Source: Beverwykella pulmonaria | Lineage: Eukaryota; Ascomycota; Dothideomycetes; Pleosporales; Melanommataceae | Direction of reading: 5' to 3' | Length of the DNA: 64,000 nt | Assembly: GCA_001599595.1 (NCBI GenBank) | Contig: BCHH01000003.1 | Location: forward strand, 138,847-202,846 | Shown: positions 1 through 64,000 of the stretch, piece after piece | Layout: each line of letters starts with the position of its first letter | How positions within the stretch are numbered: the stretch's first letter is position 1 | Made by a program: the position numbers and the translations under genes | The notes under the pieces: model-generated | Database searches by the model: none | Told to the model about the DNA's origin: nothing | The model's input: the letters and a program-made list of their open reading frames with translations, nothing else

Positions 1-400
1 TATATGAGCCCCTCTCAATCTTTGCAGGGAGGTATTGGTTTCTTGGCCTTTGGGGCGAGAGTCTTGGTGGAGTAGAAGGTTGCTTCTTTGGCTAAGTAGT
101 GGAAGTTGGTGCCGGGATTTGATACTCTCAAAGTGAGAACGCGGATTGGCGCTGTTGTGTGGAGGGTCTGGATACTAGGTTGCTCTTTCGTATATTACGC
201 AAGTGGTTCTCATGCTTGAATATTTATCTCTTTCATTCCTGATTATGTAATCTTCTCGATGAGATACTGGTAAACAGGGCAACAAGCACTGTGAGTGACG
301 CATGTAAAAAAAGGTATTTTTGCGGCCTTTAAGGGGGTATACATCAATCATAGGGAAGCATGATCCACCATAACCACCTAACTACAACCTTTGGTCCCTT
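1..400. other. Intergenic, no gene seen
   Basis: I see no supported coding region, RNA gene or repeat here. It is the region downstream of the minus-strand Nse2 gene and probably carries its 3' UTR and terminator. Confidence 0.4.
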
Positions 401-1815
401 CTACTCCTCCTGACTCCGACCCCCAAGATCCACAACCTGACTCGCCGGCATGGGCACGCTACTCATCTCTTCCCGTTTATGCCGAACTGCATCGACCTGC
501 TCCTCGGCATCACTGCTGCTGATGTGCTGGCGTGGAGCCGCGACGTCTTCATCGTCGGAGCCGTCGGAGTCTTGCCGCGCTTCGGCGTCTTGGAGACGTT
601 TGAGTTTGCGGATGAGGATGGCGTCGGTTGAGAGGTCCGCGAGGGTTAGTTGCTTGGTGCTGTCAGTACATAATGTGTGTGAGAGGGTAGGGACAGGAAA
701 GAGACGAATCGCGGGGACGAGCATACCTGATCACAACCCGAAACCGGGCACTCAACACACTTGCCCCCTTGCCCCCTCGCACCGTTCCCACCCAATCTGT
801 GTTCACTCGCGCGGATCATATCCCAAATCGCCGTCTTCTCGAATGTATGCGGACACTTGTTGCTCGTTACCGGTTCCTTGAACCTCTGTAGTGTGATCGG
901 GCACTTCGTGCTGATCGTCGCTTTATCCACCATGATATCATCGTCTTCATCATCGTTATTCTGTGTAGCAGTAATTCCTGGTGCTGGGGACCCGTGCTCG
1001 GTGAACCAAGTATCGGGGCGCGGCAGGGGGGGCCCAGAGTCGCCGTAGCGGGCGTCGTGCACCATCGATTTGTAGCCGATGTACGCGTTGTTTTTGGCGT
1101 AGCGCGTGCTGTGTGATATGGATGTATATTCGTCTTTCTTCCTAGCCTGGCGGTCGGCGAAGAGCTCCCAGGGGCCCGTGAGCGCAACACTGGAACCGTC
1201 GGGGGGTGTAGGACCCGGACTCGACTCTTCTTCCTCTTCGCCCATATCTTCGTCCCCATTCTCATCCCGCTGTGACCGCCGCCCTCGTTGAGATTGCGAT
1301 GCCCGCTGACTCGTCTGCGTGTGGTATTCTGCCTCCAACTGATCTGGTGCATTCGTCCTTAACCACTCCAGCGTCTCATTCGTGCGCTGCACCGCCGCCT
1401 CCCCATCGATCATCCCCCGCATCCCCACCTCCAACCTCTCCGTCAACTCCCTCGCCTTCTCTTTCAGCTCGGCCAATTTTCTCTCCTCCTCCTGCTGCTC
1501 ATCCAAATTCAGCCCTTTGTCCCATTTATTACGGCGCCGCCGCTCGACACGCACTTCGGCTTCGCGCACTTGGTCATTTACACGGCCGGCAGCATCGGTG
1601 ATGAGGTCCTGGGCGCGCTTGTAGTGGTCGGAAAGGAGGGTGAGCGTGCGGCGGTCGTTGATGGTGGTTAGCTTAGCTTGTGCGGCGGGGTTGAGTGGGT
1701 GCGAGGGCTTTTTGTAGGGTGGAAGCTTGTCGGAGAGGGAGTCACGACTCTGACTTGCTGCCATGGAATGTCGGCTGGGCGTTGGCTGAGCGGTGGAGCG
1801 GTTGCGAAATGACAT
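401..1815 (-). CDS. nse2: Nse2/Mms21-type SUMO E3 ligase of the SMC5-SMC6 complex
   Basis: Predicted SP-RING SUMO ligase, the subunit that attaches SUMO to targets within the nuclear SMC5/6 DNA-repair complex. Two exons: 1815-727 and 652-401, about 446 residues. The first exon carries a charged coiled-coil region (about residues 50-140, the expected Smc5-binding part), an acidic stretch, and then the zf-Nse core at about residues 300-363 with CPITLQRF, NKCPHTFEK and CVECPVSGCDQ, giving the Cys/His zinc ligands and the SP-RING fold. The second exon continues directly with QLTLADLSTDAILIRKLKR, the conserved helix after the RING. The intron (653-726, 74 nt) has a GTATGC donor. Only the AAG acceptor keeps the frame; the nearby CAG acceptor would not. 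The acidic linker makes it longer than yeast Mms21, which is usual for filamentous fungi. Family assignment is secure; the acceptor choice is less so. Confidence 0.88.
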
Positions 1816-2189
1816 GGTGTGTGGTGCGGTGAGGGCTCAGTTGGAAATGTTGGAGTGGAAGGTTGAGCACGGAGGGGAAATGGGGCTTTGACATTGGAGA
1901 CGCGTCGGCATCCGTGCGCTTCGAAGCGCGTTTTCTCTCACCTGAGCATGTGACGGCTTGTTTCACTTCTTCCACATCCACAAAATTTAACAGGTCAGTC
2001 TAGAGGGCTGGAATTTCGCTTCACTCTACGAAGTTCAATTACTATATGCCGACCAAAGGGTGAAAGAGTGCATTTCGATGAGTATCGATTCGAGTTTCGA
2101 AACCTCGCCCAACTCACCATTATCTTAATCGTGAGCGAAAGAGATGATTGTCTAGAGCATGCACCCTGGCCCATTTATAGACTATGGCT
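1816..2189. other. Intergenic: promoter of nse2 and 3' side of the next minus gene
   Basis: No coding sequence is supported. Both neighbours lie on the minus strand, so this interval should hold the nse2 promoter and the 3' end of the oxidoreductase gene. Confidence 0.4.
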
Positions 2190-3462
2190 CTATAACCCAA
2201 CCTCAAACACGCAGCCCGCATCTCTCAGCCTCTCTATCAGCTCTATCCCCAGACAACTCGGAGTCTGCATCCCACCCGTCACTCTTCCCCCTCTTCTCTT
2301 TTCCATCTCGACGAGCACTCTCGCTGCCTCAGCCACCACCACCGCAGAAACGTGCACAACCGCGCCCTCCCAGGCAAACCTCCCTCTCATTTTCGTCCCA
2401 TCATCCCCTTCCCCAACCATATCGTAGACTACGCTCTCATTTTTCGCGTTTTCCTTCCAATCCGGCCCTTTCCCTGGCTCGAAACTCAATTTTTTGATCA
2501 GCATGCGAAATAGAGAGAGTGAAAGGAGGAGGGTTAGAAGCTTTGTCAGGAGCGTAATGGCCATAGCACCGAATGCATTGGGCGCTGGATTATACTCTGC
2601 ATACCTGAAGCCCTTGGTGTATAGCATGGGGTGGAGGTATGCGGAGCGTTGGACGACGGCCGTGTTTGACACACCTGTCAGACTCGGTGTCAAAATACCC
2701 AGCTCGGCGTGTTTCCTAAATCCCCAGGTCGAACCATCGCTGCTCTGTCGCCGCTGTCGTTCTTCTCGCGGGACGAGGATCAACGGATCAGGGTTCAAGA
2801 GCCATCCAATACCATAGTGATGTACCGAGGTCAAAATGGTATTCGCACTGCCGCCGCCCATTCCCACCATAGTAAGTTTCCCGCTTGCAACGATCTCTTT
2901 GGTAGCTCTGCCGCCCTTTTCGTGTATCTTAGATGCGAGGAGCCACGCAAGAAGATCAGGGGGCGAGCTGGAGTTCGCGGCGGAATGGATCATGATTGCA
3001 TTGTTGCTCTTCGCGGTATTATGGTACCTGGTGACCATCTCAGCGATCCACGGAGTTTCCGTCGAGCTACATTCTATTAGAAGGGTTGCTGTAGAAGGCG
3101 AGGTCGGCAGCTTACAAGTCAACATAATGCACCCCTTCTTTCGCGCAAGCCTCGACGACTGGCTCTGAATAACGGTGGTAAGGCCCTATGGCGTTGATCA
3201 CTACGCGAGTTCTTCGGACTAGAGAGTGAAGTGTTTCCGTGTCCATTTTAGCTAGAATGGTGGCTGGAGGGCTTCGATCGGGGTTCTGCGTCTTGAGTTG
3301 TGCGGCGAGTGTCTCGAGAGCGAATGAGGAACGAGCTGCAATTCCCCATTTAAGGGTTGTTGGGAAGTGCGATGTGATGTGCTCTGCGGTGATGGCACCT
3401 GTGTAGCCTGTTGCACCGAGCAAGATGATATCAAAATCTGGGCTTGCCATGTTTTGGTACAT
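2190..3462 (-). CDS. Saccharopine dehydrogenase-like (SCCPDH / trans-acting enoyl reductase family) oxidoreductase
   Basis: NAD(P)-binding oxidoreductase of the SCCPDH/trans-acting enoyl reductase family, typically membrane- or lipid-droplet-associated; the substrate is unknown. Two exons, 3462-3116 and 3066-2190, with a 49-nt intron (GTAAGC donor, TAG acceptor) that restores the family sequence HYVDF-STETPWIAEMV. The N-terminus shows the Rossmann motif LLGATGYTG and then VINAIGPYHRYSEPVVEAC, the usual second glycine-region motif. A hydrophobic segment near AFGAMAITLLTKLLTLLLSL fits the membrane-anchoring hairpin of SCCPDH proteins. Two in-frame ATGs exist (3462 and 3450); the second, MASPDFDI, places the Rossmann fold closest to the family's normal start and gives about 403 residues. 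No pathway can be inferred from the neighbours. Confidence 0.85.
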
Positions 3463-4444
3463 AACGGTGGGATAAAACTTTCAATCTACAGCCGCCTTGA
3501 AAACAAGTTATACATAAATTTGATGAACATGTCTATGACTGAGGATCTCCGTGAATGACTAAATCATGGGCAATCAGGGACATTAGTAAGCCTACAAGAA
3601 GGCAATATCAATGGCAAGACCGTAAATCGGAGCTCGGGGCTCCACGAAAGACTAAATCGCAAGTACCCAGAAACAAAATTAAGTGTTCAGGGAGTGAGTG
3701 TCGAGCGCAAGGGTGCGATTTCGGAGTCGGGGTTCAAGGTTGAAGTGCCAAGCCGGGAGTCTCAAGTCTCAAAAGAGACCAACCTAGGGAGTGCATTCTT
3801 CACCTACAATTACATATTCACTCTCATGCGAGCTTTCAACGGCATCTTTCATATCACCAACTCACACTTCAACATTTACGAGCGCAGACCTGTTTTATCA
3901 ATACCGATCTGCGCTATGAACAATGGCTCACAGTATCTCCCCGGCACGCCACCTGCGCCCGCATGAATCTCCCTAGCTCAAACAGCCAAGAACCAGCGCT
4001 GCGAAAACATTCTCCAGCTTTACGTTCAAGACCAAGACCCCGAAAGCGTAAACTCTTAAACAAAACAAGAGACATAAAAGGCACAGCCTGCACTGTGCAA
4101 GGCATTCCACGGACCGACTCCTCCGGACTTTGGTGTGAGGATGGCTTCGGATATTTGAATGCTCCAATACTAATCGTTTCGGCACTTGGCAGGATGCCTA
4201 TCCCAGGCCCTTTTCCGCACGAGAACAAATACAAGAAGTACAAGGCATAATGAGTACTATTTTCTTGTACGGACCTGCGCCATGCTGTTAGAAGGGCTCC
4301 CTAGAGACCTGTATATGCCCGAGTCTTGTTCACGGCGTAGTCATGAACTTTCTCATGGCGTAATGTATATAATGTTAGGTCCCGATCGATACCAATCTTG
4401 GCAAATCAACGCAACCTGACTTCCCTTCTCTGTATTTCAACAAG
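3463..4444. other. Intergenic between divergent genes
   Basis: The region separates the minus-strand oxidoreductase from the plus-strand GH76 gene and presumably holds both promoters. Several short open frames occur on both strands, but none shows a recognisable domain or consistent codon pattern, so I annotate no gene. Confidence 0.4.
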
Positions 4445-6370
4445 ATGTGGACAAAACTCACAATAGCTATCACTATTTCTAGTGTCCTTCTCTCAGCCTC
4501 GGCAGCGGACAAATTTGACGTTAAAAACGCAGGTATGTAAACCATCTTCTACCAATCCTACTCTATCTAATATTCTTAGGCTCCATTAAATCATATGTCA
4601 AAAGTCTCGCCGAGTCTATTGTGAATGACTACTACAAAACCCGACCAGATTCCCCAACTGGCCTTCTCTACACCGTACCCGAAGCCCAGAACGGCTCCGC
4701 GCGACTCGATTGGGGCCAATCAGCCTCAGTATGGGATGCATTAATCACGTACTCCCATTTGACTGGAGACAATCAGTTCAACGATGTTGTTGCCGAAGCT
4801 TTATACACACAAATGGGCGAGACGAACGATTACTTGGGAAAGGGTATACCCATGGTGGTTAGTAGATGTCCTCTTCGTCCTTTGGACAAGCGTAATGGAG
4901 AGTAAATATATTCAAGAAAGCTAACCAGGGCACAGCCAAATGATGAACAATCCCAATGGGCCCTCGCCGCCCTCTCAGCCGCCGAATACGGTTTTCCCAA
5001 GCCCACCTCAGGCAAACCCCCTTTTCTCGAACTCGCCATCAATGCCTTCAGCTCGCAAATCGAGCGCTGGGATGATAAGACCTGCAAAGGCGGTCTGCGG
5101 GTCTTTGTAGATGATGACAATAAAGACAAGTCCTTCTCGAAGAACGGCTGGGCAAATTCTAACTTCTTCTTGCTTGGGGCGAGACTTACTAAACTGACGG
5201 GCAAGAAGGTGTATGCGCAATGGGCTGAGAGACAGTTTAAATGGGCTCAGGAGAGTGGGATGATTGGGAAGAATTTTGAGGTCTATGATATGATACATTC
5301 GCATTGTGATGTCGATCATAAGATGTCGACAAACCTGAACCTAGGGCATTGGCTTGAGGGCAGCGCGGTTATGTACAGCAACGTAAGTCTTAAACAATTT
5401 CTGAAATTACCCAATTCCGTCATCGTGCCCAAACAAACACTCGCAATTTCATCTTTTCTTCCACTGACATCTCACACAGGACAAGCTCAGCGATAAGAAG
5501 AAGGACTGGGAGACCCGGATCAATGGCCTTGTCGCAACCACCAAAACGAATCCCGCCCTCCAAAACATGCCTTCCAAGCCTGAAACCGCCCCCTACGAAC
5601 TGATCTCTAGCAGCGATAACTCCATCGCCAACGTGCTCCAATACGCGCGCAGTCTCTCCCACACCATCCAACTCGCCCCATTTACCTCCGACAAGCTCTC
5701 TCCTGACGTCACTGCCGCCGCAAAAGCTGCAGCTGGAGTATGCGGCCCCAAGACACTCAAATACAAGGACAAGGCTTCCAATATTAAGATGGCGTGCAGA
5801 GCGGATTGGCGCCCCGAGGGGCCCAAGAGGCTTCACAAGGAGGACGACAGCACGGTGTTGAGTACGGCAGCAGCGTTGGAGACTGTACAAGGGCTTCTGT
5901 GGTACATACCTAAGGATAAATATGGTGGGTACCAGGGCGAGAAGCCGAGTGAGACGAAGAAGGGATATGAGAACCCGAAGGAGACGAAGAAGGGATATGA
6001 GAACCCGAAGGAGACAAAGAAGCCGGAGGATCCGAAACAAACAGGCAAACCTGAGGACCCAAAGCAGACAGGCAAGCCCGAAGATCCAAAACAAACGAGC
6101 AAGTCCGAGGATCCAAAGCAAACTAGTAAACCCGAAGACCCAAAACAGACCAAGACCGGCGAAGCACCGCCGAGTCAGACGACTTCACAGGGCGAGCCTC
6201 AACCAACCGAGACTGGTTCTAAGCCTCAACCACCACCCGGTACACCTCCGAGTGCAACGACGTCGATACCGACGGAACCTTCACCGAGTGGTGAATCGGC
6301 TGCTTCTAGGACACGATTTGGATGGATTGTTGCTGTCTGCGCCGTTCTTTTCGCGGCTCTGATAGTTTAG
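4445..6370 (+). CDS. Secreted, GPI-type glycoside hydrolase family 76 (Dfg5/Dcw1-like) protein
   Basis: GH76 family protein, in fungi usually a wall-associated endo-alpha-1,6-mannanase/transglycosidase that links GPI proteins to the cell wall. Four exons: 4445-4532, 4580-4857, 4936-5382, 5480-6370, giving 567 residues in frame. Residues 1-20 form a signal peptide (MWTKLTIAITISSVLLSASA). Family blocks are visible: the tryptophan-containing WGQSASVWDALITYSHLTGD, then NDEQSQWALAALSAAEYGFP, RWDDKTCKGGLR and NSNFFLLGARLTKLTG. The C-terminal part is low complexity, with two copies of a GYENPKETKK unit and about five copies of a nine-residue KPEDPKQTG unit, a Ser/Thr/Pro stretch, and a hydrophobic tail (GWIVAVCAVLFAALIV) fitting a GPI signal. 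Oddity: the usual catalytic Asp-Asp pair (NDDQ) reads Asp-Glu here (residues 125-126), so activity may be altered. Confidence 0.87.
5935..6150 (+). repeat. In-frame tandem repeats in the GH76 gene
   Basis: Two 30-bp units encoding GYENPKETKK precede about five 27-bp units encoding variants of KPEDPKQTG. They lie inside the last exon and encode the Lys/Pro/Glu-rich stalk before the GPI signal. Copy number is likely to vary between strains. Confidence 0.85.
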
Positions 6371-8149
6371 AGGTGGACATTTATGGCACTGGATGCCTGT
6401 TTAGCCGGTACAGGTATTGTTTCATGAATTTTCATATAGGGGCTGCGGGAGTTCGGAAAGGTGAAGGCGTTTTTGGCTAGTAATAGCTTTATACGCAGCG
6501 TTTTTACGGTTTAGTAGCATTTCCACCATTTTCTGAATAGCGAGGTTATTGGGACGAATGACTTGAAGGTCTCTTTTATTGGTTAAGCATTATAGATAGA
6601 TACCCTTACATTTTTAGATATTGCATGTATCATTTCTTATTTCAGACTGCATCGTGCGCGATATTTAAAGTGTCCTGTGCTTGAAACTCTCGAGGAGATT
6701 CTTTCGCCACGCATATCTTGCAGGTATTCCTTATATGTATCGAAAGCCAATCAAATGAAAAAGAGCATCACATAAACAATCGATCAGGGAAATGAAATCA
6801 TTACTGAGTATAGACTCTCACATTTCTCTTCTTAGTCCATGTATTGGTATATCGAATCCCTGCATCTGTTATATCGATTTCCTGTGCTATGGTGTTAGCA
6901 CTAGGCAAGTGTACTGGTATGCATGTTTTAACATTGTCAAAGTTAAAGCGTGCACGCTGCTAGATTTGTAGATGACTCTCATCTTCCTATCTATCTCTTT
7001 ATTCTACTACTGTCTGTTAGTATAACCTATTAATATCAATCACGGCGTTAAGCCGGATAACTTGTATGTGTATTCATATCGAAAATTTCCATATTAGTGT
7101 CTCGAACTCGACAGAAAAGTCATGCTCTCTCTCCGAGATAAAGCATCATGTGCCAACAACCCGCAATTCGCTCAAGTATCAACATTAGATTTTATGCTGG
7201 ACATGTTTGTCACGGGCATCGCAATAATACGCATAATGTGTCCAAAGATCTGCACAGGGGATCAAAAATACAGCTTTCTTGTTCGCCCTGCAGTGAAAAG
7301 AGAGAAAAGGAAAGCCCACCAACACCCGTGTCACACTCTGTACTCGTATAAACATTTATTGGTAATTAGAACTCGAGGTGTTTGCTTCTTTCTTTATTAC
7401 AAAACTTCGCTGACGCATATACAGATAAAGATGCCATTACTGGACTATGGCCTATTCTTGTGTATGCAGTACTAGGTGCTGTGTTCGGCCACGACCATAC
7501 AGAGGATTAGGGATTATATCGGGGAATATGCTGCTGACGATGCAGAAGTGAGTATCTCATCTTATGTCAGAGATTTGATGAGAGCTGTGCGAACCCTAGA
7601 CCGCGAGTGAGGCGAGAAATGCGCTAGCCGAAAGCAGCATGCGGGCATGTCAAACTTCCTACTCCACGCTTCGTATCAAAGGACCTACCCTAAAAGAGCT
7701 ACAAATGGCTTTGAAAATCTTGCGTACTAAGTGGTATGGTATGCTTTAAAGTCCAGCTTTACCCTTGGTTTTAAGCCATTGCGATTTGGAAAATCCAATA
7801 CTTGGCAGTCCATAAATTCTAGCTAGCAGTGAGGAACCAACGCACACATGTTCTGAATATAAAGTTTAAACCACGGAGATTTTGATTTATTGCATTGTTT
7901 CCATGTCTATGCCTTTGCGTGGAAACTAAAACATTGCATGGTATCTGCGAACAAAGAAAAACAAGCAGAACAAGCCAACACTCCGGAATGGGTGTTTCGC
8001 TTGTACCGCCATAGAGACCTCCCACAAGAGTTCCGTTTGCGTCAATCTGGGTATATGAATGAACAGCCATGTCATCTAATCCCACCCCACCTCTAGAAGA
8101 CCCCCGCACCGAACGAAAAGCGACCGTCGTCACAACCTAATCGCTTACC
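6371..8149. other. Long AT-rich intergenic stretch, no gene seen
   Basis: About 1.8 kb without a convincing gene. The longest open frames have no recognisable domain and an uneven composition, so I leave them out. The first part will hold the GH76 3' UTR and the last part the promoter of the following gene. Confidence 0.4.
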
Positions 8150-9235
8150 ATGGTTATCCTATCTCCCCGCTACGACACAACGCCCATCGTCGTGCAAGCG
8201 CCCTGCGATCTAACCTCGACCACTATTGTAACCGAACATCGCAGCGTCGCTGAATCCCATTTCCGCGCACGTCCCTCCCACGCCTCATCACCCTTCGGCC
8301 TGTCCACTTCCCCCGGCACCCCCTACACTACGCCCCTCGCGATCCTCCTCTTCCTCTGGACCTTCGGCATCTTCCAAAAACTCCGCAACAAATACAACCA
8401 AACATTCTCACCCGTGTACTCGGCAGCCGCCTTCTCCGCTTCCTTGCACCAGAACATCGACCTCCGAGAAGCCTGGCAGACGAAAAAATACCGCATCCTT
8501 TTCGGGCTTGCTGAGTTCCACATCACTGGCACCCTCCCCTGGGGTCCCTGGGACGCGTCCAGTCTGCGAGAATGGGACGAGTCATACTACCTCAAGCGGC
8601 TCTGCCACGCGGGGATTATACCGTTGTATATCCAGCAAGGCGGGTTCGGGATACGGTACGAGAAGTCTATGGTCCCCCCGCGCTGGATCCAAAGCAAGCG
8701 ACGTGCGTTCTTCGACCTTGCGATTCCCTACAAAGAGCCGGAGCGGGACGGCCATTGCAGGAATTTCATAGACCAACTGACAGAGAGAGGAATCGAGAAG
8801 GGATATGTGGTTTCGTGGTGGATTTTGGGTCGGACTCCAGGATATGCGAACGATGAGGCGGTAGAGATCCCGATCGAGTATGGGGCGACGTCCTTTTTTT
8901 GGCCTTTGCTGCCGTTTAAAAGAGATAGGGCGATTAGGCCTGAGACTGGTGAAGACGTGAGACTACTGGATTATATCGGAGAGGAAGGAGATTGCCCGTT
9001 GCTGTTTAAAGGCGGGTATGCGCTGTTGAGGGTTGAGGCGAGAGATAGCTCGAAGGTGGGGTTGGATAAGTTCGTCGCGGAGGCGGCGTTTGCGGCGGGT
9101 TTGGATGGTTTGTTCAGTGAGATGGATATCATGTCCCTTACCAAGGCGTGGCTGGAAAGAAATAATCTAGGGCATCTCTCGGGGATAGAAAGGTATGTTC
9201 GTGATCCATGGGTAGCGGATAGTGAGCTTGCATAG
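8150..9235 (+). CDS. Conserved-looking hypothetical protein, 361 residues
   Basis: Single uninterrupted exon starting at ATG 8150 and ending in TAG, 361 residues. I do not recognise the family. A short hydrophobic segment (LAILLFLWTFGIF, about residues 62-75) could be a membrane segment or a buried helix. The remainder is a soluble, Trp- and aromatic-rich mixed sequence with WGPWDASSLREWDESYYLKR and FDLAIPYKEPERDGHCRNF. Codon use resembles neighbouring genes, with a C/G-rich third position over the first two thirds. No catalytic motif is obvious. The intact 1.1-kb frame makes it very likely a real gene of unknown function. Confidence 0.7.
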   Translation: MVILSPRYDTTPIVVQAPCDLTSTTIVTEHRSVAESHFRARPSHASSPFGLSTSPGTPYTTPLAILLFLWTFGIFQKLRNKYNQTFSPVYSAAAFSASLHQNIDLREAWQTKKYRILFGLAEFHITGTLPWGPWDASSLREWDESYYLKRLCHAGIIPLYIQQGGFGIRYEKSMVPPRWIQSKRRAFFDLAIPYKEPERDGHCRNFIDQLTERGIEKGYVVSWWILGRTPGYANDEAVEIPIEYGATSFFWPLLPFKRDRAIRPETGEDVRLLDYIGEEGDCPLLFKGGYALLRVEARDSSKVGLDKFVAEAAFAAGLDGLFSEMDIMSLTKAWLERNNLGHLSGIERYVRDPWVADSELA

Positions 9236-9452
9236 AGGCTTGATGAAACATAGGGAGTCGATGATCCAAGGTTCTGACCGGATAGGTTGTCCTGTGTAAT
9301 GTAATGAGCTGCAGAATAGTTTCCTTGTCCCCATATAGTTCCAGTCAAGCCTACGTATAGGACAGTTAGTAGCCATCGTATACCATAGATAAGTTGAGAG
9401 TTCCCGACCCATGCGTACCTACGAATTCTGTTGATACATAGGTTAGAGTCTT

Positions 9453-10739
9453 TTATGGTGGCCGCAGTAAATCTCGCATCCAATTGCCCACATGCTCCAC
9501 CTGCGACTGCCAGCCCGGATTTTCATCTTGCTGAGTCCAAAGCCCCAGTCCTTCAACTGTGTTCATGTGCACGCTCTGCTCGGCATACGTTTCGTATTTG
9601 GCCTTCTCTGCGGGATCGTGCCACAGGTCACGAAAGGCATTTGCTCTCAGCGTTTGACGTGCGATACTACGCTTAACCATTTTGGCCAACTCAGACGCTT
9701 GATCTAGAAGAGGACTCTGAGTTCCAGTCATAATATGCCATTGTGGTAGAATGAGATTGGTGCCAGATGGAGGGTAGATGCGCGCATAGGCACGGCACCT
9801 CGCTAACTTAGGAGATTCTGGGGTGGTCGCTACGTCTTCGAACGATTCAAAATGATTGATACTCATACGGGTTTCGAAATCATAGGGGTCTCTGGGTTGT
9901 TCGGATGGTGACGATGAAGCCATTACAACGTCATCGTGAGGACGTATCAAGTAGCCATGCGGTGACCGGAAGAAGTGAATGGGCGAGGCAAAGCGGTCAA
10001 AGTAGTCTTCTGGCTTTCGAAATAAAACGTCTCGCTCCCCCAATGGAGTGAGGGTGGGCATGGTAGCATTGTCGCTATTGAGTTGCCAGGAGGTTGGCGG
10101 AGGCAGCTTATGTGGTCGTTTCTGGCGTTTCTGTGCCGTCGGTTCTAGTTCTGGTGTTGATGTTGGGGCTGGCGGATGCTTGTCCTTGAGTGTCCACCAA
10201 GTCATTAGATCTTGGTCAGCAGGGAATTGAGTTTCTTCAGGTGCAATAGGTTCTGGGAGCTCAGACGGGTAAGGCAGGTCATCTGGGAATACCCAGTCTA
10301 CAATAGGGTTGTTCACTGCAGCTGCAACAATGCGGCTCTCGCCACGCTGGCATTCAGTCAGGGCAATCATCGTGGCTATGGATCCGCCCATGAGCTCTCC
10401 GCAGACACCTACATGTGCAGGGCGGGGTTTGCCTGCGACTGAGCTGGATTCATAGTCAAGTAGGTTTTCAAGGACCCAGTCGTAGCCGAACAAGACATCA
10501 TGATAGGGCGTCGGATACTGGCACTCGGGTGATGCACGATAGTGGATGCTGGCGATGGTGGCGTTGCTGGAGGTAGCAAGGGCTGAGATGACGCGCTCTT
10601 CTTCTTCGCTGTGATCAGGAAGAATGGGCCCGGACGGCAGGTAGATGAGGATGGGAGACGCTGGAGTGGAAGCGGGATAGATGCTAGCGAAGATTTTAGC
10701 GAGTGAACTCTTCTATACGAAGCACGCGTTGGTTGCATG
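9453..10739 (-). CDS. Alpha/beta-hydrolase-fold protein, 5' end disrupted or mis-spliced
   Basis: Fungal alpha/beta-hydrolase-like protein. The reading frame is open from just after a TAG at 10715-10713 to the stop at 9453. It shows SPILIYLPSGPILP, ASIHYRASPECQYPTPYHDV (the oxyanion-side and lid blocks of the hydrolase_3 type) and VGVCGELMGGSIATMIALTE, where the usual nucleophile elbow GxSxG has Glu in the serine position, so it may be non-catalytic. Upstream, the frame reads RLYGYSHATNACFV, then TAG, then KSSLAKIFASIYP, which looks like continuous protein broken by one stop. Alternatives are an unusually short 35-nt intron (GTATAG to CTAG), which would join an ATG at about 10739 in frame, or an acceptor at the TAG. 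The start is therefore uncertain, and the gene could be a pseudogene in this strain. Confidence 0.55.
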
Positions 10740-12151
10740 GGAATACCCATACAGCCGAATCAACGGAGGGTAAGACGGCTGTAGGGCCTGACTAAGGTTG
10801 CTAAAAGTGTACCGACGACGTCTTCACCAGGCGTCAAGCGCGGTGAGGTGCATGATGCAAGAAAGCAGGCTTGGTCGGTGGTGTGGGTGGTGTGGGTGTG
10901 ACGATAGCCAGCGGTTTGATCACACCGGACAAAGCGCAGCCATGGTGCATGCTGGCGTGCCCGTAAACGGGGGTCGCAAGGCTAGCCACTCCAACACGGG
11001 AGTTCATACGACGACGGGGCGTTCTGACGGCGGATGATAGCGCGGGCCTCAAGTGACAAGTGCAACAAGAACAAGTGGTTGGAGGAGTAGGATGTGTATG
11101 AGGCGTATGAGGCGCATGAGGGGTAATAACTGTCCCACGATGTTGGGGTGGAAGGAGACACATATCGCACGTACTCAAGCTTTATGGTGCCGTCGGAGCG
11201 ACAGGGCACCGTAACTTGCTCGCATCGCAGCGGTCGGGAAGCGACCGTGGAGAAGCGCCTTGGGGAGGCGAAACGGCCAACTGGAACGGTAGGGGAACGG
11301 GCGACGCAGTGCGTTGCCAGCAGGCGTCGCAGCATCGAGGAGCGCACTCGTCCAGTCCCGCGCGTCTGGCTGGGTCGAGGCTGGAGTTGCTTAGGATGGG
11401 GAAACCGTTCAAATTTTTTAAGATTGGTACAAAATGAATATGCCCAAAGGTGCGGGTTAGCGTTGTCAGACATTTTCAGACTCGTCGCGCAACGCCTCCT
11501 CCAGGGTCAGGGGCCAGCCGTGCGCCAAAATTGTGGCCATGCGAGGCTAGTCCCACTGCGCCGCGGCCTCAGATTAGCGTCGAGACAAACCGCGACCCTG
11601 ACACCCACCTAAAGTCGCTCTCTTCAGCTGCGCACGCTTGGCCCTGCGCTTTCCACTCCTTCACCCCCCTCGAGAGCTTCGTCGTCGTCTTCTCTTCCCT
11701 TCTTGACCCTCTCGAGCCCCTTCCCCCCGCCACTCGAGCCATTTCGCTGCTGTACGCTGCTGCGAGTCCCTTAATCGCCGCTGTCGCTGTACCTGGGCGA
11801 AGTAGCAAGCAAACCTCGAAATACCGCGCCAAAAACACGCACGCTTCGCTCTGGCCTCGCTACTTCTTACTACTTTCCACGCCCTCCAGCGCCTGTAAAG
11901 CGTTCTGCCACGCGTCCGTTGCGCTGATTGCTGCTCCTTGCCCGCGAAATACTTTGACGTGCGGCTCGGCCCCCACGCTCCTTTTCAACGGCGCTCGACC
12001 GAACCTACACACCCAGCAACTCACCCTCTTTCACAAAACCGCAATTGGCGAACGAGTGAAATACAACAGTTAGTGGGCAGACAGCGCTGGAACTCCTGTC
12101 GTATTCGCAGCCCAGCAGCTACCGGTGTGACACCCACCATAGCCTCTAGCC
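10740..12151. other. Intergenic / 5' leader region
   Basis: This 1.4-kb stretch separates the minus-strand hydrolase from the plus-strand glycosyltransferase. It is C-rich near 11.6-12.1 kb, as expected for a promoter and long 5' UTR. Overlapping open frames on both strands have low-complexity translations and no domain, so I call none of them genes. Confidence 0.4.
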
Positions 12152-14260
12152 ATGGCCGACGGATCGAGGACGAGGGCGTTTTTGACGCTGTTGAAGAATT
12201 TGATGCTCGCAGCCCTGATTTATGCAGTCATTTATGGCATCATAAGTCTCGTTGGCGACCCTAATGTTGCGGCCAAGGGCAAGCTGGGCATACCCGCCTT
12301 CCTCGACAAGACTGGCCCCACTGAACTCATAAAGACCACAAAGGCCGGCCTCCAAGTCAAGTTTGCGAGCTCCTCCAAGACTGTCACCATAAACCCGCAC
12401 GCCAATGTCTTCAACCGACCCGTCACCGCTGTCAAGATCAAGGACGACTACCTGGGACCCCGCCCACACGTGGACACCGAGGCCGACTTGCACATGCTTG
12501 TTGAGGAATGCAGGGGTACGTATGCCGGCATCGAGAAGATGAGGAATGTATTCGACTGCCTCAAGTTTTTCGCCGACGAGGAGGAGCGCTACTACAGACT
12601 CCCCGCTCTGCCAGCTCGCGCCAGTGTCCAGGACCCCCGCAAGGCTGAATACGTCAATGCAGACGGCCACGACAATACGCTTCGGAGATATGTGCCTGTG
12701 GAAGAAGCTGTTCCCGCGAATGGCTCAAACATTGGAACCTGCCCTGGACCCATCATCCCATACCATGTGTACTGGACCGGGCCCGCGACCTGGCGCGTCG
12801 AAGTGTTTATCAAGAGCTATCTATACACTCAAAATATGGCTTGCTCGCGTCTCTGGCTGTGGCTTGATAGCGACCGAAACCCCCATGCCGTTCACGACAT
12901 GCTCAACAAGGATGCCCTTTTCGCTCGCTTCCTTCCTCTTGTCGAGCGAGGTGACATCTACGTCAAGGCCTGGAACTTCCCTTCTCGCATCCCCCTCCCC
13001 AAGGACGAGGACAACACGGACGGCTTCAACTACTACAGCAGCCCGGGAAAGCCCAACGCCAAAGGCGAGAAAGCGGTTGCTGAAAACATTATCGAGGACC
13101 GAAATGGTCAGCAGTGGCTCGTGCTGACTGCGAAACAAATGACGTTCCTCCCGGTGGCTGTTTCGGATGCTGTTCGATTTGTTGTCTTACACATACACGG
13201 CGGGGCTTACTTCGACATGGATGTGCTTATGCTGAGGGATATGCGTCCACTCCTCTTGCCCAAGGAACATTCATTCGCTGAGCGCTGGGCAGCGCATCCT
13301 CATCCCGGCGACTACAACACGGCCATCATGTCGCTCACGGCCAACTCCTCGCTGTCGTCTTACCTTCTCTACGGCGGCATTCGCATGGGCCTCAATTTCC
13401 ACCCTCGCGTACTGGGCCGCATGGCATGGAAAGACGGGCGCGATCAGGAGTTTCTCATGCTGGAAACTGCAGCCTTCGATCCCATCTGGACCGAATTCAA
13501 CTGGGACCGAGAGGGCCGATGCACCGTCCCATGCCTGAGGGATTATGGAGCTGCCTTCAAGGGCAAACAGGGAGCGCTCAAGGACGAATGGGAGAGCTAC
13601 GACGGCCCGCAGCTAGAAGCGATCGACCTTTCGGAAGCCCAAATCAAAGAGCTGCGTATTCGAGGCGCAGACGACCACGTTGCCGTAGTCGACACTGCCC
13701 CACCAAGTCCCTCGCGACTAACGAGGCGGAGTCGCGAAGAGCTTGAAAACGTACCGAGCTCGGCAGCCGCGCCAACGCCAAAATCAGAACATGCAGACTC
13801 GTTTCAGGCTACCCTTAACGAAGAGGTCGAGCTACGCAAAGCTGGCGTTATTGCAGACTATGTGCTCTCGGAAGACAAATTCGCTCCCAACAACCGAACG
13901 CTGGAGAACTTCTTCCGTGGTGCTTGGACATACCACATTCACAACCAGGTAAGTTACTTCTCGGGCGATTTTCCCTTTTCTCTTCACACAGTTCCTGCAT
14001 CGTCTTGTGGAATAGTTCCATGCGTGACGCGTTTCCCCCACCTCTTGACAGGGTTGCTCGCTTGCTTCTCCCACCCAATCACTGTCACTGGCTAACATGC
14101 ATTTTCACAGTGGCTCAAGCACCCAGAACCGTCATCCTGGATCTCGGTTCTCGAGCACGCTCACGATGGCTTCTTTGCCGGCTCGCGCACTAATGTGTAC
14201 GGCGAGAAGTGGACCGGCCCAAGCCTGATGCCCTATAACTACTGGCCTGAATTCGTCTGA
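12152..14260 (+). CDS. Type II membrane glycosyltransferase with DXD motif (GT32-like)
   Basis: Predicted Golgi glycosyltransferase of the DXD sugar-binding type. Two exons: 12152-13948 and 14111-14260, about 648 residues. The intron starts GTAAGT and ends TTCACAG, and removing it adds WLKHPEPSSWISVLEHAHDG and a natural C-terminus. Residues about 9-35 form one transmembrane anchor (LLKNLMLAALIYAVIYGIIS). The lumenal part has PIIPYHVYWTGPATWRVEVF, then VRFVVLHIHGGAYFDMDVLML at about residue 350. The D-M-D is the metal/nucleotide-sugar motif, and the preceding GGxYxD context is typical of GT32. No sugar specificity can be read. The acidic/Ser-Pro loop at about residues 510-560 is poorly conserved in appearance. 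Confidence 0.8.
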
Positions 14261-15945
14261 GTATGATCTCAGGCTGTCGCATCCACCTTCCAGTGGCTGG
14301 CTCAGACCGGGCCATCTTCAATGAAGGGCGCCGCTCTGCAAGATCCAACGAGAAGCCAAAAATCTTGCACCGCCAGCCACACTAATTAATGTCTGGACTT
14401 TGATGATGATCGCGAGCCCACCAGCTGGTGGTTCCACAGCAATTCCTCCACAAGCCCGACTATCATAGATCATCCTCAAACCTTTTCACAACATATTTCT
14501 AGGGACCATACATATCTTGTATTTGGAGCATATATGACGCCACCCTTCGGGTTGTTGGCATACATACGGCGTTCTGTTAATCTCTTCGGGTTTTGCAGTA
14601 TTCTTTCCAGGACCGGCGTTATATCAACTGCATGAAGCTCGACGACGTTCTTGAGTACTTATTTCTTGTCTACCTATCCATTTCAGGGCGGCGTGTTCCG
14701 CTTCTTTTTCGCTTCCTTGCATACACCACCGCGGTTATTTTCGCTCAATCGGGCTATCATACCTTCGCTTCTTGTGTCCATGTTAGTGGAAATGTGCATG
14801 GGTAGCATCACATATCAAGCGCCAATTATACATATACTCTCTGTTCCGCAATTCAGCCCGCGTATATCCCTCGCCTGCATTTGTCACCTTTATTTCTACC
14901 GACTTTTGTTTCTATCCCACTGTCCTCGTTGGGGGTTTAAATATTTTGTGATTTTTTTTTTAGTTTTCACTTTGTCACACCCCTTGGGGTCGGAATTAGG
15001 GGGCGTAACTATGGCTGTTTGAATGAAAAGTAACTGGTGTATGGATGCGATGAGCAGATCGTAGATAAGTGGCTATCTATTGATTCTCTATAGAAAACGA
15101 ATTGAATAATCAAACACTACATACGCTCATGTGCATCAATAGTGACGAAGTTGCGTGTCTATATTTGCACGATGCCTGAAACGAGACATCACTGCTGAGA
15201 AACGAAGGAAAGGCGTTTGTACCAGTGATAACAAGCTAACTTGCACGCTAAACATCTACGGATGCCTTCCTTCTTTTCGTAGTCTTTCGAACGCGGTACC
15301 CGGCCAGCTCAAAGAGGCAGGCAGGCAGACAAGTTCACTTCGGTGTGCCTGTGCATCCAAGCCACCCCGCGTTTCGTCCACCACATAAACATGTGAGAGA
15401 AAAGACGAAGTGGACAACATTGCAGATACAGAATTAGAAAACGTTCGCAGTCGTACTTGGCCAGCACATTGGAGGCAAATCTGACTCAAGAACTGCATTG
15501 TAATGTATATACATGCCAAAGCAATGCGAATCTCTACTACCGTTTGGATGGAGTCAAAGGGAGGGAGGGGAAGAGCGTAGGAAGAAGTTATTCTCTGCAC
15601 CCCCGTGTGTATTGGTAACACGCGCCCCACATCCATACGCACTCCCCCCACCGTTGCCTTCTCAAGGCTGACAACAATAGAACACATCCACAGGAGTGTG
15701 TCCGGAAGACCAAATATGCATGGGGTGCTTAGGTATCATATCATTCAACTGCACAATCTATGCCCCTTTGCCTTACGCTACCATCCGCCCCTTCCCCGCC
15801 CTCAAACCCCACAGCTACCTCTGATACATATTCCAGTCCTACTCCAGTTTTACCGCCGCGAGTAAGACATCGCGGCAGCTCGCCATTCAAATCGATGAGA
15901 ATACAAATACAAATAGCAAATTTCTCTTCGCCAGATCTGGACACT
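14261..15945. other. Intergenic between convergent genes
   Basis: The glycosyltransferase (+) and VPS27 (-) converge on this 1.7-kb stretch, so it holds two 3' UTRs. There are T-rich runs near 14.95 kb. I see no supported gene or repeat. Confidence 0.4.
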
Positions 15946-18578
15946 TTATAGATCGATCAACGGCTCGTCCACCACCTTCTGCTGTACGGGCAGTTGATGT
16001 TGTGGCGCCGACGGGAAACTCTCGGGGCCATATCCACCCGCCGCATACGGAGGAGGCTGCCATGACGTGGGTGCCGGCGCGGATGGCTGTTTCTGAGGGT
16101 TTTGCCAGTATTGTTGTTGTTGTGATTGTTGTTGCTGCTGCTGCTGTTGTTGAGGGGGTGCCTGTGGTTGTGATTGTGGCGGTTGCTGTGGCGGATGGTG
16201 TTGAGGTGGTGGGGCTTGATGTTGCGGTGTTGGTGCCGCTTCAGGCTGTTGCCAGTAGGGTGTCGATGGAGCTTGTTGCTGAGAAGGGTATGATGGGTTT
16301 TGCTGTACAGGGGCTGGCTGAACGGGCGGGGAGATGGGTGTTTGCTGTGGTGGCGCTCTATGGTATTGTTCTGGTGACGAAGGTTGTGCTGATTTTGCTG
16401 GCTGAGAAGCAAAACTTGGAGCGCGTTGGACTACTGGTGCGGATGGCTGTGCCGAATTTGCATCTCCGTAGTAGAAATTCGCGCTTTCTGCGTCCGAGAC
16501 AGTGGACGGGGGTGCTTGTGGGGGATAAGCAGAAGAGGGTTGGGGAGGGTATTGTTGGCCTGAGACCTGGCGCTGCATCTGCGGTGAAGATGGCTTCTGA
16601 TAAGAAGCGCTTGCGGGTCGCTGCTGTGGTGGTGCTCCACTAGAATACGAAGAGAGGGTCGGGTAAGGCTGTGAGGGTTGTGAAGATTGTGATGGCTGTG
16701 AGGGCTGTTGTGGTTGCTGGTAACGCTCTGGAGGCGGGCCATTGAACTGGGGTGGTCCTGAAGCACGCTTGTCAAACTGATGGTATCCTTGCGGTTGGTG
16801 TGGTTGTGGCGGTGATTGGTATCCGCCGTAGTATGTTTGTGGTCTTGCATACGAATCGGGAGCGGCTGCGTTTCCAGTATAAAAATTCTCACTGACTTGG
16901 TTCTCTTGCGGGCCAGGTTGTATGTTAGGGTATAAAGTTGAAGCTGGTCGCTGCATGGCCTGCGGTAGGTTGTACATCGCACCGGCTTGGTTGTAGGTAT
17001 TCGACAACCTTTCTTCGAGCATTCGATCGTAATAGCGGACTACGGTGGACAGCTTAGCATGGAGATCGAGAAGAGTGTCTGAGACGTATTAGCGATTATA
17101 TTATACATGCGATGGGAAACACATACCGTGTTTGCTCATTGTCTCGCCATATGTGCGGGCAAGTTTCGGCCGCAAGGTGCCAATACTCTCATAAAGCTCC
17201 TGAATCTGCGGTTCTCTTAATATTGTGCCAGGAGCTTGGTGCTGCAACCGATCTACCAGAGTCGAGAACAGGTTGATCTTCTCGGCTTCAACGGGCGTGA
17301 GTTCGTAGTCGTTCTTTGGAGCAACAATAGGGCTTCCATTAGAGGTGGTAGTTTGTTGTCTCAATGCAGCGGCATACTTCTTCTTCTGTGCTTCCATATC
17401 GGCCAGCGAGGCTGCAATGGCAGCCTTGAGATCTTCGTCATCGTCTTCCTCCGACGCTGGTTGGGCTGGCTTGGAGCTCCCGTTTGTTGTAGGCGACTTC
17501 ACTTGTGACTGCAGCTGAGATTGAGGGACGTATCCAGCTCCCGAATGTCCCTGGACCTCTTCCAGGCTCATCTCCAGCGCGCGCTTCAAGTCTGCATCGA
17601 AACTATCCTCAACACGCGCATTCCGCGGCTCCATTGACCCCTGGTACAGAGTACGGTTTGGCTTTGTAGCTTCGAGTCCTTTCGGCAGAGGCGTCGCGCG
17701 AGATTTGTCCGTCAGTTTGGCGTAGCATCCGTCGTCCACCCTCACGGGCTGCAATATTCCGAGATGGGGAAGTGGGAGGAGCTTGCCCGAGCAGGCACCA
17801 CAGAAAACGTTGCCGCAATTTCGGCAGTGATGCTTTCGATTTGTGAAGGAGAATGCAGTTCGGCATCGCATGCATACGTCGGAGTCGATCCACTCTGGAG
17901 GCTGCCATTTGGAAGGTTAGCGAAGCTTTACATGGCAGCCTGGACGACCCAAGATACTTACGGCACTACTTTCCAGCATAGTACTAGCAATATCAACTCT
18001 AGGTGGAAATCGGAAACCTTCATGCTGCAGAGATCGGTAGACCTCGTTGATGTAAATTAAATCGGTGCGACCGTCCGCAGCCGTCGCCCACGTCTGGATG
18101 AGCTCCAGCATCTTATTCTTCACCGCTTCGTTGGGAGCGACGGTTGCCGGCGCCTTCAGTAGTGAGGTCAGGTTGTCCATGAATTCCCGCGAGGCGATCT
18201 CGGTGATGAAGTGTGCGCCGCCGTTCTTGACGCAGGTATCGGTGAGCTGGATTACCGTTAGCCGTGTGAACGGACACCAGAAACCAGAGCAGGGGCACCT
18301 ACGTTGAGAGCGCCCAGCTGTATATTCGGGTTTTTGTTCCCTATACGTCGCTTCAGGGAACGCATGGCCTCCTTGGGCGGCACCGTCTTGGAGCGAATAA
18401 TGTCGGATATCTCGAGATTCAGCGCCATGTCCTCCCTGTCGGGGTATTAGCAGCGGCACCGACTATGCTCCTCAAGCTGAAGACAGCCTGTTTCTACCAC
18501 ATACAAGCTGGATGATGTAGCGCGCTCGATCTGCTCGTCGAGCGCGCTGTTGGAGGAGGACGCAAACCAGCCCGCCAT
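15946..18578 (-). CDS. vps27: Vps27, ESCRT-0 ubiquitin-sorting receptor
   Basis: ESCRT-0 subunit that binds PI3P and ubiquitinated cargo on endosomes. Five exons (18578-18505, 18435-18303, 18246-17962, 17901-17127, 17078-15946) sum to 2400 nt, 799 residues, with all junctions in frame. Order of domains: VHS (about 1-150; [29 protein letters not shown]), FYVE zinc finger (about 165-230; [14 protein letters not shown], and paired Cys ligands CMRC, CGAC), two ubiquitin-interacting motifs ([14 protein letters not shown] and [15 protein letters not shown]), a coiled GAT-like core ([19 protein letters not shown]), and a long Pro/Gln/Ser-rich tail with polyglutamine. The last residues, EPLIDL, form a clathrin-box motif. 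It is divergent from and shares a promoter with the DOA4-like gene. Confidence 0.95.
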
Positions 18579-19282
18579 GTTGCTCCGGGCAATACCAAGT
18601 TTGTGGGCTTGGTTGGGAGTGTGGCCGGATGCAGTACAGACGGTTGCAACGCTTGAACAGAGAGAGCCGTTTCGTGTTTTGCGTTGTGGATTGTGTTGGT
18701 ATGGCGGAGGGGTTGGTGGAAGTGGAGGTAAGTAGCTGTGGTGTAGGTAGCAGCTTCCCGGTACACTGGCGCAAGCTTGGCAAATGATGATGGGGTGGCG
18801 GAGGCGGAGACGGGTTGAGCCTCCGATGGCAACCACGCTTCAACCCCAGGGCTCGCAGTACGCACCACCGCAGCCACTCACTCCCGCCTCGCCATTCACC
18901 GCTCCCCATAGTCACTCCCTCGCTCTCTGCCCGCCGCCCACCGCCCGCCCACCGCCTAAGATATTGACCGTCTCGGTTCCTCTGCCCTACGCATCTCATA
19001 CAAGCTGCTCTGGCGCTACGCGACCTCCACACCGAGGACCCCCCGCCCGCATCCCATAACACCAGCACCGTCTGCACAGACTCGCCAGTCTACCGCACCT
19101 CGCACACCCGCCGGGACACCTCCTGTGGTGTAAGATCGCACTCGGTGTGTACAGAAGCGCAGAGAGAGCCAACGAAACTACGGGACCTAGTGAAACTTGG
19201 CTGCGCTATCCCTCCAGAAGCAAAACCGTGCAACCTACGATTCTCTGCCATGTCCGCCCTCTGCAGTGCATAGGCAGTGGTT
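18579..19282. promoter_or_regulatory. Shared bidirectional promoter of VPS27 and the DOA4-like gene
   Basis: The two start codons lie head to head, 704 bp apart, with nothing else coding between them. The C-rich tracts around 18.9-19.1 kb fit a fungal promoter/5' UTR. Co-regulation is an inference from the arrangement. Confidence 0.5.
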
Positions 19283-22200
19283 ATGAGTGCAGCTGCTCCC
19301 TTGCCGTCCCCAGGTCCCCCGCGAGGATACGCCATGAACGGCTCACATGGCACCGACGGCTGGAGGGGCAGCGATGGAGCAGGCGACGCCAGAGGCCCTG
19401 GTGCTTCACAACCTCATCCGTCCATGGCCGCAATCGTTGCCTCTGCAACAGAAAAAGTGGACGGACTGAAGAGGGCTCCGGTATGTCGTACAAAGCCTCA
19501 CTAAGGTTCATGGCGATCACTAATACGTTGCAGATCAGGAGTCTCCTCGAGGCTGGCAAGAACCATTTATTCGAGGCCAAGATAGCGGCGGATAATCGTG
19601 GTGGCAAGCCAGCCGCCGCATACTGGTCATATCTCGTTGCTTACGATATTGTTGTGGAGGCAATACCCCGGCACCCTGACTACTACGAAAAAATCGACTC
19701 TGGTCGAGGCCAACTGCATCGCGAGTGGGTAGACTTGCGCAAGGGCCTCTCCGCATGTGAACAGCGCTTCGTGAACATCAAGACCATGATCGTCAACGAC
19801 AACAAAAGGAATGCCATTCAATCACAGCCCGCACAGCCTCCGTCGCGCCCGACTTCGAATGGATCGCTCTTCACAACACAAATGACGGGATCTAGCTCGC
19901 AACGGTCTAGCAGCTCTAATCTTCGGCGCGACGACGAACTTATGCTGCCCGACGTACCATCGATACCCCCGATTGGGCGGGCTTCGCCTGCTGATCCTTC
20001 GCGGAGAAAACCTCAGGTCCAGCCGAAACCGCAATCATTGCACGGTCGAAGTCTGCACCAAAGTTCTGCGTCTTTGAACGGAGCAGGAGACATAAATAAT
20101 TTGGCCGATCGATTTGCTAAGCTACGAGGAGCGGCAGCCCCTCTTAGTATTGTACCTGGCAGCGTTAATCAAGATCTCTCTGTTCAAATGCCATCGCCGT
20201 CAGAGTACCAATCCCTGAGTCGACCTAGTGGCCCTCGCGACATGCCTCCCCCTCCTCAACACCCCCCAAAGCTATACATGAACACCCAGCTCGCAACCTC
20301 AATGCCCAAGGAGCCGAGTCCTACGTACAGCCCGGCGCGAAATCTGTCCATGCCTGCGAGCATAAACCCCCCACGAAGCACAGCGAGAAGCATGGTCGGC
20401 ACGGGGGGTCGAAGCAACTCTTTAGCTTCAAGTGTCTCGGCATATGCACCAAACTCCAATGGAGAAAGCGACTCATATTTCCCCACGCAACCGAAGGCGC
20501 ACGAGTTCTCCCCCATACGGAGAAAATCAACCCAGAAACCATTGGAACTTCAAATCACCGCCGAGAAGCTATACGATTACCTAAGGATGTATGATGTGTT
20601 GATTGTTGACGTGCGTAGCCGAGAAGAGTTTGACGCAGGCCATATTTACGTCCGCGCCGTCATGTGCATAGAGCCAGCCGCGTTACAAGATGGTTTCTCG
20701 GCTGAGCAATTAAACGACCGCTTAATTCTTTCACCAGACGAGGAACAGGCAATGTACGATCGGCGCAACGAGTACGAGCTCGTGGTCTACTACGACAATT
20801 CTACAAAGAACATTTCCTTTCTCCAGAAACACAATAGGAACGAGAGTGAATTGGCACTTAAACGATTTTACGATACACTCTACGAGTTTAATGCAGAGAA
20901 GCCTTTGAAACGACCCCCAATTTTTCTTATGGGCGGTATTGAAGCATGGATTGATTTAGTGGGGACCCAGTCTTTGAAAATGTCAATGACAGTTCCAATC
21001 GTCACCAATGGACAAGCAGCACCTGCGCGAACCATCAGACGAGTGCCTGCTGCAAATTATAATACTAGAATAGGTTTACCAAGGAGACGCACGCGTGAGT
21101 ACACTTCCATGGATCCTGAAGAAGAGCAAAAATGGCTAGAGGAGGCTCGGAGAGGAAGAGCAGTCCTCAATGAGCCCTCTGGTGAGGACGGATATGATGA
21201 TGAGGCAGCCTCTCCTGTGTACCGCACCACTGAGGAGTTCTTGCGCCGATATCCAGATGTCGAGGTAGAACAACAGTCCATGCGATATCCGCCTTCTAGA
21301 CCTCCACCTTCCAATCAGTACATGGCGCCCCCTATTCCTCCAGCGCCTTCCCGACCAGCACCATCCGTCCCGAGGATGAGTTATAGTGGGGTTCACGAAC
21401 GGCAAGCTGCGCCCCAAGGACGTCCTGCACAACTTCCCGTATACGTGTCCCCTGGACGATATGGTCAAATTGGACTGCACAAAACTGGCCTCCAGAACTT
21501 TGGAGTCACCTGCTATATGAATTCGGTTGTGCAATGCTTAAGCGCCAATGCGGGTCTCAGGGAAATCTTCTTGTCTCCGCGTTATGAGAAAGACTTGCAG
21601 CGGGATAATTGGAAAGGGTCTAAGGGTATTTTGCCGGAAGCCTATGCGACGCTGGTCTCGAATCTCTATAAAGGCGATGTGCACTCACTTCGGCCAACTA
21701 CTTTCAGGGTAAATGACTAATACCTCATAAAAATTCACCCAATACTGACTTTGTGTAGAGAGTGTGTGGCCATTTTGGCTCTCAGTGGGGCGTTGACCAG
21801 CAACAGGATGCCAAAGAGTTCCTTGAATTTCTTCTCGACATGTTACACGAGGACCTTAATGTTGCTTGGAACAAGTCTCCTCTAAAACCTCTGACTGAGG
21901 CTGATGAAATGGTGCGCGAGGGGCTCCCTCGTACATATGCTGCCAGACTCGAGTGGGGTCGTTACCAACACCGTGACATGTCATTAATTGGCAGCCTGTT
22001 TGCCGGGCAGCATGCATCGCAACTTACATGTACAACATGTGGGTTCACTAGCACAACATACGAAGCCTTCTGGAGCATCAGCGTTGAAATCCCCCACGAT
22101 CGACCTGCTGACCTCAGGGACTGTCTGCGGTCGTACTGCTCGGCAGAACGCCTTTCAGGAGACGAAGTGTGGCGCTGCCCGCGATGCAAGAAGGACCGAG

Positions 22201-22682
22201 AAGCTATAAAGAAAATCACCATAACCCGAGCTCCGGATACCCTCGTCGTGCATTTCAAGCGATTCAGCGCATCTCATACCCAAAGTGCACGCAAAATTCG
22301 GACACCAATCCAATTTCCATTGAACGATCTGGATCTGGGGCCTTTTATCGAACCACCGATCACGCCAGAACAGGAAGCATATGTAATAGCTAATGCCCAG
22401 GACGGCGCCGCCCAGTTGGTTGGCTTGAAAACGGATCCTGCCATGAATGGACCATACAAATACAATGCATATGCCGTGATATGGCACATTGGCCAGACCT
22501 TGGGTAGTGGCCATTATATGGCAATGGTCAAGGACAAAACTCGCGGGAAATGGCGATCGTTCAATGACGACAAGGTGGTCGATTTTGATCCAACAACTTT
22601 GTCTTACGAAAATCGCCTTCAAAATGACAAGGCATACATTGTTTTCTACGAGCGCGAACGGGTTCCGGGGGGCATGTTTTAA
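19283..22682 (+). CDS. doa4: Doa4/Ubp4-type ubiquitin carboxyl-terminal hydrolase
   Basis: Deubiquitinase that removes ubiquitin from endosomal cargo before it enters multivesicular bodies. Exons 19283-19480, 19534-21708 and 21759-22682, 1098 residues, all phase 0. The start is ATG 19283 (MSAAAPLPSPGPP); the more upstream open frame crosses the first intron and is not used. An N-terminal helical region (IRSLLEAGKNHLFEAKIAAD) resembles the USP8/Doa4 dimerisation or MIT-like part. A rhodanese-like domain follows at about 405-545 (VLIVDVRSREEFDAGHI, GGIEAWIDLVG). The USP catalytic domain runs from about 715 to the end: the Cys box GLQNFGVTCYMNSVVQCL has Cys near 726, CxxC zinc pairs are CTTC and CPRC, and the His box is GSGHYMAMV with SFNDDKV. 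The rhodanese plus USP order is diagnostic for Doa4/Ubp5. Confidence 0.92.
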
Positions 22683-23410
22683 GCAATAATGAACGATCTA
22701 GAACGGAATTTTGTGTTGGACACAGACGACTCTAGAGGAATGTAAATAGGATGCACAGCATGATATATCAGCATTCTTGGGCGTTGTTTGACGATTTTCG
22801 GCTGGGGTAGTTTTATGCCCTGTCATCTGTCGTTTGGTCCTCGACATATCTGCTTGTCCTGGGGTGGACCTTCTTCATTTGCATGCATGGCGTTGGCGGG
22901 GTTGGTTGCAGTTGAGGATCCTGCATGGAGAGTGTTTGATTTGCGATATCTCTTCTATACTCAGACATAGAGTTGAAGTAACGTGCTTGTTTGGAATGAG
23001 GGGTTGGAGAAGTGGGCATGTGAGTGCGGACATGTGTGTGTGGGCAGTTGATGTATGCATCTGCAGGTCGAAATTTTCATACACACCAACTAGAGTGAAC
23101 ACGCGTCGCCACGAAGCTGCACCCTTTTATTGAATCATCCCATGTAAGGGTTTTACTACTGCAAGGTCGAAAGGCCCCTCAATGTTTGCAAAAATTCTTC
23201 GCTGGTCAGCCGTGCAAAGCCGTCCTGTTGCAGGGATGGCCGAACTTCGGAAGGTGGAAGCTTGGACCATCCAAAAAATATTTGGTGGACTTATCAGTCA
23301 ACCCCTCCACCACCCCTCCAACGCCCCAATTGACTTCTCTTGTTCATTCCACGAGTGTCAAACGAAAGTAAAACTCGCTAAAAGTTCACCTACGACTAAC
23401 ATCATCCATC
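22683..23410. other. Intergenic: doa4 3' region and ARG1 promoter
   Basis: No coding sequence is supported. The last part directly before ATG 23411 is CT/CA-rich, as in fungal promoters. Confidence 0.4.
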
Positions 23411-24832
23411 ATGACAAAGGGACGCGTCTGCTTGGCCTACTCCGGTGCGTAACTGGTGTTACAGTCACCATCCTAGGACCGTAGCATTCATTGACTGACA
23501 GATTTACAGGCGGCCTCGACACATCTACCATCTTGCTATGGCTCATCGAGCAGGGATATGAGGTCGTATGCTTCCTCGCCAATGTTGGTCAGGAGGAGCC
23601 CTGGGATGAGGTCGAGAAGAAGGCGCTCAAGATTGGCGCGATCAAGATGGTGATTGTGGATTTGCAGAGGGAGTTCGTTGAGGGGTTGTGCTTCCGCGCT
23701 GTTCAGTGCAATGCCACCTACGAAGGCCGCTACCTCCTCGGGACCAGTCTCGCTCGCCCGGTTATTGCCCGCGCCCAGATCCGCGTTGCTCAGCAAGAGA
23801 ACTGCCAATTCGTCTCCCACGGCTGCACAGGCAAGGGAAACGACCAGGTCCGCTTCGAGCTGGCATTCTACACACTCCAGCCTTCAATTAAGGTGATTGC
23901 GCCATGGCGCCTTCCCGAGTTCTGCGATCGCTTCAAGGGACGTCAAGATCTTCTGGACTATGCCGCTCAGCACAACATCCCAGTCACCAGCACAAAGGCT
24001 AAGCCCTGGAGCATGGACGCCAACTTGGCTCATTGGTAGGCTGTCTCATCGACACAAAATTCTGGACCATAAATTGTACTAACACAGAAATTAGCTCGTA
24101 CGAAGCCGGAATTCTTGAGGACCCCGACCAATCTCCCCCAGACGACATGTGGACCATGACCGACAGCCCCCTCAATGCACCAAACGAACCAACCGATATC
24201 ACCATTCACTTCGATAAGGGTATCCCGGTCAAGGTGGTCACCCCCGACAAGACATACACCGACTCTGTCGAGCTTTTCGTCGCTCTGAACAAGCTTGGAT
24301 ATACCCATGGTATCGGTCGTATTGATATCGTCGAGAACAGATTCATCGGCCTCAAGAGCCGCGGATGCTATGACTCCCCAGCCATGACTATCCTTCGTCT
24401 CGCTCATCTCGACATTGAGGGTCTCGTCATGGATGCCCAGGTCCGCAGTATTCGCGATCAGTTCGTTAGTCACCATTGGAGCTACCAGCTCTACAATGGC
24501 ATGTACTTCTCTCCCGAGCGTGAGTTCGTCGAGAACAGCTTGCTCTTCTCTCAGAAGCGCGTTAACGGCGAGGTTCGCTTGAAGCTGTACAAGGGCAATG
24601 CGTACGTTCTGGGCCGGTCTAGCAAGACGGAGAAACTATACTCAGAAGAGGAAGCCTCCATGGATACCCTGGACAACTTCAGTCCCATGGACACGACTGG
24701 ATTCATTGCCATCCAGAGCATCAGGTAAGACTCATGAATTCGTTCATAGAGGTGTTGCGCTAACAGAATGACAGACTGAAGAAGTATGGTCTCCAGAAGG
24801 CCGAAGAGGGGGAGAACATGAGCCGTGCTTAG
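23411..24832 (+). CDS. arg1: Argininosuccinate synthase
   Basis: Cytosolic enzyme joining citrulline and aspartate with ATP to form argininosuccinate in arginine biosynthesis. Four exons: 23411-23444, 23510-24035, 24095-24724 and 24775-24832; 1248 nt, 415 residues. The first intron splits the ATP pyrophosphatase P-loop, rejoined as AYSGGLDTS. Other family blocks: [52 protein letters not shown] and [19 protein letters not shown], with a normal C-terminus ending in MSRA. Length and motifs match fungal Arg1, and nothing suggests loss of function. Confidence 0.96.
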
Positions 24833-25335
24833 ATGCGGCTATCGCGGGAGCATTAATGGTGGAGGGTGGGGCAGCAGAGGTTGGTTGAACATCCAATGAG
24901 TGGGAGGTGAGATCGGGCAGAGATCTGTAGCCTTCTTGTCTACCTTGGTAGTCCGCGAGGATGCCAGTATTCTTTCCTCGCGAGGAATTTCATTCAAAAC
25001 GACCTGGCGCTATGATTGATGGGAATGGACATAGGAATGGGAATGGCGTCTGGGACTTGCCAAAATTTCATCCGAATTTCATTCAAATAGGTGGAACTAC
25101 CAGATTCGAATCAGATCGAATTCTCGGTGATGGATGGCAAGGCTGTGGGCGGGTAGACTTCGGCCTTGTCACGAGATCAGGCCGTATTATAAATCACTTT
25201 TCACTCTGCTTTCTCGACTCTCCAGTGTCAGCGTGTATGGCCGCTCATAACTGCTTTCATCCTCGATTCGTCTCCCTGAAAAATTCACAAGCACCACATA
25301 TGGTGTGACACCATTGTACAATTAATATCATTGCT
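24833..25335. other. Intergenic, gene-dense region gives way to the accessory island
   Basis: No gene is supported. From about here base composition becomes more AT-rich. Confidence 0.35.
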
Positions 25336-26411
25336 ATGGTCGATCCAGGCAACGGTGCCGGGGTTTTCTCGCTCAGCCTACAGGTCCTTCAAGGCATCGT
25401 CAAATTCTACGCACAATATGCTTCGTTCAGCACGGAGATTTCCGCGGTAGTGCAACACACCGAGAGTCTCTGTGCCATTATCCATGCTCTTGAAGTCCTT
25501 GTTCGCAAGTTTGGCCGAGACAAACCAATCTCTGCGGCATTCTGGTAGACTATTGAGGCTTTCAGGGCTGGAATACAAGAACTAGACAAAATGTGGCGAG
25601 ATTACTCTCCGCCCAAACGCCACAGGGGATAAGTTATGCCTTGTGAGAAAACGGCTCTTGTTTCCCTTCCGAAAAGGGACCCTAGATGATCTTGGGAAGA
25701 TCTTGAACAGATTCCAATCGAACCTGGACACGACTATCCTCGCACTACAACTGTGTCACCCCCGTAGGTTCTCATTGAATTGCCGGGTTAGCTAATGTGG
25801 GATATAGCGATATCCCACGAAAGGCCGGCGAAAAAGGTGATCGAATTATCTCAGCCACAGCCTGGATCCAATCCACCGTCAACAAATTTATAGCATCGAG
25901 CTCCTCGAAACAGTGAAACCGAATACAAAGTTGCAAACGCAACACATTGAGAGTGGCAGCGCTCGGGTGAACACGTCCCTAGAGAACCACAGCTTGCAAT
26001 TCCACAATTTTCGAAGACTCCAAAATGATATCTCTCAACTACTTCAAAACCCCGTATGTACCAAATTTTGGAATGGAAACGATTTCTCGACGGCCGTTAT
26101 AGACTTTCGCGACGGTGTACCTTCAAGGACAAGCTCTGACACCTTCAACTCTGGTCAAGGATGCGTGTGATTCGTATTCGGCTTTTTTAAAACCCGTCGG
26201 CGACATATTCAACAAACAAGCACGAGGTTATAGAAAGTTCGAAAGTAGCGGAGCGTCCACTTGCTCTTGTCCATTGGTGACACGATGCCTTAAGGAAACT
26301 GGCCGGTCTCGGCTCGCCACCGTGTTCTGGCAGAGTACTTCGACTCATTCCCGCTTATGCCCATTCTACACTATCCCAGAGATCTCTCAAGATTGGATTG
26401 TAGTTAACTAG
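25336..26411 (+). pseudogene. Broken NLR/STAND-type N-terminal domain gene
   Basis: The first 70 codons (MVDPGNGAGVFSLSLQVLQG) resemble the fungal N-terminal domain found ahead of NACHT, ankyrin or similar modules in NLR-like proteins. The frame stops at a TAG after ISAAFW. Protein-like sequence then continues beyond the stop and, after a frame change, as RLLFPFRKGTLDDLGKILNR and then DTTILALQLCHP. Further pieces (KLQTQHIESGSARVNTSLEN) follow in another frame up to about 26.2 kb. Several stops and at least one frameshift over 900 bp make it a pseudogene. No NACHT or repeat domain is attached. The original function, heterokaryon incompatibility or immunity-like, is only a family inference. Confidence 0.6.
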
Positions 26412-26518
26412 TATTTTTACCTTCTTCTACTTATCTTTTTCAGCTTTAAAGTAGCTAGACTCCTACTTTGAAGACCGTTCTTGTTAAGCGGGATTCCTAG
26501 ATCCTTAGGCGTCGTTAC

Positions 26519-26694
26519 TGTAAGGGGCCAGGTGCTCGAGGAGCCAATATAGTGCCAGAAGAATACTTATGAATTTGATGCAGAGTCTCGGAGGTTTGGA
26601 ACCTCAGCTATATACGTGAAATGTGCTTAGTCACCCCGACCTAAGGTTCCGAGGTTCACCAACCGAGTATTCCTGAGGTATGTAGCCTCTTACA
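26519..26694 (+). mobile_element. 176-bp TG...CA element (solo LTR-like), copy 1
   Basis: Begins TGTAAGG and ends CTTACA. A diverged copy of identical length lies at 53818-53993 inside the hAT element. Flanks GTTAC / GTCAC are a near-perfect 5-bp duplication. A solo LTR or MITE are both possible. Confidence 0.55.
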
Positions 26695-26965
26695 GTCACG
26701 ACTAAGAGTAGGTCGCTAAGTGTAGAGGGTGAGAGGAGGGAATACAACGTAATGTAAGAAGAAGGCAAGGGTAGGTATGATAGCCAATAATGTTCTATGG
26801 GCTGGAGGCTTCGCTTTGAGTGGGGTCGCAGGCAGGACAGATGTACTCAGGTAGATACAATTGAATTGACTATGCGAATTGACTATGCTAAACTATAAAG
26901 GAGATTCGTGAGGTTTATATATCAATCGAACTTCTATTGAATTTGTGGATTTGTCGAACAGATAC

Positions 26966-27094
26966 TGTAAGCCGAGGACACCACAATGTCACGTGGATAT
27001 GCCGCTGACTAATCAGTCCGTCATATATATCAGCTGTACATACATCACATACAAGACACATCTGGACACTCTTTCCTCCACGCTCCAGCTTACA
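26966..27094 (+). mobile_element. Solo LTR, copy 1 (family with TGTAAGC ends)
   Basis: A 129-bp element from TGTAAGCC to GCTTACA flanked by a perfect 5-bp target-site duplication, GATAC. Related copies lie at 37747-37879, 39505-39630 and 52077-52209. The TG/CA ends and 5-bp duplication support a solo LTR of a small LTR retrotransposon family. Confidence 0.75.
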
Positions 27095-27321
27095 GATACA
27101 TAGATTCATTGCGGGGTTTTTATCATGTGTCCATGTTATGACTAGCGTCGTCGCCAAGGTCATATTCTTCGTCATATCCATCAATGTCATCATCCTAGCT
27201 TTGGAGGTCTTCGTCAAATGTTAATTGATTGCCTGTTGGTGTTTTGTGTAATGTGTTCATGACAGTTCTAAGTATAAACTTAGTAACTGTCTTCTTTAAA
27301 AGGTATAACATACTTCACAAG

Positions 27322-27743
27322 TAGGGCTGCCAACCGTACGTACTACGTTACGGCTCGCCCTTTTGTGCCTGCTACTTCTCAGATTGTCGGTACGTTGGTA
27401 CGTAAAGAGCGTGACGCTGTTAGGAGAGGCCTTTACTTTCTAGAGATCCCTCTTATAGCTGTTGTAGTATTTTTGTAGCTCTGTTATCAGGCAAGCTTTC
27501 TTGTAAGAAGAGTAATTTGGGAAGCGTTAGAGCGCCTTGTTAATTAAACAAATTGCTGCTAATAATACACAGGTATAGGAGGTAGATGCTAAAACCCTCA
27601 TATTAAGTGGCATTTCTAACGTTTTATCATAGTCATCCTATTCCTGAAAATCCCCCAATTGCACAACTTATAAGAGATTTGCGACTGCACAGATCACAAC
27701 TTTAGCGCGTACGGGTACGTACTACGTCCAGTTGGCAGCCCTA
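27322..27743. mobile_element. Non-autonomous hAT-type element (MITE), 422 bp
   Basis: Terminal inverted repeats TAGGGCTGCCAACCG / GTTGGCAGCCCTA are flanked by a perfect 8-bp target duplication, TTCACAAG. This length of duplication and the GGGCTGCCAA terminus fit hAT elements. The ends and parts of the interior match the 1.96-kb element at 52574-54535, of which this looks like an internally deleted derivative. Confidence 0.8.
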
Positions 27744-27751
27744 TTCACAAG

Positions 27752-29177
27752 TGAGCGATGTATTGTGAAGGTCCTGAACTAACTAAGATCGTACTAGCCC
27801 TGAAGGGTGTTGGAAGATAATCAATAGAGGACTAGCGGTTGGTTCTCTTGGAATGAGTGGTAGGATCACGGTATGATATTAAAAACAGCAAAGGTAGACT
27901 TTCTAGAATAGTATTGCTTTGAATAGTAGATCAATTAATTGCTAAGTAGCAAAGGCAGGTTGAACACGACCATTATATGGATGTTCGTGAGGTTCTTAAT
28001 ATACATGTACGTCCCATACTTTCCCATTGTCCCACGTGCGGTCACGTTGTGACCGATCGTGCGCCAGCCAAGCGCCGTCTAGGCAAGGAACATCAAAGGG
28101 GCTAGAGTTTCAAGGAAAGAGAACAGATTTTAGTCTTTTGATGCCAATAAAAGAAATTTGCCCGCCGCTATCAACAAACCCTTTTACAGCCGAGTTTTTG
28201 ATTTTCTGTTGGAGTTTGTGATTGCGTAATATAGACAGATGAAAAATGAGAGACTGAGTTGATTGAATAACTATGGAGATCGACGAGTCTATATAGCAAT
28301 GGAGTAATCAGGACGTGTGACTAAGCGTACAGTACGTACACGTGATAAACACGTAATGTCTAGAGCATGCGACTAATCATACGGCACACATGATTTTCAC
28401 GTGATGCAGCGTGATAATATTTGTAACATCTGTAACTGTCGCTAGTTGTTGACTGTAAGTTTTTATAGTCTAAATATAATACTCCACTTACTTTTAAATA
28501 TTCCTTTTAAACATTACAAGTAGAAGGACAGTATAAGATATTATAGCTCTGAACCTCGTTCCGTGTGACGGTACTACTCGCCAGCTCGATCACACATCAC
28601 ATGAACACGTACCAGAGGTAGGGGCAGCAGGCGGTGAGCTCGACCATACCCTTCTGTATATAAGACCGTTCTCCCTGAGTAACTCTTCTCTCTCTATCTT
28701 TGTGTACTTGAAATAGAGCCTACTTATACTTTCATTTACCTTCGGCATGCAGGATAGTGAAGACCGTGCTCGTCATCACACTCCGTATTGCCAAATTCGT
28801 TTACGAACGAATATGTGGTATGTTATAGGCATATTCTATGTTTCTCCAGTCCATTTATTATTGTGAAATTACCGCGACAGAAAACATAGCTGAAATAAGC
28901 TCCTTGAACTAACTTAAAACGCACGAAGGAGAAATAAAACAGACTAAAGCCATAACGAACTAGTAATCCAAGACCTATTGTAAGGGCTTTGCATGGCCTC
29001 AACTGAGGTGAATTCGGGTGCCTTGGGAGGCCTATATAGTGCTAGCTGACAGGGGTAAAAGTGGCTGAAACAGTTGTGTCCCAAAACCGTTACACATGCA
29101 AGTAAGCAGCAATAGAAGGTACACACTCAAAGAAATTTTCCATCGAATGGACTTTGATAAATTAATGATAGTTCAAC
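27752..29177. other. AT-rich accessory sequence, no gene seen
   Basis: No supported gene. A promoter-like block at about 28.56-28.8 kb (GTGTGACGG..., TATATAA) resembles LTR sequence but I cannot define its ends. CACGTG-type motifs recur near 28.3 kb. Confidence 0.35.
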
Positions 29178-29296
29178 ATGGTTACAGTAACGATAGGAAC
29201 CCATTCTATCCGGCCTGAGCTGAAACCGTTTCGGGGAACTCCATACAACGAATAGAACTTTCATATCCGCCCATGCCTCAGCCATTCTCTTTTGCA

Positions 29297-32200
29297 TTAC
29301 TGGAATACGTTAATGGCATTCTTACAGACACCTAAACAGTTAAGGACATGGAATCTACTTACAGCCTGCGCCACACAGCAGTCAGCAGCTTCCCCAATAA
29401 GCATGTCAAGTAAGGACATAGAGACTACTTACACACTACACCACGGCCAGCAGTTAGCGGTCTGCATCATTATTCTGTTAAGCTAGGGCATGGAAACCAC
29501 TTACTTTCTGCACCGCGACTAGGAGTTAGCGACTTTCCTCATCAGTCTATCAAGCTAGGGTATGTAAACCACTTACGAGCTGCACCGCGACAAGCAGTTA
29601 GCGACTTGCCTCATCAATCTATCAAGTTAGGGCATAGAAACTACTTACAAGCTGCACCGCGGCCAGCGGTTAGCGACTTGCCTCATTATTTTTTCAAGCT
29701 AGGGTATAGAAACCACTCACAGGCTGTACACGGTCAACAGTTAGCGGCGTGCCTCATTAATCTATCAAGCTAGGGCATGGAAACCACTTACAGCCTGCAC
29801 CGCAACCAGCGGTTAGCGACTTGTCTCATCAGTCCGTCAAGCTAGGGTATGGAAACCACTTACAACCTGCACCGCGACCAGCAGTTAGCAACTTGACTTA
29901 TTAGTTTGTCAAGCTAGGGTATAGAAACCACTTACAAGCTGCACCGCGACCAGCAGTTAGCGACTTGCCTTATTAGTCTGTTCAGCAAGGATACAGGATC
30001 TACATACAGCCTGCACCAGGACTAGCAATTAGCAACTTGCCTTATTAGTCTGTCAAGCCAGGGCATTAGAACCACTTACACACTACATCACGACTAGCAG
30101 TTAGCGACTTGTCTTATTAGTCTATCAAGCTAGTACATGGAATCCACTAACAAACTGCACCGCGACTAGCAGTTAGCAACTTGCTTTATTAGTTCATCAA
30201 ATTAGGGCATAAAATCACTTACTTTCTATACCCCAACCAGCAGTTAGTAGTTTGCCTGATGATTTTGTCAAGCCAGGGCAGGGAAACCACTTACGGGCTG
30301 CGCCACGACTAGCAGTTAGCAACTTCCCTTATTAGTTTGTTAAGCTAGGGTATAGAAACTACTTACAAACTACAACGCGACCAGCAATTAGCAACTTGCC
30401 TTATTAGTTCACCAAGCTAGGACATTAGATCAACTTACAGCCTGTACCAGGACCAGCAGTTAGCAACTTGCCTCATTAGTTTACTAAGCCAGGACATAGG
30501 ATCTACTTACAGCCTGTACCAGGACCAGCAATTAGCAACTTGCCTTTTTAGTTCACCAAGCCAGGACATTAGATTTACTTACAGCCTACACCACGGCCAG
30601 TATTTAGCAGCTTGCCTTATTAGTCTGTTAAGTCAGGGCATAGAAACCACTTACAGTCTGCACAAGGACTATTAGTTAGCAACTTGCCTTATTAATCTAT
30701 TAAGCCACGCTATAGGATCCACTTACAGTCTGCACCATAAACAGCAGTTAGTAGATTGCATAATTAGCTTGTTAAAAAAGAATACAGGATCCACTTACAG
30801 TCTGTACCACAACTAGTAATTAGCAACTTCTCTTATTAGTCCGTCAAGTTAAGGCATAAAAAGCACTTACAATCTGTACCACAAATAGAAGTAAGTAACA
30901 TGCCTTATCAGCCTGTTAAGCTAGGGCATAGGGTCTACTTACAGGCTACACCAGGACTAGTAGTTAGCAACTTGCTACATCAATTTGTGTTAAGGCATAA
31001 ATAGCACTTACAATCTGTACAGCAAACGGAAGTTAGCGACTTGCCTCATGCGTCTGTCAAGCTAGGGTATAGGATCCACTTACAGGCTACACCAGGACTA
31101 GTAGTTAGCGGCTCGCCTTATTAGTCCGTCAAACCAGGCCATGGAAACCACTTACAAACTGCACCACGGCTAGCAGTTAGCAACTTGCTTTATTAATCTA
31201 TTAAGCCACGCTATGGGATCCACGTACCGGCTGCACCATAAACAGCAGTTAGCAGCTTGCCTAAACAGCTTTTTGAGCAAAAATATAGGATCTACTTACA
31301 GGCTGCACCATTAACAAAAATTAGGAATTTGTCTTATTAGTCTGTTAAGCTAGGGCCTAAAAACCACTTACAGTCTGCACCACGGCCAGCAGTTAGCAGC
31401 TTTTCTCATTATTCTGTTAAGCCAGGGCATGGAAACCACATACAGTCTGCACCACAAACAGAAGTTAGCAACTTGCCTTATTAGTTTGTTAAGCTAGAAC
31501 ATGAGATCTACTTACAATCTGCACCACGACCAGCAGTTAGAAACTTGCATCATTTAATCTATCAAGCTAGGGCCTAGAAACCACTTACACTCTGCACCGC
31601 GGCCTGTAGTTAGCGACTTGTCTTATTCTGTCAAGCCAGGGCGTGGAAACTACTTACACCCTGCACCGCGACCAGTATTTAGCGACTTGCCTCATTAGTC
31701 TGTCAAGCTAGGCATGGAAACTACTTACAGCCTGCACCGCGACCAATAGTTAGTGACTTGCCCTATCATTCTGTTAAGCCGGGCATGAAAACCACTTACC
31801 GTCTGCACCGGACTAGCAGTTAGCGACTTGCCTTATTAGTTCGTCTAGTTAGGGTATAGAAACCACGTACAAGCTGCAACGCAACCAACAGTTAGCACCT
31901 TGCCTTATTAGTCTGTTAATTTCAGGCACAGCAACTACTTACAAGCTGCATCACGGCAAGCAGTTAGCAACTTGCCTTATTATTCCGTCAAGCCAGGGCA
32001 TGGAAGCCACTTACGGACTGAACCGCGACCAAGAGTTAGCAACTTGTTTTATTAGTCCGTCAAGCTAGGGCATGAAAAACACTTACAAGCTGCACCGCGA
32101 CCAGCAGTTAGCGACTTGCCTTATCAGTCCCTTAAGTTAGGGCATAAAAACCACTTACAATCTGCACCACGGCCAGCAGTTAGCGACTTGCCTTATTAGT

Positions 32201-35200
32201 CCCTCAAGCTATGGCATAGAAACCACTTACAATCTGCACCACGGTTAGTGGTTAGCAACTTGTCTTATTATTCTGTCAAACCAGAGAGGGCATAGGAACC
32301 ACTTACTTTCTGCACCGCGACCAACAGTTAGCAACTTGCCTCATCGACTAAGTACATCAAGCTAGGCTATAAACCACTTACAATCTGCACCAGAGCTGGC
32401 AGTTAGCGACTTGCCTTATCAGTCCGTCAAGCTAGGGCATAGAAACCACTTACAAGCTGCACCACGGCGAAGAGTTAGCGGCTTGTCTCATTACTCTGTC
32501 AAGCCAGGGTATGGAAACTACTTACAGACTACATCGCGATTAGCAGTTAGAGACTTGCTTTATTAGTCTGTCAAGCCAGAGCATGGAAACCACTTACAGC
32601 CTGCACCGCGATCAGCAGTTAGCAACTTGCCTTATCATTCCGTCAAGCCAGGACATGGAAAACACTTACAATCTGCACCGCGACCAGCAGTTAGCGACAG
32701 GCCTCATCAGCCCGTTAAATTAGGACATAGAAGCCACTTACAAGCTGCGCTACGGTTAGTGGATTACCTAATCATTCTGTTAAGCTAGGGCGTAGAAACC
32801 ACTTACAGTCTGCACCACGGCGAGCAGTTAGCGACTTGCCTCATCATTCTATCAAGCCAGAGCATGGAAATCACTTACAGTCTGCACCGCGACCAGCCGT
32901 TAGCGACTTGCCTTATTGAATAAGTCCATTAAGCTAGGCCATGGAAACCACTTACAAGCTGCACCATAGCAAATAGTTAGCGACTTGCCTTATCAATTTA
33001 TCTAGCCACGCCATGGGATCTACTTACAGTCTGCATCATAAACAGCAGTTAGCGGCTTGCCTGATCAGCTTGTTAAGCAAGAATATAGGATCTACTCACA
33101 GCCTACATTACAAACAAAAATTAGGAATATGCCTTATTAGTATATTAAGCTAGGGCACAAAAATCACTTACGAACTGTACCACAGCATGTAGTTAGCGAC
33201 TTGCCTTATTAGTTAACTAAGCTAGGACAAGGATCTACTTACAGGCTGCACCACGAACAGAAGTTAGTAATTTGCCTTATGGGTCTGTCAAGCCAGAAGA
33301 TAGGATCTACTTACAATCTGCATCACAACTAGCAATTAGCAACTTGCCTTATTAGTCTTTTAGGCTAGGGCATGGAAACCACTTACAGTCTGTACCACGG
33401 CCAGCAGTTAGCGGCTTGCCTTATTATTCTGTCAAGCCAGGGCATGGAAACCACTTACGCTCTGCACCGCGACTAGCAGTTAGTGACTTGCCTTATTTTT
33501 TTGTTAAGCCAAGGCATGGAAACCACTTACAGACTGTACCGCGACCAGCAGTTAGCAACTTGCCTTATTAGTCCGTCACGCCAGGGTATAACATCCACTT
33601 ACAGTCTGCATCACGATTAGCAGTTAGCGACTTGCCTTATTATTCTGTCAAGCTAGGGCATGGAAACACTTACAAGCTGCACCGCGACCAGCAGTTAGCG
33701 ACTTGCCTCATCAGTCCATCAAGCTAGGGCATGGAAATCACTTACAAGCTGCACCGCGACTAGTAGTTAGAGACTTTGCCTCATAATTCTATTAAGCTAG
33801 AGCATGGAAAACACTTACACCCTGCATCGCGACCAGTAGTTAGCAACTTGCCTTAGTATTCTGTCAAGCTAGGGCATGGAAACCACTTACAATCTGCACC
33901 ACAACAAACAGTTAGCCACTTGCTCTATTTTTCTGTCAAGCCAGGGCATATAAACTACTTACCAGCTGCACCGTGACCCGCAGTTAGCGACTTGCCTTAT
34001 TAGTTCGTCAAGCTAGGGCATAGAAACCACTTACAGTCTGCACCACGGCCAGCAGTTAGTGACTTGTCTTATTATTCTATCAAGCCAGAGCATGGAAACC
34101 ACTTACAGTCTGCACCGCGACCAGCAGTTAGTGACTTGCCTCATCGACTGAATTCATCAAGCTAGGCCATGGCAACCACTTACAATCTGCACCGCGACCG
34201 GTAGTTAGCGACTTGCCTTATCATTCTATCAAGCTAGGGTATGGAAACTACTTACAATCTACACCACAGCCAGCAGTTAGCAACTTGCCTCATTATTCTA
34301 TCAAGCTAGAGCATGGAAACCACTTACACCCTGCATCGCGACCAGCAGTTAGCGACTTGCCTTATTAGTTTGTCAAGCCAGAGCATGGAAACCACTTACA
34401 CTCTGCACCGCGACCAGCAGTTAGCGACTTGCCTCATCAGTCTGTCAAGCCAGGGCATAGAAACAACTTACAAGCTACCCCACGACCAGCAGTTAGCGAC
34501 TTGCCTTATTGTTCTGTCAAGCTATGGCATAGGAACTACTTACAAGCTGCACCGTGACTAGCAGTTAGAGACTTTCTTTATCATTCTACTAAACTAGAGC
34601 ATGGAAACAACTTACACCCTGCATCGCGACCAGCAGTTAGCAACTTGCCTTATTATTCTGTCAAGCTAGGGCTGGAAACTACTTACAATCTGCACCACAA
34701 CAAGCAGTTAGCAACTTGCTCTATTAGTCTATCAAGCCAGGGTATATAAACCACTTACAAGCTGCACCGTGACCCGCAGTTAGTGACTTGCCTCACTAGT
34801 CTGTCAAGCAAGGGCATGGAAACCACTTACAGTCTGCACCACGATCAGCAGTTAGCAACTTGCCTTATCAGTCCGTTAAGCCAGAGCATGGAAACAACTT
34901 ACAATCTACACCGCAACTAGCAGTTAGCAACTTGCCTTATCAGTCCGTCAAGCCAGGGCATATAAATCACTTACAAGCTGCACCGTGACCCGCAGTTAGC
35001 GACTTGCTTCATTAGTCCGTTAAGCTAAGGCATAGAAACCACTTACAGTCTGCACGATGGCCAGCAGTTAGCGACTTGTCTCATCATTCTGTCAAGCCAG
35101 AGCATGGAAACTACTTACAGTCTGCACCGCGACCAGCAGTTAGTGACTTGCCTCATCGACTGAGTTCATCAAGCTAGGGAATGGAAACTACTTACAGTCT

Positions 35201-35870
35201 GCACCGCGACCAGTAGTTAGCGACTGGCCTTATTGACTAAGTCCATCAAGCTAGGCCATGGAAACCACTTACAAGCTGCACCATAGCATGCAGTTAGCGA
35301 CTTGCCTTATCAATCTATCTTAATCACACCATGGGATCCACTTACAGTCTGCACCATGAACAGCAGTTAGCGGCTTGTCTAATTAGCTTGTTAAGCAAGA
35401 ATATAGGATCCACTTACAGGCTGCGTCACGAACAAAAATTAGCAATTTGCCTTATTAGTTTCTCAAGCTAGGGCACGAAAATCACTTACAAGCTGCACCA
35501 CGGCACGTAGTTAGCGACTTGCTTTATTAGTCCGACGAGCTAGTGTACAACAATCACTTACAAGCTGTACCACGGCGAGAAGTTAGCGACTTGCCTTATC
35601 AGCTGTTAAGCCAAAATATGGGCTTCACTTACAGTCTGCACCGCAACTAGTAGTTAGCAACTTATCTACTTATCATATTAAGAAAGTGGAATTCATTTAC
35701 TAACCTGCACCAGAAACAGTTATTATATTTACAATATATAGAGAGAAAGGTGTTTCTAAGCTTACCTGTCGAGCCCCAAGCTCTTTAGCCATGGCTTCCC
35801 CTAGTTCAAGAGAACCAGGGAGTGCGAGAGCAGAGGCTATAAGCATGGTAGTAAGTACTAAGAACCTCAT
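29297..35870 (-). CDS. Micro-exon gene A: secretory leader plus about 88 one-codon exons
   Basis: Exon 1 is 35870-35766 and encodes 35 residues beginning MRFLVLTTMLIASALA, a signal peptide, ending ...GARQ exactly at a GTAAGC donor. Intron 1 is 61 nt (35765-35705). Its CAG acceptor abuts a GTTAGT donor, giving a zero-length exon. About 88 units of roughly 72 bp follow, each a full intron (GTAAGT donor, GCTAAC branch, about 18 nt, then CAG/TAG) plus exactly three exonic bases. I read Thr (ACT), Leu (CTT), Ile (ATT), Ala, Pro and Gly codons most often and no stops. The last acceptor (TTCCAG) is followed directly by TAA (29299-29297). Full splicing gives about 123 residues. A TATA box lies about 105 bp upstream. 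Seen: splice signals, phase and leader. Inferred: that they are used. No known family. Confidence 0.6.
29300..35704 (-). repeat. Tandem array of about 89 intron units (72 bp), locus A
   Basis: Average period is about 72 bp, a 69-nt intron plus 3 nt. The middle of each unit diverges strongly between copies while donor, branch site and acceptor stay intact. Variant donors seen are GTGAGT, GTATGT, GTTAGT and GTACGT, all functional types. The sense of the introns is the minus strand. Confidence 0.9.
35766..35870 (-). other. Leader exon of micro-exon gene A
   Basis: 105 nt, 35 codons: short basic N-terminus (MRF), hydrophobic core (LVLTTMLIASALALPG), then an acidic/polar segment ending AKELGARQ. 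It is homologous codon by codon to the leader of gene B (MKF..., ...AKELQARQ), with mostly conservative changes. The exon closes at a complete codon, so all following introns are phase 0. Confidence 0.8.
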
Positions 35871-35971
35871 GTTTGTGAATATAGTTGGTATAGAAAGGTA
35901 AGTAAATTAATATCGCCAAGGTAGATGAATAGATTGTAATAAACGCTTTGTTAGAGAAGGGGTTGTCGTGC

Positions 35972-35979
35972 TTTATATA
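35972..35979 (-). promoter_or_regulatory. TATA box of micro-exon gene A
   Basis: TATATAAA on the minus strand, about 102 bp before the ATG, followed by GCACGAC. The same TATATAAAGCACGAC string precedes gene B at a similar distance. Confidence 0.65.
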
Positions 35980-36269
35980 TTGTTTTTAACAGTCACCGAA
36001 GCGAGTTGGCTACCTTTGTCAAGACTCTTATTGGTTAAATCTTAATAATAGTAAAACTGAATTTTCGATCTAGATTTCCTTATTCACTGCCTATTACAAT
36101 TAGACCTAGTATATCCTTTTTAAAGCCACGCTTAGCTCTGCCGAGCTAGCCAATCTAAAACAGTAATATTGTTAGGTAATATAAACTATATCGAACATGA
36201 TATATGTAGAATTAGAATCGGATAGGTTGAGTTATATAATGCTAGATATGTTAGCCTCTCCTGCTGCTA

Positions 36270-36560
36270 GCTCTGCATGTGTGACGGCAACCATCGTTCC
36301 CGCCACTCACTCTCGTTGCGTGAGTGCCCCTGCACCTTGACCCCGGTTCCTGCGCCTTGACCATGCTCCTGCGCCTTGACCATGCTCCTGCGCCTTGACC
36401 ACATCCCCAAGTATATTGCTAAGGCAGCCCGTCCTTTCTTTGTTCTCTAGCTTTCATCTTCGACAAACACGATAGTTATACGTAGTCTATCAATCTAGAG
36501 AATCTGATGCCTGTTCATCTCGCGTTCCCTTATGATGCTGCGTCTTCGTGATAGCATGGC
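36270..36560. mobile_element. Insertion in the left arm, LTR-like, with a short tandem repeat
   Basis: This stretch is absent from the corresponding place in the right arm. It begins near TGTGTGACGG, a common fungal LTR start. It contains four head-to-tail copies of a unit of about 20 bp based on CTGCGCCTTGACCATGCTC at about 36327-36402. Ends are approximate. Confidence 0.45.
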
Positions 36561-36654
36561 TGCGATCCCTTAAATTACTAATATCGTACTACCTCTATTG
36601 CATTCTCTGCTACTTGCTATCTAAATAAACTCGCGAGTTGCTGTTACCAAAAGG

Positions 36655-37270
36655 TGTCCAAAAAAAGTAGCGATTTCAAATTAAAGAAACTTTGTATAAC
36701 GTATTTAGAAGTGAGTCACCACCCCCAACATTAATCTTCTATTTTACACTAGAAAAACTTTTACAACGCAAAGAGATACTGGCTATCCACAAAATTCAAA
36801 TTGATATACAGTAATATCCGTATCTTTCTAATACGTACGAATGTTGTGTCTTGTTCTTTGTAGTGGCTACATTGCGTCTGCTGCTGAGTGTTGCCATCTA
36901 AGCAGTCCTCACGTAACGCGTTTTGCTCTTCTTCCGTTCGTCAGCCTCCTTTTCAGCTGCTATTTTAGAGCCCTCTGCTATTGCTAGAGTTTCTGGTAAC
37001 AGAATCTGCTTCTTTTTGCAACTTCTTTGCTTTGTGGCAGCCTTATTTGCTTTCTAAAAGCCTGCAATTTCCTCGTGCATAAACACAACAGAATGTATTA
37101 CTATCTGAGCGCCGTTGGTAAGGCGATCAGGCGACTGCACAATTGGCGTGGGTGAACTATCTTAATGTCTTTGAATAACTTCTCTATGCCAATAAAAAAA
37201 TCTTATGTAGGGGTGATTCGAACACCCATATCGCGAATTAAGGTTGATTGAGCTTCTAGCTTAGCAGCGT
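36655..37270 (-). mobile_element. 3' part of a degenerate pogo/Fot1-like transposon
   Basis: Minus-strand translation gives fragments such as QSTLIRDMGVRITPT and a Lys/Arg-rich helix (AATKQRSCKKKQILLPE) typical of Fot1/pogo transposase C-termini, with stops. The end near 36.65 kb (GGTGTCCAAAAAAAGTAGC) looks like the terminal inverted repeat and is similar to the 5' end of the copy at 43.4 kb. Not functional. Confidence 0.55.
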
Positions 37271-39504
37271 TACTAGGTGTTTTGGATTCCTATTGTGTGA
37301 CTCTGCAGCAGGAGGGTGTCACAGTAACCACCGTGACACCTGTCAACGGTCCCGAACGACGGTCCGAATGACAGAACCCCCCCGACCGACGGTCGTGACA
37401 AGTACTGTACTCTACGACACAGTACTCTCCGAATGACGAGCTCGGCAACTAGCCGACCTAACCTGAAATGCTCAACCAAGCCCCAACTGGGCTCGACCCG
37501 CGCACGAACCAGACCCCTGATGCACGAACCATGCTGAATATTTATTTGAACGAGAAGGACTTCTGGTCGAGCTCCTTACGCAACGTCTTGTATGATAATT
37601 CATCGCACCTGAGATTGTATCTGTAGCTTCCTGATATTTAATTGAATCTTTATCCTCTGCCACCGATAGCCTCGTATGACAGTTGTGGAGGGTGAGAGGG
37701 ATGAATACAAAGTAAATGTCGAAGCAGGGAATGGGTAATGTGATAGTGTAAGCTGGGGCGTGGAGGAAAACGGTGTCAAGATGTGTATTGTGTGTGATAT
37801 ATTTACAGCTGATATATATATATGACGGACTGATTAGTCAGTGGCATATCCACGTGACATATGGTGTCCTCGGCTTACAGATAGACAATAAATTTCTGAC
37901 GAGCGTGAGGCTTCACTGTGAGCGGCGTCAATGCCAGAACAAAGTATGCAGCAGATACAATTCAAGATTGACTATGAAGACTATCTAGGAGATTCGTGAA
38001 GTTTATATATTCGACTGGATCTGTGGATCTGTGATCACAGATCAAACAGATCCACGATTCGTTGATGGTACTGTGGCTCACTGTATCATGCCGGCTTGAT
38101 CCGCTGGTTGATGGTACTGTGACTTACAGTATCATGCTGGTTTTGATTCGCTGGTTGATGGCGAGGCATCATCCCCATGTCGCAGCCGGTCTCATAACCT
38201 CGTGTTGGAGTGCTCGTCGCGCTACTGTAGTGAACAGTTCGACTGGTCACCAATAGTTCCTGGGTTGCGTTTTGTAACAATTTGGTAGTCTTCCTAGGTT
38301 ATGTTTATAACACTTTTAATTAAATTGTGTCTTAAACTTAATTGTTTGCTTATGTCACGGCGACTAGGCATTCAGGTATGAACACTAGATATCAGTATCA
38401 GATTCAGGGATTGATTGCTACGTGCTACTGTCGTGATGGTTCCAGACGTCAGATGCAGAGAAAGGAAAGTTTCTCTGCCAGGTTATATACAGAATGTGCT
38501 GGGCTCGTGCGCGGCCAAGGTGTTACGTAACGTGTCAGGGAAGCGACATTGTCAGGGGAACCACGATAGTTACCGTGACAGCTTAACAAAGTTGTGCGGC
38601 TAGTGCTTGCTAACCTAGCTAGCAGTGTGTTTAGCAAGTAGTTTGTTAGCTATATCTTGCAGATTGCTTAGAGTTATTTTAAGGCCCCTGGTACTAGGTC
38701 GAACTTTATGGGGTTAGACTAGGCCAGATTGGGACAGGTGGGGTCACTAGGTGGTGCACCACGCTAGTCCTACCCTGTCTAGGCTATAGTCAGGTGTTAT
38801 CACATGACTGGGCATATATATTCCCGGATCGCTACGGGCTGTGCTCGGTAGCGATTCGTTTGAGTATTCTTTAGGAATGCGAACTCTTCTCCGTGCTATC
38901 CTCTGTTACCATCGCCTAGTGACCCTGTAAGGGTTCTGATCCACCGGATCAACGGCACGACTATATGCGCTAAACCACTGAGCCCAAAGGCATGCACAAG
39001 TTGAATCAGCACGATTCAGCTTGCGTAGTCGGTATTTATGCATGTAACAAACACACTTGCGCCATTGCACCACTCAAGCCCACACGTGGGCACATGCATG
39101 GGATCTATCCCATCACAGGTGGGTTGTCTTACACTAAATAGGGTTGAGAGTAAGGGTTCGGGATGGATAGGAGTATATTATAGGAGGGGACGAATTGCTG
39201 CCAAGCCACATTGGCAGCGGGGGAACACTAATAGGCTAAATCACATGACATCTCGGCCATACTGCCTCCGTACAGGCCTGGTACCAGCCTTACAACATGT
39301 ATAGGCCAAAACCGGCCTTACAGTATCCCTTCACGATCCGAACGTCCCATAAGGAAAACAAAGACAACACCGTCTAGTTCCATTCCTTTATAACGTACCG
39401 GCACTCCAACCAATCCACCACTACTCTTTATTTTTACTTTTATGACCTTGCATGCTCTCTAACAATAATCCTAACTGTTGTAGGGTCCTTTTTAGGAAGG
39501 ATTT
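37271..39504. other. Accessory spacer with retroelement debris
   Basis: No intact gene. It contains one solo LTR (37747-37879), a direct duplication of about 58 bp at about 38.05-38.16 kb (TTGATGGTACTGTG...), and LTR-like sequence with a TATATATTCC box at about 38.7-38.95 kb. Short open frames show no domain. Confidence 0.4.
37747..37879 (-). mobile_element. Solo LTR, copy 2
   Basis: 133-bp copy in inverted orientation relative to copy 1, from TGTAAGCTGG to CGGCTTACA, flanked by a perfect 5-bp duplication, GATAG. Confidence 0.75.
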
Positions 39505-39630
39505 TGTAAGCCTAGGACACCATACTGTCACGTGGATATGCCAATGACTAATCAGTCCGTTATATATATCAGCTGTAAATATATCACATACAATACACAT
39601 CTTGAAACCTTTTCTACACTTCTGCTTACA
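39505..39630 (+). mobile_element. Solo LTR, copy 3
   Basis: Same family as copies 1 and 2 (TGTAAGCCTAGGACACC ... CTGCTTACA). The flanks GATTT and CAAGT do not match, so the insertion is old or rearranged. Confidence 0.65.
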
Positions 39631-40552
39631 CAAGTAGATTCACAGATTCGTGATTGTGGCTTTATAATGCTTGGCACATACAGATCTCCTAATCAATCAC
39701 GTGATGCAAGATCACGTGTACGTACCCGTGCTTCAGTCTTTTTCTTCCTGAGGTCATAGCCCTTCAGGCCGTATCCAGATTCGGAGTCACTTAGGAAAAA
39801 ACCCTATTAAGAAAGAGCAAGTGACAATGTTGAAGAAACTAACCCTTGCCTAGTGGCGACATGCACTAAGGTTTATGTCTAAATCTTAACACAGGACTAA
39901 GATTAAGGATATTTGTTGAAGACTTTGAAAATGCGAAGACAGTTGCTAATTATAAGGCTAAGGATAGAAAAGATATATTTGTAAAGGGCTGGGCCCTGGT
40001 TATGTGGATCCTTCGGCTCGCCTCGGATCCTTCGTACGAAGCCTTGGCAGGACCTTATAAACTCCGCCGGCCTCTGCCCCCTTTGTTCTTCTTCATGCTT
40101 CCTTCTGTCGCTAGATAGGAACACAATGCTTATTATTTGAGCCTCTTCTATCCCTTTACAATATTAATCGAGGTTCGGGAAAAGAATCGACGATTTAAGA
40201 AGCAGAGGAGCAAGGAATCAAATTCGATAGAGATTGGTATTGGAGACGAACCTGGCCAACTGCTAACGCCACCACCAACAAGCTTTTGCGGTATTTTCCT
40301 CAACATTCATCCCTTAATCATATGATTAATGCTCACTCCTCTACCTATGGACCTTAGATCTTGCCACTGACATCTATATTTGTAATAAAGTAGCTGAGTT
40401 CTAAGGGAGGGAACCTGGTACTAAAGACGATATCGTTCTCGCCGGCAATTATAAGATATCGATTCAGGCCTGGGGAGAGATGGAGATACCCTTACTGACG
40501 TTAAAAGGCATCAGATCAACAACGTTGAAGTGAGTCGCTCTGATTCCATTTC

Positions 40553-40665
40553 CAGATGAGCTCGAAATCACACCCCTCCACGCTGCCGCTGTACAAGACC
40601 ATTTAGAAGCTACACAATTTCTCCTCGAAAGCGGAGCATCTTCAACAGCTAGAGCTTGATATGTG
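40553..40665 (+). pseudogene. Ankyrin-repeat gene fragment
   Basis: Translation reads EITPLHAAAVQDHLEATQFL followed by LESGAS, a clear ankyrin repeat, preceded by an intron-like end (TTTCCAG) and soon followed by stops. No longer coding. It is on the same strand as the broken NLR-type domain at 25.3 kb and could derive from the same kind of gene. Confidence 0.6.
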
Positions 40666-41010
40666 AGAGGAAGATGTCAGAATTGTTGGTGTTCTTATTT
40701 ATGTTTACTTTGGTTTTGGCTGCAATACCTTGTATCGGCTGACGGGATTAATTTACGAAGATATCACACATATTGCCCGATATGGAGGTCATGCGTCGAA
40801 CCGATTCATTAATGCCTCAACAACTACTCATGGCGGAAATCGCTTTACGGCCGCCCAATAAGGTCATAGAGATCATTAGGAGTTTCCACTGGTGGCGAAA
40901 CAGGGTATACAGCCAATCAAAGATAATATGCCTTCGCAGCCGAAATTTACGTGCACCTTTATTTTCATTGTCAGAGGTGGAAGATGGGATTTGATTATTG
41001 TAATAGAGCC

Positions 41011-41440
41011 TTATCCATGGTGGTTGTTATCCCTATCGTGAGCTTTTACCTTCATGAGGCGTTCCCGGAAGTTCATACTCAGTTGCTTGCACTTGCCATC
41101 CGCGCGCTCCCATTCATCAGTTATCATCGTCTGACCTTCCTCAACAGCCTCTTTGCTCATAGAGCGATCGAATCTCCCCTCTAGCATATCTTTCTCGTAG
41201 TTCCACACGCCTTCTATCATGTTGAGGTCAGGAAAGTTTGGAGGGTGTGGAGCGCGGATAATGCCTTGGATGCTGTACTTAGCTTCACACATCGCAATAG
41301 CATTCTGGTGTATAGGAGCTCCATCCTCCACAACAATAATAAGGCAGCTAGGGTTAAGCTTTTGAAGCTCTATACAATAGGGGAACAGCTGTAGATAGAG
41401 AAAAACTAGTGGTATAGGAACCAGTCAATCCCACGCTTTT
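41011..41440 (-). pseudogene. Tc1/mariner-type transposase remnant
   Basis: Minus strand encodes ELQKLNPSCLIIVVEDGAP, then IHQNAIAM and FPDLNMIEGVWNYEKDML, the second Asp and the PDLNxIE block of Tc1/mariner DDE transposases. The N-terminal half is not recognisable and the flanks contain stops, so it is a fragment. Confidence 0.7.
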
Positions 41441-43390
41441 TTTTCACCACGCTGGATAGGCTCATGCTTAAAGACCTAAGATGCCTTCTTCTCACATTGC
41501 ATCCTAGTAGTATAAATTTTGTACGTCAACATTAACCTCAGCTAGGATCCTATTTTCAATTGTGCCTACTCTGCAACATTCAGCCTCTCCTCTTGCAAGA
41601 CCTTATTATCTAGGTTCTTATTCTCCAACTACTTTGAATGAACTATCTTTTCTGCTAGCGTCTTACACTCCCACAGAACTTGAGGACGCATTACTTGAGT
41701 ATCCTCACACATCGCGCCCTATTAGATAATTTTGAAATACACTAGATCTATAGGCTCAGTTCTCTCCTTAGGAGTTTCTCTGTAAGCCGTATATATATAT
41801 ATGTCTATTCTAGACATACATAGTCTAGAAATCTATTTGCTTATAGTTATAAGCCCGGACCGACTCTGCATTTAAGCAGCGTTGGCGAGGACTGGTACCC
41901 TTCTGGTACCACCAGCACGCGTCCCGTATCATTACTGACTCCTCCGAGAACTTTTGCACCTAGATCAACGCCTTATCAGCTGCCTTCCTGTTTTTCTACA
42001 AGTTTGTAGAATCTAGCAGATCGAGAATTTCCTCATTGCTAATCAAGTCAACTGTGCGCCGCTGTCAGGAGCAAGCTCTATACCACTCGACCAGCGCTAC
42101 CTAAAAAAGGTGCAGTGAACCCAATAGAGTGAGGTGCGTATAGAATAAAATATATACCGTGACAGCCGCACAATCAAGTTGGCAGTAGATTTTTTAACAC
42201 CAATAGCGAACTCAATATTATTGAAATTGCACTCGCAAACAATGCAGAGGGTAATAACGGCAGTGTGTAATGTACGAGATGTATTAGAAGAGCATTTGGG
42301 CTTTATATTAGCATGTGAACGATTTTACAATATTACTTATATGAAAAATGTAACGCTTTCGGCTTGTCCTGATGTAGCGAGCTGATCATGGTCAAACGGC
42401 TTATAAGCTGCTCTGGCTTGATCCCTCCTAGAACGACGCAGTCGCCATATGATCATTATCCCCCATCAGAAAACCCTTACAAAAAATGGAGGCGTACGCA
42501 AAATTTCAGGATGGAAAACACTATTTGAAATAGCGTGCTACAAGAAGCCTTTAATTGTTAATCTGTGTCTATATAGGTGCCGCACATATGCTCTCCGTAT
42601 ATAGATATCAGGAGGCGATAAACCAACTCTGGCTGCTAAAGGCCAAAAGCAGAGCATATTAGAAAAAGCTTATTTGAATACAGGATGTTACATTGAAGGA
42701 GAATCTATACTTTCGACACCAAAATGATTTAGACCCGCCCCTGTAAGGGGAAGAACTGAATGATATCACACAAACTGTGATGACGAGCTTGGCCTTCAGT
42801 ATCGTAGATTCGGTGAAACAATGAAAGGATAAATCGGCTCTATTTCCGCTACAATAAGATAGAGAGGGAAGTGGAATACAGGGAGAACGATCCTATATAC
42901 AGTGGGGGGCATGGTCCAGGCGCGAGCTGATAGAGCATGCCTAAAGATCAGGCTATAGTACGGCTGATACACTTCACGCCAATGTGATAGTGTTTGAGCT
43001 GAATTTGCGCCACTACTACTGACTCGTGCTCATGCGACGTGTGGTCGAGCTAATGAGCAGCACCGTCACACAAACACTCCACATGACATCACTCTAGTAT
43101 CCAGAATTTGTCTGAATTAGAATACGAACCTAACCAACCTTCTAATTACCATCGATCTAATCATCGATCTAATCAGCTTCCTAATCAATATTGAATTGAT
43201 TAGGAGACAATTAGACGCAGATTGTTAATTGAGTAAAGTCAAATCATCAAATGATTAGAGATCCCATCTGATATCCCCTCAATTCAATTCTTCTCCTGAC
43301 GAACAATTGAACACTCTTGATACCAGCTCTATATTAACCACACAGCTAGCTGCCTCTGAAACTAGCAATGCTCATTAACTGCACAAAGAA
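41441..43390. other. AT-rich accessory sequence, no gene seen
   Basis: No intact gene. A tRNA-like head (GGTCGAGTGG box on the minus strand near 42.05-42.10 kb) may mark an old SINE, but no B box was found. The rest is unassigned. Confidence 0.35.
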
Positions 43391-44690
43391 ATGGCTTCTG
43401 CTTCCTCTAACCTATTTTACAACCCAGCCACCACCACCTTAAGCAAGTTGACATCATCAAAACAAACAAAAGAATTTAGATTTCAACTTTGGATAACGCA
43501 TTTCACAAGTAAGTCGCCACCCTCAAGAAAAATATGCGACGGTTTAACCAGCAACCAACATGGTTCAACCACCCAACTCAGAATCGTTCCACAACGAAGG
43601 CAGAATATCTTTAGTTATTTTGCCTATTAATAAAAAGCAAATACAGAGTGTAAAACGCGCTGCGGCGACCTATAATGTCCTCAGAAGCACGCTTAGAGAT
43701 CGACATGTTGGAAAGTTTCACGACACGATTGTGAACCCAATTCAAAGAATCTCACTAAGCCTAAGGAATAAGTTATTGTTCATTACATACTTTAGTCGCA
43801 TTTGCGAGGATTTCCGACGACTCTAAGCAAACAACTAAGCTTAATACACAATTTAATCAGAAGTATAATCGCCAGAGAGCCTATGCGAAGATCTAGAGGT
43901 TATTAGGCCGTAGTTTGACCTTGTGCGCAATGTCAAGGCAAAGTACAGCATTGTCAACAAAAACATCTATAACTTTAACAAGACGAGCTATTGAATAGGC
44001 GTTATATTAACGTATGTGATCATTACCGACTTAGAGAGACTTAATTAGCTTAAAGATGTGTAAGCAGGCAATCGCGAATAGGCTACAGTAATTGCAAGTA
44101 TTAACGCTTGCTTGTGGTGGGCAATCCCACTATTCATTATTCTTTTAGCTATGGCCTATATTAGTAAGCGACAACAGCCGGTCAACTAAGAAGCTTAGTA
44201 TTAAGTAGCTTGAGCGCTTTGACAAGCATACAAAGAATTGTACAGCAGGCGCACGCTGCTTACTAATTCTCAATAGCTAGATTTGATAACCTTTTCAATA
44301 AGAAGGATATTATTCTATTATGGACTTAATGTGGGCTGCTTTAGGCTATTAAAGACGGCGTATATACGCGAAATTGAGAGCTTTACGCGCAATGACATCA
44401 ACACATCACTAAGCTAGAGTTTCTACTAGCCTTGAAAGCTTGAGATGATGTTGACCTTTGTAATTGATTTGTAGTAGGCTGCTTTAAAGACGCGGGCCTA
44501 GTACCACACAACCTAGAGGCAGTACTATTAAAACTTAATGTTAGGCTTTAAACGCAAACTCCTCCTGCAGCGGAGGTAACCTAGCAGGAATCGAAAGCAC
44601 TTAGCAACGCTGCTAGGTTAGAAGATCAGTCAACCTTAATTCGCGATATGGATGTTTAAATCACCCCTACATAAGATTTTTTTTGTCAAG
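43391..44690 (+). pseudogene. Degenerate pogo/Fot1-like transposon, 5' and middle part
   Basis: From about 43558 the plus strand encodes INKKQIQSVKRAAATYNVLR followed by STLRDRHVGK, the helix-turn-helix of Fot1/pogo transposases. The family sequence continues through stops as VKAKYSIVNKNIYNFNKTSY (the DDE-region block normally YNFDETGF) and WWAIPLFII, ending with QSTLIRDMDV near 44.65 kb. Catalytic Asp is replaced by Asn in the first block and the frame is repeatedly broken. The direction of change (many G-to-A/C-to-T type losses) fits repeat-induced mutation. Confidence 0.7.
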
Positions 44691-45132
44691 TATTTGTAAA
44701 AATATTCAAATTTGAAATCGTGATTTGCTCAGATAGGTTTTGATGATAGCAACTCAAGTAAGAGGTTACTCAGATAGCAGGTAGCTCAGAATGCATTAGA
44801 TATAGTACGGAGGAATCGCTACCATGAAGAGCTAGCAGCGGAAGAGTTTCACATATCTAACACATTACAACTCAATCTATCCTATTCTAGCTCTACATAT
44901 ATCATGTTCCATATAGATTATATTACCTTGCAATATCCCTCTTCTAAATTGACTGACTCAACATAGCTTAACGTGGCTTCAAATAGCATATACTAGGACT
45001 AATCGTATTAGGCAATGGATAAAGAGATCTATATCGAAAATTTAGTTTGCTATTATTAAGATTTAGCCAAGCTGTTTAAGGTTAATGTCTTGAAAAAGGT
45101 GGCCGACTTGCTTGGGTGGCCGACAAAAACAA

Positions 45133-45140
45133 TATATAAA
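45133..45140 (+). promoter_or_regulatory. TATA box of micro-exon gene B
   Basis: TATATAAA followed by GCACGACAAG, 114 bp before ATG 45254 and matching the gene A promoter. Confidence 0.65.
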
Positions 45141-45253
45141 GCACGACAAGTCCTTTCTCTATCAAAGCGAACATCCAGCCTTTATTAAAATCTATTCATC
45201 TACCTCGATTATATTACTTGAATCAACCCTCTACTACAAATACATTTATAAAA

Positions 45254-45358
45254 ATGAAGTTCTTAATCCTTACTACCATGCTTATGGCATCTGTCCTTGC
45301 ATTCCCTAGTGCTCTTGAACAGGGAGAAACCCAGGCTAAAGAGCTTCAGGCTCGACAG
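45254..45358 (+). other. Leader exon of micro-exon gene B
   Basis: 35 codons, phase-0 end, with a classical signal peptide (basic start, LILTTMLMASVLA core, likely cleavage near AFPSA). Paralogous to the gene A leader. It is the only long exon of the gene. Confidence 0.8.
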
Positions 45359-48300
45359 GTAAGTTTAGAAACAATATTCTCTCTATATATTATAGAAATA
45401 TTAATTTTTTCTGGTGCAGGTAAGCAAATCTATTCCACTTACTTAATAGAATAAGCAGATAAGTTGCTAACTGCTGGTTGCGGTGCAGCTTGTAAGTGGT
45501 TTCCATGCCCTGGCTTGACGGACTAATGAGGCAAGTTACTAACTACTGGTCGCGGTGCAGGGTGTAAGTGGCTTCCATGCCCTGGCTTAACATAATGATA
45601 AGGCAAGTCGCTAACTGCTAGTCGCGATGCAGCTTGTAAGTGATTTCTACGCCCTGGCTTGACGGAATAATGAGGCAAGTCACTAACTGCTGGCCGTGGT
45701 GCAGCCTGTAAGTGGTTTCCATGCCCTGACTTGACGGACTAATGAGACAAGTTACTAACTGCTAATCGCGGTGCAGACTGTAAGTGGTTTCCCTGCCCTG
45801 GCTTAACTAACTAATGAGGCAAGTTGCTAACTGCCAGCCATGGTCCAGAATGTAAGTGGTTTCTATGTCCTGGCTTGACGGACTGATGAGGCAAGTCGCT
45901 AACTGCTAGTCGCGATGCAGCTTGTAAGTGGTTTCCATGCCCTGGCTTGACAGAATAATGAGGCAAGCCGCTAACTGCCGGTTGTGGTGCAGCTTGTAAG
46001 TAGATCCTATGTTCTGACTTGATGGACTGATAAATCAGGTCGCTAATTGCTAGTCGTGATGTAGTGCGTAAGTAGATTCTATGTCCTTCACTAGCTTATT
46101 AGGCAAGTTGCTAACTCCTGGCCGTGGTGCAGCCTGTAAGTGGTTTCCATGTCCTTACTTGACGGATTGATGAGGCAAGTCGCTGATTGCTGGTTGCGGT
46201 GCAGTTCGTAAGTAGCTTCCATGTAATTACTTGACAGAGTGATGAGGCAAGTCGCTAACTGCTTGTTGCGGTGCAGTTCGTAAGTGGTTTCCATACCCTG
46301 GCTTGACGGACTGATGAGGCAAGTCACTAACTACTGGTCGTGGTGCAGCCTGTAAGTGGTTTCCATGCCCTGGCTTGACGGACTAATGAAGCAAGTTACT
46401 AACTGCTGGTCGCGGTGCAGGGTGTAAGTGGTTTCCATGCCCTGGTTTGACATAATGATAAGGCAAGTCGCTAACTGCTAGTCGCGATGCAGCTTGTAAG
46501 TGGTTTCTACGCCCTGGCTTGACAGAATGATGAGGCAAATCACTAACTGCTGGCCGTGGTGCAGCCTGTAAGTGGTTTCCATACCCTGGCTTGACAGACT
46601 AATAAGGCAAGTTGCTAACTGCTGGTCGCGGTGCAGGGTGTAAGTGGTTTCCATGCTCTGGCTTGACGGACTAACAAGGCAAGTTGCTAACTGCTAGTTG
46701 TGATGTAGTGTGTAAGTGGTTTCCATGTTCTAGCTTGACGGGCTGATAAGGCAAGTCGCTAACTGCTAGTCGCGGTGCAGCCTGTAAGTGGTTTCTATGC
46801 CCTGGCTTGACAGAATAACAAGGCAAGTTACTAACTGCTGATTGCGGTGCAGACTGTAAGTTGTTTCCATGCCCTGGCTTGACAGATTGATGAGACAAGT
46901 CGCTGACTGCTGGTCGCGGTGCAGCCTGTAAGTGATTTCTATGCCCTGGCTTCACAGAATAATAAGGCAAGTTGCTAACTACTAGTCGCGGTGCAGACTG
47001 TAAGTAGTTTCCATGCCCTAGCTTGACAGATTGATGGGGCAAGTCGCTAACTGCTAGTCGCGGTGCAGCCTGTAAGTGGTTTCTATGCCCTGGCTTCACA
47101 GAATAATCAGGCAAGTTGCTAACTGCTGGTCGCGGTGCAGACTGTAAGTGATTTATATGCCCTGGCTTGACAGATTGATTAGGCAAGTTGCTAACTGCTA
47201 GTTGCTGCGCAGCTTGTAAGTGATTTCTATGCCCTAGTTTGACAGGATAATAAGGCAAGTTGCTAACTGCTAGTCTTTGTGCAGACTGTAAGTGGTTTCC
47301 ATGCCCTAGTTTGATAGAATAATGGGGCGAGCTGCTAACCGCTGGTCTTGGTGCAGACTGTAAGTAGTTTCTATGCCCTATTTTAACAGAATAATAGGGC
47401 AAGCCGCTAACTGATAGCTGTGGTGCAGCTTGTAAGTAGTTTCCATTCCATGGTTTGACAGATTGACAAGGCAAGTCGCTAACTGCTAGTTGCGGTGCAG
47501 CTTGTAAGTGGTTTCTATGCCCTAGCTTGACGGATTCATGAGGCAAATTGCTAACTACTGGTCGCGGTGCAGAATGTAAGTGGTTTCCGTACCCTGGGTT
47601 GACAGAATAAGGCAAGCAACTAACTGCTGGCTGTGGTGCAGACTGTAAGTGGTTTCCATGCCCTAGCTTGACAGATTAGTAAGTCAAATCGCTAACTGCC
47701 GGTCGCGGTGCAGCTTGTAAGTAGATTATACGCCCTAGTTTGACGAATAATAAGGCAAGTCGCTAATTGCTAGTCGCGGTGCAGTCTGTAAGTAGTTTCC
47801 ATGCCCTGGCTTGACAGAATAATGAGGCAAGTTACTAACTGCTAGTCGCGGTGCAGGCTGTAAGTAGTTTCCACGCCCTAGCTTAACAGAATAATGAGGC
47901 AAGTTGCTAACTACTAGTTGCGGTGCAGCTTGTAAGTAGTTTCCATGCCCTAGCTCGACAGAGCGATGAAGCAAGTTGCTAACTGCTAGTCGCGGTGCAG
48001 TTAGTAAGTTATTTATTTGCCCTGTCTTGACAGAGTAATAAGGCAAGTCGCTAACTGCTGGTCGCGGTGCAGACTGTAAGTAGTTTCTATGCCCTAGTTT
48101 GACGGACTAATAAGGCAAGTCGCTAATTACTGCTCGCGGTGCAGACTGTAAGTGATTTCCACGCCCTTAACTTAAGACAATGATAAGGCAAGTCGCTAAC
48201 CGCTGGTCGCGATGCAGATTGTAAGTGGTTTCTATGCTCTGGCTTGACGGAATAATAAGGCAAGTCGCTAACTGCTAGTCGCGGTGAAGCTTGTAAGTGG

Positions 48301-51214
48301 TTTCTATGCCCTGGCTTAACAGACTAATAAGGCAAGTTGCTAACTGCTTATGGTGGTGCAGGGTGTAAGTGGTTTCTATGCCCTTGCTTAATAAAATAAT
48401 AAGGCAAGCCGCTAACTGCTGGTTGTTGTGCAGTCTGTAAGTAGTTTCTATGCCCTAGATTGACAGACTTATAAGGGAAATTGCTAATTGCTGGTCTTGG
48501 TCCAGACTGTAAGCAGTTTCTATGCCCTGCCTTGATAGAATAATAAGACAGGCTGCTAACTGCTAGTCGTGGTGCAGGCTGTAAGTAATTTCCATACCCT
48601 GGCTTGACAGAATAATAAGGCAAGCCGCTAACTACTAGTTGTGATGCAGCTGGTAAGTGGTTTCTATACCCTGGCTTGATAGAATAATGAGGCAAGTTGC
48701 TAACTGCTGGCCGTGGTGCAGCCTGTAAGTGGTTTCCATTCCCTGGCTTGACAGAATAATAAAGCAAGTTGCTAACTACTAGTCGCGGTGCAGCCTGTAA
48801 GTAGATCCTTTGCCTTAGACAGATTGATAAGGCAAGTCGCTAATGTCTAACACTGTTGCAGGGTGTAAGTAGTTTCTATGCCCTAACTTGACGGAGTGAT
48901 AAGGCAAGTCGCTAACTGCTGATCGTGGTGTAGCTTGTAAGTGGTTTCTATGCCCTAATTTGACGGACTAATAAGGCAAGTTGCTAACTGCTGGTTGTGG
49001 TGTAGGCTGTAAGTGGTTTCCATGCCCTGGCTTAACAGATTAATGAGACAAGTTGCTAACTGCTGGTCGCGGTGCAGGCTGTAAGTGGATCCCACGGCTT
49101 GGCTTAAGAGACTGATAAGGCAATTTGCTAACTGCTGGCCGTGATGCAGCTTGTAAGTTGTTTCCATACCCTAGCTTGAAAAACTAATAAGGCAAGTTGC
49201 TAACTGCTGGTTACGGTGTAGCTTGTACGTAGTTTCTAGGCCCTAGCTTGACAGACTAATAAGGCAAGTTGCTAACTACTGGTCCTGGGGTAGCCTGTAA
49301 GTGGATCCTATACTCTAGTTTGACAAACTAATAAGGCAAGTTGCTAACTTATGTTCGTGGTGCAGATTGTAAGTAGTTTCCATGCCCTAGTTTGACAGAC
49401 TAAGGAGGCAAGTTGCTAACTGCTAGTCCTGGTGCAGGCTGTAAGTAGACTCTATGCCCTAACTTAACAGGCTAATAAGGCAAGTTGCTAACTTCTATTT
49501 GTGGCGTAGGCCGTAAGTAGTTTCTATACCTTAACTTGACGAACTGATAAGACAAGTTTCTGACTGCTAGTCGTGGTGCAGCCTGTAAGTAGATCATATA
49601 CCCTGGTATAACAGACTAATAAAGCAAATTGCTAACTGCTTGCTGCGGTGCAGGCCGTAAGTGATTTCCATGCCCTAGCTCGATAGAGTGATGAGGCAAG
49701 TTGCTAACTGCTGGTCGCGGTGCAGATAGTAAGTGGTTTCCATGCCCTGGCTTGACGGACTAATAAGACAAGTCACTAAATGCTGGTCGCGGTGCAGTCT
49801 GTAAGTGATTTCTATGCCCTGGTTTAACACACTGATAAAGAAAGCTGCTAACTACTGGTTGTGGTATAGAAAGTAAGTGTTCCTAATACCTTTGCTTAAC
49901 GAGCTGATGAGGTGAGTGGCTAACTTGCCGTGGTGCAGGCTGTAAGTAGATCCCATATCCTGGCTTGGTGAACTAATAAGGCAAATTGCTAACTGCTGGC
50001 CGTGGTGCAGACTGTAAGTGGATCTCAAGTCTTGGCTTGGTAAACTAATAAGGCAAGTCGCTAACTGTTGGCTGTGGTGTAGTATGTAAGTAGATCCCAC
50101 GTTCTGGCTTGACAGACCAATGAGGCAAGTCGCTAACTTCTGGCCGTGGTGCAGCCTGTAAGTAGATCCTATGCCTTGGATAGATTGAAAAAGCAGGTCG
50201 CTAGCGTCTAATACTAGTGCAGGCTGTAAGTTGTCTTTATGCCCTAACTTGGCGAGTTAATGAGCAAGTTGCTAACTGATGGTTGCGGTGAAGTTTGTAA
50301 GTGGATCCCATGTTCTAGCTTGACAGACTAATAAGGCAAGTCGCTAACGGCTGGTTGTGATGTAGTGTGTAAGTAGATTATATGTCCTTTACTAGCTTAT
50401 TAGGCAAGTTGCTGACTGCTTGCTGTGGTGAAGGCTGTAAGTGGTTTCTATGTCCTGACTTGACGGACTGATAAGACAAGTTGTTAATTGCTGGTCGTGG
50501 TGCAGGCTGTAAGTCGCTCTTATACCCTTACTTGAGGGACCAATATGGCAAGTCGCTAACTACTAATTGCGGTGCAGATTGTAAGTGGTTTCTATGCCTG
50601 GGCTTGATGGATTAATATGGCAAGTTGCTAACTGCTAGTCACGGTGCAGGCTGTAAGTGGTTTCCATGCCCTAGCTTGACAGAATAATGAGGCAAGCTGC
50701 TAACTACTGGTTGTGATATAGAAAGTAAGTGTTCCTAATACCTTTGCTTAACGAGCCGATGATGTGAGTGGCTAACTGCTGGTCGCGGTGCAGATTGTAA
50801 GTGGTTTCCATGCCCTGGTTTGATGGACTGATGAGGCTGTCGCTAACGGCTGGTCGCGGTGTAGCTTGTAAGTGTTTTTATGCCCTAGCTTAATGGACTA
50901 ATAAGGCAAGTTGCTAACAGCTGGTCGTGGTGCAGACTGTAAGTGGCTTCCATGCCCTGCCTTGACGGAATAATAAGGCAAGCTGCTAACTGCTAGCCGT
51001 GGTGTAGTGTGTAAGTATACTCTATGTTCTTGCTTGACATGTTTATTAGTGAAGCCACTAACTGCTGTGTGTGGTTCAGGGTGTAAGTCAATCATGATTT
51101 GTTGAACAAGCTTATAAGGGATGCTGACTGTGGTTTGTTGTGCAGGCTGTAAGTAAATTCCACGTTCTTAAAGGTTTAGGTTTCTGTAAGAATGCCATTA
51201 ACGTATTGCAGTGA
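45254..51214 (+). CDS. Micro-exon gene B: secretory leader plus about 80 one-codon exons
   Basis: Exon 1, 45254-45358, encodes 35 residues starting MKFLILTTMLMASVLA, a signal peptide, and ending ...LQARQ at a GTAAGT donor. Intron 1 is 61 nt (45359-45419). Its acceptor TGGTGCAG directly abuts GTAAGC at 45420, a zero-length exon. Then about 80 units of roughly 72 bp each give intron plus three exonic bases, between CAG/TAG/AAG and GTAAGT. My reading is rich in Leu (CTT), Pro (CCT), Thr (ACT) and Ala (GCT), with a TPTPT run, and there are no stop codons. The last acceptor (ATTAACG...TTGCAG) is followed at once by TGA, 51212-51214. Fully spliced product is about 115 residues, a leader plus a small hydrophobic, Thr/Pro-rich peptide ending Lys-Ile-Leu-Thr-Cys-Gly-Ala. 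Partial skipping stays in frame. Function unknown; splicing is inferred. Confidence 0.6.
45420..51211 (+). repeat. Tandem array of about 81 intron units (72 bp), locus B
   Basis: Introns run from GTAAGT through a GCTAAC branch site to GTGCAG, most 69 nt. Some are shorter: 65 nt ending near 48860, and 66 nt near 47581-47641 and 49875-49937. Exons between them are always 3 nt. About a dozen acceptors are TAG and three are AAG; donors GTAAGC and GTACGT occur once or twice. Confidence 0.9.
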
Positions 51215-51328
51215 TTCAAAAGAGGATGGCTAAGGCAAAGATGGATATGAAAGTTCTATTCGTTGTATGGAGTTCCCCGAAATGGTTTCAGCTCAGGCCG
51301 GATAGAACGGGTTCCTATCATTACTGTC

Positions 51329-52573
51329 ACGTGTTTCACGTGTTCTACCATATGTCCTATCCTAGCTAGCTCACCCTTCATGGGTATATATAGTCGTCGT
51401 GCGAGCAGGCAGCTCTTCACGGCTTTCACACTCTTTATCCACACTTTACCTATAAGACAATTGACTGCCTCTCCTATTTTAACAGTTACTTTAGCTAACT
51501 TGTGAACTGTATTCATTAATTTTGCAAAGTCTTTTCCATAGTCAATTTGTTTTAGGGTGTCTCTTCTATTATTGCTGACCTGCCTGCAATATATAAACCT
51601 TACATGACTAGTCCTTTAGCCCTTTAGTCTGCTTCTGTTCTCCTGTGTGCTTTTTAATAACTTCAAGTAGCTTAGTCTAGCTATGTCTGCCGTCGCAATA
51701 ATTTAATAGTAATAGATCCCGCTCGACAAATGTATAATATGCCTATATAAGTATTAGTGACAAGCAGGCGCGCTAGTTTGACGTGGGAGTAGATCGATTT
51801 CGACTCAAATAGCATGCTGGAATATTGACAGTAACATCTCTCCAGCCTACAGACCGGTAGATTTAATAATGCATCACTGTTGATGCTACGCACACGAAGG
51901 CATAAGAGCAACGAAATCAATTGAGCAATTTGTGCTGCAGCTCTTCACTCCTTGTTCCATATATATAACCCATAATTTCACAAAAGGGAACTCAGAGGTA
52001 CAAATAACGCTAAGAACGCCTGTTACAGCATCGGTCAGCTCTTTAGAAAGATTAACTTAACTAGTGCATAGATTTATGTATAAGTAGGAGAGTCGAGGAA
52101 AGTGTATAAAGGTGTTTATTCCGTGTGAAGTATGTACAACTGATATATATATAATGAATTGATTATTTAGTAGCACATCCACATAACAGTATGGTGCCCT
52201 GGGTTCACAGTCTGTGTGTATCAGGTGTCATAAGAACTGTAATAAAGGCCATGTCTATGGAAAAGAGAGGCTAGCGGATATCAACGAAAGATCATATTGT
52301 TTTGAGGTGCTGAAGAGATTAATTTCTGTATGCTATAAGTGCTTAAACATAGCGGATAAGCAGGAGATCAGAAAGTGGTGATTCCTTTTCCTCATCCCTT
52401 TTCTTCTCACTTTGTGACGTGGGGCTATTATAGCAACGGCACTCAATGAAAAAACCGTTCGAGCTTCTAGAGAAAGAAATGACTGCCCTCATACTCTATA
52501 AAGTATCAGACGCTTGAAATATCGATACACCGCTGCGGTCTCCTACGCCTATCCCACCCACCATACCCCAAAC
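51329..52573. other. AT-rich accessory sequence, no gene seen
   Basis: Immediately outside the right arm is a promoter-like block (TGTTTCACGTGTTC, GGGTATATATAG) that may be LTR sequence. A degenerate solo LTR lies at 52077-52209. No intact gene. Confidence 0.35.
52077..52209 (-). mobile_element. Solo LTR, copy 4, degenerate
   Basis: 133-bp sequence related to the TGTAAGC-end family (...AACTGATATATATA..., ...GTGCCCTGGGTTCACA) with many transitions. No clear duplication flanks it. Confidence 0.5.
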
Positions 52574-54535
52574 CAGGGCTGCCAACCGTACGTACTACGT
52601 TACGGCTCGCCCTTTTTGTGCCTGTTACTTCTCAGATTGTTAGTACGTTCATACGTAAAGGGTTAATTGAGAGGCAAGTACGAGCGTAAAAGTAACGTTT
52701 GAGATTGCTGCTACGTTTGTACGTTACGCCTTAAAGTAAGAAGTTACGTTCGGAATTAAGCGCGTAGTAGGCTCGCTAAGAGGCTGTTTTTGACAGTTGA
52801 CGTGCGCTGCTAGAGTAGTCAACTTGCTCTGGACTACTCACCTGCGCAGCCAGTTCTTCTAAAGCTGCAGCGCCTCAATTATGGTCCTATATAGGCAATT
52901 CCTATTAAAAGTAGCAGTCCTTCTGCCTCTAATAAAAGTTCTCTTGCATTTGAAGCTAGTGCTTAGGAATTTATGTAATGGAACGATTGTTTAAATTGTT
53001 ACACGAGGTAAGAAAGCCTTACTGTTGCTGCTTAACCTAACAGTTAGCGTATAATGTACCTAGTAATGTTTCTAAGAACCTCTCTGTCCTTAGATATCTT
53101 GAACTCCATGACCTTCTAGAAGCATTAATAGTCTCTCTAGTCTCTATTAAAGTAAGCAGGGGCTGCAACCTAAGATTGGCAGCTGCTGCCTCCCTCTTTG
53201 CTTAGCATTTGTAATATTATTTGTTCTAGGAAGTTGAGCTAGTTGCTAGTTGGTGTGCTCCCTGCTGTTAAACTCTGTTCTCCTAAGGTTTCTTTACCCC
53301 CTATATAGCCTGTAGGTGCTAAGTTTAGGGGCAGCTAGGTCTGCGTTGTTGTTAGGGGTCTAGAGCGTCCCCCGCCTATAATTGCAAGGTGTTTGCTAAT
53401 ATTTTAAGCTTCTGTTTAGAACATGTCCTTGTGGTTAACGAGTCTTGTAACTTTTTTTTGAACTTTCTAGATTTCTACATTGTCTAGCCTAAGTTCTTGT
53501 ATCTTAGAGCTGAGCTGTATAACAATTCTACTGTTATTCTATTTACTGTTATCTTGTAGGCTAATAGCCTGTCTTGCATATGTGTCTCCACTAAAACGTA
53601 AATCTTTAGTAGAAGGTCTCACACCTAGTTCTATATCTAGTGTTTCCTAGCAGTTACGAGTATGTTAGGTTTCTCTTAATGCATGCTGTGGGGAACTCTC
53701 TCCCTTTACAGGTTGTGGCCCTTGTTTGTAAGTTGCTTAGCAACGTTGGTGTCTTAAGTTAGGAGTCTCACTGCCCCTTGGCAGATTAAGCTTAGAAAGT
53801 TGTATGATTAAATCTAATGTAAGGGACTGGGTGCTTGATGAGCCAATATAGTACTAGAAGAATACTTATAGATTTGATGAAGAGTCTTAGAGGTTTGGGG
53901 CCTCAGCTATATACGTGAAATGTGCTTAGTCACCCTGACCTAAGGTTCTGAGGTTTACCAACTGAGTGTTCCTAATGTCTGTAGCCTCTTACAGGTGTGG
54001 GCATACTCTCACGAGAGGAGTCCCGGGATAAGATGAGCGCTCTTAATTTGGCAAGACGACAAGAGCCTGCTTGATGGGAGATAGAGGACGTTGATAAGGC
54101 CGCGGATAAGGCTGTTTGTGATGAGCTTACCTGGGAAGCATCAGAGCGCCTTGTTGATCAAGCAAATTGCAGCATCATGATAATACACAGGTATGGGAGG
54201 TAGATACCAAAAGCTTCATATTTGGTAGCATTTCTAACATTTTATTATAGCCATCCCATCGCTGACAATCCCCCCTATTACACGAGTTATATAAGATTTG
54301 TGGCTGCACAAAACACAACTTCAGCGCGTACAAAAGCTCATGCTAACGGGCAAACAAACCCCTCCAATAGGCACGAAATCCGCCGCCAAAACTACTACGT
54401 ATAGGCGTAATACGTGCAGGATTTATGCCACCCAAAACAAAAACTACGACTCACAAATCGATTACGTTCGTACGTATCACGTGACCGTATAATTCACGTA
54501 CTACGGGTACGTACTACGTCCGGTTGGCAGCCCTG
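52574..54535. mobile_element. hAT-type transposable element, 1962 bp, degenerate
   Basis: Ends CAGGGCTGCCAACCGTACG and GTCCGGTTGGCAGCCCTG are flanked by a perfect 8-bp target duplication, CCCCAAAC. The interior is AT-rich with no intact transposase and has a 176-bp TG...CA element nested within it. It is inserted just beyond the stop codon of the following minus-strand glycosyltransferase gene. Confidence 0.85.
53818..53993 (+). mobile_element. 176-bp TG...CA element, copy 2, nested in the hAT element
   Basis: Same length and ends as 26519-26694, diverged mainly by transitions. Confidence 0.55.
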
Positions 54536-54593
54536 CCCCAAACCCTACCCCTGCACCCACCCCCAATCACATTCCCAAGCCCTCCAAACCCAT

Positions 54594-56069
54594 CTACGTA
54601 CTATCAACATCACCGTCAAGCAACCCCTCCATTTCCCGACTCTCAGGCATCCACAGCTCCTCCCTATTCAACGCAAACGCCTTTTGCATCGCCTCGCCAA
54701 GAGTCTGCACCAGCGCATTGCTAACGCTAGGCTTGACGCGGTCCTTGACCACGGTGAAGTGGCGCAGGAATCGGCCTGTGCAGTCGGATATCACGAGGTC
54801 GAGATTGATGGCGCCTGGGAAGGACATTGCGTCGTCGCAGGGTATTTCCTATCAACCATCAGGAGATTAGTGCGTATCCTTAAATGGAAATGAAAAGGAT
54901 GCCAGAGAAGTGGAGGGAAGGAGAGGAAGAACATACCACAATATTATCCCCATCAGGATTAAAATCGTACCTCACATACTCGCTAAACGCCCTCTGCTCA
55001 TGACTCCACATGGTCTTCCACCAGCCACATCCCTTATACCTACTCTCACTCGTGCAGCTCTTCCACGCGTCTAACATGTCAAATGTATGCGGCAACGCTT
55101 GAACCACAATGAAGCCTGTATTCAGTACCAGCTTTCCCTTACTATCGCACGAATGCCTGTCGTCTCCATTCTCGCTAGTTTCGACATCCCACGGCATCGC
55201 AATGGAAGTCGTAGGTGTGATCCCCCACCGATTGAAAAGCCATTCGAGAGGCACCTCCAGGTGTTGTAGGATGGCGTCTGCGTCGATGAAGACAACGAAG
55301 CGGTATGAGTGTAGAAGTTCGTAAAGGACGTGCGGCTTGATCCATGTGTCGTGGTGGTCTTGGATGTGGCGGGCGTTGAAGAATTTGTAGTCGTAACCGT
55401 GGATTTGCGCTGCACCGGGTTAGCTTGCCAACCTCAGATTATTTCCTTACTTTGTTGTTAGGCATGTAGTGTACTGCAAACTGATGTGTGGAAAACCGTC
55501 AGTCGCAAACTTGCGTCAACCTAAGCCACACACACTCAACGATCACAACTCACAGTAGGCAAAATGATTCATAAAACTCGCCGACAACACCCCATTAACC
55601 TGATTCGCATCCAACGTCTCCCAATTCATCTTCTCGGGATAAAAAACCCCATTCGGTCCATCAGGTGCCCTAGTATCAATATCCACGACTAGAACATCAC
55701 CACCCAATCCCTCGGTCCAAGCCGCACGGTTAGAGATATTAGACGCCAGCCCGTATGCATCTTGGTACTCGTCGGCGGTTATCGGGTGTTTGATTGGGTC
55801 ATAGAGACGCGAGATAGAGTCCCGGAACGAAGGCTTCGGGGATTTGGAGGAGTAGAAACTAGAAAGAGTTAATGGGATAGGCGGTGTGGGACAGGCAGGG
55901 GTGGGTAGAGGAGAACACGCCTGTTGGTTGCGGATTTAGCCTTAGATCCGAGGTCTTTGAGCGTCTGTATCGGAGTTGATCCATGGTGGAATACAGAAAA
56001 GATAATGAGCAGCAGCACGACAACCGTAACGCAGAGAACAGCCACTCGATGAGTCCTTAGTGGGGACAT
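54594..56069 (-). CDS. Type II membrane glycosyltransferase with FIDADA (DxD) motif
   Basis: Nucleotide-diphospho-sugar transferase-like protein, probably Golgi. Four exons: 56069-55921, 55858-55554, 55409-54937 and 54848-54594; 1182 nt, 393 residues. N-terminal anchor at about residues 9-28 (VAVLCVTVVVLLLIIFSVF). The catalytic region reads FMNHFAYSQIHGYDYKFFNA, RFVVFIDADAILQHLEVPLEW (the DxD motif), LVLNTGFIVVQALPH and WSHEQRAFSEYV, an order seen in GT34/GT77-like fungal transferases. The second intron is about 144 nt and joins TAC-T to CG-CAA in frame. The first intron must use a GC donor (AG|GCGTGT) with a TAG acceptor, as no GT donor keeps the frame. The stop lies only 58 bp from a hAT element. 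Confidence 0.75.
55859..55920 (-). other. Probable GC-AG intron in the glycosyltransferase gene
   Basis: 62 nt. The exon ends AACAG at 55921 and the intron begins GC. The only phase that restores FYSSKSPKPSF requires this donor. A sequencing difference or a different upstream exon are alternatives. Confidence 0.5.
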
Positions 56070-56922
56070 GATTGCAAAGTTGATCAGCATAGAAGGAAGT
56101 GACCTTCAGAACAGCACGAGAAGGAAGAAAAGGACAACGCACTCAAAATGCTAAACCATCGGCACGCAAAATCTTACATTCCATCCTAAGCTTGTGCAAG
56201 GCTGGCATGTGCTACACAAACAATGTCATTAGGGCGCTGTAAGGGTTGTACCACTTTGACGGTATTGTTAGGGCGAGTGTGTGGATTTTCCACCATGGGA
56301 TTGCTTAATGAGATACGCGGTGGCGCGTGAAACCGCGGTCTCGATCTCAATGGGAGCTGACACGAATGTTAGCAGAGTTCGTAACGATGGCATTGAAAGT
56401 TAAGGGTGGGAGAAAGTGGCGAGAGATCAGTGGCGATGCAGATACATGGACGTGGATTTATGAGGCTGGATGAGATAGAGAAGAAAGTAAAGAAATGAAG
56501 ATGAATGGCCAATGCAAAGATGGAGTTCCGGACAGAACGGATAGGATCGTGCTTATTGTGTCTTTAGATGTTCGCTCTTGCAACTGGTGTCACTTATACC
56601 TGGCTCTGCATCCTGGTGGGCTTCCGACGTAACATCTAATGCCTTTGTCCCCTAATAGAGTCGGCACTACTGAGCGTTCCTGATACAATATCAGGGTTCT
56701 TCAACCTTTTTACCATATTACAGTCAATGGTCATAGCTGAGGCCCACTGAAATGCCAATTTAGAAAGAATATATATATTGCGAGCGGTTCTACAAAGGAG
56801 AGGGAATATAAAATATCCAAGGTAATTTGAGCCACTAGAAACCGGCGGACTGTTCAAGCTGGTGGGCAAGAAAGGCGACTATCGAAATCCCTTCCATTAA
56901 CCCAACTCTTCCCAATATGCAT
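56070..56922. other. Intergenic: glycosyltransferase promoter and esterase 3' region
   Basis: No gene supported. Both flanking genes are on the minus strand. Confidence 0.4.
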
Positions 56923-58053
56923 CTACCTCTTCAATCCCGTAATCCATTCCCCAGCCCTCTTCGCTTGCGCCTTCGCCGCCCCATTAAATCCCAAAATATT
57001 CCCCAAAAGCAGCACATCATGCGGTACATCCTTCTCCACATCTAGTGTCACGTCATTTCCCACGCTCTTCATTTCCTCCGCCCACTTCTTCCCATCGTAG
57101 AACAAGATCTCCGCACTACCTGCATTCACAAACAATGGGACTGGGGTCTTGAACGGTTTGCCGACCGATGAAATATACGAACTAGAAAGGACGGAAGGGC
57201 CGGTAGGCCCGGCATAGGCTAGAGAACCCCATTTTGTAAATGCGAAGGGGAGATAATCGGTACTGTAGTTCGGATTCGTGCGCACAAAGTCCCCGGTGAG
57301 ACTGGAGGCCGGATCGATCCAGGGACTCCAAAGAAGAGCGGCTGAGGGAGCGGGGATATCCAGATCCGCGCCGTACTCGGCAATGTATCTCAGAACCGCG
57401 ATTGCTGCATTTCCCCCCGCAGAGTCGCCCCCGATGATAATATTCTTAGGCGAGATCTTGAGTGTGCGGACGAGATACAAGTACGCGGTCAGACTGTCCT
57501 GTATCGCAGCGGGGAACGGGTTCGATGTCTTGGATGCCGGGAGCGTTGCGAGACGGTACTGCGGCGCAAAAACGTGTGTCGCGGGCGTGCCTTTGAGCAG
57601 GTTCGAAGCCAGATACCCCGTAGCTTCCGTCCGTCCATCTCCAATCACGAAGGCGCCGCCATGGACATGCAACACTACTGTCACATCCCCCAACTCGCTC
57701 GACGTATTGAGCGGCGCGGGATACCACGTCCCGCCGATATCCACCGGCTTCACATGCTCGCTCAGCAGCGGCCCTTTATAGAACTCCGAAGACGCGGGTT
57801 TGATGACCACGAAGCGCTCTTTTTCCTTACCGGGGGTTAGTGGCAGAGGTGTCACGGTCTCGATTGTTGCGAGATGATGGACCGCCGAGAAGAAGATGCG
57901 GACGCCGAGGGCTTGTCGGAAGCTGTATGAGGGGTGTTGGCGGAAGGATGGCAGCAGGTACTTTGTGAGCCAGAGGGGGAGGCGGAGAGCTTCAAAGGCC
58001 ACGGCGACGAGCGCATAGATGGCTTTGAAAGGATGGGAGGTGAAGAGGCCCAT
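56923..58053 (-). CDS. Alpha/beta-hydrolase-3 (hormone-sensitive lipase type) esterase
   Basis: Single exon, 376 residues. An N-terminal hydrophobic stretch (IYALVAVAFEALRLPLWL) may anchor it to membranes. The oxyanion motif HVHGGAFVIGDGR is at about residues 130-142, and the nucleophile elbow IIIGGDSAGGNAAIAVL gives catalytic Ser. SAEILFYDG supplies the likely Asp and VPHDVLLL the catalytic His, all in family order. HSL-type enzymes hydrolyse short acyl or steroid esters; the substrate here is unknown. Start ATG 58053 (MGLFTSHPFKAIYAL) is the first in frame and fits the family. Confidence 0.88.
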   Translation of the reverse strand: MGLFTSHPFKAIYALVAVAFEALRLPLWLTKYLLPSFRQHPSYSFRQALGVRIFFSAVHHLATIETVTPLPLTPGKEKERFVVIKPASSEFYKGPLLSEHVKPVDIGGTWYPAPLNTSSELGDVTVVLHVHGGAFVIGDGRTEATGYLASNLLKGTPATHVFAPQYRLATLPASKTSNPFPAAIQDSLTAYLYLVRTLKISPKNIIIGGDSAGGNAAIAVLRYIAEYGADLDIPAPSAALLWSPWIDPASSLTGDFVRTNPNYSTDYLPFAFTKWGSLAYAGPTGPSVLSSSYISSVGKPFKTPVPLFVNAGSAEILFYDGKKWAEEMKSVGNDVTLDVEKDVPHDVLLLGNILGFNGAAKAQAKRAGEWITGLKR

Positions 58054-59602
58054 CGCGAAGTTCGTTCACGTGACGGGGACACGGGTGTGGTTGGTGGGTC
58101 TAGGGTGAAAGAGATGGAGGGCATATCTCCGCGGCGGGGCTATAGCTGTTATACCATTCATGGTCGAAGGCTTGGGGGCCGTGCCGTTGCTACAAGGGTA
58201 AACTTAGTTACGCTGATGTGAGGTGCAGTACGGAGAGCTTCTAGGCCGAGGCACGCCATTTGGCCAATCATGCGCGTTAGTACTAGCACAAATGGAGCTA
58301 GTACTTATTCGAGCAACTTTTTGAGGGTGTGAATTGAAGATTCTGCGGGGAAAAACAACGCTACCACAACGAAATAATAATTGCTACTATCCTAACAAGA
58401 GATACATACTACAATAAATCGTATTCATCCTATTTTTAAAGAATTATTACATGTTGTTAAGGGTAGAAGTGGCAACGGGATTTCATCGGATTTTATACAG
58501 ACTGAGTTCAGCAACCAAACCTTTTGATATCAACACTATGTCATCGCTCGGATGGTAGCACTTCGCTTCAAGGAGAAATGCAAGTCCATCACTCAGCCAC
58601 CTTTTCCTCCTCCAACATCGAAAGGTAACACCTCGAAATCGCCGTCATTCATAATGCGGTCCACCACAACAATTGGTATGCAAGTCAGCGCCCAACAAAC
58701 AGGGTCAAGTCCAAGATGCTGACGACTACCTACTTGAGACAATCTCTGGCGAAATCCGACCTATTGTACTAAAATGCAAGTCATTCAACCTATCCAACGA
58801 TGACAGCAAAAATCACTTCCAGCAGATATGGCAGGTAATTGCACCCGCCACCCAGGCTGCCTTATTACGCCTTCAATAAACACTAGCTCCTTCAAACCTT
58901 GCGGCCTGTCTAGGTGGTCAGCTCAGCCTTCCTTATGGGCGCGCTTACTTTGTCATTCTCGCAACGAAATAGATATGCTGGATACACAATACCAATGACA
59001 GATGTCGGCGTGTGTGGGAAGGAAGTCAAGTTTGTATTTTCTATGTGTTTGTGGGAGAGGATTTATATACAGTGAGAGTAGGGCAGGGCATTCACCCTGG
59101 GCACGTAAGTGAGGTATTCCAGCACCTTCCAACAACAGGATTATGGTTGAACGGGATAAGTTTATGCCGGCCCAAAAGGTGGTTGTAATTCGAAGTGCAT
59201 ATCTATGATCATTTTCAATCTGAGATTGCGATGCTGGTCTGAGAGTGATGCCGGGCTGTAAAATGTTGAGTATGTATTTGATTGTGTGATTGGCGATTGC
59301 TAGGAGGTGTGTGTCAGTCGAGAAACATCAGTCGGGGAGTTTTGAACGCGAAGTGGATAGGAAGGTGAGTGGGGTAGAAGACATACCAAAAGTGAGCTTT
59401 TGGAAGGGTTGGGTATTCGAGGTGAGTATATTGTAACTGAGAATGCCTCGTAGTAGCTATGTAAAGGAAATGTGGATTGGGGATAGCCCGAAACGACAAA
59501 GATGCAGCGGAATAGTGAAGGGGAAAAGTAGCAAGGTCTAAAACAATCACAACCTAGGAAATGGAGGCTCTAAAACGGTTCCGACGCAGTAGCTCACTGT
59601 TC
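58054..59602. other. Intergenic, no convincing gene
   Basis: One short plus-strand frame (58673-58879) encodes 68 residues without a recognisable domain or splice context, and I do not annotate it. The rest is promoter and 3' UTR sequence of the flanking minus-strand genes. Confidence 0.4.
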
Positions 59603-61776
59603 TCAAGAGCCTGCAAGCGGACTAAGATACCTCCCTGCCACAACAGCAGCTATAGTCCACGGCACGCTCCCCCCAAATGTAACCGCAGCCGCAGTCCCCA
59701 CCAGGATCTCTCCCGCGCACCCCTTCAACGTGGTCAGAGTACTTAAGCAAATCTTTGCAGTCCCCATAATCTGGTCCCCGCTCTCGAGCAAGTCTTTATT
59801 GACCACCGCAAGCAACACAAGGATATCCCCACACCCCAGACTACAAAACCCGTTATCGGTGTAGCACTTCGGATGGCTTGCGAACGCCTTTGTGGAAATA
59901 GAAGAGCACGTCTCGTCGCAAGACTGGATGAGCGGGGAGAGAAACCGCTGCAGGCAGGACATGGTGCCCCATATAAAGTTCTGGCCCTGAGCAGTGAAGT
60001 ATTTTAGGTTACGACTGAAAGCAAGACAGTTCTTTTGCCCATACCGAATCGGATACCCCGAAGCGCCACACTTCAATTCCTTCTCCGCGCAGTCCGCGTA
60101 GAAGCCGCAGCTCTGCGGCGGCGGATTCTTGCAGTTCTCTTGGCAGGCCGGGCGCTCAGGACACGCGTCACAGCTATCGCATTTATCGCACTTGTTTTCA
60201 CCGACCTTTTCAACGACTAGAGAAGAGTCGTACAGGTTGTCCGCCACGTTGGACACGCTGATGTCGTACATGATACTCTTCGTGTTTGCAGGCACGTCGA
60301 GCGTGAGGGTAAAGACGTTTGTTGCGCCGGAAGAGTCGAAAGCGCCCAGGCCGAGAGCGTTCATGCTGTTTGTTACGGTGACGTAGACGCCCGTGTCCGA
60401 GCGGATGGTTACGGAGAAGTAGTCGTTGAATTGCGTTCTGGACTCAAACGTTAGCAGTCATATTAGAAGCTGGATATCACGTCTTACCCAAAGAAGCCTC
60501 CAGGAACCTCGGACGTAATGAAACGATACTTGATATACGCCTGCTTTGTGCCCTCGCTCGCAGGAAAGCTATTGCTTGCACTCTGAAGCGTGTACTGCCC
60601 ATTTGTGTTCACAACCAGCGTCGTATCGCGCTTGATCTTCAACGTCTGTTGGAGAGCGCCTCCTGTCCACCCTGCCGTGCCATTGGCAATGTCGAAGCTA
60701 GCGCCCGGCTTTGGAGTCACGAATGGCAGGAGCTTCAGCGTCACTTGCACAGTGGTTGGTGCAAGGCCGTTGACTGCGATCGAATTATCATCCTTACGCG
60801 CAACGAGACCGATAGTAGTGCCTGGAAGATTCGCGAGCGTGCATTTGCCAGTGGCATCGGTTTTGCAACTTCCGCTCAGCCCTGGATATATAGTGGCGTT
60901 GGCTTCGACATGAACTCCCTCGGCAGGCGTGTCGTCTGGGTTGAGGATCTGAACTGGCATGTTGACGCTTCCAAAATGCAGCTCCCAAGACTTGATGATG
61001 GGCGAGCCATTTGTGTCAAGCGCGAAAACAGAAAGGAGAATGTAGTCGTCCAAAAATCCGGCAAAGGAGATTGTGTCAACGCTGACAGTCATGCCAGGGA
61101 TGGTCCTGAAGTTCGCAAAGGCGGTGGTCGAGTTGATGTCGAACTTGGAGCAGCTGGTGAGCTTGACCGAGAAGGCTGCATTTTTCTTGTTGAACCCATA
61201 CTCGGAAACGTCGTTGAGCTCGATGCCCGGTGTGCAAGGTGGTGGCGTAGGAATGGTGGTGTTCTTGGACACTGAAATAGTCGAAGACACTCCCGTACCC
61301 GTGGGGTAAACAAACGACGTCGCATTCGGCTTTCCATAGATAGAATAGCTGTAGTAGACTCCTCCGGAAACTGGATACGAGCTCTTTGTCTCACTGGGAT
61401 GGTAGGTGTCGTAAGGGCCGTGTGCATACTCGACAGTGCTGCTTCGATTGAAGCACGATTCGTGCTCGATGGGAATCGGATAAGAGTTATGGGAGAGAGC
61501 GTAAGTGTAGTCGGCGGGATTAGCGCTGGCGTGCTCGGTTCCATGAGCAGTGGCACTCGGGTTGTGCTCATAGGCTAGTGGTTCGGTAGTCACGGTTGGT
61601 TTGCCTGGAGCACCTTCCTTGGTCAGATACTCGGCGGTTGCGTAGACAGTCGTTGTGTACGTGACAATTACTGGATGGGCGACATCGCAATACTCCCTTT
61701 GCAAAAGATTGTTTGCAAACGACGTCAAAGAGAGACAAGAAAGAGTGACAAGGGTTTGGAACGAGCGGGGAGCCAT
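59603..61776 (-). CDS. Large secreted, N-glycosylated cysteine-rich protein of unknown function
   Basis: Two exons (61776-60488 and 60437-59603), 707 residues. The intron (GTAAGA donor, TCCAG acceptor, 50 nt) joins EVPGGFFG to TQFNDYFSVTI in frame. A signal peptide lies at residues 1-21 (FQTLVTLSCLSLTSFA). The N-terminal third is Tyr/Ser/Thr-rich with many Asn-X-Ser/Thr sites. A middle region resembles carboxypeptidase-regulatory or bacterial Ig-like folds (SGSCKTDATGKCTLANLPGT). After FNDYFSVTIRSDTGVYVTV comes a Cys cluster (KCDKCDSCDACPERPACQ) and a further Cys-rich part with about ten more cysteines. The C-terminus contains a hydrophobic, Gly-rich stretch (VGTAAAVTFGGSVPWTIAAV), so membrane association is possible. 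I do not recognise a named family; a surface or adhesion role is only a guess. Confidence 0.78.
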
Positions 61777-63046
61777 AGTAGCGGCTTTTCACACAAAATG
61801 CAAGCAATAGATTGACCAGGAATGCGCGGGAGATCGACCGCCAAAACCATGTTCAACTCTCTCTGCATAAATAATTCCCTCAGGGATTCTTAGCCTCAGG
61901 GGTTTCGCATTCAGCTGGGAGGTTCATGCGACTTGGTGTTGTGCCTTTCGTATTTGGTAATAGCTACAGCACGTATTCATTGGTCCGCACCGAAGCAGCT
62001 GAATGGTCATTTCCCAAATTCGTTCACAGCCTCAAAGTGGCAGCAACACATAATGTCATGGTAGGACCACTTTTCATCAAATTTCTAGTACAGGTGGAAT
62101 GGCGTCCAGACATCTACTTGTTATTAGCATTGCTGTGAAACTTCCCGTAAGAGAGCTGACGTTGAAGTTTATTAGGGGCCCATCAGAAGAGAGCCTGTGC
62201 CCTTTCTCGACAAATTCTTTTGCTCTAATTTAAGATTTTTAGTTTGTTCTGTGGTCAAATCAAATTTAGCATCATTAGCAGGTTCTGGTGGGCTGTGTAC
62301 TCTTGAGAATAGTCCTGGAGCTGAGGCATGGAAGAAACCAAATCCGTGTCGATACAATTCCCGTTGCCCTATCTCTTCCTGGCAGTCATTCTACACAGCC
62401 AGCTCGATCCTCTCGTCCTCGCCTCGGAATCGCGAGTGAATACAGCTCGCGAATGAAATTCGGCCCATGTGTACCTTGCGGATTGCGTGGTCGATCAACT
62501 CAAACTATTCAAATCTACTCATCACTTTATCACCCTTATATCAAAGCAGGTCGTTCAACACTTAATATTGTTTTCTATATGCTCAATTACCCAAGAGGGG
62601 TCCTGTGGGGATTACCAAATCGCCTACTTGATGACCAACCGCATGGGATTTAACCCCCAAAGGCTTCGATGCCCAATTCTTCGACACCCAACAGCGAAAG
62701 CGTAGGCGTCGAGTGAATGAGCCGTGCTAGATGAAACGAAGCCAAAATGAAAGAACACCTTCCTCAGTCCAACTCTTGTCCAGCTTCGACGGAGCAACCC
62801 AAGGCCGTCAGCCCTGGAGCTCCTTTCATAGCGACAAAAGATGTTTCTCCACCAGGGAAAGACACAGCAGACCCGAAAAAGTGAATGACCAGTCAAGATA
62901 CTCAGAAACGCAAAATAGGAAGAAATTTCAACGACATATAGAGAGGGGAGGGGCCTTACACAAAGGTCGAACGTTTAGGCGCCTTCATCCTTATGGGCCG
63001 TAGGACGCTAAAATAATTCCAGATATCTATGTGTCTCGCATGGTTT
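61777..63046. other. Intergenic, no gene seen
   Basis: Promoter of the secreted protein gene and 3' region of the dynamin-like gene. Short open frames on both strands lack domains. Confidence 0.4.
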
Positions 63047-64000
63047 TCACCCCTCATAGAGAATGTCGTGATCGTGATCTTCATGCTCAGCAGCCTCTTC
63101 GTTGTCCATCTGCAGGGGAGCAGAGTCTTTGTACTTCTCGTTGTAAGCGAGAACGCATTGACTACCTGCAAGAAGACAAGCCTTCTCACGCTCAAGACGT
63201 TGACGAAGGGCATCACGCTCAGAATCCTCTGCGAGAAGCTCGACGCATCGTTGGTGGACTGCTATACTGTTAGCATATAATCGTTAGATCCGATATAGGT
63301 AAGAGACTCACCCTTATCATCCGTAAGGCCAAGTTTTTCCATCAAGTATTCCAGCAACTTATCGCTGAATTGATTGAACAGGTGCGATTCGATACCCATG
63401 CAAATTGTTTCATGAAAGCGGATGCGGGCGAGTTCGTAGTAAGCTCGGACCTGTGCAATCACGTCGACTTCTTGACGGTAAAGCTCCCGTTCCACGGTAC
63501 GTGCAAGTATACCTTTGTGAGGTTCCTTCTTAGCCGCCGCCTCTCGCACTACATCATCTGCGGGCTCGCCAATCATGTCGAAGTAGACGTTCGTGCGCTG
63601 TGTGCGTCGAACTTTCCTGTAGCCTTCCTCAATTCGTGTCTTGTGTCCATCAAAAACACGTCTGTCCCAGAGATAGACTCCGCCAAGTTCAGCGCGGAGG
63701 GTACCCGGACCCATGACCGTTCGCTGTTTATGGAGATACTCCTCGGCGAGCTTTCTTACCGTCTTCTCAGTTTCCTTGAAGAGCTGGCTGTTACTCCACT
63801 TGTTGAGTGACTCGCTGAGTATATTCTGGATCCGAGTCGACATCGCTCGATCTAACTGTGTGAGGAAAGTTTGCAATTCATAGTCCCAGTGCTGTAGAGA
63901 TTCAAGCATCAAGGTCTCCAAAGCTTTTGGGTTCACATGATGGGCGAGCTTCGCGTATGACATGTCGTATAGTCGGGCTCGAGTGTCATCTAGGTTGTAC
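63047..64000 (-). CDS. Dynamin-family GTPase, C-terminal part (gene continues past the window)
   Basis: Stalk and GTPase-effector (GED) region of a dynamin/Mx-like GTPase; the GTPase domain lies beyond position 64000. Exon from 64000 or beyond to 63312, intron 63311-63262 (GTGAGT to TAG, 50 nt), last exon 63261-63047 ending in TGA. Recognisable GED sequence: VIAQVRAYYELARIRFHETI followed by CMGIESHLFNQFSDKLLEYL, then RCVELLAEDSERDALRQRLE across the intron. The tail is acidic and His-rich (EEAAEHEDHDHDILYEG). The visible ATG at 63963 is internal, because the frame is open to the window edge. Filamentous fungi have several such dynamin-like proteins besides Vps1 and Dnm1; which one this is cannot be told. 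Confidence 0.85.

Follow-up and report, generated by a model that had tools for sequence, protein, structure and literature searches.

Genes predicted to be built from single-codon exons between tandem introns in the fungus Beverwykella pulmonaria

Two array genes lie as mirror images within the window, the 64,000-nucleotide stretch of DNA analysed here: gene B on the forward strand (45254-51214) and gene A on the reverse strand (35870-29297). These genes and their relatives elsewhere in the genome very probably consist of a leader exon, a series of units that each combine a one-codon exon with a small spliceosomal intron, and a final exon bearing the stop codon, with the introns being removed singly. 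A and B are members of a seven-gene family for small, probably secreted peptides. The reading of gene B as a single-codon-exon gene, put forward in a preliminary description, is the best supported, and draws on the anatomy of the family and on the codon order kept among genes A, B and E. The features of the two genes are as follows.

45133-45140, + strand: TATA-like box (TATATAAA), 121 nt upstream of the gene B start codon
45254-45358, + strand: gene B exon 1, 105 nt, frame 0, signal-peptide-like by eye, 3' end CAG/GTAAGT: MKFLILTTMLMASVLAFPSALEQGETQAKELQARQ
45359-45419, + strand: gene B intron 1, 61 nt, non-repeat type (read directly, unit-by-unit split)
45420-45488, + strand: gene B intron 2, abutting intron 1 (CAG/GTAAGC) with a zero-length exon between (dynamic-programming parse)
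45489-51148, + strand: 80 single-codon exons of gene B and repeat introns (mostly 69 nt), encoding LGLPTNLLCPFFPGLPGCPTPTPTLTTLLNTLSALLTTILGSTALPPGLAALLPIAAPAISKATYPAFCAAIAKILTCGA
51149-51211, + strand: last intron of gene B, 63 nt
51212-51214, + strand: stop codon TGA of gene B, opening the last exon (gene A: TAA in the corresponding position)
51283-51311, + strand: conserved 3' motif of gene B (TGGTTTCAGCTCAGGCCGGATAGAACGGG), presumably in the 3' UTR
35766-35870, - strand: gene A exon 1: MRFLVLTTMLIASALALPGSLELGEAMAKELGARQ
29297-35765, - strand: gene A array of 90 introns, 88 single-codon exons and one zero-length exon, followed by the stop codon TAA (29299-29297)
29200-29228, - strand: conserved 3' motif of gene A

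The arrays were split using a dynamic-programming parser that permits exons of 0-9 nt. For gene B this yielded 82 introns; the 81 internal exons between them comprise 80 that measure exactly 3 nt and a single one of zero length, with the first codon at 45489-45491 and the last at 51146-51148. The run of about 80 consecutive three-base, phase-0 exons described earlier was thus recovered with other exon lengths allowed. The same is true of the surrounding anatomy: the 105-nt leader exon does end on a codon boundary at a donor, the TGA does sit directly behind the last intron, and the predicted spliced product is 115 aa long, as had been estimated (gene A: 123 aa). Tandem Repeats Finder reports a period of 72 with 77.5 copies between 45461 and 51016, and all 82 introns are of the GT..AG type. 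The view that each 72-bp unit is a complete intron plus three bases therefore holds for period and terminal dinucleotides, but the splice signals are not uniform (donor GTAAGT in 79 introns; 66 CAG, 13 TAG and 3 other acceptors) and the first junction is of zero length. Exon 1 of gene B shares 69% identity with its counterparts in genes A and E.

A survey of one genome (45.6 Mb) revealed seven array genes, A to G, of which five lie outside the window, plus one decayed relic of approximately three eroded units on contig C18. A 5.8S rRNA search returned no match, but a neighbouring esterase gene, with Melanomma pulvis-pyrius as its nearest named relative, points to the Pleosporales. Array size ranges from 22 to 88 units per gene. 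The leader exon (99-183 nt across the seven genes), the promoter layout and the 3' motif are common to the family; the encoded peptides are mostly very different. A TATATAA-type box is located 109-121 nt before the ATG in six of the seven genes, with no match to the pattern in gene D. The 29-nt 3' motif occurs at seven places in the genome when up to 3 mismatches are allowed, one per array gene, and the reversed control at none. In all seven arrays the exon after the last acceptor contains an in-frame stop (TAA, TGA, TAA, TAA, TAA, TAA and CCA TAG), the last exon of gene G having the single codon CCA before its stop. Intronless paralogues of B and D were not found in the genome; the searches for them matched leader exons of the arrays, the relic on C18 and, weakly (E 0.62), one place on C8.

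The seven arrays together have 412 internal exons, of which 409 measure 3 nt, although these are not 409 independent observations, as identical length in tandem units is partly inherited. Two of the remainder are of 0 nt and one is of 9 nt; the 5' part of E, parsed separately, contributes a further 13 exons of 3 nt and a zero-length one. In A, B and E the zero-length exon lies between intron 1 and intron 2, and the 9-nt exon is found in gene D, where one unit has CAA at the place of the expected acceptor CAG and was parsed as an in-frame exon. All inner exons are in phase 0. The donor is GTAAGT in 380 of 419 introns (gene D has one GC donor), and the acceptors comprise 290 CAG, 122 TAG and 7 AAG. 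Retention of any single intron would lead to a stop or a frameshift for 417 of the 419.

It had also been pointed out that no codon of array B is a stop. This is correct, but for B alone it is uninformative, as T is the final base in 70 of its 80 codons and only 0.12 stops are expected. T predominates at the third codon position of A, B and E, so that stops are trivially absent from these genes. Taken over the seven arrays, there is no stop among the 409 single codons, against approximately 6 expected from base composition.

At locus B, the parser chained at most 21 introns on the antisense strand, 2 in the reversed sequence and 3-4 in five shuffles. Over the arrays, sense chains contained 23-90 introns, compared with 4-23 for antisense, 2-15 for reversed and 2-6 for shuffled sequences; the weakest control is that for F (23 sense, 13 antisense, 15 reversed). 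A unit alignment built without splice rules covered approximately 347 units of arrays A, B, C, E and G, with D and F left out. GT and AG are invariant in these units, and the other intron columns average 0.72-0.83 bits. Of 321 gapped bases, none falls in the exon columns and 2 fall in the nine donor/acceptor columns, in an alignment that priced deletions lower in exon columns than elsewhere. The splice signals of the arrays are under constraint.

Comparison of the paralogues separates the fate of the codons from that of the introns. Among the 43 aligned codons of B and E, amino-acid identity is 63%, against 11% in non-aligned pairs, whereas the introns are 79.6% identical when aligned and 75.8% otherwise, with the aligned intron being the best match in only 6 of 43 cases. 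The order score for B-E corresponds to z = 12.8, that for A-E to z = 6.8 and that for A-B to z = 5.9, and none of 2000 shuffles reached the score in any of the three pairs. A small residual positional signal can be seen in the introns, matched by 0 of 41 circular shifts for B-E and by 2 of 35 for A-E. Conserved order with diverged introns is what selection on spliced single-codon exons would predict. The evidence from codon order comes from A, B and E because the pairs tested from the other genes, D-F, C-B and G-B, revealed no similarity in residue order; the mature parts of these pairs appear to be either unrelated or diverged past recognition. The positions of the C-terminal cysteines are likewise conserved in A, B and E. 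When positions are ranked by variability, codon positions 1 and 2 come first and second in A and E and are high in B, D and F; within the Gly codons of array C, variation is greatest at the third position (GGT/GGC/GGA). Selection acts on the identity and the order of the single-codon exons.

The conserved codon order, together with the nearly lost positional identity of the introns, argues against three other accounts of the arrays. The whole array might be one long intron or an intronic minisatellite, with the first donor joined to the last acceptor and the internal signals carried along as passengers of duplication. Consistent with this, the first and last introns are unlike the repeat introns, and splicing of exon 1 to the stop exon would keep the frame. 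However, the 3-nt stretches should then drift like the rest of the intron; instead, their identity and order are kept among A, B and E, GT and AG do not vary over about 347 units, and no stop is found in 409 codons. Moreover, every gene would yield nothing but its leader, 33-61 residues in length. We rejected this account on the kept codon identity and order and the invariant GT and AG, and regard it as improbable. Less probable again is an origin from an introner-like element, with the arrays now being satellite repeats that have decayed or have no function. Fungi are known to harbour introns of similar sequence that multiply (PMC4457414), and the eroded C18 relic does exist. Yet the relic displays decay, which the seven arrays do not resemble, and codons and splice signals bear signs of selection. 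Furthermore, scoring of 40 out of 61 first-look candidates placed all 91 intron-consensus matches inside the seven arrays, which gives no sign of a dispersed element among the matches scored. B-E codon conservation, the order test and the unit alignment led us to reject an origin of this kind without function.

The least credible of the alternatives, to which we attach almost no weight, is a tandem-repeat protein on the opposite strand, with 24-residue repeats, variable residues and splice-like motifs arising by coincidence. The period, 72, is divisible by 3, and B has an open antisense stretch of 334 codons (an ORF of 314 aa). When opposite-strand translation was checked, however, the antisense frames contained 23 to 138 stops per array (seven arrays; E only after its N stretch), and 80 of 405 inner introns have lengths that are not a multiple of 3 and would shift any antisense frame. 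The stops and the frame-shifting lengths led to its rejection; it would also leave the conservation of GT, CTAAC and AG unexplained. A different kind of alternative is a variant compatible with the single-codon-exon reading, in which every such exon is optional and subsets are skipped in frame to give a mixture of peptides. Because practically every internal exon is a lone phase-0 codon, and the splice sites of one unit closely resemble those of the next, a donor could be spliced to any acceptor further downstream; an analogy is offered by human UBC, for which passages of PMC10809524 describe stochastic splicing across a tandem array of AGGT sites. The kept codon order and the C-terminal cysteines in A, B and E nevertheless suggest that one full-length product matters, and we consider the variant rather unlikely, if clearly less so than the preceding three.

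For the single-codon-exon reading, we propose that the introns are excised singly, most likely by intron definition and in the 5' to 3' direction. With each step, the next donor GTAAGT would come to lie directly behind an upstream exon that is already long, so that a 3-nt exon would never need recognition on its own. Splicing would then act as a ratchet, retaining one codon per click. We know of no precedent in fungi for as many as 90 introns being removed efficiently and in order. Tandem duplication of a unit made up of codon and intron is the most likely origin of the arrays. With all units in phase 0, the peptide would change by whole residues, and the frame would stay intact, whenever units are gained, lost or exchanged. 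Tentatively, the codon-as-exon architecture may thus combine a splicing ratchet with codon cassettes, unequal exchange between introns serving to insert, delete and swap single residues in frame, although we hold this to be somewhat short of an even chance. Were it so, one family would explore hydrophobic, Gly-rich and cysteine-rich peptides behind a constant leader and 3' end, with extra variety perhaps coming from skipped 3-nt exons.

The comparisons that follow draw on excerpts of the cited papers. The closest likeness is to the schistosome micro-exon genes (MEGs), whose microexons are under 36 bp. As in those genes, the signal peptide lies mostly in the 5' exon (judged by eye here, with leader exons of 99-183 nt), the centre consists of many mostly symmetrical microexons (here 409 of 412 of 3 nt), and the products, predicted to be secreted in our case, are missed by gene finders. 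Unlike in the MEGs, the inner exons consist almost throughout of a single codon, one unit has supplied the copies that make up the introns, and the host is a fungus (PMC4671649); the likeness seen is one of architecture, general sequence searches with the products having returned no match above threshold. Aphid bicycle genes, which are rapidly evolving effector candidates, also have many unusually small inner exons, with one aphid gene containing over 100 microexons for approximately 2000 aa. Their inner exons are almost all in phase 2, however, in contrast to the phase 0 and 3 nt of the arrays (PMC9168663). The tandem sites usable as both acceptor and donor recall the dual-specific sites of human UBC, where repeat expansion with AGGT can create introns; there the repeat is coding, whereas the array repeat is almost all intron and its junctions leave 3 nt rather than 0 (PMC10809524). 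Zero-nucleotide recursive splice sites (PMC13149111) have a counterpart only in the AG/GT where introns 1 and 2 of A, B and E meet; all 410 remaining internal junctions leave an exon, of 3 nt in 409 cases and of 9 nt in one. Fungal stwintrons likewise involve similar introns that multiply in Ascomycota and are removed stepwise, as we infer for the arrays, but they are nested and at scattered positions, not side by side in one gene family (PMC5639578, PMC8469720, PMC12403724). Rather than an internal intron splitting an external donor, as in a [D1,2] stwintron, each array intron has its own donor and acceptor. Introner-like elements of fungi also form families of near-identical introns, although these reside in unrelated genes, and the array introns were found only in arrays (40 of 61 candidates scored; PMC4457414).

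In the open-licence full-text literature searched, we found no description of tens of consecutive 3-nt exons, in agreement with the earlier remark that no gene class of this kind is known. If spliced as drawn, these genes would represent the extreme limit of exon size at the scale of a whole gene, far past isolated microexons of one to a few bases, and up to about ninety splicing events would be spent on one short protein. They would test how the spliceosome handles exons too short for their own definition, would mean that ordered splicing is workable over 80-90 steps, and would provide a natural system in which single residues are the modules of recombination. Standard annotation is expected to miss such genes, and similar families may therefore hide in other genomes.

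The family products look like secreted peptides, judging by their predicted sequences, and their role is probably that of extracellular peptides, for example antimicrobial or host-directed. Pfam searches over six products (the partial E left out) gave no match above the cut-off. All matches below it concern D (UPF0506, Conotoxin, Dickkopf_N and EGF_STAB1-2, E 0.021 to 0.21), and membership of D in these four families was set aside. For the A/B/E alignment, none of 2154 candidate homologues reached E <= 1; for the D product, no candidate in a low-sensitivity search shared three 5-residue words. A sequence search of the PDB returned nothing for D and, for F, nothing beyond iron-sulphur proteins with E values of 4.5 or worse. 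The D product is a six-cysteine peptide with knottin-like spacing, a pattern found in 1964 of 200000 permutations and only modestly unlikely, having been written after the sequence was seen. The F product, a 22-mer, also contains six cysteines.

Array B (45254-51214, + strand) had been described from the sequence as a leader exon followed by about 80 one-codon exons between tandem introns. This description was borne out both by eye, with a 72-nt tandem repeat detected and split into units, and by a dynamic-programming splice parser in which donors, branch sites and acceptors are scored while exon length may vary freely between 0 and 9 nt. In its output, array B has 82 introns and 81 internal exons; of these exons 80 are 3 nt long, and the remaining one, at the junction of introns 1 and 2 (CAG|GTAAGC), has zero length. 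The predicted product of B has 115 residues: MKFLILTTMLMASVLAFPSALEQGETQAKELQARQ and then 80 more, each from its own exon. A sister gene on the opposite strand, A (35870-29297), comprises 90 introns, 88 one-codon exons and one zero-length exon, and ends with TAA at the place matching the TGA of B. The two genes lie head to head, ~9.4 kb apart (29297-51214 overall), and their upstream flanks share 431 aligned bases at 76% adjoining the start codon and 123 at 85% farther out. On the basis of this placement and flank similarity, the sequence suggests that the pair is an inverted duplication.

Searches of the genome (45.6 Mb in 31 contigs; the window corresponds to contig C3:138847-202846) with the splice pattern, the leader peptide and the unit DNA yielded five further genes:

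Gene C, contig C1:2435-2442k, - strand, 83 codons
Gene D, contig C2:2667-2671k, + strand, 37 codons and one 9-nt exon
Gene E, contig C15:33-39k, - strand, 44 codons after a stretch reading N and 13 before it
Gene F, contig C5:2395-2398k, + strand, 22 codons
Gene G, contig C15:445-449k, + strand, 55 codons

The N stretch of E was left unaltered. C and D parse completely only when GCAAGT donors are allowed, with the first intron of C and one donor in D being of this GC-AG type. With up to 3 mismatches allowed, a 29-nt motif of the putative 3' UTR occurs at 7 genome places, exactly the seven genes, while its reversed control has 0 matches. The double-donor pattern (two successive donors, a 3-nt exon lying between them) has 382 genome matches, of which 351 fall in the seven arrays, not counting the part of E that reads N; the 31 outside are about equal to the 28 of the reversed control. 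A TATATAA-type box is located 109-121 nt before the ATG in six of the seven genes, and none was found for D by the pattern used. The leader exons, judged by eye to encode signal peptides, measure 99-183 nt, every length a multiple of three, and end in RQ in five genes, RD in D and RQVL in G. An eighth, decayed copy (reverse strand, near 141625 of contig C18, within 134500-144000) contains a stop in the leader and approximately three eroded units before unrelated sequence, and illustrates how loss of a family gene looks. In D, one unit (about base 2240-2265 of the locus) reads CAA in place of the expected CAG acceptor, and the parser takes an AG six bases upstream, giving the in-frame 9-nt exon. 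This could be a mark of early decay.

The long intron chains are not produced by the parser itself: across the seven loci it found 23-90 introns in sense, 4-23 in antisense, 2-15 in reversed and 2-6 in shuffled sequence. The contrast is weakest for F, a short array, with 23 introns in sense, 13 in antisense and 15 in reversed sequence. No parsed intron scored below threshold at its donor, branch site or acceptor. In each array, the 69-nt intron consensus places a CTAAC branch site ~47 nt from the intron start. The uniform exon length across tandem units is partly inherited, and tests for selection were therefore made. About 347 units from arrays A, B, C, E and G (D and F left out) were aligned to a repeated consensus with no splice rule applied and the exon columns treated as neutral. 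In this set the two bases at either end of the intron are invariant, and the remaining intron columns average 0.72-0.83 bits; the GC introns of C and D lie outside it. Gapped bases number 321, with G contributing 173; none falls in the three exon columns and two fall in the nine donor/acceptor columns, compared with 13 and 40 expected by our own arithmetic on an even spread. Retention of single introns (n = 419) would bring an in-frame stop in 407 cases and a frameshift in 10 more, with 2 causing neither.

Codon content was examined by ranking the variability of the 72 unit columns. Codon positions 1 and 2 rank 1 and 2 in A and E, 1 and 3 in B, 1 and 4 in D, 2 and 3 in F, and 1 and 12 in G; in C, which holds largely Gly codons, position 3 is the most variable (ranks 26, 18 and 5 for positions 1-3). 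No stop occurs among the 409 one-codon exons, where position-wise composition predicts ~6.0, chiefly from D, F, C and G. For A, B and E, whose third bases are mostly T, the absence is trivial. Codon order was compared between genes. The array-encoded parts of B and E (E after the N stretch) share 63% amino-acid identity over 43 aligned codons, versus 11% for non-aligned pairs, while the upstream introns at aligned places are 79.6% identical versus 75.8% in a sample of non-aligned ones, and only 6 of the 43 introns have their aligned counterpart as best match. The residual positional signal of the introns is small but nonzero, with 0/41 circular shifts reaching it in B-E and 2/35 in A-E. In none of 2000 trials per pair did shuffling the residues of one gene give an alignment score as high as the real one (B-E, A-E and A-B; order z scores 12.8, 6.8 and 5.9, respectively). 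Judged from these alignments of A, B and E, the three-base islands retain identity and order, and the introns between them are nearly without positional identity, lost through divergence or homogenisation within arrays. Such conservation is hard to account for unless each three-base island becomes part of a spliced message that is translated. The order argument rests on A, B and E, since the D-F, C-B and G-B pairs tested gave no alignable partner.

Short fungal introns are usually recognised across the intron itself. Those of the arrays are most likely defined across themselves too and excised in 5' to 3' order. The upstream exon would then be long at every step (at least ~100 nt), with just one intron, the next, to be defined, so that a 3-nt exon would no longer pose a steric problem. 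Every AG-NNN-GTAAGT would act as a recursive splice site keeping three bases rather than none; a true zero-base site of this type is present once each in A, B and E. The arrays probably originated by repeated duplication of a codon-plus-intron unit. In C, codon identity (0.36) and intron identity (0.78) both peak three units apart, a trace of duplication, and whole codons, one to three at a time, have been gained or lost between B and E and between A and E. Intron gain through tandem genomic duplication has been proposed (PMC4974935), and a further route under discussion is by dual-specific sites in tandem repeats (PMC10809524).

Searches of PMC open-licence full texts found no counterpart to a gene with tens of 3-nt exons in a row. 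The closest in outline and function, from the passages cited, are the schistosome micro-exon genes (PMC4671649) and the aphid bicycle genes (PMC9168663), both with many small exons and secreted or effector-like, fast-evolving products. Unlike in the arrays, the exons of either are, as described there, not one codon each and the introns not mutual copies, bicycle exons being of phase 2. Other reports mention 1-nt exons in plants (PMC8831610), two 3-nt exons in duplicated lipS genes in a fungal stwintron paper (PMC5639578), and functional microexons termed undescribed in filamentous fungi before one Trichoderma case (PMC11121469).

The predicted A, B and E products are hydrophobic with a common C-terminal part, P.FCA..A....C. 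That of C is rich in Gly, with EGG and GGR repeated, that of D has six cysteines in knottin-like spacing, F has six in 22 residues (DCIGDQCYGRCPLDQYGNCCGC), and G combines five cysteines with a Gly/Ile/Thr-rich part. Pfam gave no match above cut-off for any of the six products scanned, and a protein collection yielded no homologues for D or for the A/B/E alignment (C, F and G left out). The antisense frames of the arrays contain 23 to 138 stops each. A 314-aa antisense ORF consisting of 24-residue repeats (46671-47615, - strand) is a by-product of the 72-nt period and is interrupted elsewhere in array B.

Between A and B lie two tandem repeats, 19 bp x 4 (36325-36401, ~455 bp upstream of the A start codon) and 46 bp x 2.2 (38061-38161). 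Among the best 120 of 704 matches to the protein of a neighbouring esterase gene (56923-58053), the closest named is from Melanomma pulvis-pyrius at 75% identity, followed mostly by those of other species that, from their names, we take to be Pleosporales; the source of the window is accordingly most likely a fungus of this order. Two overlapping ORFs (23491-24728, + strand) together resemble an argininosuccinate synthase, and are probably either a single intron-containing gene or an extra copy in decay. A 267-aa ORF (5567-6370, + strand) carries EDPKQT-type repeats in tandem and is hydrophobic at its C-terminal end; judged by eye, it perhaps encodes a cell-wall protein.
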